A stretch of 64,000 nt of DNA, taken from assembly GCA_947652605.1 (NCBI GenBank), contig OX393580.1, forward strand, positions 19,674,159 to 19,738,158. Reading direction: 5' to 3'. This DNA comes from Elmis aenea (lineage: Eukaryota > Arthropoda > Insecta > Coleoptera > Elmidae). Below are positions 1-64,000 of the stretch, piece by piece; the stretch's first letter is position 1; every line of letters begins with the position of its first letter. The notes under the pieces were generated by a model. The model was not told the origin of the DNA. It saw only the letters and a program-made list of their open reading frames with translations, and did not search any database. A program made the position numbers and the translations under genes.

Positions 1-500
1 ACAAATTATCAAATAAAAGATATGTCAACAACAGAGGACATAAAAATAATGAACAATAATCGTAAAAATGATTATGTTACTTCGAAACAAGTTTCAATCT
101 CTTGGTCAGTATCACCTCTATGGCCAACTTTACCCCACTTTGCAGTATTTAATTAGTTCAAATGCTGTATCACTTCTTCCGCTTTTTACCCTTTCGCCCC
201 ACTACTGTTGGGCGTTAGATTTTTCTTAAGACTCGTGTAAATTTTCTCTCCATTTCTTCCTGTATTTTACCAATGGTTATATACCATTCGACTCAATCTG
301 TCTGCTCATAGCAGCTTTTTCAAGCTCATAATTGCAGGTTTAACACCATATGAAAATCTCAACTCTTTTTCCTTCTGGTATTTCCGTTTTTCAAACATTA
401 TTGATTTCATAAAATGTCTGCTACTAATCTATTATTTCGGTTATTTCTCTGTCAGTATATTAATTGTAATATAATTTAACCCTTAGATATTTGTAGCTAC
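1..500. other. AT-rich stretch without a recognisable gene
   Basis: No open frame on either strand shows a family motif, and I see no splice-site-bounded coding-like segment or clear repeat structure. It ends at the left edge of a hAT-like element. Confidence 0.5.
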
Positions 501-1094
501 CACTGGCGCGCCGTTGTTATTAATCGCCGGGGTGCGAACTCATTTCTAGCGCCCTAAATCCATATTATTAATGTCACGGATAAAAAATGTACAATCGGCA
601 ACATTCGATAGAGAGAAATTTTATTGTAATATCTTCAATAATATATGTTTCCATACTTTTGTGCAGCACTGTATGTTATGTTTACCTGTAATTCTGATTT
701 TGTTGAATTTATGTGAATTATGTTTATGTTTTTGGTCTGTAATTATTTTTTTAACCCTTTATCACATATTTCAACTAGATAAAGAAAGTGAGTTGGCGAT
801 TTTGACTACATCGGCATCCTCTGTTGGCGATTTTGGCTACTTTAGCGAGCTTTTTTGGCGTTTCAAGCAACAATTCACCTAGTCACCCTGAGCGCAAGTG
901 CTATTCCTTTTGTTCAGCTCGTATCGTATTGAAGCAAATTATTTTTAAGGAAAACCCTGATGCATTCCTTCGACCTCCTTTCTCTTTTGCACGAAAACAT
1001 ATAAAGGCACAATTTTATCTCGTTGCATGAACCCTCTGATTGACCGCGCCCGGGTGCAAAGCACCCCTTGCACCCCCGGCACGGCAAGCCCCTG
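501..1094. mobile_element. Probable non-autonomous hAT-like element
   Basis: The left end reads CACTGGCGCGCCG and the right end, reverse-complemented, reads CAGGGGCTTGCCG, giving imperfect terminal inverted repeats. The flanks are gtagctac on the left and gtagatgc on the right, a 6/8 match to an aged 8-bp target duplication of the hAT type. The interior has a GC-rich right end and a direct repeat around the word gcgatttt (near 798 and 828). No transposase frame is visible. Confidence 0.5.
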
Positions 1095-1710
1095 GTAGAT
1101 GCTTTTTCCATTTGTGTTTCATCTATACCCACATGTATGATTAGCGTCTAATACTGCGCTTATCAAGCAGCCCAACAAAAAGTGAAAGTAAACAAACAAA
1201 AAAACTTTGAAAATGCATAAAAAATAAAACCAGAGCACAGACATCGTTGCATTTATTTGATTTCCTTGTAGAGGCGCAATAAATGCAGAACATGAAACAT
1301 GCACATGTTAGAAAGTCCTTATGGCTACAATTTTTGACTTAGATGTCTGTAGATTCATATCAACTTCCTAATCATAATAAGTAGTTTAGTATCTCGTTAT
1401 ATTACAGAACTGCATTAAATGAATTACGTATTTAAGTGTCGAGATTAGATAATTGTAACACAGTTATAATTAGTAAAATTAACAGCACTCCACTATAAAA
1501 CAAAAACTAATGTAAATATCTTGCAGTCGTTGTATTAAATACAATATTTCGTGCAAATTCTTGTAAAATAATGACGGAGAACAATGAAAAGGTTGTAAAA
1601 TAACGATTGTATCTTCGGTTAAAAAGTATTTCGAAGCAATATGAATATATGTTCTGAATCTTTTTTTTTCAAAGGCAATTTAAAACTATGCAACAAGACA
1701 TGTACTACAC

Positions 1711-1936
1711 CAGCGATTCTTAACCGAGGGGGCGTGAAAGATTTTAAGAGAGGCGGAAAAAAATTATAAAACGTTTTTACTTTTTACAATATTTTTTGCT
1801 CCTTATTTTACTCGAACCATCGGAGAGATATCTTCTTAAATAAATCGTAATATGTTTGTTACTACAAATTAGGGGGCCCCGAAAATATTTTAGGATACTG
1901 AGGGGGCCGCGACTACTAAAAAGTTAATAACCACTG
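1711..1936. mobile_element. hAT-like MITE with exact 8-bp target duplication
   Basis: The left end CAGCGATTCTTAACC and the right end, reverse-complemented, CAGTGGTTATTAAC form terminal inverted repeats. The flanking octamer tactacac is identical at 1703-1710 and 1937-1944. A length of 226 bp with no coding capacity fits a hAT MITE. Confidence 0.85.
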
Positions 1937-2885
1937 TACTACACGATTAAAAACTACCTATTTGCACCAAATGTATGAACCTGTTTCTGCTTAAACTCCA
2001 CCAAATATTGAAGAAATAACAAAATACTATGCTGAAGCTATAATTGTTTTACGCACAACATTTATAATCATGTTATGTGTAGCATAATTTGAGCAGTATT
2101 AGCTGATCTTCGTTATGGTGATTGTTGTTCTAATTTTCTAGTAAATAATTCAGGTATGTTTCAGAGTACCAATTTTAGCACACTCCTTTGTAGTTATTGA
2201 TTCATGAGTTACAAAATGTAATTATTTATGCAAACAACCCACTTATCACAAAGTCTTTAAAATTACTTTAAAAAAATGATTTAAATTCGTCTGAAAGGAA
2301 ATCAACAAATAAATGCATAAACATTCTTCTTCTTTACATATATTGTAATGTATTTTATTGAACACTTGAATATTTGCTAAAATAAAACAATGTTTCTTTT
2401 AAAGCAAGTTGATTTGGGCAAAAAAAAAATTTAAAATACATTTTTAGTGTATCATTTCTTCATCAATAGACATATTACCCAGAACTAGAACATATGTTCT
2501 TTAACATTTTTCTGAACACAAACTTTCTTCGTTTTTTGAAAGCAACCGGAAGGTTATGTTAAACGTATGGTGTTCTCAATTAATTCGATAAGAATTCTTA
2601 TATAATTAACGAAATTCTACATTTTTTATCTCCAGCAGATGTAATAGTAAATATCCAGACTATTTATGAATTCGGCTGTCTATAATTAAATATATTTATC
2701 TTGATTTGAACAAAATATCTGGTGTTAATTGAATTGAGCCATATGCAAATCTCTGGATTAACAATTTTTTTATTGCTTTTTAATTTAAAAAAATAATCTT
2801 TCAATTAAGGTGTATCATAGACTTCTGTAGATTGTTGGCTTCCGTGTAGAAACCGCTTTGTAGACAATACACGCTTTGATTTTTT

Positions 2886-3360
2886 ACGAAGATATCTTTA
2901 AGGTACTGCACCCTTAAGATGTCTTGGTGAAAGGAAAGAATTTTAGGTGGTAAAGAAACCCACGAAAAGGTTTCTCTACGCATTGCAAGATTCTAGATAA
3001 CTCATCTTTCGTCCCCCATCACAAAGATATCTTCAGAGTACCTACTGTTCAATAATTATACCATGAAGATGTCTCCGGAAAAGTAGACCAAACATGGGTT
3101 GATATAAAGCTTTTGAAAACATTTTTTATTGCGTTATCAGTTTTGTCTCGTTTTACAAAGATATCATCACGGTTCAATTCGATAATTATAACATGAAGAT
3201 GTGTTTGTAAAAGGAGAGGTCCATCAAGAGCTTTCTATGGCTTTGAAGTGTTGTAGATAAGTAATGTATTAAATCCTTTTACAAAAGCATCTTCAGGTTC
3301 TGTTTATACGGCATAAAGATATTATCGCCAAGTGAAACGAAACATGGGTTATCAAGAACT
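2886..3360. repeat. Diverged tandem repeat, period about 130 bp
   Basis: The motif aaagatatct or a close variant recurs near 2889, 3023, 3157 and 3284. Between copies a second motif, catgaagatgt, recurs near 3063 and 3192. The spacing is 126-134 bp and the copies are well diverged, so this looks like an old four-copy minisatellite. Confidence 0.6.
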
Positions 3361-3556
3361 GTTTAACACGATTCTAAACTGGAATTGAACGCTACTTGAT
3401 CTTATGATTGGCTGCCACAATCCAAATTTAATTGATTTAATATAATAAACTATCTTAAATTTATCGAAAATTTATTAAGCTTTTTTATCACATCTTTCAA
3501 AACGATATCTATAACGATCCTAAAAACCTAAATAAATATAAAATTAGCACTTAAAT

Positions 3557-6500
3557 CTACGTATTTGGTTCATTGTGTTGATGATCCGAGCCTGGAGCGC
3601 TCACGGCGTTTGGATGTGCGTATTCTACCGTGGCTTGAAAACCGTAAATCGGATCTGCTGTGTAACGAACAATACGAATTATGCCATCTTCTTGTAAAAC
3701 GCTATATTCGCCGTGGACTGTGTCTCCGTTTCTTGACTCGTGGCGACTTTGAGCGTTCCCTGTGTGCGGATCTTGGATACCGTAGGAGTATGAGTAGTCT
3801 GGCTTAGCCTAGAAAAAGAGCTAAAAATTATTAAAATGTCTTTCGAGTATAACAAAAATTGTAGTACACTCAGGTCTTCGTATTCGCGAGGCTTGTTTTT
3901 TATGTATCGTTCGGTAGTTCATTGATACTGAACATGAGGCCCTTCTTCAAATTATTCTAAAAAGTCATTACTTTCTAGACCCTTTAGACTTTTGTTGGCC
4001 ACCATAAAAACACAAAACCGCGAATAAATATCCCGCAAATATGGAGACCCGATTGTAAAATTAGGATTTGATCACTCTTTAGTGCAAATATTGAAGTATC
4101 TAGGGCTCTTCTTCTGATGGTAAACATTTTATTCTACAGTGTGAGCCATTTTAAAGCGGATCGCCCCTATAAAAAGTTTATTTATAGACCAACTTTTTTT
4201 TAAACGATAAAGCATCAAAAACTGTACTTTGGCACCCTATTTGAAAATTCAATTTACACTCACAAAGCCTACTATGATTTTTTTTCTATGTCAAAATTGG
4301 CAAAATTTGTTTAGCGATTTTTAATCTATAATCTAACTACACCACTGGATTCATGATGCCCTTAAATGAGTTTGTACCAAATTTCATAAAAAAATATTTA
4401 TTATTTGTCTTGTAAATTTAGTGGTTCGCCCACCGAAAATTCAATCAAAGTTGCGATTTTAATACTGATACGAATTAATTGTTGCTTATTTAAGAGATCT
4501 TACGTCAATTTTTTTATGCCAACTCCAACTTTTAATTTGTACATAGCATAGAACACTGCGTTGCCAATTTAATCACAAATATTGAATTAATAATTAATCT
4601 CTTAATAATAAATACTTTTTCATGAAATTTAGTACAAACCCATTTAAGGGCATCCCGAATCCAGTGCTGTAGTCAGATTATAGATTAAAAAATCGCTAAA
4701 CCAATTTTGACATTGAAAAACATCATAGTAGCATTTGTGAGTGTAAACTGAATTTTAAAATAGGGTGCCAAAGTACAGTTTTTGATGCTTTATCGTTTGA
4801 AAACAAAGTTTATTAAAATCAGACCATAAATAAACTTTTTATAGGAGTGATCCGCTTTAAAATGGGTCACACTGTATACTAACCACTTTATAACTCTTTA
4901 TCAATTTCCTAACTCCAAATTCCTTAAGTGGTTTAAATAAAACACACTGTATGCATCAAAGCTGTATCAATAAATAGTATAACAAAATGTACTTACTACA
5001 TAATCTACTTGTTGATGCTTTGGGTTTCGACCAGGAACGAAGACCTGTTGTATTTCTCCACTAACTGGACCACTAAATTTGTAATATGAATAACTTCCAT
5101 CTTGGGCCATCGTCAAAAAATGGCATATGTTGAACAGCTAAACATAAACAATTAATAAACATCTTTTAAAAAATGTTTACCTAAAAAAACTGACAGAGAT
5201 ATAAAAGTTTAAAAACTGGTATATTCTCTTTAAGACGTGATTCTTTTAAGTATAAAATAATTGCCCTTTGTTTAGACTTTTGTTTATTTACATTTAAAAT
5301 GCATCACTTGTATAATTCAGTCATTTATCTTTAAAATAAATGTTTAGATCACTTTTTTTGCTAAACATTGAACTACAAAGAAAATATTTTCATAGTTAGG
5401 TTCAGATATCAGTTTTTGCTTTGCTAACTAGATTTAGTTATAAGCTTTATTAAACAATTAAAGTTTCGTATCATTTTTTCGGTATTATTACTTTATATCA
5501 TTATAAAAACTGCACAATTCAATGTAAGTAACAATAACTGCATGTTTAGTAGAAGCGCATTAGGATTTTTAAATGCTTTTAACATTATATAAACAAGTCA
5601 AATCGAATACCGAAAGCTAAATTGAGTAGAAACCAAATTATTGTCAGTCTGCATTCAACAAATTAAATACCAACCGCAATTGTTAGCAAATTTAATGGTT
5701 AAGTAAGCATTACAGCATTAAAACGTTTTGCAAATAGGTTAACACTAATTTGTTGTGGTTTGTCTCTTCATTTTAGAAAATTAGTTTTGTTAATTTTCAA
5801 GTCTTTTGTCTGATACACTTTTACAAATATATTATTTCCTTAATCGATTATCCTTACTACAAAGAAAATGATAATGTTTCTTTAGCATTTTGTAGATATG
5901 TCTAAAAATGCTAAATTAATGATAAGTTATGTAAATTTATCGTAATTCGCCATTAAATTGTTTGTTGACGTTGCAAATATTTACATAAACTCCCTCACAA
6001 TAAAAAAATTACGTAAAATTACCCGCTGATTTATAATTTATTTTATAATGCAAAATTTTATGCAACGTTGATTACAGAAATTAGTTTTTAGAATTACAAA
6101 TATATTTTTCAATTAAGTTGCATACCGCGGAATTTTTAACCCGTCTAAAAAACAAAACTGAAATGCACAATATTTTGAAATACTTTAAAAGTTAGTTTTC
6201 AATTTCTATATTGATCGTTAAATAAATATTTTAAGCTGTTTGTTTAATCAACAAATCGCTCATCTTATTCATTGTGTTTTTCAACTTTTTCAATTCCTAA
6301 AAAGTTTCACAGTTTTGCGCTGAACAATTTTTTTTATTGACGAATCAGGAAAACACAAAAAATACTAGGAGTGATTTTTTAATTAAAACACTCAGCAACA
6401 TGAATAACTTAAATTAACCCAACTTTTACAAACCATTATAATTATAAACAAGTTTAATTCAAAATCACTCGTCTTATTTGTAAAAAAAAAAAACATTTTA

Positions 6501-9500
6501 AAGAATTTATGTACCAGTTCGACACTCTTATCCTTCGTCATTAGATAATTATGCTTATTTGTTGCTCAGAAACAAGATTATTTATAAAATAATTTATTGG
6601 CGAAGAGATGAGATTCTCGTAACTGTTAAAGATTTTCTTCAGACGCGATTCTTGTTAAATTAGTTGAGATAAGTAATTTTTTAGCTAAGGTAATTCAAAC
6701 ATTCCCCAAACTATTATTACTTTTAGTACAGTCAAAAAACTCGTATGACAAAAATAATCAAACAATGTTATAATTAACAAATATCATTGCAGAACCAATT
6801 GAAACTTATTTTTAAATATTCAGTAATCTATTTTCACATAATTATGCAATAAGTATTTCTGCTTACACCTCTATCATTTTCCTACATTATTCTTGTGTTT
6901 TTCCTAAACCTCGTTCATTCAGTCACATATTTTTCTTTTTTTATTATGTTTATCATTACTTCGTGCACCAATGCTACTTATCATGTTCATCAAAGCTATA
7001 ATTTAGGGCCTCATCCTCAAAAGACCCTTACTCACCCATGCACAGAGAAAAACTTTTGACTTCCCGAAATTATTTCCATTACAAAAATAACCTAGTTATA
7101 TTAAACGATTAAAAATTTAACGACACTCAACAATATTTTATGGAAAATATACAAAAATCTTTGCTTAGAGTCCAGGTGTTAAGCACCCATTTTGTGTAAT
7201 TCGTTGTTGATATAATTTAATAACTTTTGGCATATTGTTCATAGGTTTTTAAAAATGTCTACGCTTTATTTAGATTTTACAGACTAACCTTTTTTCAATT
7301 AAAATAAATTCATTTTATTATAATTATAAAATTAAAACCATGCAAGGATATTTAAGCCTAGCAGGACCTTCGTAAAATTGGGATAGTATTTGATTGTTGC
7401 AGCTTTGTACAGCTTTCTTATGATATATTTGACTCTCCCAATAACCAACAGTGCCTAGGTTTAACCAATTTTCAAAACTGTTATTGATTAAAAACTAATT
7501 TCTAGAATATGTGGGGATGAATAGACTAAAACTTCTTTAAAATTAGTCGATTAAAAGTATATTTTTTAAAACTTCAAATCATTAAACTTTACTCCAAACC
7601 AGAGCAAGAACCGGTTTTTTAAAACCCTGTAAAATACCGGTTAACCGTTATTTTTGTACGTAGAAGTGATTTTTAACCGAAACCGTCATTTTTAATAGCA
7701 AAAAACGGTAACCTTTAACCAATATAATGAAATACCGGTGTTTTAACAACTTTTCTTAATAAAAATTAATTTAAAAAAATAGAGAAACTGTATTAAATGC
7801 GATTAGTTTACCAGAAGTAATAACTGAACACTTGATTGTATCATACATACAGGGTGTCACACAAAAAACGCCGCTAGCTGTAACTCTGTTGTTTGTGGTC
7901 CGATTTTGATGAACAAAAAAGTAAATGAAATGGCTCCTTAAATACTATATACTGAATTGGATTTCACTTTTTTTCAAGTTCAACTTAAATGTCAAACGAC
8001 AGTCAATTTTTTTTTCAAATGGCACCATCAATTTTTTTAAACTAATTCTGATAGACATTTTTTTCTAAATTCAATGATGTAATTAATACCACACTGACAT
8101 TTAAATGACATTTGTTGATTAAGATTTTTTTTGTTTTCCACGGCACGCTTGAAAATTTTGTGAAACCTAACTTATTTCTGTTAAACTTTTATTTTTTATT
8201 TCTTATTAGTTTTGCACTAAAATCGACTTATTATTACATCATTGAATTTAGAAAAAAAATGTCTATCAGAATTAGTTTAAAAAAAATAGATGGTGCCATT
8301 TGAAAACTATCGTTCCACATTTAAGTTGAACTTGAAAAAAAATTAAATCCAATTCATTTTATAGTATTTGAAGAGCCATTTCATTTACTTTTTTGTTCAT
8401 CAAAATCGGACCACAAACAACGGAGTTACAGCTTGCGGCGTTTTTTGTGTGACCCTTTATATTGTAAAATTATAAATAGATAATATCTTTTCATACTTTG
8501 CATTCTTAACCTACATATTGTCAAAACCGGGTTAAAACCGATTTGAAAGTTAAATCGGTTTTTTACGGAAAACCGAGACAAATACCGTTATAAAAATAAA
8601 GTTCTTGATTTCGGTTAACCGTTAACCAAATTTTCTTTGTTTCGAGCCCTGCTCAAAACATAAACGGATTTATCTAAAAAGTTTAGTTTAATAAAAATTG
8701 GTTTTTTTATCTATACTGTGCAAAAGAAGCCATTTTGGGCAATTACTGTTTTGCATTTAAAATATACAATATGATTTTTTGCCTTTTATTTCATTTTGGA
8801 GAGTTTATAATCATTAAAATTCCTGTTTCTTTTCAAAAATTACTTATTTTATTTGCTAGTAGAATATGTTTTTAAGGAATATCTTTACAAATTTTTACAC
8901 TAATGTCTCTTTCTAATTTATTTATTTAAAAATTCGTTTTTTAACTTTAAAGTGCATTTGTAAAGAAGCCTAATTAAAAATAGTGGATCTTCTTATAAAA
9001 AATCTCTTGTTCAAATGATAAATTGATTTTTAACTCCCCATCAGTAGCTTAAAAACTGCTGATGAAGAGGCCAGAGTATGGTCTAACATTTTCACAAGAT
9101 CCTTCATTTAAAAAGCTTGAGTGATTCTTAATTAAACTTACTTACGTTACATTAATAAATTACTTAAATAATTCAAGCTTTTAATATGTATTTATTTATA
9201 TTAATAACAAATCACTAAAACAATTATTGAAACATTTATCAAATATTAACTTGATCATATAATCCTTTGAGGCCTTAAAAATAATGTTTTGCCTCTTGCT
9301 ATCCACATAACCAAAATACTTGATCATATCTTGTTATACTTGGTAAATCTGCAACTATATGTTGCAAAGACTGGTATTTTATACGCACTTCACAAACATT
9401 TGAAAAAAACTTGATCGTTTTAAATCTAAGAATGTTTTTTAAAATGCTAACGATGCATTTTTGCAGTCTTTATCATTTTTATTTTTTTGTAGTCTCAAAA

Positions 9501-10063
9501 AGTTCAGCAAATAAAATAAAATTTACTTGAATATATATTTTACAGTCATTTAAAAAAATCCAACTGTTGCATTTTTACAAACAACTCGGTCTATTTTATA
9601 TCAAACTCGAAAATATTTTTGTTACTGTATTTTGAGAAGTTTGCAGTGCCTAATCAGATTGATTGTACCGGTGTATCAGTAACATTAAATGTATAACATC
9701 AAATAAGTGCACAGAAAAACCAAATAATGTGCTACGCAATGTTAAGAATTTTTAAAACACACAATAGTAAGCTCAAACATTCCATGATCATCTTCTCGTG
9801 TACTTAACCATGCACGGGTCTGCATTTAAAAAGATTTTTTTATCTTAGTAACAGTACCTTTTTATAACGTTTCAGGTTTACAATTAAAACGCATACACAA
9901 CACTTGTAAAACAAACAAGACTATTCGTGATGGCTTGCTACTCACAATCTTATCAGTATTAAAACTGCACTTGTCTCATCTTCAGTGCATTAACTCAACA
10001 TAAACTTAATTTCATAAATAATTATTTAATTAAAACACTTACTAAAATAAAAATTATTCTCAT
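3557..10063 (-). CDS. RR-2 type cuticle protein, three exons
   Basis: Exons on the minus strand are 10063-10043, 5137-4997 and 3808-3557; all junctions are phase 0 and the product is 137 aa. Exon 1 encodes M-R-I-I-F-I-L and ends at GTAAGT. It joins LFNICHFLTMA to make a classical signal peptide, probably cut after TMA. The secreted chain carries SRHESRNGDTVHGEYS and then RYTADPIYGF, the core of the extended Rebers-Riddiford chitin-binding domain (RR-2 subtype, as found in hard cuticle). The role is therefore a structural protein that binds chitin fibres. Intron 1 is 4.9 kb, the usual insect pattern of a tiny signal-peptide exon followed by a long intron, and it contains transposons. A TATA box sits 60-70 bp upstream of the start codon. 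The exact paralogue cannot be named. Confidence 0.88.
4137..4874. mobile_element. Foldback DNA element with about 270-bp inverted repeats, TA target
   Basis: The outer ends are CAGTGTGAGCC and, reverse-complemented, CAGTGTGACCC, each flanked by TA. The first and last roughly 270 bp are inverted copies; both contain the words aagcggat, gataaagcatcaaaaactg and gggcat in mirrored order. There is no transposase frame. The TA target and end sequence suggest a mariner-type MITE. It lies between exons 3 and 2 of the minus-strand cuticle gene. Confidence 0.8.
7600..8651. mobile_element. hAT-like element carrying a nested foldback element
   Basis: The ends are CAGAGCAAGAACCGG and, reverse-complemented, CAGGGCTCGAAAC. 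The flanking octamers are ctccaaac (7592-7599) and ctcaaaac (8652-8659), 7/8 identical. Repeated accggtt/aaccggt words fill both sides. A second element (7850-8456) interrupts it, so the original was about 450 bp. No transposase frame is visible. It lies in intron 1 of the cuticle gene. Confidence 0.75.
7850..8456. mobile_element. Foldback element nested in a hAT-like element
   Basis: The left end is CAGGGTGTCACACAAAAAACG and the right end is its diverged inverse (aacgccg against cggcgtt, then the mirrored words gtccgattttgatgaac and gttcatcaaaatcggac). The arms are about 280 bp and the element inserted at TA. A short open frame across the loop has no family likeness. Confidence 0.75.
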
Positions 10064-10122
10064 TTTCGTACTTGTGCAGTGTCAATTCGTAAACAGACTA
10101 AAAGCAATTGCATTAAAAATTG

Positions 10123-10131
10123 ATTTATATA
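10123..10131 (-). promoter_or_regulatory. TATA box of the cuticle protein gene
   Basis: The minus strand reads TATATAAAT here, 60-70 bp upstream of the ATG at 10063. Initiation about 30 bp downstream would leave a short leader of roughly 30-40 nt. TATA-driven promoters are common in stage-regulated cuticle genes. Confidence 0.6.
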
Positions 10132-10326
10132 GTATAATAAAATTATGTAATTTAACCATCCGGAAACAATCGATTATACTATAGTTATTAAACAGAGCAT
10201 TTCTTTGTTCTAATTTGATTATGAAATATATGGCCAGCTAGACACATTTCGATATAACCCAGTGTTGTTTAATGTTAAAAGAATTGCACGCAACCGAAGA
10301 ATGCAGACGACAGACGTATAAAGTGT

Positions 10327-10334
10327 TATAAAAG
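10327..10334 (+). promoter_or_regulatory. Plus-strand TATA box with spliced non-coding leader
   Basis: TATAAAAG is followed, after the expected start region near 10357, by a GTAAGT donor (exon end 10465) and an acceptor ctctag with an exon start at 10524. The only ATG of any length before the donor runs eight codons to a TAG exactly at the exon end. This looks like a 5' leader exon or non-coding transcript start, possibly for sulfateless 2.6 kb downstream, about 200 bp from the divergent cuticle promoter. Confidence 0.35.
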
Positions 10335-10524
10335 ACAAGTCTTTACATTAAGTTAGACTTTCTTTGTATGTATTTTAACCGCAGTGCTACGAGTTAAGTG
10401 TATGCATCATTAATTTTGAGTGAAAACCGAATTTTAATATGAAATACGAGATAAGAGTTGCATAGGTAAGTTTCATATTTTATTTGCTTGTCCTAGAGTG
10501 AACTATAACTTTATTTTCTCTAGA

Positions 10525-13072
10525 AGACACGTGCGCTGAAGCACTCGCTGCTAGTCACTCTTCATTCTTCATTTAACAGTTGGAAACTTTATTTAAACGT
10601 ACTTAATCAACCAAATCTGAAACTGTTTAAGGTGTATACAATTTTTTGTGACACCAACAAATCATTAAGTAGGTACATTAAATGATAATTAAATATCTTA
10701 AATAATAAGTATTTTTTACGAGTGCTGATACTTTTTACAACGAAAATCAACTGTAAAATTATAAATTATTGTATTCCTTCAGTTAATACACCAATTTTTG
10801 CCTTTGGAATAGATTTCTGTAATTCGCGTTGTTTTTAACTGTGTATGTTTAATTGAAGTTCATTCATCTTAAATGGTAAATCCACATTAAAATTAACTTG
10901 ATTTATTTACAAAAACAATTTCTTCTTGAAGAATATCAAGACTCATTTCAAGTTTCTTGTGTCTTCAGCTGTTGATTTCTTGTTAAGCCTAGATGTTTTT
11001 TGAGTTGAAATTTTCCTTATAAGTTACTCCTATAAGTTAGTGTATATTTTTATTTAAAATGTATCAATTAAATAGTTCACCCATGTTTACTCGACTTATT
11101 TTTCTGCTTTTCTTCAATTTCAAGTGTTAACCAGTTCTTTGCGCTGCTTTTTCGATGGAGTAAAAACGTCTTTTTACTAAAGAAGCACTGCGTAGCTGCG
11201 AAACTATTTTGTAGGTAAAATTGAAGAAATAGTAAAAGTTAAATAATCAAGTTAATTTTTTCTTTAAACTCAATTTACATTAAAGTTTTTAGATTTTTAT
11301 AATGCAGTATCATATGTACTAGAAATATGCAACGTATTAAATATGTAATTGTTTATACATTTGTTATTTTTAGCATAATTCGAAAAAAAACTGTTATACT
11401 TCCAAATTATTTTTTTAATATAACATAAGTATTTCTTACTGTATCATCAGTACTACAATTATTTTGAAAAGACTTAAAAAACAGTAAACCGAAACCAGCT
11501 AATGCTTTAATTGTTTGCATGATATATAAAGTATTAGTGTACTTTACGTAACAAACGATTAAATATTTTTTTAAAGCGTTAAATTAGTTTTCTCTGCAAC
11601 CGAAACACAATCAGACTAAGTACAGTATAAAATTTAATTTTTAAAGGTGTAATACAGTGCCTTGACAAATATTATGTCTTATTTATTATATTTAGGCATT
11701 TCCTATTTATATTACAGATTACACCGTTTTATTTTAAATTTCTAAAGCCACAACTCAGCTTAATTTGGAACAATACATTTTAAAAGTTTGTTTTTACAAG
11801 TTTTTACTCGGTGCTTTAACAAAAATTGTTTATTTTTTTATATGTAGGCATTTTCATCGTCGCTTCCAAGTCCTTGACAAACTGTCAAATATACCGAGGT
11901 ACAGACAAAACCCTTGAAATATTCCTTACCACGTTCCTGGCGGGTAGGAAATACACATTGGAACTACGCGGGTAGTTGTAATATACACCCCCAATAGTTC
12001 CAGTCGACACCCTTAATAGTTCCAGTGTCTTCTAGGCGTCGTGTTGACAGTCGGTGAAACGATTAGTATTTAGTTTATTTTATGTTGGTATGCAATTGAC
12101 TTAGCAGCACTGCGTTTGTACATACCACAAACTTCAGTTATTATTGTGTGTGACGTTTAGAATATTGCAAAGAATTTTATACCTTAAGTATAAATCTTTA
12201 ATTAAATGTTACGTTTAAATAGAACAAGGTAATTGTTAACAGTTTTATTACTTGCAAACTGACTTTAGTTTTGTGTTCTAGCTATTTCAATTATTTTAAA
12301 TTTAACATCCTTTAACATGCACATCCTTATTTATCATAATTAATCTGCATTGCACGTTTTGATTTGATAGTGATTTATTTTATTGAATGGTCGACTCGCT
12401 TATCATGCATATCACACACTTTAACCTTTACATGTTAAAAATTTGATTGATGCTCGTAACAAATTTAGTAACGTTTACGAAGTCCAGTTTGAATGATCTA
12501 ATATTTGTTACAGGTCACAGCATTAAATTATTTAAAAAAGTTCTTGAAGATAATAAAACGTTTTGTGATGTATGTGTCATGCGGCCTCACAATTAATCGT
12601 ATTCAAGATGAAATTATTCATACAACACCTTCAAAAAATGGCAAACGTATCAGTGTCGCTTAAATTTGAAAGAAAACATAATAAATGGAGAACTATTAGC
12701 TGCACAGCAAGATAATAATTATTAAGACGTTGCTAAACTAGTGTTTTAAAAAAAGTTATTAAATTTAAACAACACATTCCGCAATATTCGTTTAAAAGCT
12801 TTCGTGCCATATTTTAAAATAGATATCAGTTGCAATTTTTTATTTTTGTATTACCTTCGATATAATTATTTTAAAAGTGTATGTATACAATTTAAATAAT
12901 AATAACTAAGTACCTTTTAATAACGCTGTTACTATTTATAGATATTATCTTTTTAAAATCATCATCACATTATTTATACCATATCATTCGTTTAAAATAA
13001 TAAATATAAACCAAAGTCAATATTAAATGAGTAGTGATAAATAATATATTCTGACTACGGTTATTATTAAAA
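10525..13072. other. Upstream region of sulfateless, no coding exon seen
   Basis: AT-rich, apart from a less AT-rich patch at about 11860-12060 that contains two copies of aatagttccagt and resembles a promoter or leader region. No coding exon is visible on either strand. It is probably 5' flank or leader introns of the sulfateless gene. Confidence 0.4.
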
Positions 13073-16000
13073 ATGAGTGATGCGTTGCAACCATTGTTGT
13101 TGCAAAAAGAACAATATGATGAGAGTTTTGGGAGAGGCTTCTCCAGGCAGTGTAAAAAGAAACTGGCGCAAAGTGCAATCAAACAGCCGTGCTGGAACTT
13201 GCGATCTCGGAACTTAAAGAAGTGTGTTGTGCTCATAATAATCTTCTGTGGTGTCTCAATTTTTTGCCTCTCGTATTATATTTTCAACACGCCCCTGACG
13301 AGGTTCGTACAAGCTTTTTTTTGTATCTTTTTCATTTATAAAATATTTTTTAATTTCAAAACATGATATTTATGTTGTTTGTTAATTTAAAAGATTATTT
13401 GTGTAATTTAAGTTTTGGCAAATTATAATATGTTGTTTTATGGTTTTACTTTTACAAAAAGACTTGAACATCATTACATAAGGTATATTTTTATGATTAA
13501 AGTTCTTATAAAGCAGGTCTCTTTTCAGAAAGCAACTTAAATTTAATCTTAAACATTTTCTTATCACGATATTTGTTATGTATTTAATACGACTTTTAAA
13601 CTGGTTTTTTTATTTTATTCCTTGAGTAAAATTCAATTTTGTATTCGTTCTATTTGTTAATTTACATAAAGATTTAGTCACTTCTAAGAATTCACGTTAG
13701 ATAAAGATAACAAAATGCAGTTTCCTGTTAATTATTTATTTTTGTAGAGATACTATTAAAATAAACTAATAAGTTGTACAAAATGTAGCAACAAAGATTA
13801 CTTAACATTTTACATGTAAATTATTAACATTTAAAATTCTGGTCGATATGCAAAGAAAATATAAATGCATTGTAATCAATTTGAAATAATAAACAGATTT
13901 GCTATGCTAAAACGATTTACCTGTAAAACTGGTTGTTTTAGTTGCTATTTATGTTAAACATGTTTGTGTGTTTAATAAAAATTAGGTAACAATTGTAAAT
14001 GTGCATTATTATGCTATTTTAAATGTTAAGTTGTTTTCTGTGAGAATGCAACTTTATTTTGATCATTAAACAAATAAAATGGGGCTTTACTGTACGACTG
14101 TATTATTGATGTCATTTTCAGTTTAATGCATCGAAATACAAGACCAGAGCCCAACATTCGATGTAGCGTCTTAAATGGCCCCCGACTTCCTCAAAATCAT
14201 GATCACAAATCGGAAGCTAGGCTTCGAAGTGATCCCAAGGTGCTCGTATTCGTAGAGACTATGTATTCGAAATTAGGTAAAGAAATTGCGGAACTTCTAG
14301 TTTACACGAGAATTAAGTAAGTGCGGCCTTTACGTTACCGACTAAATGTTAAACTAATTTTGCTGTTTTATGCAGATATAAAGTTGAAGTTTCCGGTAAA
14401 AGTTTGCCGGTGCTGACGAATCTAGACAAGGGTCGATACGGTGTTATTGTGTTTGAAAATTTTAGTAGATATTTACAAATGGATAACTGGAATAGGGAAC
14501 TGTTAGATAAATATTGTAGGGAGTATATGGTGGGAATGATCGGGTTTATCAATCCCAGTGAAGAGACTTTGGTAGGGGCCCAGTTGAAAGGATTTCCTCT
14601 TTTTATACACACCAATTTGAAGCTTAGGGTATGTACTATCTTTTTTTTGCATAAATCTGTTGCATTATTACCAGGACAAAAATTCGTATTCGGAGTCTGT
14701 TTGCAGTTTGAATTTTGCAATTTTAATTTGTACTGTGCCTGCAGTGAATTTTTAGAATAAAAATTAATTTTTGTTCTGTATTTGCAGACAATTATACTTT
14801 GAAATGTGTAGTTTACAAATTTTTTCAATTTTGTGTTTAGCTAAATAACGCTGTTGTCATTTTTAAAGTTTTTTAATTTTTTGGAGTTCATTACCGATAC
14901 TTACAAAATTTTAATCAGCTCATAGTACAATCGGTCCATTTTTTAATGTTGCTTCGAGAAAGTAAAATATTAAATTTGTAAATGGCTTTTGGAATAAAGG
15001 TTTTGTATAACAAATTTGTGTTTTTGTGTTGTTTAGGATGCAGCGTTAAATGCAGCCTCCCAAATTTTGAGACTTACCCGACCTGGAGAAACTGCTTGGG
15101 GCACATTACCGGGCGAAGATTGGACTATTTTTCAAGCAAATCACAGCACGTACGAGTCGTTGGAATGGGCACATCGTGATGATGGCTATCAGCATACTGC
15201 AGGTAAAATTTGAGCTCATTTTTTAATTACCAAACTTTGATTATTAATTATTTTGAATATAATTTTCCCTTAACAGCTGCAGGTGCTCTAAGACTGTTAT
15301 TGAACCGTACTTCATTTTTGCTTTCTTTTGCAGGTTCAGTAAAAACCCCATTACCCACCATAGTACAAGACCACGGCTTATACGACAACATCCAGAGGGT
15401 CATATTCGGATCCGGCTTAAAATTCTGGCTCCATCGGCTTTTATTCCTCGACTCTCTGAGCTACTTAAGCCACGGACAACTGAGTCTTTCACTGGATCGT
15501 TTATTCCTGGTCGATATAGATGATATCTTCGTGGGTGAAATTGGAACACGACTGAAACCCGACGACGTCCGAGCAATGCTGGAAGCGCAGAAAAAAATTC
15601 AGGCTATGGTTGCCGGGTTCAAGTTCAACCTGGGGTTTTCCGGAAAGTACTTCCATCATGGCAATAGAGAAGAAGACAAGGGTGATGATTTGATATTGAA
15701 GAACATCGACAAGTTCATGTGGTTCACGCACATGTGGAACCATCAGCAGCCGCACTTGTACGATAATTTGACTCTTCTGGCAGAAGACATGACTTTAAAT
15801 AAAAATTTCGCTAAAGAAAAAGGTAATTTACCATTTGCAAGAAATTTTCCGTGTGTTATGTAATTATTTTTCCAGGCATTCCCGTCGATTCCGGTTATTC
15901 CGTGTCACCACATCATTCTGGTGTATATCCTGTTCATGATCTTCTATACACGGCGTGGAAGAAAGTGTGGAACATAAGGGTAACATCGACTGAAGAATAT

Positions 16001-19000
16001 CCTCATTTAAGACCAGCCAGGTAAGTTATACAACATCATTTAATTTTAATTCTGATTTGTTATGAACAGATTTTATACTGTTTTTTAATTTTATAATTGT
16101 TTTAGGCTGCGTAGAGGCTTCATACATAGAAATATCATGGTCTTACCAAGGCAAACGTGTGGTTTATTCACTCACACCATGTTCATAGAACGATATCCGG
16201 GGGGTAGAGATAAACTAGACGAATCCATTCGTGGGGGTGAATTATTTCAAACTATAGTCAACAATCCGGTTAGTATTACAAACAGCTACATCTACCTTAT
16301 TAAAGGTGTCCCAATATCACTAAAGTTGCACTAAAAATGTTTCCATTTCAGATCAACATTTTCATGACCCATATGTCGAATTACGGAAACGATCGTTTAG
16401 CTTTGTACACATTCGAATCTGTTATAAAATTCCTGCAGTGCTGGACCAATATTAGATTGAAGAGCGCCCCTCCGCTTCAACTGGCCGAAACTTATTTTAA
16501 ATATTTCCCTGAAGAAGCGGATCCCGTTTGGGGGGTAAGTAATATAAACATTTTTAACACTTTCACTACTAAGCGTCACATATGTGTGACGGGACGTTTT
16601 CTGTGAGAGACGTCTGACACAAATTCGTGGCAGGGATATTTCCTAATTCAACTGCAATTTACGATACGTTAGGCTATATTTTTGAAGTTGTGTGTAGGGT
16701 GGTCTATATGAATGTGTGGCACATATTAGTAACGCATTGTCTAACAATGTGAGCACTAGATATGAGCTTATGTGAATAACTTCATTATATCAATGCTGGT
16801 ATGTATCTATTTAGAGTTCAATTTTTTATAGTTGTTTTGGTAAGAAGAAGCTGTACAAGCTGATAAGTTAATTTTATATTTACAAGACTTTTTAACGTAA
16901 ATAAATTATTTTCATTATATTTACCCTAAAATGAGTAGCACTAATAAGGTCCTTACCGAAAAACAGTTACTTGATACGTGGATATGTTATAGACCAGCGT
17001 CACAAATAAGTGACACTTAAAAAAATTCAAATTTAAGTTTTATTACCCTACAAATATGTTTTAAATATATTATATTTAACTAATATGTGTTTATGAATCA
17101 AACGTGATATGGTGCTTGAGGTCTTTCAGGATAAACTGAACTGTGGCACAGAAACCAAAACTCGTCTAAAGCGTTAATTACTGCACCACCTAAAAACATA
17201 CGTCTATTTCAACAACTGTTATAACCTATAATGCTATAATATAACGTTTTTAGAAAGATCTACATTTCAACCGCCATTCCCTCTTTAGCGATCTTGTTAA
17301 AAAAAGATTGCATGCAATTGTGTTAATTAAATTAATAAATTTTCAGAATCCTTGCGACGATCCCCGTCATCAAAAAATTTGGTCAAGAAACAAGTCCTGC
17401 GATTCTTTACCAAGATTCCTAGTCATAGGACCACAGAAAACGGGCACGACAGCCCTCTACACGTTTTTATCAATCCACCCAGCCATAGCGAGTAACCTCC
17501 CGAGTCCGGACACGTTCGAAGAAATCCAATTCTTCAACGCCAACAATTACTACAGGGGCCTCGACTGGTAACGTCACGTAACTTGACGTTGTGTTACATA
17601 ATTTAATTGGATTCGTGCTTCTAGGTACATGAACTTCTTCCCCGTGGACGCCAACTCGACGAACCGGTACTTGTTCGAAAAAAGCGCGACGTATTTTGAC
17701 GGCGATCTTGTGCCGAGACGAGTCCACGCGCTTCTACCGCACACGAAGCTTGTCACGATCTTAATATCGCCGGCGAGGCGTGCGTATTCGTGGTACCAGC
17801 ACACGAAATCGCACGGGGACGTGATCGCCAACAACTACAGCTTTCATCAGATTATCACGGCGAACGACACTGCCCCCAAACCGTTGCGCGACCTGCGGAA
17901 TCGGTGTCTTAATCCAGGGAAATTCGCGCAGCACTTGGAGAGGTGGTTGTCGTACTTTCCCCCGCAGCAGTTACACATCATCGACGGGGAAGTCCTCAAG
18001 TCCGATCCGATGGAGGTCATGAACGAGATGCAGAAGTTTTTGAAAATTACGCCGTTGTTTAACTACACGTCGCATTTAAAGTGAGTGGTTTTATACTTTT
18101 TCCTGTAGATATTCAGAATGGATCGAAAAAAAATTTTGTGTGGCCCCTCTCGGGGTTGATCAGATTTAAATCAATTGATTTAAATCAAGTGATTTTTTTT
18201 TTAAATTCATTGGTTTAAATCAAGTGATTTTTTTTAAATCATCAATTTAAATCACTGATTATATGAGTACAATATAATATTTATAATAAAACAAAATTTT
18301 ATTACTATTAGTAATTAAATACACGAAATGGTGAATAAACCATATCAATTTGCTCTTGTAAAGTAATATTCATGTGAAAAGGCAATCATTTAAAAAATAA
18401 ATGACGTTTTTGACGTTAGCGAAGTAAACAGTCAGTTTTTTCGATTTCCACGGCACTCTATTTGCTTCAATATCGATTTGAAGAAAAATGTCGAATATCT
18501 CGAAAAGTATGAGTTTTGGGTATAGGACACACTTAACAAAAAATAAAGCTCTCTTAAAGACGAATTCGATGACATAAAAAAATATAAGGGTTGAAAAAAT
18601 CGAGTTACAAGCTTTTGAAAATCATGGAAGTTGCCACCTACCTATTTATGAACACCCCTACCCCTGTATGTGTGATTCAAATTTTTTCATATCGAGCGAA
18701 CAGAGCAATGTTTTCTGCATGTCCATACCAAATTACAACTCTGTACTTCAAAATAACTTGAGAATTTTTTAAATAAAGACTTAAAATTTTGAAAATTAAT
18801 TTTTTTTTGATGCCGTTTAAAAACCTGTAGTATTTTATATTGATGCAAAGCTAAAATTAAGGCGGTCAAAAATATTAAATAAAAAATGGGGTGTTGTATT
18901 TGAAATATAAAGTTGCTATTAGTTTCAGAGAGGTGACTCACCCTGTATATTTGAAAATATTTTTATCGTGTTCGTAAGAAAAAACTGTATAAAATGGTGT

Positions 19001-19552
19001 TTGAATCAACTTTATATCTCAAGCCGTTTAGCCACAATCGACCGATCCCGCACTAATGACACCCTGTATATAATTAATTAAACATCACCATTTAGCACTG
19101 ATTTTTTCAAATTTTTTTATCATTATATTTAATTTTTCATTTTGACAAAAATTCACCACTGAATTAAATATATTGGTTATTAAATATATTAGCACAAAAC
19201 AGAAATAGCATGTGAATATGTCACAAAATTCGATTATATGGTACATTTGATTTAAATCAAATAAATCGATTTTTTTGATTTTTTTTTTTAAATCAAGATT
19301 TTTATCCACCCTGCGTGTTTCAGATATGACCCCAAAAAAGGATTTTATTGTCAGGTGATTAACGGTGATCACACAAAGTGTTTGGGTCGTAGCAAGGGAC
19401 GCCATTACCCCCCAATGGAAGAGCGGTCCTTAAAATTCCTTCAACGATATTATTTAAGTCATAACACGGCCCTCGTGAAGCTCCTAAAACGGATAGGGAT
19501 GAGAAATATACCACAATGGCTGAAGGACGACCTCACAGACACTCCCACATAG
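13073..19552 (+). CDS. sfl: Heparan sulfate N-deacetylase/N-sulfotransferase (sulfateless), 11 exons
   Basis: Exons: 13073-13302, 14122-14316, 14376-14628, 15037-15202, 15334-15822, 15876-16020, 16106-16268, 16352-16534, 17347-17567, 17625-18080, 19324-19552. They sum to 909 codons in one frame. This Golgi type II membrane enzyme removes acetyl from GlcNAc in nascent heparan sulfate and transfers sulfate from PAPS to the freed amine. A membrane anchor spans residues about 51-71 ([21 protein letters not shown] region). The deacetylase half includes the conserved stretch [15 protein letters not shown]. The sulfotransferase half has the PAPS-binding loop [10 protein letters not shown] around Lys639, the second PAPS segment near [14 protein letters not shown], and a C-terminal Cys pair. 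It is the only NDST-type gene in the window. A degenerate transposon fills intron 10 up to the last acceptor. Confidence 0.96.
16558..17016. mobile_element. Possible piggyBac-like remnant in sfl intron 8
   Basis: TTAA occurs at 16554-16557 and 17017-17020. The inner ends contain related inverted words (GCGTCAC near the left, and GTGACGC on the reverse complement of the right). A short frame starting [17 protein letters not shown] near 16931 could be a transposase N-terminus. The ends match poorly, so this is tentative. Confidence 0.35.
18151..19313. mobile_element. Degenerate DNA transposon filling sfl intron 10
   Basis: The left end CGGGGTTGATCAG and the right end, reverse-complemented, CAGGGTGGATAAA are followed inward by matching runs of atttaaatca and ttttttt. 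Internal words of the form caccctgtata (near 18941 and 19069) are terminal sequences of other TA-inserting elements, so it is composite. No target duplication is recognisable. Its right end stops 8 bp before the AG of the last sfl acceptor. Confidence 0.55.
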
Positions 19553-22090
19553 TGTTAAGAAGACGGTACATGTCTCGTTCGAAATGGGGCATGTGCTAAG
19601 GATTACAAAAGGTGTATGTAGTTGTACGAGAACGGGTTACGTTGAGGTGATAAATCGTGAGGCACAGCTTGTACATACCACATGTGTTTCATTATAGGAA
19701 AATTTTTGGGATTGTTGATAGTTATTAGAACGGCAGACCCTTAAACCGATTGATAAAAATGCACTAATATTTTCAAAAAGAGGTATGTATAGGTCTCAAA
19801 ATTAACCCGGTTTAATATTTTACGGAGCTGGAAATGGCTTCAAAAAATTTGGTTCCGTATCCAAGAACCAAATTCGACACTAAAATATTTGTATATAAAT
19901 GACATTGCAATAATTGGATACAATTTTTTTTGTAATAAGTTTATCTCAGGTACTTTTCAGAGCTTGGAATGAATCAAAACAATTATTTTATAGCGGAAAA
20001 ATACGATTGAACGAAACGTTCATTTATAAATTATATTTTACTAATGTTTTATCATTGCATGACAGTACATTGCGTACATTTTTTAGTATAGATTAATTTT
20101 ACTTCATTTTATTTTTCGATTGTGTTTGTCACGTGTTTTTATTTTATAACAGCGCAGCATGAGATCGAACTTTTTTTAAGGTAGTTTAAATTATTGATGT
20201 ACTTATTTTTGCCAGGCGGTGATTATTTGAATGACGTACCTGCAACACGACTTTAATTAATACGATAGCCTCTGCCTGCTTAATTTTAATTTGTGACGTA
20301 TAATTTTTATCGGCATGTAAAAATTGCAAAATTTATTTTTTAACTATTATTTGTTAACAAAGCTTCGGTTGCAATTCTTGGAAGTAATTTTTTTGCTCTA
20401 TATTGTGCACTGAATCGTGATTTAATCATTCATGGATGGTTCTGCTAGTTTCATATTAGTACATATTATTGAACGAATATTTTATTACCTTGTGCATATT
20501 GTATTTTTTACAAAATGTTATATATTTATTGAATTTAATGTTTCTAAAGGTTTAATTGACCAAAATTTTGTCTGTACAGCAGTTTTTCTTAACCCTTTTA
20601 CGTCTACAAAGCTTTCGTACTTTGTAAATGTTATTTATAGGTGCTAGACACAAAAAAACAAATCCCAGTAATTAAACTTTAAATCGGAAATAACTTATGA
20701 ACTTGCGTATTTATTAAACAATCTAATATAGCTGAATATTAATTGAATTTGTGGTTGAGAAATGTTGCTGTGAAAAAAGGAAAAGTATAGTATACTTAAT
20801 AAATGTTTATTTTCATTTGTTTTGTTTTTATTACACAGTTCATTTGTTTAATTTAGTAGAATGCGATTGGGTACCAAGCTTTTATGTGCATGATTTTGTT
20901 TATTAATTTATAACATTATTATTTTGACTTCCTCATTTTCAACAAAAAAAAACACCGATACCCTTCATCGGAAAAAATCACTGTTGACTCTTGTTTCTAA
21001 AATATTTGAGCAAACTATAAGTGGTGAATGTTTAAATATTTTTAAAAAACGGATTGCAGTTGCATAAATAAACTTTGGACACCGTCTTAAGTAACTTGAA
21101 TTTGAAAATATTGGTGCAGCAATTACGTCCAAAATATATAAGAGCTTAATAGTGAATGTTAGTTGTACAAAAATCTAAATTTACAATATTCCTACGTTAA
21201 GGATCTTTACAAGTTGCATATCTTTCTGACTGATCTTATTCGTAAAATATAGGTGTGATGTTTACTATTTAAAAAATTGCGTAATTTACAGTAGTTGCAG
21301 TCTACAGGGTGTACGTATTTTTTCATTCGTAGCTATTTAATTTCATGCTATTGTATTCCATAGAAATTTAAAGTGGTTCTACGAGGGCCTATCTTAAACA
21401 TACAGGGCATCAAATGTGGGCCTATAAACTTCACCATAATTTCCCCTTTTTTTTAAACTAGCATATTTAATTTAACCACTCTATGAAGACAGGTTGTTCA
21501 TTGTTTTTCCCTAAGGCTCTGGATGTATGTAGTAACATAGAATGAAGCACAAAGCCATGAACCGTTAGACAAGTATGTAACACAAGATGCGTAAATTTTT
21601 TTTATAGTCATAATGTAATTGTTAACTGTTTCGTTTTGTTGATCAAAATAAAAATCTCTATTAATTGGTTGTTAGTAATTACATTATGATATTTATAAAA
21701 TGTGTTTGTATTATATCAACAAAAAGCATCTAACAATTGTAGATTTTGAAATCGTAAAATATTGACAATAAAGAACGTTGATGTAAATTTGTAGCATTGG
21801 TGTTATTTGGCATAAAATACAAGTTACAAATTAAGAAAAATGTTTTAACTACAGTATCATAACAGGAAACGACATTTTGAAGTTTTACGACTGATTTATT
21901 TTTTTCATATTCAGCGATTTGAACTTCCAAATCACAGTAAATAAAATTTGATGGGTATAAATCGTTATAAAAATTTATAATTAATAATTACTTATAATTA
22001 AAATACTTCCACATATTAAATTAATAATAAATTAACATGTAATTAAAATACCAACTTGTACGACATTTACACTGCATGTTATTTAACAAA
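19553..22090. other. sfl 3' UTR and intergenic DNA
   Basis: AT-rich, with no supportable gene. AATAAA at 20799-20804 is a plausible sfl polyadenylation signal, giving a 3' UTR of about 1.25 kb. Near 21306 and 21400 there are isolated tacagggtg and tacagggca words, probably solo ends of DNA transposons. Confidence 0.45.
20799..20804 (+). terminator. Candidate polyadenylation signal of sfl
   Basis: AATAAA followed by a T-rich stretch (tgtttattttcatttgttttg). Earlier weaker signals cannot be excluded. Confidence 0.45.
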
Positions 22091-22628
22091 TTACCAATTG
22101 TCTAAGAAATCTAAGCCCGTTTTTGGCAAAGCCGTCGATATTGACGTTGTGTCAGTTGACGAATCATAATAAGTACATGAATCTGAACTCTCTTCCTTCT
22201 GAAATCAAGCGGAAACCATACTATACATTTTAAATTATATAATGATGTGTAAATACCTTAAATTTGTATAAAACTGGCATCTTTGGTACTTCTTTACGAC
22301 TACCGAATATAGTTAAATCTCTTTGACTAGCTGTGCGAAAACTGAATGGAGTCGAATGTTCGTCTCTGTACGAGTAGTTGTCATCCACAATGTGCTTTAT
22401 AATGTCGTCATTCCCATTTGGTGGTTCGTATGGTATCACACTATACTGAAGACAAGCTTCGGGTTTGATTATGCTTTCGTTTAGTATTTGATTTTGTTCA
22501 TCCTCTGTTAAAGTTAACCATAACTTATCGTACGCAGCTTTGGTTTCGTTCATGTCCGTATGTAATCTTGAAGCCATTGGATTTAATTTACTAAAATACT
22601 CATCTGCTACATCTTGAAGGGATTTCAT
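22091..22628 (-). CDS. C1orf198 (DUF4706) homologue, two exons
   Basis: Exons are 22628-22257 and 22198-22091, joined in phase 0, giving 159 aa. The N-terminal half has YFSKLNPMASRL and then the aspartate/glutamate-rich EDEQNQI stretch, the middle has RDEHSTPFSF, and the end is TGLDFLDNW. These correspond in order to the conserved blocks of vertebrate C1orf198, including its C-terminal nonapeptide. The insect protein is about half the vertebrate length because the low-complexity middle is missing. The start was placed at the internal Met at 22628 rather than the Met 18 codons upstream, because the upstream residues resemble no part of the family. The molecular function of the family is unknown. 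It is divergent from STEEP1. Confidence 0.85.
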
Positions 22629-22836
22629 CCTTTGAATAATTTTGTTTATAATAATAATAAATAAATTTGACCTCGACCCCACCCCACACCAACAGTGACA
22701 TTTGACAATGACAGTTCTGACAGTTGGCTATTTGGAAAATTTTTTTTCTTTAAATTGCAAGCGTGATACAGGTCAACATAACCCTTAAAGTTTGACGTTT
22801 TCAGCTCTTAATTAATAATTATAATTATCACATAAA
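22629..22836. promoter_or_regulatory. Bidirectional promoter between the C1orf198 homologue and STEEP1
   Basis: Only 208 bp separate the two start codons. The segment has no TATA box and contains repeated tgacattt / tgacagt words. A shared core promoter is inferred from the spacing. Confidence 0.6.
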
Positions 22837-23599
22837 ATGCCGAAAGTAGTTTCGCGGAGTATACCGTGTTCAGATACAAAGGACCAAGAAGAATATGGAG
22901 ACGAGAAACCATTACATATTTATTACTGTCTTTGTGGACAGATGACTTTAATCCTAGGTAATTGCAATTATAATTTCTGAATGAACAACTTTAATCGTAG
23001 TGTTTTATTGTAGATTGTGCCATTGAAAAGCTCCCTCTGAGAAAACGTGACGGTGCTCGTGTTCTAGACGCTGTAAATCACGCTCACAAAATAACGTACG
23101 ACACAGATGAAGCCGTGTACATCAAACGACCAGAAGGAATCGAACGACAACACCGCCTCAAATGTAAAAAATGTGGTTTATTACTGTACTACAAACATGA
23201 ACCTCAAAGTGCAGTCAGCTTTATCGTTCGAGGCTCCCTTATCAAATCATCGAACAAACGACCGATAACAGATATTTACAATCAAGTTGCTGTCGAAAAA
23301 CCAAAGAAAATCATGGTCACGAAACACACAAAAAATATGGGAAAATTCAGTTCGGTTACCGTTTCCACAATCGACGAGGAGGAAGACGAAATCGAAGCGG
23401 TAAGTAATGAAAATGCTCACAAGTTTCATAGATTTTTATGTTTGTTTTTGTGCAGCGAGAAGTTGCTGATAGCTATGCCAACAATGCGAGAATAATTGAG
23501 AAACAGCTGGAAAGGAAAGGAATGAATAAGCGGAAACAAGAATTTAAACAGTCACAGTTAGAACTAAAGAAAGTTCGGGGTACTCTTATCGATAAGTAA
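22837..23599 (+). CDS. STEEP1: STEEP1 (CXorf56) homologue, three exons
   Basis: Exons 22837-22957, 23014-23399 and 23456-23599 give 216 aa. The N-terminus [16 protein letters not shown], the YYCLCGQ block, the [10 protein letters not shown] zinc-like CxxC, the [19 protein letters not shown] block and the end GTLIDK match the vertebrate protein in order. Conserved CxC/CxxC pairs suggest a metal site, and the C-terminal part is a charged helix. In mammals STEEP1 binds STING and helps it leave the ER in COPII vesicles, and it also co-purifies with spliceosomes. Which role applies in insects is not known. It shares a promoter region with the C1orf198 homologue and converges with Atg9. Confidence 0.95.
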
Positions 23600-23685
23600 A
23601 ACTTGTAAATTATTTTTTAAATTCTGTATAAAACAAATTTTAAAGACAAAATGGTTGTATTATGTTTATTTTCTTATCAATGTCA

Positions 23686-23691
23686 AATAAA
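23686..23691 (+). terminator. Polyadenylation signal of STEEP1
   Basis: AATAAA 87 bp after the STEEP1 stop codon, the only good plus-strand signal before the convergent Atg9 gene. Confidence 0.65.
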
Positions 23692-23851
23692 AGTATAGTA
23701 ATATGCCGTTGTTTAATTCAATATTTAAAATTACTTTGCCCGTTTTAAATTCATTAGCTACTTCTTAGTTTTTCAACTCTCATTTTTTATTTCAACCTGT
23801 AACTTTCAATAATGATTCGTTGAACATAAATCACATTTTAACATAAAAATG

Positions 23852-23857
23852 TTTATT
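23852..23857 (-). terminator. Polyadenylation signal of Atg9
   Basis: The minus strand reads AATAAA about 137 bp after the Atg9 stop codon. The two convergent signals are about 160 bp apart, so the 3' ends need not overlap. Confidence 0.55.
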
Positions 23858-23993
23858 ACTTTGCATGTAATAAGACTATCATACAATGCTGAGTATATAC
23901 AATAGCTGACATTAAGAAAATGATGTATATATCTATAATAATTTATTAATTCATTTATACTAAAATTAAAGTGTTATTAATTCTTAGACTAGA

Positions 23994-25916
23994 TCAATGA
24001 CTGGAGAGCAAAGGTGTTGTTTCTTCAGGGGGACGTTGGTACCTATGTCCTGCCTGACGAAAATGACGATCATGCAGATACAACGTACTGAGACTCATCT
24101 CGCCAGGGTTATAACAAACAGGCCCCTCCGATCTATACGCATCGTATCGTATCGAACTATCGGTCAGGTCAGCGTGTAGCATAAAATCCCCGCTGTTTTG
24201 CGGGGCCATAACCATACTCTCGTGTTGCACAGCCTCTACAAAATATTTAGCCTCGGGTGGAGGTCTCCAACTAGGGTTAGTGTGTGTAAAATGCATCAGA
24301 GACAGCTCGATTTTACCGTCTTCAGCTTGCGTGTACTGGTCGGGGGCCGTCTGACCTTCCGTACCTTGCCATTCCGGATTGCCGTGTTTTTTAACGTCCA
24401 TTTGTGCGAAACTACAAACGTCTCCGACGCCTATAACGGAAACCGTAAAGTTTCTGTAGAAATCTACGATGTCCAGCGCACGAGGATAAAGATGTCTCCA
24501 AAGAACATAAGGAGTCAATATTGGTGATAAAAGTTCTTCGAGGAGTCCGACCGCGCGGTACTGGAAGAGTTGCTGGAATTCACTTCGAACTCTTATCGTG
24601 TGCGCTTGACCTCGCCAGTCGATTGGGAGATAATGTGTGTGTGCCAAGACATTCGACAGCAAAGTCTCGGGGCACCAAACTGCCGTTTCATTGGGAATAA
24701 CAGCGCGACTCACAGCCAGTACAGCCCCCAATACTGTCATAATCGTTAGTACATGTTCAACACCCAATACGTCTTCATCGTAAATCGTAAGCGATAAAAG
24801 CGATGCTAAAACAGCTGCACACATAAATATTACACTACGGGCTATTATAGTTGCCATTGGTGAACTAAAAGCAGATAGATAGCGGGTAGCGGGCCGATGG
24901 GCACGGTTTAAACGAACATAAAGCTCGTGTTCCAGCTCGTTAAAATGTCTCAAGTATAAACGGCCATACAGCGACCAATTTCGTACCCCCAAACTTCCAG
25001 GTTCTCGCCTTATTATTTCTGCGTAGCTAAAAAATGCGTACAGGATTTGCCAGAGTAATACCAAGGGCGAAAATAAAAGATTGGCGAGCGCTAACCATAA
25101 CACGTGCCTCCCTAACTGATTTGCCAATTCGTGTCGAAGATTGGCTTTACGATATTCTTCACGTAACTGCCAAGGGTTCTGGAAAGGGGCCCACGGGCCC
25201 CAAAACAGCAATAACTGAATGTTATACCGTAAACCTCTCGTCCAATACACCACTTCTCCTATAAATGGTACTTGCAGGCGTGGCGGTAACAACCGTTTGT
25301 TAGCCATAGCCACTAAATAATTTTGTTGTCTTAAAATTCTATGATATATGTCCAACTCGCTCAATTCTCTCTTGTGAATACACATTTGTTGGTCCAACTG
25401 AACTGCGCGTACTTTCGTCTGAACTTCATGCCATGTCAAATTATCAAGTTCTGAATCGGCAATACCCAACGCAGAATTATAAAATTGTTTTATATCCCAA
25501 AAATGAACTAAATGATAAACGCCTGGTACCAATCGCAACAGCCATATTACCATTGCCGTTAAAAGTGCGATCCAAGTAAATAATCCAAAGCTTTCTCGGC
25601 ATTCCTGCGACGTATAAAAAACATCTGATAGTGTAACTTTATGATCGATGGGTTTTTCTCGGAAAAGTATTGGATAATTCACACAGTGCACTAGAAATGT
25701 CGTGAAACTCACTACAAAGACGAATTGGATCAGTTCAAGAATTTGTTGGACCAACATGCAAGCGAAGCCGTGCCGCTGGTGATAACGGTACATGCGGCAA
25801 AAAAATGAATCTAGGTCTTCTATATGATTCCATCGGGCCCGCGATGATTCAACGACGTGTATAAGTACCCCACTCTCTTCTTGATCACCTTCATTTAATG
25901 CTGAATAATTTTGCAT
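23994..25916 (-). CDS. Atg9: Autophagy protein 9 (Atg9), intronless coding region
   Basis: A single 640-codon frame. Atg9 is the multispanning lipid scramblase of small vesicles that seed the phagophore; it trades lipids with Atg2. Conserved blocks in order are: WNHIEDLDSFF; hydrophobic segments at about 60-85 and 110-130; HKRELSELDIYHRILR; FWGPWAPFQNPW; a re-entrant or membrane pair near 270-295; REPGSLGVRNWSLYGRLYLR; membrane segments near 350-400; FQYRAVGLLEELLSPILTP; and the CSFAQMDVKKHGNPEW block. The N-terminal YSAL fits the Tyr-based sorting signal, and ETTPLL near the C-terminus fits an acidic dileucine signal. It is shorter than human ATG9A because the C-terminal tail is short. An acceptor-like CTTAG just upstream of the ATG suggests a spliced leader from the shared GRASP promoter region. 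Confidence 0.97.
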   Translation of the reverse strand: MQNYSALNEGDQEESGVLIHVVESSRARWNHIEDLDSFFCRMYRYHQRHGFACMLVQQILELIQFVFVVSFTTFLVHCVNYPILFREKPIDHKVTLSDVFYTSQECRESFGLFTWIALLTAMVIWLLRLVPGVYHLVHFWDIKQFYNSALGIADSELDNLTWHEVQTKVRAVQLDQQMCIHKRELSELDIYHRILRQQNYLVAMANKRLLPPRLQVPFIGEVVYWTRGLRYNIQLLLFWGPWAPFQNPWQLREEYRKANLRHELANQLGRHVLWLALANLLFSPLVLLWQILYAFFSYAEIIRREPGSLGVRNWSLYGRLYLRHFNELEHELYVRLNRAHRPATRYLSAFSSPMATIIARSVIFMCAAVLASLLSLTIYDEDVLGVEHVLTIMTVLGAVLAVSRAVIPNETAVWCPETLLSNVLAHTHYLPIDWRGQAHTIRVRSEFQQLFQYRAVGLLEELLSPILTPYVLWRHLYPRALDIVDFYRNFTVSVIGVGDVCSFAQMDVKKHGNPEWQGTEGQTAPDQYTQAEDGKIELSLMHFTHTNPSWRPPPEAKYFVEAVQHESMVMAPQNSGDFMLHADLTDSSIRYDAYRSEGPVCYNPGEMSLSTLYLHDRHFRQAGHRYQRPPEETTPLLSSH

Positions 25917-27040
25917 CTTTGCTAAGTATCTAAAAATTAATTAACTACTATTAACAAATCAACAATAGAAATAACAAATACATAACAAAGCCATCAGGCA
26001 ACAATGGTGTAATTCAAACAAAATAATTTTTTAATATAAAGGTCGGTTTTTGATTACACCATGCACCTTAAAAATTTGTTTAAATTATGATAACTTATCT
26101 TGGAAAGATTACAAAGATCGATAAAATGAAAGACTGCATTAATCTAGTCATACTATGGACGAACTTAAAACAAAAACATGTTTTAAGATCCAACTGAAAT
26201 CGAAAATATGGTCAAAAACAAAGGAAAGCAATCTAGAACATGTTTATCTTTGTCATAAAATTAATTCATTGCATTTTTTTTTACATAACACAAAAATGAA
26301 ATGTCATGGTATTGTTTGTATACAAAATAATTCAACATTTATTGTTTTTGGGACTCACCTTCACAAATATATCGTTGTGTCATATTAATACGTAATTTAA
26401 ATTTTATGTAAAAAATCCATGATAAAAATAGCTTGCAACACGAGAATTTATAACTGCACAACAAAGAAATGTCACTTATTAGTTCGTAGATACAGCCCCA
26501 TTTAATGCAAAAAATAAACTAAAACTAAGAACACGATAAAAAGTTCGTTTTACTACGCCATTAAAATGCAATATTTATGATTGTTAACGAGATAAAATGT
26601 ATGTAAAACGTAGGAACTGTGGTAAAACTAGTCGAAATTCTTAAAATGACCCTGTAATGTTTATACAACATAATATGTCTAGTGTGATGCATAACTGCTG
26701 TCATAACTAACGGGAATTTATTGATATTTAATAATCATTGCGTCAATAATGCCGGAAATTTTTAATTTTAAATCGTAAAGAGTATTTCAGTTGATTTTTT
26801 CAATAGTAGAGTACAACGTTTCGTTGTAAAACAAAAATACAGTTTTGTGTGTTACCGTTAGTTACAAGTTAACCACTATTTTATTTGATATTAAAACCAA
26901 ACAGCTATTTTCGTTATCAACAGTTGGCAACGTTTTGACACTTCAGTCGTTGTCGTCGATGAGCTGTCATGTTAGTCGCTTCTCGCTTACATGGTTATGT
27001 TTTAAAACTATTTGCCACGTAATTTCTTTTACGCTAAAAA
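25917..27040. promoter_or_regulatory. Divergent intergenic region between Atg9 and the GRASP gene
   Basis: 1.1 kb with no coding exon. The segment at 26920-27000 is richer in CG words (gtcgttgtcgtcgatg) and is the likely start region for GRASP and possibly for a spliced Atg9 leader. The rest is AT-rich and could be a leader intron. Confidence 0.45.
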
Positions 27041-28478
27041 ATGGGAAATTCTAATAGCGTCGACATCCCTGGTGGAGGTACGGAGGGCTATCACGTACTG
27101 CGGGTATGTATCAAACGTCAAGTAATTTTTTTTTTCTACATAATTCTCGCCATAGGTGCAAGATAATTCACCGGGCAGTAGGGCAGGGTTACAAGCATTT
27201 TTTGACTTTATCATTGCAATTAATGGGACAAGGCTTGATCAGGATAATGAAACTTTAAAGCAAGTTTTACGTAATGGAATAGGTAATAATTGGTGTAAGT
27301 AATTAAAATGGCAGTTTGAGTATGTTGTTTTTTTTTCAGGTAAACAATTACCTATGACGGTGTACAGCAGCAAAACTCAGAGTGTACGTAGTGTTAACAT
27401 TGAACCTAGTGAAGAATGGGGTGGTCAAGGTTTGTTAGGTGTTAGTATTCGTTTTTGTTCCTTTGAAGGTGCAAACGAAAATGTTTGGCATGTATTAGAA
27501 ACTCATCCAAGCTCGCCCGCTGACCTAGCTGGCCTTCATTCTTTCACTGACTATATTATCGGTGCCGATTCAGTGCTTCATGAAAGTGAAGACCTATTTG
27601 CGTTAATTGAGACACATGAAGGCCGCAGTTTAAAATTATATGTGTACAACAGTTTGGAAGATTCATGTAGAGAAGTAACGATCACTCCCCATAGAGGTTG
27701 GGGAGGAGAGGGAAGCTTAGGTTGCGGAATTGGCTATGGATATTTACACCGTATACCAGTTCGAGGTTCTCCACCACCCAGTACTTTGAATATGGGGTCG
27801 TTCCATACAAAGGAGCCAAACATCAATACTACTACAAAAAGTGTTGATACAAATTCGTTTGTGTCTTCCGTTAATAACGTACCCCCGTTTGTATCATCAG
27901 TTAATGATGTACCAGTAATGTCGTCTGCATCTCCAGTTCCAAGTACTGACCAGGCAACGCTCCATACAGCATTTTCTGCGATACCTTCTAGCACAGTATT
28001 TTCTCATGCCAACGACCCCATGATATCGGCAGGAACTACTATGTCATCGCAGATGTATAATCCAACATATCCTAGCGCATTTTCAAACCCGACGAATAAT
28101 TCTTCACCGTACACTGGCTCAAATTTATATACAATGCCTTTTCCAATGTCCGCTACAACCACGAATATGCAACCAAACGCTTCAATTCCGGCTTATAACC
28201 CGTACTCAATGCATAGTTCACCAGTTCCGGGGTACACCGTATCCCCAACTGTTCCTTCTACAACATACATGCCAAACGTAACCACTACGCAGCTAGATAA
28301 GTCACCTAACACATTTAATCTCCAGTATTCAATATCTCCAATGTCCCAGGAAAGTCCGTTAATTAATACCACGACCAGTTCAGAAATTGTCAACACGGCA
28401 CCTTTAATATTTGATCCAACTATCGCGGCCAGATCGGCGCAACAGTTATTATCAGGCACGGAAACTACGACTAGTTAA
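27041..28478 (+). CDS. Grasp65: Golgi reassembly stacking protein (GRASP55/65 family), three exons
   Basis: Exons 27041-27103, 27156-27282 and 27340-28478 give 442 aa. GRASP proteins tether Golgi cisternae and help unconventional secretion. The start [13 protein letters not shown] gives a Gly2 myristoylation site. Two PDZ-like GRASP repeats follow: [17 protein letters not shown] to NTH-type [10 protein letters not shown], then [13 protein letters not shown] and [17 protein letters not shown] to [20 protein letters not shown] (about residues 15-205). The remaining 240 residues are Ser/Thr/Pro/Asn-rich and low in charge, as in the regulatory SPR tail that is phosphorylated in mitosis in vertebrates. 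Insects have one gene for the two vertebrate paralogues. The start is fixed by the conserved N-terminus and by the GTATGT donor after codon 21. Confidence 0.96.
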
Positions 28479-30588
28479 TTATCCAAATAAATTGTTCGAT
28501 ATATTTAACGTAGAGACGGTCGTTTACTCTACTTAGAGGTGCCTATGTAAAAATTCTTTTCGTATGTATATATAAATAACAAATGTTTATTTTAACGAGT
28601 AAGATATGCAAATTGAGGAATTTTTATGAATCTGTGCAATTTTAATTTTATTATGAGGTGTGTTTACAAAGCTTTTTCTCACTAAAGTAATTGTTTATAA
28701 AATTTGTTACCTATTTCATTGTATTGTATGTAATTTTTGAGTGCACTTGTTGCATTTTTCAACTAATTGTTTTCAAAGTCAGTTCCTAAAACTTTTCCGA
28801 CAAATGTTACGACCATTTTTGTACGTGATTTAACATCTATGGATAATTATGTAGCCCTTCACACCTCTAAAGAGTATTCATTTTCAACATATTACGTATA
28901 ATATAAAGTTGTGAGTTATTTTAATGATATAAGTTGACTGTTACATTTTTTTCGGCTAAAATCGATTTCAAAATTCTTTTCTCAAGTCTTTATTGGCACA
29001 TCTCATTTTCTGGTGTATAATTTGTGAAAGTTTTGGACTTGTGTGTGTATTACTAAGAATATTTTATTGTTATTATATAATGTGGTTTGTAAAACAAACC
29101 TGCTTTGAGCCAGTCTTGTATTTTAAATTATGGAATAAATTTAAAATAAAGTGGTGTCTGTTATCTGTATGTTTTAAAAGGTTTTGTTCGTTAATAAAAT
29201 GTTTTTCTGCTTGATAATGATTTGCATTTACGAGTAATTTATTGCATACCAAAAATAAACTCGAAGCTGTTTAAAATTGAATTGTTTTACACGAATCAGA
29301 ACACCAAATATTTAAGGAAGAAAAAATTGAAGATAAATGTGAGTATATTTGTTATCGTTTTAACGATTAAGCAATTCTATATTTGTTTTTATAAAAATGT
29401 GTTGGTTTTTCAAAATTGTTTATTTTGTATAAAATAAGCCAATTGAAAACTCAAATGTTTTGATAAGTTTTAAAAAGTTAATAGCAAGTGCCACTTAAAA
29501 ATTAAGTAACAAAATTTATAAACTTTTTACAATCTTATCAAAACATACTTAACTTTAATATGGTGGACATGTATTTTGACTGCATTTTTTTTAAATCTCG
29601 AATATGCCCCAGTTGAACTTAAATTATTTTTTTTAAAACTTAATAGTGTTAAAAACAAATTCCTAAAATGTCTCTGCCTTATATGTATATTTTGTGTAGT
29701 CTGGTGTTAATAGGTACCTAAGCTGTGTTTAATTGTTCTCCAAGTTATTATCTTAAGCTTAAGTAAATATTTGATACTGTGGTAGTACGTTATCAAATAA
29801 TTATTAATTTAATTGTGCCATTGCTGATTATATTGTTTCAATCCACTGTTGATAAAACATAGTAATAATGTATAGACTATAACTATGCAATAAAACAAAT
29901 TTAAACTTATTTCAAATTTGCTGTAATAAAAAAAGGCTTTTCTAAATACATATTAGTATGACAAATTTTTATTATTTTTTTTTTCATTTTTAAGTTTTAT
30001 ATTGACAATAGTATTTTGCGAATATCAGCGAAGAAAAATGTAAAAAATTGTTGATTAATTATGTGTAAAAGTATTTTAGATTTAGTTGAGGTAGATTTAA
30101 AAGGAAATAAAATGTTTTAAAATGACACACTACATTAATTTTATTACAGATTGGAAAGGAATTTGCTGCAATAAAATAATCCCAATTTTTTTGATTTATT
30201 GATTGTAAGCTTCCAAGTAAATTAATTTTGTAACTAAGTTATTTTCCGATAATAATGAATGTTATTTAAATTATTTGTAATCCGAATTTCAGACAAACTT
30301 ATTTTACTACTCTGACCCATTCCTGATATAACAATCAATCATAATCATGAAGTTTTAAATAAGTAATATCAAACTTATTGGCAAATACCTTAGGAGCTTA
30401 GGAATTTTATAAACAATAACTCAATGTTCTATATCTAATCTATCAATTTTATTAGATAAGTCACTCCATTTTCTTACTCACAAAAGTTTAGTTAAGATAT
30501 AAACGGCATTGAAGGGTGTGTAATTAGGCGACATCATATAAACATTACGATTTAAAAAATATAATGCGCGGTAAAATTATAAATAAAA
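28479..30588. other. GRASP 3' UTR and intergenic AT-rich DNA
   Basis: Two kilobases without a recognisable gene. Frames in this stretch are short and AT-driven, with no family motif. Several AATAAA words (for example near 29130 and 29890) could end the GRASP transcript. No clear transposon ends are seen. Confidence 0.45.
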
Positions 30589-32794
30589 ATGTTTTGCTTT
30601 AAGTGCAGCCAAAAGGGGACGTTTAACGTTACTTCGACACTGAATTACAAGCCTCCTTTACCAGCTCCGAATACACGAACGATTTCTGCAACATCCCTTA
30701 CTGAAACAGATTCAAATGATGAAGTGGAAAACAGGAAAAGATCTGGTATTCTTACCGCATCTGTAAAAATAGACATTAATACAATTACTAAACATCCTAA
30801 ATCGTCACAGTAAGTTCAATAAACCTCAGAGACTATTTTAATCATCTACAGTCGAACTCTTAACTATTTCATATATTGTTAATGTGGAGGCCATCTTCAG
30901 GGTTCTTGCTACTAAGTCAAAGTTTAAAGTATCGAAAATAAATGTCATGATGGCCTTTTAATAAACTTTTAATCTTGTATGCATTGCATGCCAGAAATGA
31001 AGATGATTCTGTTTTGTTTACAAAATTAATGTTAATAATTTGATTTTCAGAGACGAACAGTTAATAAAAGATGCCCTCAACAAAAACGAGTTCTTACGTA
31101 ACTTACTGCAACAAGGCGAGCGTCTTCAAGCCGTCGTCGACTCGATGTACTCAGAAGACAAAAAAGCAAAAACAATGGTAATCGAAGAAGGAACGACAGG
31201 TTCGCATCTGTACGTGTCTGCGAGCGGCTCGTATGAAGTAATCATCAAGGGCAAATCAGTGGCAACCTTTGATGATAATCGAGTTTTTGGCGAGCTCTCG
31301 ATTCTTTACAATGCGAAACGGCAAGCGACGATACGCACCCTGAAAAATGGTAAAGTCTGGGTACTCGATCGGAATGTGTACCAGCAAATAGTCGTACGGG
31401 ATGCCGTGGGAGAACAAGACGAGATGCTGACTTTCCTGCGGAATGTGCCCGATTTGAACACGAAGAACGATGAGATACTGACGCGTGTCGGGGATTTATT
31501 ACGGCAAGAATTTTTCAGTACCAACACGGAAATCGTTCGACAAGGCGATCACGGTGACAAGTTTTTCATCATTAGAGCTGGTACCGTCACAATCACCAAA
31601 AGCGGCGAAGGAGAAATCGGGAAATTGGCCCAGGGGCAATATTTTGGGGAACGAGCACTGCTGCAAGAAGACGTACGGCAAGCTACTGTAATAGCGAACG
31701 CTCCAGGGGTCGAGTGCCTCACTTTATCCCGAGCGCACTTCATTGAACACTTCGGCGACACTTCCATCACGGGCATACAAGAAGTCAAACACAAAACGTT
31801 GGACATTGTAAAAGAATACGAAGACTTAGAACTCGATGACTTGAAAATAATTTCGACGCTCGGCATCGGGGGATTCGGAAGAGTCGAACTGGTCATCCAC
31901 CGTGAAAAACAGGACCTTATATTCGCTTTAAAATACCTGAAAAAAATCGACATGGTTCAACAGCAACAACAAGAGCACGCTTATAACGAAAAAACGATAC
32001 AGATGAGCTGCAACTCAATGTTCATTGTTCGGTTGTATAAAACCTTCCGTGACACGAAATTTCTGTACTTCCTTATGGAGTCGTGCTTAGGTGGAGACCT
32101 CTGGACGTTGCTCCAACAGCAGAAGAATCGTCGATTCGAAGAATCCAAAGCACGATTTTATGCAGCTTGTGTTTTGGAAGCTCTCGCATATCTCCATGAA
32201 CGGAACATCGTATACAGAGATCTTAAGCCGGAGAATCTTCTCCTAGATCCACAGGGGTACCTAAAATTGACTGATTTTGGCTTCGCTAAAAAATTAGGTG
32301 CTAGAGGTAAGACGTACACTTTCGCAGGAACCCCTGAATATGTTGCTCCAGAAATCGTACTGAATCGGGGCCACGATCGAGCTGTAGATTACTGGGCTTA
32401 CGGAATATTTGTATTTGAACTGTTAGTTGGTAAAACACCGTTCCGCACCAATGATTCTAGTCACATGCGAACTTATAATCTTATACTGAGAGGTATTGAA
32501 CACGTTCGGTTTCCCGATACTGTACCCCGCAGCGCTCAGCACCTGATTAAAAAGTTGTGTAGGTCCATGGCGACGGACAGATTGGGGTGTCAGAAAGAAG
32601 GGGCCCAAGATATACGTTTTCACAAGTGGTTTCAGGGTTTCGATTGGGCTAAATTAAGGGCACGACAGATAACCGCCCCAATTAAAAGGCAACTAAAACA
32701 TAAAACAGACACTTCGTACTTTGAACAGTATCCGAAAGAAACTGATATTCCTCCTGATGAAGTCTCGGGATGGGATAACGAATTTGATACTTAA
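30589..32794 (+). CDS. Divergent cGMP-dependent protein kinase, two exons
   Basis: Exons 30589-30809 and 31051-32794 give 654 aa; an in-frame TAA just precedes the ATG. The order is an N-terminal tail with a basic pseudosubstrate-like RKRSGILTAS; cyclic-nucleotide domain A (FGELSILYNAKRQAT at 153-167); domain B (YFGERALLQEDVRQAT, 271-286), both keeping the phosphate-binding Glu and Arg and the Thr linked to cGMP preference; then an AGC kinase with GIGGFGRV (345-352), Lys368, YRDLKPEN (Asp464), DFG (482-484) and GTPEYVAPE. The end is SGWDNEFDT. It phosphorylates Ser/Thr in response to cGMP. There is no leucine zipper in this N-terminus, and the usual FCGTPEY reads FAGTPEY. It resembles a third, divergent insect PKG rather than foraging or Pkg21D. 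Confidence 0.9.
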
Positions 32795-32820
32795 AATTTT
32801 CTTAGCCAAAAATGTTACAC

Positions 32821-33080
32821 CAGGGGTGTCAAACTCGCGGGCCACATGCGGCCCGCAACGAACATTTTTGCGGCCTGACCAATATATCGGCACACAATAA
32901 TATATAATAAAATAACAAACCGACGCAGAATAAAAATAAGATAGGTAGAATTCGCTAAACGTTTTTTTAATTATACTCTTTTTTACTATTATAAAACAAA
33001 CAAAAATTTGTTTTTACGGCCCACCTTAAGTTAAACCTTGTTTGTATGGCCCAACTTAGACATTGAGTTTGACACCCCTG
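32821..33080. mobile_element. hAT MITE in the 3' UTR of the PKG-like gene
   Basis: The ends CAGGGGTGTCAAACTC and GAGTTTGACACCCCTG are near-perfect 16-bp inverted repeats. The octamer tgttacac is exactly duplicated at 32813-32820 and 33081-33088. The element is 260 bp with no coding capacity. It begins 27 bp after the kinase stop codon and before the first AATAAA, so it should be transcribed in the 3' UTR. Confidence 0.93.
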
Positions 33081-33118
33081 TGTTACACCATTAATTTAAT
33101 TTTTCTTGCAAAGTTTTT

Positions 33119-33124
33119 AATAAA
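33119..33124 (+). terminator. Candidate polyadenylation signal of the PKG-like gene
   Basis: First AATAAA after the kinase stop codon, 31 bp beyond the MITE target duplication. Confidence 0.5.
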
Positions 33125-33630
33125 TTATAAGTATTTCGTTTTAAAAATCTTTATTTCTGCATATATCATTGGAATAGTCGAAGGTTTATTTGCAGACTAC
33201 CAGAATAATAAAATTTAATGGGATATTTTAAATTATTGTTATATTTATCGTAGAAATCTTCATTAACAGTGAATGTAATTTAAAATTAATAAATACTTGA
33301 TTTCATTTCATTCGTTTTTTTGTCAGCTTTAGTTTTTCATTTAATTTTAATAGTTCACAAACTAATTACAAAATTAGTCGATTATAAAAATTTTAAATTT
33401 GGCGCGTTAATCTACAGGAAACCAAGTACAATTCATAAAGCATTACTCCAGTTTAAAGCCCAAAAGAGGTAACTATTTTATTTTGGACATTATATTTTCT
33501 GTAATTTAACCAGGTGAATACTTAAAATCATGAAAATGTCTAAGAAATAATTATATTTTATAACTTTTTTTAAGACCCCTAGTTGTGTTGGTATAACTGT
33601 ACTTGACCGCCTTGTTGTTTCCGGATTGTG
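33125..33630. other. Intergenic DNA upstream of RpL13A
   Basis: AT-rich, no gene seen. The 3' part should contain the RpL13A promoter, for which I see no TATA box. Confidence 0.4.
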
Positions 33631-33640
33631 CCTTTTCAAC
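33631..33640 (+). promoter_or_regulatory. Probable 5' TOP start of the RpL13A mRNA
   Basis: The pyrimidine run CCTTTTC, preceded by gattgtg, fits a terminal oligopyrimidine start as in other ribosomal protein genes. It would give a leader of only about 20 nt and place translation under TOR-dependent control. Confidence 0.5.
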
Positions 33641-33653
33641 ACATGCGAGGAAC

Positions 33654-34757
33654 ATGACGGGATTTAGTGAAAAGGTAAATTTGTTACGTGTGTTTTCTTT
33701 GTGATTGTATTTAAAATACACATTTGATTGTGTTTAGTTTCTATTCCTCTGTTTAATAAGCCAAGTGTTGAAGTAATAAATGTGTAATGTGCTCAATTAA
33801 ACCACTTAACCTAAACCTAGTAACACGTGTACGTTTGTGTTTAACATAATGATTTATTTTTAGGCAATCCTAATAGATGGTAAGGGCCATCTCTTAGGCC
33901 GTCTTGCTGCAGTAGTATCCAAAACTTTACTGCAAGGCAACAAAGTTATTGTAGTACGATGTGAGCAATTAAATATTTCGGGAAATTTTTACAGGTACAT
34001 TAACAATTTCTGTTTGTTTATGATATTTTAGTTGTGTTTTTTTTAAGGAACAAACTTAAGTTTATGTCTTTCCTTCGTAAGAGGTGTAATGTCAATCCAG
34101 CACGTGGACCATTCCACTTTAGGGCACCTTCAAGAATTTTTTGGAAAACAGTAAGAGGTTAGTGTCTTCATTTAACTATTGGATGAGTGTGTATATTTTT
34201 GCAATGATTATAAACTATCTTACCTACATTATTTGAAATGTAATGAAAATACAACCTGTATGAGCTATTTTTGACTTAAAAAATGTCAGTGTGTTGTAAG
34301 TGTTGGACAACATATACTTAATTGTTTGTTTGCAGGTATGCTTCCACATAAAACAGAACGTGGAAAGCAGTGCCTTCGACGACTTAAGGCATATGAAGGT
34401 ATGCCACCCCCATACGACCGTAGGAAGCGTGTAGTAGTTCCAGGAGCTTTAAGAGTGCTTTGTCTTAAACCAGGACGTAAGGTAAGAGATACATTGTTTA
34501 AATTTTTAACGTTCTGTTTCTTACAGTAATAATTGTAATATTTGTTGTAGTATTGTCATGTTGGCCGTCTATCCCACGAAGTTGGGTGGAAGTATCAATC
34601 CGTCGTCCGAACTCTTGAGACAAAACGTAAGGTTAAGTCTGTATTGACGATCCGTAAACGTGACAAACTCAAGAAAATCACGAAGGCATCATCTGTTAAA
34701 GTTGCGAAACAAGTTGCACCTTATACAGCTATCATCAACAATTACGGTTATAATTAA
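33654..34757 (+). CDS. RpL13A: Large ribosomal subunit protein L13A (uL13), five exons
   Basis: Exons 33654-33674, 33864-33994, 34048-34157, 34336-34481 and 34551-34757 give 204 aa, the usual length. Hallmarks are [72 protein letters not shown] and [12 protein letters not shown]. The protein sits on the 60S subunit, and in vertebrates it also has an off-ribosome role in the GAIT complex. The first coding exon is only seven codons, typical of ribosomal protein genes. A four-codon upstream frame starting at 33643 overlaps the start codon. I looked for box C/D snoRNAs in the introns, as in the mammalian gene, and saw none that were convincing. Confidence 0.97.
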
Positions 34758-34765
34758 TATGACTA

Positions 34766-34771
34766 AATAAA
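34766..34771 (+). terminator. Polyadenylation signal of RpL13A
   Basis: AATAAA 9 nt after the stop codon, giving a very short 3' UTR as is usual for ribosomal protein mRNAs. Confidence 0.65.
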
Positions 34772-35127
34772 TAATTAATTATAATTTGTATTTATTATTT
34801 ATCTTAAAATAACAGGTTCACTGAAGAATGCTCTCATGTTGATTTCAATTGAGTAAAACTGTTGAATGTAATTAGTATAGAGCTCCGTTTTAAGTCGACA
34901 ATAATGATGCAATTTGGTTATCGAGAGTTAATTATCAAATTAGGGAGCATTGTGCAATTAAAATCTCTTATTAAAAACTATGTCAAAGATTTAAATATTA
35001 AAATTATGTTTGGAGAAGTATGTGAATTAATTTTTTCTTTCAAAACTAGTTTGAATATTTTAATAATTTGATTCATTGAGTATTTGCGTTTTGGCGAGAT
35101 CGGTGGTTATTTCGAAATTGTAAGGTT
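34772..35127. other. Intergenic DNA between RpL13A and Pcc1
   Basis: 356 bp with no recognisable gene; the 69-codon frame at 34862 has no family likeness. It must contain the promoter for the Pcc1/PIG-P unit. Confidence 0.45.
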
Positions 35128-35543
35128 ATGTTAGGTTGTCAAATGGGTGATGTTAATAGATTAGAAGTGTATCCTTTTTAATGTAAATGAACTGGATTTT
35201 ATTAAATTTTATTATTTTCTTAATGTATACCTAGTCATCTTCAATTTCCTTTTCCATCGGATCGATTGGCAGAAATAGCGTATCATGCCCTGCGAGTTCA
35301 TACCGAACCGAAACGTAGTGGTGTCCAAAAAGACATTTCAGTGAAAGGCAATACTGTTTCAATGTAAGTTGTGGTTTTTAATTGACTTGTGTAATTATTA
35401 GTTTTATTTGCAGCAATTTCATTGGGCAAACTGCTCGTCAACTTCGTGTTGCCGTCAATGGTTGCTTTGACCAACTTCAGCTAATAACAGACACAATGAA
35501 TTATGCAGGACCACCCGTTAGTGAAAAATACAGTTATTTTTAA
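35128..35543 (+). CDS. EKC/KEOPS complex subunit Pcc1 (LAGE3), three exons
   Basis: Exons 35128-35168, 35235-35363 and 35414-35543 give 99 aa. Pcc1 is the small dimerisation subunit of KEOPS, the complex that makes the N6-threonylcarbamoyl-adenosine of ANN-decoding tRNAs with Kae1, Bud32 and Cgi121. The family core is seen in HLQFPFPSDRLAEIAYHALR, KDISVKGNTV, ARQLRVAVNGCFDQLQLI and TMNYAGPPVS. Exon 1 is inferred: the donor at 35169 (gt after GAAGT) is the only one that gives the required phase, and it is weak. Translation could also begin at the in-frame ATG at 35143. The stop is 9 nt before the PIG-P start, in the same frame. Confidence 0.85.
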
Positions 35544-35552
35544 TTTATTACC

Positions 35553-36035
35553 ATGCCGGAACATACACCTGCACCCACTCCAAGCCGAGCCGTTTACGGC
35601 TTTGCGTTTTATTTAACTTTGAAGATGGTTTTTATATTGTACGTAGTGTGGGCCATAGTACCAGCAGCTTGGTTTGAACAAATCGGAATTGGACTCCCAC
35701 AACGATATTGGGCTGTTACTATACCAGTGTTTCTATTAACTGTCCTCGCAACGTTTGCGTTTATTATATATCCCAGCATAAATTTGTGTTTGACCCCCAA
35801 TATCGATGATTTGCGAACGATTCGTGACGATTTTAAAGTGAACGATAAGAACACCAACGTGACTTTGTTGCTTAATGAGCGCAGAAATGTTATCAACGAT
35901 TGTAGTTGTAGAAATAAAGCTAAATGTAAAAAAAAAGAGTACGAAGATGCCAGTCGTATTCAAGTTACAAAATTTGGATTTTCTGTTGAAGACATGGATA
36001 TGACAAAAGTATCAAAACTTTTATATGCAAAATAA
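35553..36035 (+). CDS. PIG-P: GPI-GlcNAc transferase subunit PIG-P
   Basis: A single-exon 160-aa frame. PIG-P is a small ER membrane subunit of the complex that starts GPI-anchor synthesis by moving GlcNAc to phosphatidylinositol. Two hydrophobic segments (about 13-35 and 50-74) with the signature SRAVYGFAFYL, WAIVPAAWFEQIGIGLPQRYWAV and a PNIDDLRTIRDDF tail define the family. There is no separate promoter or acceptor between this ATG and the Pcc1 stop, so it is probably the second cistron of a shared mRNA. The ATG context is ACC-ATG-C. The stop codon lies inside an AATAAA signal. Confidence 0.93.
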   Translation: MPEHTPAPTPSRAVYGFAFYLTLKMVFILYVVWAIVPAAWFEQIGIGLPQRYWAVTIPVFLLTVLATFAFIIYPSINLCLTPNIDDLRTIRDDFKVNDKNTNVTLLLNERRNVINDCSCRNKAKCKKKEYEDASRIQVTKFGFSVEDMDMTKVSKLLYAK

Positions 36036-36036
36036 A
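36031..36036 (+). terminator. Polyadenylation signal overlapping the PIG-P stop codon
   Basis: AATAAA spans the last Lys codon and the TAA of PIG-P. If used, the 3' UTR would be only about 15-25 nt. Further signals lie downstream near 36140. Confidence 0.4.
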
Positions 36037-36387
36037 TAACTTGTCATGATTTAATTGCACTATTTTAACATTAAAAAAAAACTTAAAATATAAAACTAAT
36101 CAAAAATTTTACTTAATAATCTGATTTTTTTTTAGAGTTAATAAAAATTTGCAGTAGTAATTTATATTTGTCTTTATTAAATGGTAAAATTATTTAATTT
36201 AAAATGTATGTGAAAAGTCTAGTAGAACATTTCCACTTTGTAAGTTACGAGAAGTCGATGTTCGTCGTATGCTTTACATCGAAAAAGAAGTAGACAAATT
36301 ATAACCTAAGATGTTTGCCCTCTGAGTGACTTTTAGCCATTTTTTTATTAAAAATAGCCGTAGTTGTTGCTGTAATTACGTGCAAAA
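36036..36387. other. Intergenic DNA between PIG-P and phosphorylase kinase beta
   Basis: 352 bp, with no gene seen. The 3' half presumably contains the promoter and leader of the downstream gene. Confidence 0.4.
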
Positions 36388-39300
36388 ATGCAAGGAACGA
36401 AAAAGTTAGTGCCAATTTACCCGTGTTTAAGTCCAGTAAACATTTTCTTTGCAGATTCTTACGACAGACAAGTGTACTAGAAGAAAATTTAAATATAGAT
36501 CAATTTTTAAAGATATCTAATTATGAAGAGACAGTACGACAACTGGATATATATTATGGAATTGGTAAAGTAAAACCTTGCATTTTGCACTTATTGGGTG
36601 TAAGTGTTAATTTTTAAACTTTCAGTCAAAAGACAGTTGTTACGGTATCAAAGCCCTATAACTGGGTTATTTCCTGTTTTATCAACAGACCATGAAGTAG
36701 GAAGCGTCCGAGAAAGTGTTTATTGTGCAGCAGCTGTATGGGGATTATACCAATCATATAGGTTCGTGGTTAATGTGTATAATTTTTAGAAAAGTTGAAT
36801 TATTTTGTGTGTAGGAGAATCGATGATGATCGAGGAAAATCATACGAATTAGGCCAGTCCGCAGTGAAATGCATGCGGGGAATTTTAGAGTCCTGGATTA
36901 AACAAGCAGCAAGGATAGAACTGTTCAAAAAGAATCAATGCAACGCACACGCTCTGCACGTGAAGTTTCATATGACCACGGGAGCCGAAGTTTACAGCGA
37001 TGAAGAATATCACCATCTACAAATTGATGTCGTTTCCATTTATTTAATTTTCTTGGTTCAGATGATATCGTCAGGGCTACAGATAATTTACACGCAGGTA
37101 AGGAATATTAAATTAAGCATGATTTAAACCATTTGAACACTTGCTATTATCTTTTCAGGATGAAGTTGCCTTTGTTCAAAATCTGGTTTATTATGTAGAG
37201 CGTGCTTATCGTACACCTGATTATGGAATGTGGGAGAGGGGAAGCAAGTACAATGACGGAACACCAGAGATTCATGCTAGCTCTATTGGTATGGCAAAGT
37301 CTGCTCTGGAGGCGATTAACGGTTGTAACCTGTTCGGTGAGAAAGGAGCTTCATGGAGCGTGGTTTATGTCGACATAGATGCACACAATAGAAATCGGAG
37401 CATCTTCGAAACTATGTTACCTCGTGAATCATCATCTAAGGTTTGTTTATTAATGATCTTTAAATCCATTTTCAAATTAACTTGAATCATTGTGTAAATA
37501 AATGAAACAATTAAAAAGCTGGTTTTATATTTCTTTTCTAGCTCTCTCGTTCTGTATTGTATTTTTTTTTTTTTTACAGGCAGTTGATGTAGCATTACTG
37601 GCAACCATTTCTTTCCCCGCTTTCGCATCGCACGAAGATGTGCTGTACAACGAGACGAAAAATAAAATAATTCGTAAATTAAAAGGCAATTGCGGATTCA
37701 AACGGTATGCCAGAGATGGATTTAAAACTGTTGTAGAAGAACCTAAGAGGAGGTACAATGTGTTTCTGTTGGTTTTCTGCGTTAAAAAATTAGTCATTTA
37801 ATTAATTATACAGTAAGAGAATCAATACTTTTATTTGTTTTCTGCTGATTGATTTTTTCGATGCTTCGCATTAACTTATCGATCAGTGATAATTTCTAGG
37901 TATTACGAAATAGGAGAGATACGAAATTTCGAAAGCATCGAGTGTGAATGGCCCTTGTTCTACATTTTCATGATAATCGACGGCGTTTTCAAGTCGCTAC
38001 CGGATCAAATAACCGAATACCAAGAACTGCTCAAAGCCAGGATGTTAGTAGATCTCCACGGAGGTACAATTCACAAATAGAATTCCATTAAGTATACCTT
38101 TTGCCTTTTGTTTTTAGATCCAATCATTCCAATGTATTATTACGTGTCGAAGGATGACCTCCAACATGAAAGGTACGAACCGAATTCGACGACCAGGACG
38201 GCTAGCTCGGAAGGCGGCCTGTATCTGTGGAATCAGGCCATGTTCGTTTTGGCGCAGCTGCTCACGGCCGGGTTGCTTCATATCAACGAACTTGATCCTA
38301 TACGACGGTACCTGCCTTCGTATAATAGGCCCAGGAAAGGGGGGAGGTATTCGGCTTTTCAGGTAATATTTTTTTAAATTTAATTTTTGACGAGATATGT
38401 ACGTGATTTCGGTCATTTAAATTTGCCTGCCGTTTGCTTGATCTACATTTTTATCGGGTAAAAATCTAAAATTAACATTTCATTGTTGTGTAAAATTGTG
38501 TTACACTGGTGAATTCTGCTAAACTACGTCTCGCACATTTTTTAATTTAAATTAACAGTCGATAACTAATTGGTGCTTCACGCTTTTACACACAGAGAGT
38601 CCACCTAGTGTGTATTTTGTTTACTGCCTAACTTGGGGACTTGTGTCAAGTACTCATATTAAACAAGGCCCGATTACACAAAACAGTCAAGTATTAATTC
38701 CTAAAACTAGGCAACATTTCAGCACAGTTGACTCTAATAATGCCTATTTTTAGCGATTAACATGTATGTTAATATCAGCGTTTGCTTTGTCCAATCGGGC
38801 CTAAATGTTTTAAAACATTTAACAACACATTCATGAACAAACGTTAGTGACTACATTTAAACTAATAAAATTTTGTATTGTTCCATGTTGCTACAGGCGA
38901 AACCGTCTGTTGTAAGTAACGCCAACATTGCACAGTAGTTGATAGGTGCTTTTCGTTGTTGCTTTCTGTCACATCATTATTATGCGTTGCTTTTTTTTTT
39001 TCTATGTCATTTGTCATTCATTGTCAATTGTCGTCAATGCAATTAGGGCCGGCATAAAATATGTATAGAGTGTAGTCCACAAACAAGACTTGTAACTTCT
39101 TTATTCAACACTGGATTTCTATTTTTGACTTAAACTTTAGCCAAAAACAATATAATGTTTGTATTATTAAAATTTGTAGGTACTTCTTTATTTTGAAAAG
39201 TTGTAATCACGTTTTACAAATTTATGATTTTTTTTCTGAATTTAGAACCAATGTGTTTTAAAAAACTTTTAATAAGAAGTTGTCATTATAAAATATACAG

Positions 39301-42300
39301 GGTTCTCGTTTTTCGAGGGCCACTATGGGGATCTCGTAAACGGTAAGAGTTATGACTTCGGTTAAATTAGGGCAAAGTTGTATATTTAGGTGCTTAATAA
39401 TTTGCCGCAAACAGAACTTATCTAGCTTTTTTAGTTTTTGAGATATAGGGGAAAAAGTAAAAAAGTGGACTTTTGTTTTTTGCTCGTAACTTTTTCATTT
39501 GATGTCGAATTTCATTTCTGTGAAAACTTTTCCATGGCCACTTTTTGCAAGGAATCAAAATCCCCAATTATATTTTCCATGCGACGTTTCGTTTTTTTAA
39601 AACCATCATCAGGTCAATTTTTTCTTATAGACGCTATATCTGATTTTAACGCTAATTTTTAGAGCATTTTATTCTGAATTCGACAATGTATAAAACTTGG
39701 CACTTGTTTAAAACAATTGTTGCTAAAATGGCAAAAACAAATATTTTATTTTGAAAAATTCCTAATCGGCATGGTAATCAATTATTTTTGTCCCTTTTTC
39801 CTTCGAAGCAGGTAAGTAAACCGCATGAAATTACTATTAAAGGGATTAAGTTATAAAGATTTAACACAAAACAAAAATAGGTAGGATTTATTTATTTATT
39901 GAAGGGAAAAAAGCTGTGCAATCCATGCACGGTCGTCACCCAACCAAGAACTAACTTAACTTATCAAACGAACGCATTGGTTACATTTTACATCTTCAGC
40001 GAGTTATGCCCTTTATCTTTACAATAAGTAAACAGATTTTTTGACGTTTTTTAAAAACTATGAAAACTTATATTTGGTTACGAAAATTCTGTTGCACATT
40101 TTTGTATGTCAAATAAGGGATTATAAATGTATTAGTGTATTTTATTACTTAACTGAGGAAAATATTCTAAAAATATTTGCTAATAAGTAAACAATGTTAA
40201 TGCATTCCTAAGATATTTATTAATACCTATTTTTCTTAACGAAATGACAATTTTGTTCCATACAAAATGTTTATTGTGTAATTAAGCCTTTTCTATATTA
40301 CCATGAAACAGATAAGGTGGCTATATTTTGTGACATTTAAAAAAAAAAAAAAAGTGCGTGAAACATCAAAACGGCTTGTGTATGGTCTAAACTTTAGACT
40401 ATACACAAAATAATGTCAAAATTGAAATAAGAAAACTAGTCATCACGAAGTTTCGATCGCACTGTACGTGCGCGCCCGCACGTGGTATTTTGTGGAAGAG
40501 CCACACTCAAGGGGCCAAAGAGCCGCATGTGGCTCGCGAGCCGGGGTTTGCCGACCACTGGTTTACACTGCTGGCATTGTATAACATATTTTGTCATCAT
40601 TGTTCAAATCTTTAAAATGTATACAAACGAAGATATGATTAAAATAGTTTATGCTAATTATCCCAATGCAGACGTAGCATTAAGAAATTATGAGGAAACC
40701 TATCCAGAATGACAGCAGCCTAATAGAATTTATTTTAAAAAACTGGATCAAAACTTATACTTTATTTGGCATATGAGAATGTGCAACAAAATTTTCGTAA
40801 CCTAATATAAGTTTTCATAGCTTTTAAAGAACGTCCAAAAATCTGTTTACTTATTAGAAGCCATTAACGCAGATAAAGGGCATAACTCGCTGAAGATGTA
40901 AGATGTAACCAATGCATTCGTCTGACAAGGTAAGTTAGTTCTTGGTTGGTTGACCGTGCATGGATTGCACAGCTGTTTTATTCCCTTCAATAAATAAATA
41001 AATACCTAACTATTTTTGTTTTGTGTTAAATCTTTAACTTAATCCCTTTAATAGTAATTTCATGCGGTTTACTTACCTGCTTCGAAGGAAAAAGGGACAA
41101 AAATAATTGATTACCATGCCAATTAGGAATTTTTCAAAATAAAATATTTGTTTTTGCCATTTTAGCAACAATTGTTTCAAACAAGTGCCAAGTGTTATAC
41201 ATTGTCGAATTCAGAATAAAATGCTCTACAAATTGGCGTTAAAATCAGATATAGCGTCTATAAGAAAAAATTGACCTAGTCATGGTTTTAAAAAAACGAA
41301 ACGTTGCATGGAAAATATAATTGGAGATTTTAATTCCTTGCAAAAAGTGGCCATGAAAAAGTTTTCACAGAAACGAAATTTGTCATCAAATGAAAAAGTT
41401 ATGGGCAAAAAACAAAAGTCCACTTTTTTACTTTTTCCCCTATATCTCAAAAACTAAAAAAGCTAGATAAGTTCTGTTTGTGCTAAATTATTAATCACCT
41501 GAATATACAACTTTGCCTTAATTTAACCGAAGTTGTAACTCTTACCGTTTACGAGATCCCTATAGTGGCCCTCGAAAAACAAGAACCCTGTATAATTAAT
41601 ATCTGAATGTTTTTACCAAAGTTTAATGCAAAAATCCATAAAAAAGAAAGACTGGTTTGATTTGAACCACTCTGTATATATTTAGAACTTCGAATGCAAA
41701 GATTGTAATTCGTTTTTTGAGAAGTCTTTTACTAGAATTAAATCTGGTCCTGAAAGCAATTTTCATTTATTTTCATAAAATTAATGGTACACCTTTAAAA
41801 TATTACTACTGCACATAAAAATGCATGTTCTGGTACTATCGCTTTTTTCTTTCAAATAGTTATGTCTAATGTTAGTTACTTCTATTTTGCAAGTTTTTGA
41901 AGTCTCACCACGCTTTTAAAATTCGATTGTAACTCGCATCTTAATTTGTTGTTACTGTACAGGGCATTGCGACCGACCTTGTCGTTCAAATTGTTCTGAT
42001 TGCCGAATCGATGCGTCTGCAAGCGATGATGGCGACTTATGGGATCCAGACGCAAACTCCCCATGAAGTTGAACCTGTCCAGATTTGGTCGTCGTCCCAG
42101 TTGGTCAGAGTGTACGAAAATCTGGGGATAAACTATAAGTTGGGCTTGCACGGAAGGCCTTCGAGACCGGTTGGCAGCTTGGGCACAAGCAAGGTAACTG
42201 GGTTAAAAAAAAAATTGCTTGTAAATTCCGAGAACTGATTGTATGCGATTAAAAAATAAATTGGCATTGGATACATTTTTTTTGCAGGTTTACAGAGTCT

Positions 42301-45300
42301 GTGGCATGACCGTCTTGTGTTATCCTCTCATATTCGAAGTCTCCGATTTCTATCTATATCGAGACATGGCTCTTTTAATAGATGACATCAAAACGGAACT
42401 GCAGTTTGTCGGTCGATATTGGCGATTGTCGGGGAGGCCCACTGTGTGTTTGCTGATAAGAGAGGAGCACATGAGGGACCCGCAGTTTAAAAAGATGTTG
42501 GACTTGCTCGCCATGCTGAAAAAGGGATATTGTGATGGGGTTAAGGTTCGAATCGGTAGATTGCAGAATCTGATTTCCAGTTCGTGTGTAGGTGAGTTGA
42601 AAAACTTTTTTAATTCTCCAGAAAAAAAATTTGCAGTGTTTCAGTTTTTGATGGAATTTTTTTTAAATTGAAATTTGAGCAAATTTAGAATCAAAAATGT
42701 TCTCGTGGCAGTTACTTGAGTTTAACAAATTTTTATTTTTTCTGTTATGTTTTTCACTTTCTCTTAGCCAACTGAAGATAAATAATTCTTGTTCAGTGTG
42801 TAAACGGTGTGCGTATGAAGTTTAAATTCAATTGCTTTAGTTTAAATAATATCCTGAAAAATTTATCAAGAGTTTAGTGTTTTCCCTTTCCAGTTTGGAA
42901 TAGATACAATTTTTTTGTCCGATTTTATATGTATAGTTATTATTTTATGTACCTTAAATCCCGAACAATTTTTAAAATTAATTTTGCTTATATTACAGAA
43001 CATTTGGACTTCATGAACATCATCGATTTTCCCTGCCAAACTTTTACTCAGTTCAAACAACTCGAACATGATTATATTGGATATCAAAGTTTAACCGATG
43101 TACCTAGAGTCGTCCACTGTCAAGAAGAACTTCAAAGCTATGCCGTAAGTTTTTTAAAGTGGTTGTTGTTAATGTGTTTCACTGCTTCAAAACCATGAAT
43201 GATTTCACAAAAAGATATGAACAAAATGTCGAAGCTGGGAAACAGTAAAATCGTTTTTGTATCTAATTAATACGTTGCTCATTTTTTCAGCATTTTAAAA
43301 ATAAGCCTACTCACGACATAGTAGACGAAATCCGTCACAACGAAAGTTTATACGCACGTTGCCAGCTCTTCGGCTTGCTGCTAAAACGTGAAGGTTCCAA
43401 TTTCAAAGTCCTCAATCATACGGTACAAGAGCATCTACAACAGCTGTACCATCAGGCGGGTTGCGTGCGACACTGGGCAGCTGTACGGTACACCAGCAGT
43501 ATGTTACTCCACAACGTCGATTCCATCAGTCCTTTCATCACCGCCGTACTGGTCCACGGTAAACAGTTAACGGTGGGAGTGATCGGCCAGAAGGAGACCG
43601 TTTTCGATAAACCGATGACGCCTCTAGAAATACAATCCGTTGTCTATAACACCATACAACCGTACGATGTGATTCAAGCCGTTCTTCAACAAGAAGTGAT
43701 TTTGTATTGCGGTCGGCTCATATCGACCAATCCGGAATTGTTTAGAGGAATTTTGAAGATTAGAATTGGTTGGGTGGTCGAAGCTATTAGGATATATTTG
43801 AAGATGCAGGGCAGCGACAAGCAGTTAGAAGATCACAGCCCATTCGAACTAAGGCATCTTCTGTACAAAGTGTTATCCATTAAAGACTGGGCCACTCAAG
43901 AACAGTAAGTTATCAATATGGGAACCGTGAACGAAAAACTCGTTCAAGGTTCCTCATGCAATGTAATTTAATCTCTGTCGTTTGTTTCATATAAACACAG
44001 TTGCGTTTGTTTCAGATTAACACAGTTGCGTTTGTTTCAGATTAACACAGTTGCGTTTGTTTCAGATTAACACAGTTGCGCTGGTTTCAGATTAACACAG
44101 TTGCGTTTGTTTCAGATTAACACAGTTGCGTTTGTTTCAGATTAACACAGTTGCGTTTGTTTCAGATTAACACGGTTGCGTTTGTTTCAGATTAACACAG
44201 TTGCGTTTGTTTCAGATTAACACGGTTGCGTTTGTTTCAGATTAACACGGTTGCGTTTGTTTCAGATTAACACGGTTGCGTTTGTTTCAGATTAACACGG
44301 TTGCGTTTGTTTCAGATTAACACGGTTGCGTTTGTTTCAGATTAACACAGTTGCGTTTGTTTCAGATTAACACAGTTGCGTTTGTTTCAGATTAACACAG
44401 TTGCGTTTGTTTCAGATTAACACGGTTGCGTTTGTTTCAGATTAACACGGTTGCGTTTGTTTCAGATTAACACGGTTGCGTTTGTTTCAGATTAACACAG
44501 TTGCGTTTGTTTCAGATTACCACAGTTGCGTTTGTTTCAGATTAACACAGTTGCGTTTGTTTCAGATTAACACGGTTGCGTTTGTTTCAGATTAACACGG
44601 TTGCGTTTGTTTCAGATTAACACAGTTGCGTTTGTTTCAGATTAACACGGTTGCGTTTGTTTCAGATTAACACGGTTGCGTTTGTTTCAGATTAACACAG
44701 TTGCGTTTGTTTCAGATTAACACAGTTGCGTTTGTTTCAGATTAACACGGTTGCGTTTGTTTCAGATTAACACGGTTGCGTTTGTCTCAGATTAACACGG
44801 TTGCGTTTGTTTCAGATTAACACAGTTGCGTTTGTTTCAGATTAACACGGTTGCGTTTGTTTCAGATTAACACGGTTGCGTTTGTTTCAGATTAAAACGG
44901 CTGCGTTTGTTTCAGATTAACACAGTTGCGGTTGTTTCAGATTAACACAGTTGCGTTTGTTTCAGATTAAGACAGTTGCGTTTGTTCAAATTAACACAGT
45001 TGTGTTTGTTTCAGATTAACACCGTTGCAAAGGCGACAGCTGGAAGGCTGTTTGTGTAGAGTTCCTTCGTCGTTTTACAATCAAGTGTGGGACGTGATGA
45101 CACGAACCCCGGAAGGAATTATCGTCATGGGAAATACCATACCACAACATCCTACACTTTCCAACATGACTAGATCGGAAATTACTTTCGCTTTGCTCGT
45201 CGAACAGGTAAAAAATTGTAGTTAACTTTAAACGTTGCTCCTAATAACCAGTTAATTCTATATGTGTATAAAATTTTAAGGCATTAACTAACATGTAGTT

Positions 45301-45685
45301 TTGTTTCTTTTAGATGCTTAATAGAATAAATATGCCCGAGTATCGACAGTTGATCGTTGAGCTGCTTTCAGTCGTGTCCACAATATTAGTAAGAAACCCC
45401 GAACTTAGTTTTAACCAACCTCTGGATTTGGAACAATTAATTAAAGATGCAGCGCTCATGTACGCAAAGGTAACTATACTGTAGTGACAATTAAAATTTG
45501 TAACATAACAACAAATTGAATTTTCTTAGGATAACAATTGTCATGACCAAAAAGTGTCCGACCTGTTCGCAACTCCTTATCTACAGTGTATGGGTTATTT
45601 GGCTCGAGCTGTCGTTAATAACGTCTTAAAAGGTGGCCAACTAAATGATATTGATAATGAATCTGAAACGTGTAAAGTGTCTTAA
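36388..45685 (+). CDS. PHKB: Phosphorylase b kinase regulatory subunit beta, 15 exons
   Basis: Exons: 36388-36404, 36455-36564, 36626-36761, 36815-37097, 37159-37440, 37580-37752, 37900-38063, 38118-38362, 41963-42193, 42288-42591, 42999-43144, 43291-43904, 45015-45207, 45314-45469, 45530-45685; 1069 codons in one frame. The beta subunit restrains the gamma kinase in the alpha-beta-gamma-delta holoenzyme that activates glycogen phosphorylase. Family blocks include [89 protein letters not shown] and LLKREGSNF. It is beta rather than alpha by its TYGIQTQTP and QHPTLSNMT blocks. The C-terminus is CKVS, a CaaX box like the farnesylated end of the mammalian subunit. Intron 8 holds a 2.3 kb transposon; intron 12 is a minisatellite. 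Confidence 0.95.
38897..38911 (+). other. Candidate 15-nt microexon in PHKB intron 8
   Basis: The sequence gcgaaaccgtctgtt is flanked by a good acceptor (tgttgctacag) and a good donor (gtaagtaac). It is phase 0 on both sides and would add A-K-P-S-V between exon 8 (ending AFQ) and exon 9 (starting GIATD). Confidence 0.4.
39298..41590. mobile_element. Long-TIR (foldback) DNA transposon in PHKB intron 8
   Basis: The outer ends CAGGGTTCTCGTTTTTCGAG and, reverse-complemented, CAGGGTTCTTGTTTTTCGAG are each flanked by TA. Left arm 39298 to about 40110 and right arm about 40760 to 41590 are inverted copies roughly 800 bp long. A loop of about 650 bp remains, containing a solo hAT-type end (near 40560, reverse complement CAGTGGTCGGCAAAC) and a 76-codon frame without family likeness. 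No intact transposase is visible. Confidence 0.85.
43981..45014 (+). repeat. 25-bp minisatellite built from the intron 12 3' splice site
   Basis: About 41 tandem units of the form attaacacRgttgcgtttgtttcag, R being a or g. Unit ends fall from 44015 to 45014 in steps of 25, with a single 1-nt loss near the right edge. The last 11 bases of each unit equal the end of the intron and the first 14 equal the start of exon 13 (attaacaccgttgc). Only about 76 bp at the 5' end of the intron is not repeat. One unit near the right end has lost its CAG. Confidence 0.97.
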
Positions 45686-45845
45686 TTTAGAAAATGTATG
45701 TTTATGATTAAATTTTAAAAGATTATTTATTAATTGTTGAAAACTGTTGAAATCGATTCTCTTTTTTTTTTGAGTTTAACGTGGAGATATATTGGCATAT
45801 TGTTAATTTTTAGTTTTATTTCGACGTCCAAGTGTATTCTTTAAT

Positions 45846-45851
45846 AATAAA
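45846..45851 (+). terminator. Candidate polyadenylation signal of PHKB
   Basis: AATAAA about 160 bp after the stop codon, followed by GT- and T-rich DNA. Confidence 0.5.
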
Positions 45852-46170
45852 GATTATGGTCATGATAAGCTCACCATAATTTTTTTAAGGTATTATTTTT
45901 GCACCGAAATAACGACTCGAATAAGTTTACCCGTGTACATTGCTTATTTTAAATCAATTTATTAGTTTATTTTAACTGAAATAGATTTTATATTATTTAA
46001 CCCATTCCGACGGATTGCGTAGTAAAGCCATTAAATAAAAAGATGAAGGAGCTTTTAATAATATACTGCAGCGTTTGAGCGGCGACGGAAATGACGACAT
46101 AAATGGCCTCTGATGGCGGCCGGTTTTGACAGGTCAAACAGTCAAGAAATTTAGGGTTTTGTGTGCTACA

Positions 46171-46241
46171 ATGGTTAGCTGCAGATCTTGTAGTCTTACT
46201 AGGTCAAAAAATGTTGAAGATTAAAAGATTACGTTTCATTG
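46171..46241 (+). pseudogene. Relic first exon of a THAP-domain gene
   Basis: ATG opens MVSCRSCSLTRSKNVED, then an in-frame TAA, then K-I-T-F-H-W and a perfect-looking GTAAGT donor. A start MV-x-C-x-x-C-x-L-x-R followed by a phenylalanine-histidine pair is the usual opening of the C2CH THAP zinc finger, which often ends its first exon at that point. The stop breaks it. No following exon was found nearby. A short chance match is possible. Confidence 0.35.
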
Positions 46242-46820
46242 GTAAGTAGACATTAATATTTTGTAGTGTAAAGTGTAATCATATATTAAAAATTTGATGT
46301 GGTCTGTCAAAATGGTGTGTCATATCCATAGATAAAGAACATAATAGTTTTTCTCTCTTATCTATGATAATAGTCATATCAGTGGCGTGCATTTGTGTAC
46401 AGTATATTTTTTAACTCTCATAATAAACACTTCAAATATTGAAATATGCTGTCTTTTTTTTAATTCCCTCAACCCTCAACCACGAAATAAGAAATAAATA
46501 AGTAAATAACAGGCTCAAGTCAAAACGAGGAAAATATTTACACCACAGAACATAGCTACAGTTACACTATTCAATACATATTAAAAAATGTGAGATACGC
46601 CACTGAGAAGCGGAAATATGCATCCCCCATATTGAGAGGCCGTTTAGGTCGCCTTAGGATAGCTAAAATGCTTTTGCAAGACTTGTTTTGTATATATTTA
46701 TGTTTGTTAGATTAGGTATTGGTTATTGGCAATCTTAATAAAATAATTAAATAGTTTGTCCCATGAACAAAACCCGTTTTCCAAGAAACCTGGCCTGACT
46801 AGGAAAAACTATTCTCGTAT

Positions 46821-47070
46821 TTAAGTAAAGCTTGATAATAAATTTGATGCGTTTTATTGAGATACTGTTATTATATTAAATATAGAATGTTTTCTTCTGT
46901 TTAAGTAAAGATTAATAATTACTTCGATGTGATTTATTGAGATATTTATATTATATTATTATTATATTATATAGTTATATATATTATAGTAAGTTTTCTA
47001 GTACTTAAGTAAAGATTAATAATTAATTATTTCGATGTGTTTTACTGCGATATTGTTATTATATTAAATG
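46821..47070. repeat. Three-copy tandem repeat, period about 90 bp
   Basis: The word ttaagtaaag starts copies at 46821 and 46911; a ttaagtaaag copy also starts at 47005. Each continues with ttcgatgtg-like and gagatattgttattatatta-like segments. The middle copy has an extra run of tta/ata microsatellite. Confidence 0.75.
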
Positions 47071-47370
47071 CACATTCAAAAAGCAGGAACTGCAACATTC
47101 TTAACATATTGCACTGAATGTTTATGCACCCACCTTTAGATAAGATGTCCTTAATCTAGAACAAAAACATAATAGATATGAACAAGTAATAAAAACTCAG
47201 TGAGTGTTTTAGCGCAATTTTTTCACCTCATGGGTGAAGCATAAAGGAAAGACTTTTAATTAATTCTTTTTCTAATATTATTGTAAATTTTAGAAGCTAT
47301 CGATTGCAATTTGTTTCAACTCGATAGCTATTATGGTTGCCGAGAAATTTGCAAAAAACGGAATTTTGTA

Positions 47371-47669
47371 GGAATTTCCAGGAAATCCAAAATCTTTTCC
47401 TGGATTTTTTTTGTGCGTTCCCGAGATTAGACCTTCCTTAACATAATGCCGAAAACCCGAAGTCTCTAAGTGGTCTGGTTGAGGAGTAGTTAGAAGTGCA
47501 AGATTGGTGCGCACAGCAGACGCACAGAACAGAAATCATGAGTTTTTCCGAAATTTCCAGGAACTCCAAAATCTTTTTCTGGATTTTTTTTGTGCGTTCC
47601 CGAGATTAGACCTTCCTTAACATAATGCCGAAAATCCGAAGTCTCTAGGTGGTCTGGTTAAGGAGTAGA
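47371..47669. repeat. Direct duplication of about 120 bp, 180 bp apart
   Basis: 47371-47489 and 47551-47669 are nearly identical, sharing gtgcgttcccgagattagac, cataatgccgaaaa and gtctggttraggagtag. The DNA between them is less similar. It has no coding capacity. It may be two fragments of one repetitive element. Confidence 0.75.
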
Positions 47670-47689
47670 CAACAATACTTACTATAGCT

Positions 47690-47895
47690 CAGTGTTTCTC
47701 AAAGTGTGGTCCGCGGACCCCTAGGGGGTCCCTAAATCCTTCTGAAGGGGTCCCCCGAGCCTCTTCATGATGTTCGAGAATCATCCAAATTTATTTGCCA
47801 GGCTAAAATACTATCTACTAAACCATTTATTGGGGTCCTCTGCAAGCCCTTATTTTTGGATGGGGTCCTTGGAGTAAAAACTTTGAGAAACACTC
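47690..47895. mobile_element. hAT MITE, inverted-repeat type CAGTGTTTCTCAAAG
   Basis: The left end CAGTGTTTCTCAAAGTGTGG and the right end CTTTGAGAAACACT are inverted repeats. The flanking octamers ctatagct and ccataact match at 6 of 8 positions. The same family occurs at 58308-58481. Confidence 0.75.
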
Positions 47896-49191
47896 CCATA
47901 ACTGATCTTTCAAGGTCATTGAAATTGACTTTTTTTAAAATTATGTTACACTTCTTCATGTAGTTTCTTTCTTTTTAACAAGGTATAAATTTAAAAAAAT
48001 TGATGGTCATGATCTTTAATCTTCAGTTATTTTGAAACATCCAGAATATAAATGTCCTACCTTGGGCGTAGCGAATTCTGGCCACTCTACCATGTGGTCC
48101 ATCTCTTCAGCCCATTGATAGACAAACCAAACATATAATAGACAATCAATTAAAATGTGATGGTAACAGACAACGACATTCTTATTAAAAATATGTAATA
48201 AACTTTTAATCGATTATAACTATTTTAAAACAATTAATTGTACAGGTATGATTTAAATTTTTTTATTTAACCATGTACCATGTATTATTATAGATATTAA
48301 AAATGATGTATTATGTATTTAGTAGAAGAAATATTGTATTTACAATAAAATGCAATACACATATCAAGATAAAACGTAATTTTATTATCAACTTTTATAA
48401 TTAACTCTTTTATATAAACTTTTATGTATATATCTAAATAAAAGTCCTATTCATGAATTTGTGTCCGCTTTGTATTTTTTCAAAATATTTGTGTAACTTT
48501 AATAAAAATTATTTTTAGGTATAGGACATGCTTAACATTTTTTTAAAGGCAATTAAATTATTTTAAAGAAAACGTAAAAACATACAGGGTGTTTTATTTA
48601 ATATAACAGTTACATGTCGGTTCTCAAAAACTAAAACTCTGTATATTTAAAAATGATGCAGGATTATGCAGCTTGTTATGCCAAACATTGTTTGTATTTT
48701 AAAACTTTTTTTGTGTCTTGTCTAATCACGACGCTATTAAATAATTTGTGTTGCATTTGTATGCTTTCAAAAAAAATATAAAAATCGCAATAACTCGAGA
48801 AAAATTTGTTCAAGGTGTAGGACACGCTTAAAAAACTTTCAAATGGAGAACCCACACTTTAGAGCGATTTTTTTGCCTCTACGGAATCGCTTGAATGTGT
48901 AGGTGCAATGTGGCCGTGACCTAAGTTTAAAGTTAACACAAAAAACATATCTTACAAGTGTCAAGTTGACAGCTGGTAAATGAAAGTTTGACTAATTGGC
49001 TGTGTTTTTTTAGTTTCTCTATTTGTATTACAGTATTGTTGATTATAGTAACAAATATTTAATTAATTAAAATAAGTTTTCAAGGCATATTTGTGGTTAA
49101 TGGTTTATGAGTCATGTGATAAGGTTATATTATTGTTTACTTTTTTTAAAATATGCAATAAAAGCATAGTTTATTTTACAACGTCCAAGCA

Positions 49192-52100
49192 ATGAGCTAC
49201 AAGATTTATGATTATGGTATACTTGTGCAAAATGCACTTGTTAAAGATCGGAGTAAACCACCAAAACCACGCACCGTTTTATTTGGTACGATAGTAAAAG
49301 TCGATGGTGTTTTGGCGAATAATAAGTTTGCTGTAAGGTTTCTTAAGGACGATAGCGAAACATGGGAAGCAGCGTCATTTATATGTGACCAAAACGATGT
49401 TGTTTCTGTTGCCGAAAAGTGTTGGCCATATTTGGCTACCATTATATCTCCACAAGAAAGAGTTAAGCTCGCAAAAAATGAGGATCGTTGTCAACAGTTG
49501 ATGCAAGTGACTGAAGGATCAATTATTGGAGTTTCAGAAGTGGATAACGTGTATTTAGGTACAGTTAAATACATTGGAAATGTTAAGGGTATCGGCAAAT
49601 GTTTTGGATTACTTCTGCATGTGAGTACAATTAAAATAAGCTTTCATTAATATCGATTGATATTTTCATGTGTTATAGGAAAAGACACCTAATAATAGAT
49701 GTGATGGCACTTCTGCTGGTATTCGGTATTTTACCTGCGAACCAGGCTACGGTCTATTTGCCACGTTAGATCGTTTAACACCTTATCGTACATCAACCTT
49801 AAGGGCCCAGAAACTGACATTAAAAAGCGAGCTAGACGCTTGTATTGAAAAAAATGTATCCAGTATCAGTATTATGTCACAAACTAATGGATCCTCATCA
49901 AAATTCAAAGACGGTGGGAACTTGAACGTCATAAATCGAGGAAATTTTAATACCTACTTACAAAATTACAAAGACAGTGCAGCGGCAAGCTCTAATTCCA
50001 ACAGAAATACGTCGAACTTCCGTAGTTCGGTGTCCTTGCAGAATGTTCTAGATTCAAATAGTGATTTAAGTGTAAACACGACGAACGATTTCGATCAAAA
50101 CTCAATTCTACAACCAGATGAAACTTATCTAGTGCATGAGTCACACGGAAACAACGGATTAATCAGGCCCACATTGCATACTAACAAACACAAGTCTGAA
50201 GTCGACTTAATCGACGTGATCGGGGGTACATGGGCTGGTACGACCGACTCGAAGCATTTGGAATCATACTCAAATTTAAAGAAGCCGCTCAAACTAGAAC
50301 AAAACGATTTGATAAACAACTCGCAAAGAAATTTTCAATCGACTTTAAACAATATTATGTTAAAACCGCAACGGAACAAGAGTAGCAATTTAATTAATCA
50401 TATAATAAACGGCAGTAAAACGGTACCGAGGAAAAGTAAATTGCTGCAAGAAAGTTATGGTAACAAAGATGGTGGTCTGTGCCCTAACAAAACCTCCGAC
50501 ATCGATACAAGTATGTATGAATCTAAAATACTTTTTAGGCAACGTAATATATTAAAATTGTATCTATCTTTGGAACTACTGAAGTTTATTACATCCGTAA
50601 ATAATAATACTATCACAGAATTTTAATTTTGCCTTAAATTTGCATAGTTTTTTGTTTAAAATATATGTAGTTTTAAAGTTAACGAGATTTAAAAAACATG
50701 CTTATTGTTAGAAGACGATTTGTATTTTATGCTATTAAGGCTCATGAATTTGAATTAAAAGTCCAATGTTTTTGCTCTGATATAACCGAACAATCATAAA
50801 AATCGAGTTATTAATAAAAAAGATACAGCAATAATAAAGTGTCCAAAATGGTACACCGTGTAAATTAATATTTTTTCTGCAATATTAACAAAGCTGTAGA
50901 ATTAGCTTACCTTTTCATTTGAGTAATATACAGAGTATACTTTGCAGTTTTTGGAAACCATTTTTAGTTTTAAGTAATTTTCAAAAACATTTTTTTTACA
51001 ATTACTAAAAGTTTTGTGGTAAATGTAATGAATCAGTCTAAAGAAATTTCAATACTCGAAGTTAACAACACAGATTTTACTTTTCTCATTTTGTAGTTAA
51101 AAATAGCTGTGAGCTTGTAGGAAGTTTAAAGCTGTAACACTAACATTGCAGACTTTTTTTAGATTTCTATTTTTAAAATCTAATGCGAATGTTCTGTCTC
51201 TATTATCGAAACATGCTTTTTAATATGTGAAAGTTGAAAGTACATGTAAAATTACAAGTGCAGTTTGAAAAACGGTTACAGATGTGAAGTAAATAAAAAA
51301 AGTCACGGTTTGGTTAGTCTCGATTGTTTTTAAATTTTTGTCGCATTTATTTATTGGTTATGGCTCTTAATAACAGAAATAAAAATTTTTTGAGTTTGCA
51401 ATTGAACGTAAAGAACGTTCACAAGCCGAAATCGGCTTTGTACGATCATCCCGCGAACAAACTGAACGTGTACGGTTTTGATGACGATATCTACAACCAA
51501 ATTCCTTTATCTGTGTTAGAATTGAACAGAGCGAGTGAGCCCGTGCAGCTGTCGAGCTCGTTACCAAAGAATTTACCGGGCCCCCAAGTGGCCGAGCGCC
51601 AGTTGCAGTACGTTTCGCCCGAGCCCGGTACAACGAGCGACTTGACGGTCGGTTCACTGGTGGAGATATTAAACGACATTTCGGACGATCCGTTGTATGG
51701 TGTTATACGGTGGTTTGGCGTTGAAACTGTCTCCAAACACGTCCTGGTGGGGATCGAGCTGGAAGAGGAGCAGTCACATCTGCCGCTGACGCTCACGGAC
51801 GGGATCCACAACGGGCAGAGGTATTTCAAGTGTGCGGAGAAGAGGGGAATTTTCGTCCCGTTGAGTCAGTGTCATAGGGATTCGCGGTTTTTGGATGGTA
51901 CTCCAACACCAGTACAAAACGTAACGGATAAAATGTTTGGAAAGGTTAGTAGTCATAGTGAATGTCGGTCAGAGCCCCTGATTGGGGATGCAGTGGACAC
52001 GGGTCTACAAGCGAAGGTGACCCATAGGTAAGTGACCAGATTTTAGTTTTGGTAAGGCGGGACAAAATCGACTGGGGGATAAGAATGAGTAAAAAATGCA

Positions 52101-55100
52101 TTTTCTTTTTTTTGCTCATTTTGACATTTACGTATTTTGCTTTTGCAGAATAACTAATAAGAATGTTTAATAATTAATGTGATTGATATTGGTAACTTTT
52201 AAGCAAATTTGTGTATTTTTTTTGTATGTTACATCAGTTTGTTGTGGTATTGTGAACATGGCTAAATTTGAACACTTTGAAAAGTGTATATGTTAGCAAA
52301 TTACATTGTAAGTGGTGAAAACGTAGCGGCTCCTGCAGAATTGACTTGGAATTTACGTTTAGGTAGTTGTTTATTAATTGCAAACATAACTTTTTTACAA
52401 AATCATGGCAAACATAGATAAGGAAATGTTTACAATATTAGCCATTTCTCAGTTATTTTTTGCAGCAAATGATACATAAACTATATATTTTTGAAAAGCT
52501 AAAAAAACGCTCTTTTATGTAAAGTCATGGCCAACCAGGGTTCATTGGCGTAGTTAGGGGGGGACCAGGGGGTGCTAAGCCCCCCTGAGCTCTCATTAGC
52601 CACACATTTAAACAAAACACCAAACGTAATTGAAACCGTATTCTGTTAAATAAACAGAAAGACGAATTTCGACCTATAGATTAGCACCAATCTAGCTTTA
52701 TTTTTTAAATTGTCTTAATATTAAGCAGAATTGGGCCCGGATTCAACAAAAGTTCAAAAGCGAGGACCTTTTTCTTTTTTTTTTAGCTCACAGCCTCAGT
52801 CACCTGGGGCTGCAGCCCCCTCTGGACCTCGGGGCTAACTACGCCAATGCCAGGGTTACCATTTAAAAAAATATAAATTTAAAATTTACTTCATATCTCG
52901 ATAGTCAAGGTCGCTAAAAAAATTTTAATTTTGTTTTTAAATTAAGCATAAAAATCTGTACAAAAAACCTTGGTAACATCTTCTTCTTCTTCTTAATCGT
53001 TTCCTCTTGTACCTTTCGGTGTCGAGGTTGCTTTTCTGTTACTGTATTATCTTTCTCCACTCCTTCCTATCGTTGGCTAATTGTGGCACATCTTTCCAGC
53101 TGACTCCTTTTCCTTCTAGTCTCTTCCTCACTTCTTTTTCCCATTTTATTCTTGGCCTTCCTCTAGCTCTTCTTCCCTCTATCTGCATTTTCCATCCTAT
53201 TTTCGCGTATCTACTTTCTGGCATGCGTAGTAAATGCCCCAGCCATCGTAATTGATTCGTCTCCATCTTTTTCTTAATATCTGTTACTCCAAGTTTATTT
53301 CGGATTTTTTCGTTACTGATTTTATCGATCAGTCTACATCCCTCTATTCTTCTCAAAAATCTCATTTCCTGTACCTGTATTCTTTGTTTTTGTTTTTGAG
53401 TTAGTGTCCAAGTTTCTGAACTGTACGTAATATGATTGGTAACATTTAAATCTATTTTAATAAATAAAGAAGTTGTAGTAAATTTTCAAAAATGATGGAA
53501 TTTAATTTTTCGTTTGTAGTGCTAAAATGGAAAGCGATATAAGAAATCTGATAACATAGACGTTCTTTTCTTAAAAAAATAGCCCAAGAGAGCAAAACAA
53601 ATTTTCCCCAACTATTACGGTAACCGAGATACCCCATAAAACATTCAAATTTGGTCCACCCATAGTAAGGTAAAATATAAATGCAGCCAAACATATTATT
53701 AAAAAAGCGTGACTTTTTTAAACTCCGCGGTACAAATTGTTAAAAATCGGGACTGTCCCGCCAAAAGCGTGACGTATGGTCACCTCACCCATAGGATGCA
53801 AACATATTTTTTCATGTTTAAAAAAAAATCTCTGGACCACCCACTGGTCATTATTTACACTTTGTATCTACCCTAAAATGAATACTTTATCGGAAGGGCC
53901 TATTAACTCTGCTGACACATGGGCCCATTCTCTTCTTGCTATGCCACTGTCCCTAATGTTAGTAATTGTTAGTTTTTGTTATCTTTTTTGTGTGAAAATC
54001 GGCCAAATTTGATTGGATTAATTTTATTTTTATCTGCAGGTCGACTGTCCGATTATTAAAGGGTCATTTGCCCCACTTTGCATGCCAACGGAAGACGACG
54101 TGGAGGCGGTGTGCGGAAAATTCCGGGGCATACAGGGCCACCACAATTCGTGCTACCTCGACGCTACACTGTTCGCGATGTTCACGTTCACGGCTGTCTT
54201 CGATAGCCTCTTGTATCGGCCGAAGGGACCGAACGATGTTCCCCATTACGAGGAGGTATGATTGCTGCGATCGCGACGGCGAGAAAAATTAATGCGGCTT
54301 ATTTACAGGTCCAGAGAGTGTTGAGGGAGGAAATCGTGAATCCGTTGAGGAAAAATTTATTCGTACGTGCCGACAGGGTGATGACCTTACGGACGCTGTT
54401 AGATCAGTTGAGTTCGGTTTCTGGTCTCACGAGCGAGGAAAAGGACCCCGAGGAATTCTTAAATTCTCTACTCGCGCAGATATTGAAGGCTGAACCATTT
54501 TTGAAGCTGAATTCCGGCCAAGAAGCGTACCACTACCAGCTGTTTGTCGAGAAGGATGATGGACTGACGTTACCGACAGTACAGCAGTTGTTCGAACAAA
54601 GTTTCCTCACGAGTAATATTAAATTGAAAGAAGTTCCTTCTTGCCTTATTATACAAATGCCTAGATTTGGAAAGAGTTACAAGATGTATCCGAGAATATT
54701 ACCCTCGCAGCTTTTGGACGTTACGGATATCATAGAAAACGGTGAGTATTAATTAAACGTGTTTTACGAAAGCTAAACGATTTTTATTTTCACAGCACCC
54801 AGACAATGTACAGTCTGCGGTAAACTGGCAAAATGGGAGTGCAAAGAATGCTTCGGAGAGTGCAGCGTAGGCCTCGAGAGCACCGCCTTTTGCTCTCTTT
54901 GCCTGGAAAAGGTTCATTCGCACAGCCGGCGGTCGCATCACAGGCCGTGTGCTCTTACAGTCTCACACGACTTTTCGATAATGGCCGAACATTGCCCGCC
55001 CCCGCGATTGTTCATGGAACTGTTCGCCGTCGTCTGCATAGAAACATCACATTACGTCGCGTTCGTCAAGTGCGGAGTTGGACACGAAGCACCATGGTGC

Positions 55101-57818
55101 TTTTTCGATTCGATGGCAGATCGCAAAGGTAATTTTTTATTTTCAATTTGGGTGTACGTACATTATACAGGGTGTCCCAGATAACATTTCCAGCATGGGA
55201 ATCTCGCTTATTATAAGATATGCAGCTTTGTTTAAATTAGATTAAATATCCGTAAGTATAAGAGGAGCTTCAATCTTTTTTTAAAAGTACAAAATTCCTC
55301 GTACTTAAATGCAGATGTTATAGCAAAAAATATGAAAATTTTGAAATACTTTTCTAATTGATGCTCAAACAGTTGTCCATTACGTTCTACACTTAATTAT
55401 CATCTGCGTAGTAACCTTCTTTCAGGATAAAGCTTTAAATATATTTGCTTAGTTTCTACACAGTTTTTATGGCAAACAATGTAACATATGTTAAATTTTT
55501 CATTATTTGTAAATTAAGCCATATTTATATCGAATTACATGACCAAATTCAAATATTTTAACAAATGATACCTCAGAAGAATGATACTGTCATTTGTCAT
55601 TTAATTGGTGTTTGTTTTTTTTATAGACAACTTGTATGACAAGTGATATCTCATTAGAACATTGAACATATATCTAATAAACATAATTATATTGCTAGTA
55701 TGTAGTTCAAATTTTGCGTAACATAGTCAACGGTACAGATATTCATCCTCTCTTTTTAATGCGGCGATTGGACCATTGACAGCTAATATACATCGGATTG
55801 GACGTGAAAAGCGCGCGTAATGATCACGTCAATTTTGACAGTTTAAAAATATGACATTTGACGTTGATGATCTACGATTTGTAAAAACTACAATTAATAT
55901 ACAAAAACCTGTTCTAAGGTTTGTACTAATTCGCAAATTCGCCTCGGATTGTTAAACATCGGTGTCTGCATGCGTAATTTAGAAAAATCACGTTTCATAA
56001 CATAACCCCAACAATTTTCATGCTGGCTCTGTTAGTAATCCTAGTTTTATTTGATTTTCTATGTTTGCTGCCAACTGTGAAAAGTACACCTTAGAAAGAG
56101 AGGTACATATTTCCATTTCATTCGATCGGCTTCATTTCCACTCATTATGAAGATAGGGAATGCGCGATATATGTTTATTAGATATATGCATTAGAAAGAG
56201 CACATTTAAGTATTCCAAAGCCAACTTGACGGCCCATCCCATAAGCAAAACGAAATCAGGGGTGATAAAAAAATCTAAAATAAGAGTTACATTCTACATA
56301 AGTACAAATAAAATTGATCTAATAATTAAGACAAAACAATTATGAGAAAAAAGAAATTCAAAATTTTCATATTTTTTTTGAAATACGAGGAATTTTGTAC
56401 TTTTAATCTCATTTTACCTCTTAAGCCCATAATAACCCACTGGCACGACTTGTTACACGTGACAATATAAATACACGCGACCTGTCGCGCCAGTGGGTTA
56501 TGGGCTTTTAACCTTTAAGAGCTAACGTACGGTCTCAGAGACCGACGGAATCGAATTAATTCGATAAATGATAGATGGATTCGAATATCGTGCTCGGTCG
56601 TTCAGTAGCTTCATATTATATGTAGATGTTGCTTGTGCCAAAACGGCAGCAGAAATGCGTGTATAGTTTTTTAACTACATCAAATTTCGGTCTCAGAGAC
56701 GGACGTTAGCTTTGGTGTAATTAAAGTAAAGGTAATGGAGCTGCTGGTTTAGTGTTTTATTTTAAGTAATAATTATCCTAATAGTGTAAAAATCGATTAC
56801 GAACAACAACAAAATTACTTGCAAAGACTTTTTGAGGAATTGTTTTAGAGACACTAGGTATGGAGTTACTTAAGCCACATGCAAGACGCAGAGCACTTGC
56901 AAAATATCTACCCAGGACGCCTTCAAGAAATTTTTCAAATAACACTGAATGTTTCAAATAATGAACAGGCACATGGACGCTGCTTTTACTGCAGTAGTAA
57001 AAAAAGTAGAAAAACCAAATATAAGTGCTATATATGCAATAAGTTTAGGTGTATGGAACACATAAAAGGCATATTATGTGTAGAATGCTCTGCAAATATA
57101 TAGTACTTTTTATAGTGAAAAGTTACGTTATACTATAAATACTTTTTTGTGCTAAACCTGAATTTTACTTAATTTATAATGTAAATAACCTATTTCAGAT
57201 GTTTTTTCTTTATTTTTTTAATTTTTTGTTTGTTTTTGTTTCATTTAAAAAATATGTATACGTTTTTGTAAGGGTTTTTTTACATAGTTTTTTTTTGTAA
57301 AAAACGAGCGAAATAATTTTTTTTAAAAATTTAAATTGTTTTTATATACAATCTACTACATGTCTTATAAATTTCAGATTAAAATTATTTAAAAAACATA
57401 TTTTTTTGTTATATTTTATTATCGGTCTGTGAGACCGACGTTAGCCTTTATGTTCAAATTAAAAACGTTAGCCCTGAAAGGTTAATACTCTTAATAATTC
57501 ATGTAATTTAAGCAAACCTGTATCTCTTATAATAAGCGAAATCCCCATTCTGGAAATGTTATAAGGGATATCCCAATAGTGGCCCACGACTTCAAGTTGC
57601 TAATAATTTGTTGATATTAAGGTGAACAAAACGGTTATAATATACCCGAGATGGTAGCGTGTCCCGACATTTCAAAGTGGCTTTCCGACGAACAAAGCTG
57701 CCGGTCGCTCCATGAAAACTTCCCGTTGGATCGACATCTGCCCGAGCACGCACGTAGACTGCTGTGTGATGCATATATCTGCATGTACCAAAGCCCTGAT
57801 GTAATGATGTATAGGTAA
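49192..57818 (+). CDS. CYLD: Ubiquitin carboxyl-terminal hydrolase CYLD, seven exons
   Basis: Exons 49192-49620, 49679-50510, 51520-51944, 54040-54255, 54309-54741, 54796-55128 and 57622-57818 sum to 954 codons, close to human. CYLD removes Lys63- and Met1-linked ubiquitin and dampens NF-kB/Imd and JNK signalling. Visible are a CAP-Gly-like N-terminus, CAP-Gly 1 (GIGKCFGLLLH, about 115-175), a long Ser/Asn-rich linker, CAP-Gly 2 (WFGVETVSKHVLVGIELEEE), then the USP domain: catalytic Cys600 in GHHNSCYLD, EKDPEEFLN, PSCLIIQMPRFGK, a B-box-like zinc insert starting CTVCGKLAKWECKEC, catalytic His864 in ETSHYVAF, FFDSMADR and the end LLCDAYICMYQSP. The exon 3 start is uncertain: 51520 is the only acceptor fitting the exon 2 phase, yet the coding-like frame extends further 5'. 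Confidence 0.93.
51360..51519 (+). CDS. Possible alternative first coding segment of CYLD
   Basis: An ATG at 51360 opens a frame (MALNNRNKNFLSLQLNV, then NVHKPKSALYDHPANKLNVY) that runs without a stop into exon 3 in the CYLD frame. Codon use from 51414 on is coding-like. The phase-1 exon 2 donor cannot join any AG upstream of 51520 in frame. This may therefore be the start of a shorter isoform with CAP-Gly 2 and the USP domain only, or an exon whose partner I have missed. Confidence 0.4.
52542..52849. mobile_element. MITE with exact 8-bp target duplication, nested in a hAT-like element
   Basis: The ends CATTGGCGTAGTTAG and CTAACTACGCCAATG are perfect 15-bp inverted repeats. ccagggtt is duplicated at 52534-52541 and 52850-52857. 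The 308-bp body is GC-rich at both ends. Confidence 0.9.
52980..53435 (-). mobile_element. 5'-truncated non-LTR retrotransposon, reverse-transcriptase C-terminus
   Basis: The minus strand encodes MRFLRRIEGCRLIDKI, NQLRWLGHLLRM, RARGRPRIKWEKEV and SWKDVPQLANDRKEWRKII, the C-terminal end typical of insect endonuclease-reverse transcriptase LINEs. The 3' end is an aag-type simple repeat (cttcttcttctt on the plus strand). The decamer ttggtaacat is exactly duplicated at 52970-52979 and 53436-53445, a target-site duplication from target-primed insertion. Nested inside the hAT-like element. Confidence 0.88.
56425..56507. mobile_element. 83-bp piggyBac-like MITE / hairpin
   Basis: TTAA at 56421-56424 and at 56508-56511 flanks GCCCATAATAACCCACTGGC and its inverse GCCAGTGGGTTATGGGC. 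It is almost all inverted repeat. Its right TTAA is also the left TTAA of the next element. Confidence 0.7.
56512..57481 (+). mobile_element. Internally deleted piggyBac-like element
   Basis: The termini CCTTTAAGAGCTAACG and, reverse-complemented, CCTTTCAGGGCTAACG lie between TTAA at 56508-56511 and 57482-57485. Sub-terminal words GGTCTCAGAGACCGACG and GGTCTGTGAGACCGACG are imperfect palindromes at both ends. The interior keeps only the transposase C-terminus. Confidence 0.88.
56879..57103 (+). pseudogene. piggyBac transposase C-terminal fragment
   Basis: The frame ends in a cysteine-rich segment: CFYCSSKKSRKTKYKCYIC, then CMEH and CVEC. This is the zinc-binding end of piggyBac transposases. 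The catalytic DDD core is absent, so it is a remnant. It has the same orientation as CYLD. Confidence 0.82.
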
Positions 57819-60800
57819 AATATGAGTATTGGTAACTTAAGATTTTTATATTATATAATTTGTTTGTATGCATCACAAATGCGACTGACCCCTTAATATT
57901 TTTACTCTTAGAGGAAACCTTTAATTAAATTAAATTAATGTGAATGAGTTGTGATTTAGTTAAGGTATTTTGATTGTCGTTGGGTTAAAACTGCGGTGCA
58001 CGAATTTTCTTTCTTTCTTTCGACGACTGTGAAATTCTTTGTGGGATCCGTAGTTTGCGCACCGCTGATTTGAAATATGAATTTATTATGTTAATGATAA
58101 ATGAATCCAGTACGGAGTTTATTTGTTAAGATATTGACTGTTGTTTATGCAAATTTTATTAAAAAGTCTAAAAGCCAGTTGTTAAATAAACAGTAAATGT
58201 TGATATTAATCCTGGGAATACTTAACCGCTTAAACAAACACATTTAACGGACTTGTGATTGTTTTTAACAGTTGATACATTAAAAATTAACAAAAGAACA
58301 TCTAGATCAGTTTAGTAAACTGTTTACTCTAAGGACTCCTTCCAAAACCTTGCAGAGGACCCCAATGAATATTTTGTAGATAATATTTTAGCATGGCAAG
58401 TAGATTTTTATGATTTTCAAACATTATAAAAAGGCTCGGGGCCCCCCAAGGGGTCTGCGAACCACACTTTGAGAAACACTGATCTAGATCATGAACTGTA
58501 CATTCAACAATGAAAATTGTTGCTGTCGAAAGTTATTTAAACTTTAGTTTTATCATTTATTTAATTAACGCTTACCTTTACTTCATAAATTCCTAATAGT
58601 GCTGCTTTACCTTTCATAATTCGGCAGCAAAACTTGACCCGTGATCTAAAAAATTCAACCAAAACTTTTTTTTTACAATATTAGTTTTTGTTTGTTTTAA
58701 TAAATGGTTAATTGTTTGTATTAACTTTTTAGTGGTAAGAAACTATTCTTTATTTTTCGTTTTATACACAGGGTGCCCCAAATCTTTTGGCCCACTCTTG
58801 CTTATCAAAGGTGTCAGTTAAGTTAGACGAAGGGTGCAGAATTTTATGCTCATTATTTTTTTCGAAGCCCTCTTAGTTTAAAAGTTGTTCGAGAGAAACT
58901 AAGAGCTCGTTCTTTTTTTTTTGTGCAGCTAACTTTCAACTAACAAGACTGAAAAATTTGGTTTTAAATTAATAAGCATAAATTGCACAACTTTTAATTA
59001 ATTTAAAAGACTCTGAAGTTTATAAAAGTGGGATACATTTTGATATCCTGTGTGCGATGTGCATTTTATTTTGTGCTTTCATGAATATATTTATTAACTA
59101 TTGTTATCTAGGATTACTATCAATTATTTATGATATTCTAACTTTAACGTTTATAAAAAATGTGCTCTTAATTTATACAACTATTTGTAGTTTATTCTAA
59201 CGAGGTAATTTATTGTAATGTGTTACTAAGACATGTACCTTATTTATTGTTATTAAAAAGTTATATAAACAAATGTAAATTATATAAATAAAACAGGCTG
59301 CATTGCAGTGCAATGTAAATAACATATATTTTATTTTGAAATCAGATCATAATATATGACTCTACGACTAAAAATCTACTTTAAACACATAAACGAAGAG
59401 ACTTCATTCTTAATTACTAAAATATATATATTTTTTTGATGTTATAATTTTGGGAGTACGCACACATGACTAATATTAAAGAAATTTTAAAACTATTTCA
59501 AAAAATAAAGAATTTTTGAGATCGTATAATACACTTTAATGATGTGATAAGTCTTAATAATCTACAACTAAAACCATTAACTGAATTCTTAATACTATTT
59601 GTTCAGACACTGAGAACATACGACTAATAAAACGTAACTCTTTCACACTCGTCGTACTTTTAATATTTTAAATAATGCCTTTTCAAAGTGATCATTAAAA
59701 TAACAAGAAACCACTACTGAGAAAACAATCCTTTACCGTTGTTAATGATGTAAACGGCATGCATACAGGTAGTAAAAAAATTCTGCAACTTGATAACAAC
59801 TCAAAAATCGTTCATATACTTCAAAATTTTAAATAAACTGTCAATCAGTTTTTAAAAACTCATTTGCATTTTTGAAAATCTGGGCCTTTATTTCATATTT
59901 TTAGGGCCCATAACTTATTGTGTAACAACTGCTGTTGAGGAACATTTAAGTTAGATACTAAGCTAAAGAAACCCCTTCATTTTGTACTTCTGGGGTGCTT
60001 AAATTATTATTCGATGACTGCTGTTTTAAGAACATAGTTTTCCAAGATTTGGTACTGATTAAACTTACAAGAATATTCGGGCACAAATTAGGCTTGCTAG
60101 GATGAACAACGATATAAAAAAACTTTACTAGGACATTCTGGAGCACAATTATTCAAAAAATTCAGTAAATAACTGAAAACTTTTGAACAAATAAAACATA
60201 AATTGGTTTAACTGATAGCAGTGGAAACAAATAATATGCTAAACAGTTTTCCCAGGAGTCCCAACCGCTTAAGGATGATACATAAATGGCAAAACAAAGG
60301 TTTCAACAACAAAAGAACATTATTAATAGAAGCATTGTTCATGAAAATGCTTAAAACATAATTTACTTAGCTTGGTTGCATTTAAAAATAATTGTAAAAA
60401 CCATTGCTCGCATTTTTTTAAAAACAATGTAGATTTTAAGCATACATAATTACTGAAGAACTATTAAAATGACTTACTATTAACAAATTAATCTTGAAAA
60501 ACTTTTTACAGGAATTGTTGCGTGCTCCTTTAATTTTTCACGTAGACACACCAATACAAGCGACAGAACTTAAAATTAAATAAACAGGTACATTTTAGAC
60601 TGTTTTAATTACAAATATTGGCACCTGAAAGTGATGTACTGTCAATTATAGTCAGTTTGTCCTCATCAAGTTCCTCGTTACGATTTTTACTTTGCTTCGG
60701 CACTAACAATGCAATGTAAATATTATCGATGTTGATGAACGAGTTTAAAGTTATTATCTGTCCACCGGTGAGGGTAAATTAAATTAGTTCATTTAACTTA

Positions 60801-61871
60801 CTATTAAAAAAAAAACAACGCTATAATCTTAAACATACATTTAAATATTAAAACTATTTGTACTTTTGCTCTCACCAAAAGTCTTAAGACAAGTCGATTT
60901 TTCAGTGCCAGTATAATTACTTGGCAGTCCGCAAATTTGGGTTTATGAGTGGGGCGAATGACACTAACGGTCAGCCTTTAAGGTAGCAATTGTTTTGTCG
61001 TTAAAACATCGAAAACAAATGCAACCGGGCTTTATGACAGAAACAATTGAAGCATATGCAATGTTTAAACAAACGAAGGTCATTCGGTTTCCTCATCATT
61101 TCTCGTCCAAAAATACTGGTTAAAACGTGATGTACGTACACATGTTTAAAAACAAAGTACGAAAGAAAACGAACATTGTAACACTCGCAACTTTTCATGC
61201 AATTTTCATTTCAATCCATAAAGTTTTGATTTACAGTGTGTGAGGTCAAGATACATACAAAATTATGATATGCCCCGAATTTTTCATTTTTATATACGTC
61301 CAAAACATTTGGGACCTTATTCACAAAAAAAATTTATTAAAAATAAAAAAACTCGTGTCATATTCATAATCCTATTGACCTTTTACATACCAATTTTTCA
61401 AATTACTTGCATGCTATTCGATTGGGGGGTCATTAAAATGTATTTTAAAACAAATTTAATGCACAAATCGGGGACTAGAACAAGCCGCTTAGAATCGTAA
61501 CAAAGTGCAGCTTTCTTCGACGTTAAATAAAGACATTTACGATTAATTCCGTGACAACTATGTAATTTTCTGGAGCTAATATTGTAATAACTTAAAAAAA
61601 AATATTGGTAAACAGGCCGAAATCATCTCTGTAAATATTGATATCTGATAGAAAATTACATTGTGGAGCTTACGACATACCAATAAAATAAAAACATCAA
61701 CCCAATGGACATAAAACTTTAGAAAAAATATGTTAGTAACATTAACGACTTATGGAGTTAAGAAAACATAAAAATAACGTTATATTTGATGATGGTAGGT
61801 CGTAACTGCTTGATTAACACATAATTACAATACATTTATTGTGTTACGGAACCATGTAACGTCAAAATAAA
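57819..61871. other. Intergenic DNA between CYLD and Maf1
   Basis: Four kilobases, mostly AT-rich. It includes a hAT MITE (58308-58481) and a solo tacacagggtgcccc transposon end near 58769. The part nearest 61872 must be Maf1 3' UTR on the minus strand, but its end is not clear. A short minus-strand frame at about 60615-60790 has coding-like base use and no family likeness. Confidence 0.45.
58308..58481. mobile_element. hAT MITE of the same family as 47690-47895
   Basis: atctagat is exactly duplicated at 58300-58307 and 58482-58489. The right end ACTTTGAGAAACACTG matches the family terminus; the left end begins CAGTTTAGTAAACTG and is diverged. The inner words gaggaccccaatgaat and ggggtctgcgaacc match the other copy in inverse orientation. 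Confidence 0.85.
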
Positions 61872-62896
61872 TTAATCAAAGTCGTCTTCATCCATAGTGA
61901 AGTCGCTTCCGACACCCGAATCAGCAGCATAAAGCGGACTGCAATACAAAGGATGTATAAACAACAAGAAATCATTACTTAAAGTTAAAAAAAGCCAAAG
62001 TATTTAAAAACAAAACTGCTGTTATTTTCGACTCTTAAATATCGAAAACAGTTCTGTCCTTGTCGTTTCCTAGACCTAAATACTCCATTAAAGTAATCTA
62101 AAATTAAACATGACCTATTACAAAATTTTCTGTGATGTGCAGGAGACTTCAGCTTGCAAACTGTCAAGCAGTTACCAGCTAATAAAAAGCAGTTTTTTTG
62201 TGAGATTAATTTGCATATTTTAAACAGTTCACCTTGAAGTCAAGATTATGTAATATCCCAAAGTAATTGATCTGAACAGATTAATAAAACATATACACAG
62301 TGTGGTCCAATGCTCCATATTTTTAAACTTTTTGTTTGAATGGTACTGAGTAGCAAAAAAGTATCAACAAAAATAAATTTTGCAAGCTCTCCATGTTGCT
62401 CAATTCTATACAACAACAAAAAAGTCGTTACAGAAGCATTTTTACCACTGCAAAGTACAATTAATTTTTTTTTAAATATACTGAGCATTGGAACACACCC
62501 AGTACACAAAAATTTAGAAAAAGACCCACAAATAAAAATGGCACATAAAAAAAATCCACACAACTGTAAAACGATTAACAGTACATGCAGCTCCCCTAAT
62601 TAATTTTTTTTGACTTACTTAATGGCCCGGCAAGTGAAGAAAACGATCCTCTTCAGCTTTTTGTTGTACAAGAAATAATTGAAACTCCAAAGACACCCGT
62701 CTTCGCCGAATGGATCGGACCCAAGATCCGGATTGTACGAGTATATGTCGCATTCTTCCATGTAAATTTCGTCTGCTATCGCGTCCCATAACTGTTGACG
62801 TAGCGATCGGTAATATTCTCCAGCAGTCGCGCTCAAATTTGTATCGATTGCGTTCATGACCCATTGTAAAGAGGGCTCTTTGCTGAATTCATGACT
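61872..62896 (-). CDS. Maf1: Maf1, repressor of RNA polymerase III (C-terminal part)
   Basis: Two minus-strand exons are visible: 62896-62619 (phase 0 in, phase 2 out, GTAAGT donor) and 61938-61872 with the stop. Maf1 is the TOR- and stress-responsive repressor that binds RNA polymerase III and blocks tRNA and 5S synthesis. The larger exon has [58 protein letters not shown] and [14 protein letters not shown], the conserved C-terminal globular core. The last exon adds an acidic tail ending MDEDDFD, as in other animal Maf1 proteins. The N-terminal exons must lie beyond the right edge, more than 1.1 kb upstream. Confidence 0.95.
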
Positions 62897-64000
62897 CTAA
62901 AACAAAAGAAAGAAAAATTAACATCAGCACAACTACAATTCGATTGTTTCATTGAGTGTTTAAAAACAAAAAAAGAAATAATTGTCTATTTATCTCATAA
63001 CGTAAAAATAAACTTAATTGCTAAAGTATGTTCTACAACAAAATTATGTTTTTATATCATAACTACTACAAGGCTATTTTGCAATCAACAAGTACTACGA
63101 TAATAAAAAGTTTCTCGCAAAACAGTTGAATTATTTAGTAGGCTGGGGGGAGTTCTTAGTGTGACACCCTATATAAAAGGCTTCAAACAAACAAAAAAAT
63201 AATACTACTTAGTTAGATTAGTTACCAATTCTTTAACTTTCCATGAAATTCATCTCAATTTTTTCTTTAATAATTTGATTACCACACAATTAATTTTTAA
63301 AATATTATTCCAACATACCACAGGATTAAGATAAAAAATCTCTTTATTTCAGTTATCTGCACATTTTAAAGTAAGGTCAACACTCTTAAAAACAATAATA
63401 ATGGCATAAAATTAGCCCAAACAATAACACCCATAAATATTAACACCATACAAAAAAATTAGCTTGGCTAATACAATGCTCTGCATGTAACATTCATCCA
63501 CATTTACACAACTCTTATCGCTGTGCATTGTTTAAACGACCACAATTGCTTTTTAAATATGACCTGTTACATGTTTTATGATTAAAGTACATATTCATAT
63601 GTTGCTATGCTTCAATATATCCCCACAACAATTTTTTAATTGTGTTTATCACTTGATGCAATTATGGTTCAACTGTACATTTAAAATAAGTGATAATGAG
63701 TAAAATAGATTCAGGGCAGGCCAAGTTTCATTGGCGATAGCACAACAACAATATTTACACTGGATATGGTGTGTAATATAAATAATATTGTGGTAATCGC
63801 ATGCAGAAGATAAATATGTCAAACCGTGTTATGAATTAAGTATCAAAAAAATTGTGTATTTACTGAGTACTTAAAAAAAACACGCCTATAATAAACAAAA
63901 TTATCCTGAGTGATTTAACAGGAAAGCTTTTGCATAATCTCTGTTATCTTTCTAAGTATGAAATCATTCACTTGGGTTTAATCTAGGGATAACAATTAAT
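62897..64000. other. Maf1 intron running off the window
   Basis: AT-rich, with no coding exon on either strand. Near 63163 there is an acaccctata word like the right end of a TA-inserting element. Confidence 0.5.

Follow-up and report, generated by a model that had tools for sequence, protein, structure and literature searches.

Minisatellites at intron/exon boundaries

In lancelets (amphioxus), minisatellites termed mirages extend over intron/exon boundaries of Adh3 and of the globin genes BflGb6 and BflGb9 (PMC3087553, PMC3902484), with further examples in troponin C and, in less perfect form, PGBD5 (PMC3902484). The accessible parts of these reports describe length instability between alleles, also somatic, and state that mirages are thought not to disturb regular splicing (PMC3087553, and PMC3902484 largely by citing earlier cases); the BflGb6 mirages have degenerate edges and a homogeneous centre (PMC3087553).

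Here we describe a beetle array within a 64,000-nt stretch of Elmis aenea DNA (the window; contig OX393580.1). Like the mirages, it spans an intron/exon boundary and carries splice signals in its units (CAG in 40 of 41, TTAAC in 37 of 41), and in structure it is a mirage. It is unlike the lancelet cases in its host, an arthropod and not a cephalochordate, the group for which the term was coined, although the host is not a structural feature. There are 41 units, compared with 6 and 3 in the two BflGb6 haplotypes (PMC3087553) and three copies of the 108-bp PGBD5 repeat (PMC3902484), and the unit of 25 bp compares with 10 to 72 bp in Adh3 and 150 to 160 bp in BflGb6, going by the accessible parts of the same reports. 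The beetle unit is compact, with a branch-point-like site, a tract and an AG in each. New relative to the known mirages are the arthropod host, the compact unit that amounts to a complete acceptor, and the number of units as compared with the BflGb6 and PGBD5 counts. We consider the array to be, with a probability of roughly 0.7, a largely neutral minisatellite of the mirage type, tolerated because the last acceptor, beside the body of exon 13, dominates.

Two other arrangements resemble it in part. The ABCA7 VNTR is likewise a tandem repeat within an intron, the effect on splicing being ABCA7's own, and its unit, unlike that of the beetle array, is not described in the accessible part of the report as holding the 3' splice site of the next exon (PMC5954066). 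In NAGNAG tandem acceptors several AGs also compete for one exon, but as far as the available text goes they lie a few nucleotides apart and are chosen at the second step, the first having defined them jointly (PMC2875228, PMC9225289). That class can be set aside for the beetle array, whose acceptors are 25 nt apart, with a TTAAC of their own in 37 of 40 cases. The open-access literature that we searched yielded no insect minisatellite spanning such a boundary, which is weak evidence of absence. An exact 23-mer of the unit was absent from viral, bacterial and archaeal contigs, and megablast of 43979-45207 against plasmids gave no match, both results having little bearing on insects. Pattern matches proposed as PHKB-encoding contigs (17 viral and 66 from other genomes) included no relative by tblastn.

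The PHKB gene in the window

The window carries a gene for the beta subunit of phosphorylase b kinase (PHKB), apparently intact by exon placement: 14 exons join into a reading of 1063 residues whose sole stop is terminal. Exons are numbered 2-15 after the original prediction, and the placed set leaves out exon 1. The 364 residues around the array, in translation, match the beta subunit in PDB 8jfk_B (E 9.4e-86), and the array occupies intron 12 (43905-45014, 1110 bp), so that the predicted location in a PHKB intron of about 1.1 kb is borne out. Of the other introns located, 10 of 12 measure 53-147 bp, and the remaining two 407 and 3600 bp. Among the best 120 of 3347 matches, the top one is 82% identical and beetles reach 81%. 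A quick tree, built on 60 of these 120 relatives listed (3347 found), groups the PHKB of the window with Agrilus, Photinus and the top match, four members in all (support 94, below the tool's own mark of 95). The features around the array are as follows, all on the forward (+) strand.

43291..43904, +: PHKB exon 12, 614 nt, ending ...CAAGAACA, intron phase 2; homologous to 8jfk_B
43905..43910, +: 5' splice site of intron 12, GTAAGT
43905..43978, +: unique 5' part of intron 12, 74 bp, GC 0.365
43979..43990, +: first partial copy, CGTTTGTTTCAT, ending CAT; putative ancestral 3' splice site
43991..44965, +: units 2-40, 39 x 25 bp, all ending CAG
44966..44989, +: unit 41, 24 bp, with CAA in place of the acceptor CAG and TTAAG in place of TTAAC
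44990..45014, +: unit 42, with TTAAC, a T-rich tract and, at 45012-45014, the CAG whose use yields the complete protein
44998..44999, +: inner AG; splicing here would preserve the frame and add five residues; weak on the local matrix
45015..45207, +: exon 13, 193 nt; starts with ATTAACACCGTTGC, 14 bases that make up the exonic portion of the unit
45208..45313, +: intron 13, 106 bp, short and AT-rich, GC 0.245

Several other features of the window were noted. Upstream of the located PHKB exons and on the same strand, an open frame at 35544-36032 has a PIG-P domain (104.9 bits); downstream of the gene are open frames with CAP-Gly matches at 49679-50623 (25.7 bits, slightly below the cut-off of 26.5) and 51318-52028 (50.8 bits), which may be CYLD-like. 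PHKB intron 8 (38363-41962) contains a large fold-back at 39287-41601, with inverted arms at 39287-39875 and 41013-41601 (589 nt, 93% complementary) and, nested within, further inverted arms (84 and 99 nt); this may be a mobile element. Four more inverted-repeat pairs lie at 4129-4882 and 7847-8462 (arms of 68-157 nt, 85-92% complementary), a direct repeat of 129 nt at 47361-47668 (92% alike, 179 nt from start to start), and about two imperfect 30-bp copies at 27856-27913 (82% matches by TRF); the last has a period divisible by three and, judged by eye, may be coding. Rfam at gathering scores gave no match anywhere in the window.

Anatomy of the array

TRF reports a single strong array at 43979-45028 (period 25, 42.0 copies, 96% matches, score 1869), and the 19-nt core of the unit has 41 matches in the window with up to three mismatches, against 0.05 expected. 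With the units aligned to the start of exon 13, only half of unit 1 (43966-43990) is repeat, the other half being unique sequence, and units 2-42 make up 41, in keeping with the original prediction of about 41 units of 25 bp. The unique 5' part of the intron had been put at 76 bp and is in fact 74 bp; everything beyond it is minisatellite. The unit, ATTAACAC(A/G)GTTGCGTTTGTTTCAG, lies across the boundary between intron 12 and exon 13: its first 14 bases match the exon start except for a single mismatch, at the A/G site, and the remainder is the intron end repeated. Seventeen units read ATTAACACGGTTGCGTTTGTTTCAG, and 16 are identical save for A at the variable position.

The composition foreseen for the unit (TTAAC, a T-rich tract, CAG and the first 14 bases of exon 13) was recovered, with TTAAC and CAG both kept in 37 of 41 units. 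CAG was counted in 40, agreeing with the 40 or so expected to be intact, and among units 2-40 TTAAC is kept in 36 of 39, the exceptions being units 2, 23 and 38. TTAAC fits the branch-point pattern yTnAy, taken here as the original prediction stated it, with its second A 20 nt upstream of the final G of CAG. The A/G variation does add or remove an AG in each unit, as had been proposed (inner AG in 22 of 41, GG in 19 of 41). The last unit alone has TGTG just 5' of the T-rich tract, where other units have TGCG (TGCGG in unit 39). Judged by eye, no GT in the consensus unit has the customary donor form, all being GTTG or GTTT.

Reading frame and strength of the acceptors

Joining the donor at 43905 to the acceptor at 45012-45014 gives the conserved PHKB reading. 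Between that donor and 45014 there are 65 AGs, of which 63 lead to a stop. The expectation that splicing to any upstream unit reaches a stop is upheld for all 39 upstream tract acceptors, but the stops are distributed differently from what was proposed: 37 meet a TAA inside the array (36 of them 52 nt downstream, and one 127 nt), one meets a TAA at 45017, and the TAG in exon 13 (45057), which had been named as one of two outcomes, is reached from a single acceptor. Similarly, the statement that no CAG but the last yields the full protein is correct among the 40 tract acceptors, of which the last alone is open, but not among all AGs, as a second open one at 44998-44999 (exon start at 45000) would insert five residues, with a poor local score.

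One interpretation of this closure, the second of two alternatives in the original prediction, is regulatory: the upstream acceptors would divert splicing into transcripts with premature stops, which would be degraded by nonsense-mediated decay, and copy number would set PHKB output. Judged from the DNA, we regard this as unlikely, even though a stop follows from 39 of 39 upstream tract acceptors. Closure is expected in any case, since 25 is not a multiple of three and the frame shifts with each copy, so that one stop triplet anywhere in the unit is enough to close every frame; tandem repeats of 91% of shuffled units, and of 82% of random 25-mers from the locus, also contain stops. Because most 25-bp arrays would be closed in this way, closure is no sign of a designed brake, and selection need not be invoked.

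The acceptors differ little in local strength. A matrix built from only the 12 other PHKB acceptors gives 9.5 for the last site and, for the upstream tract acceptors, 8.0 (18 sites), 7.1 (17 sites) and 4.6-5.5 (4 sites); all AGs other than tract acceptors score -1.8 or lower. Thus 35 of the 39 upstream acceptors are within 2.4 bits of the last one, which suits a regulatory role and counts against a tolerated array, in that the margin of the productive site over the rest is small. The differences do not exceed the noise, however, since leave-one-out scores of the 12 PHKB acceptors themselves spread from -1.4 to 14.3. The choice of acceptor would therefore appear to depend hardly at all on local sequence, and position presumably decides. 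The first unit acceptor would give an intron of 111 nt, a size mostly used in PHKB, and this too favours diversion to upstream sites.

Position and acceptor choice

Published data on competing acceptors, as given in the accessible parts of two reports, bear on the role of position. In human genes, competing 3' splice sites at least 20 nt apart are mostly defined at the first step, each with a tract and a branch point of its own, and there is an overall preference for the upstream site, strong in intron definition and reduced in exon definition (PMC9225289). A long upstream intron with a short downstream one mimics exon definition, which is summed up as favouring the sites closest across the exon (PMC9225289). 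In a designed human library, two acceptors of equal strength showed no positional preference (PMC6783452). The beetle locus fits the exon definition pattern, with 1110 bp of intron upstream of exon 13 and 106 bp downstream; because this long upstream intron nevertheless offers a first option of 111 nt, intron and exon definition predict use of opposite ends of the array.

If the array is tolerated, most transcripts would use the last acceptor and the repeats would leave as intron, probably because that site alone adjoins the body of exon 13 and lies within 193 nt of the exon 13 donor. Predominant use of the last site, the first alternative of the original prediction, is suggested by the conserved protein together with the lancelet reports, and the array would then be near-neutral, a part of the splicing leaking to upstream acceptors and going to waste in nonsense transcripts. 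The human upstream preference, the equal-acceptor library and the 111-nt first intron together allow that upstream sites may see some use. The same upstream preference (PMC9225289) can be cited in favour of a regulatory array, although lancelet mirages are described, in the accessible parts of the reports, as not interfering with splicing (PMC3087553, PMC3902484). A tolerated array also leaves one pattern unaccounted for, namely that in units 2-41 the CAG was lost solely beside the true site, in unit 41. If copy number instead acted as a dial on a metabolic gene, about 40 near-identical sites would compete with the productive one and leakage would rise with the number of copies; in that version the productive site would itself be under selection, for which the CAG loss in unit 41 and the TGTG of the last unit may be cited. 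We give this combined proposal only a small chance.

Less probable still is that the units act without being spliced, binding U2AF and U2 snRNP as decoys, slowing removal of intron 12 (with retention) and delaying expression. The co-occurrence of TTAAC and CAG in 37 of 41 units would suit such a platform, but the idea is purely inferential, and RNA folding of 44891-45110 and 44116-44315 gave no more structure than in shuffled sequences (z -0.36 and 0.56).

Origin of the array

All 120 relatives listed (of 3347) align across the exon 12/13 junction, none with an insert of at least five residues; six of the 120, all weevils, have two or three extra residues at the junction, and one has one fewer. 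This alignment suggests that the start of exon 13 is old and that the array was copied from it. At the left edge, unique intron sequence joins CGTTTGTTTCAT, and at the right edge CAG joins the true exon 13, both as expected from tandem duplication across the boundary. Without the 999 bp of extra copies, intron 12 would be 111 bp; the ancestral intron was probably about 86-111 bp, and 86 bp if the CAT copy is the original acceptor.

We propose that the array started when 25 bp, comprising the last bases of intron 12 and the first 14 of exon 13, were duplicated in tandem, and that it may have expanded to about 41 units through unequal exchange or slippage. Because the first bases of exon 13 happen to contain TTAAC, each copy supplies the next with a branch-point-like site. 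As in the BflGb6 mirages (PMC3087553), the centre is uniform (2 of 32 units changed) and the edges degenerate (6 of 9; Fisher p 0.0004, for edge and centre limits fixed after the units were inspected). A/G states cluster mildly (15 runs, where 21.4 are expected; one-sided p 0.03), and neighbours that share a state fit local duplication.

These patterns also bear on whether the array, or its copy number, is an error of assembly. A lancelet mirage was aberrantly assembled in one genome draft, according to the accessible part of the report (PMC3087553), but autocorrelation of the A/G variants along the beetle array revealed no longer period, the edge units are distinct, and intact coding sequence lies on both flanks, making an artefact improbable. 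The model proposed for lancelet globin mirages in the part of the report available (PMC3087553), with units becoming new exons and the repeats between them new introns, is the least credible here, as the 14 placed exons include no unit-derived exon besides exon 13 and the consensus GT sites (GTTG or GTTT, by eye) are not donor-like.

Implications

As far as the literature searched reaches, boundary-spanning minisatellites are now found beyond lancelets, and a wider genome search would be worthwhile. With about 40 near-identical acceptors of which one is productive, the locus offers a natural experiment in site selection by the spliceosome, which may take the site nearest the donor, the one nearest the downstream exon or the first transcribed. 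Reads spliced to upstream units would be distinguishable in ordinary RNA-seq, because repeat sequence would follow the end of exon 12. PHKB encodes a subunit of an enzyme of glycogen control, and for this protein to remain intact the beetle cell must find, among these sites, the acceptor that preserves it.
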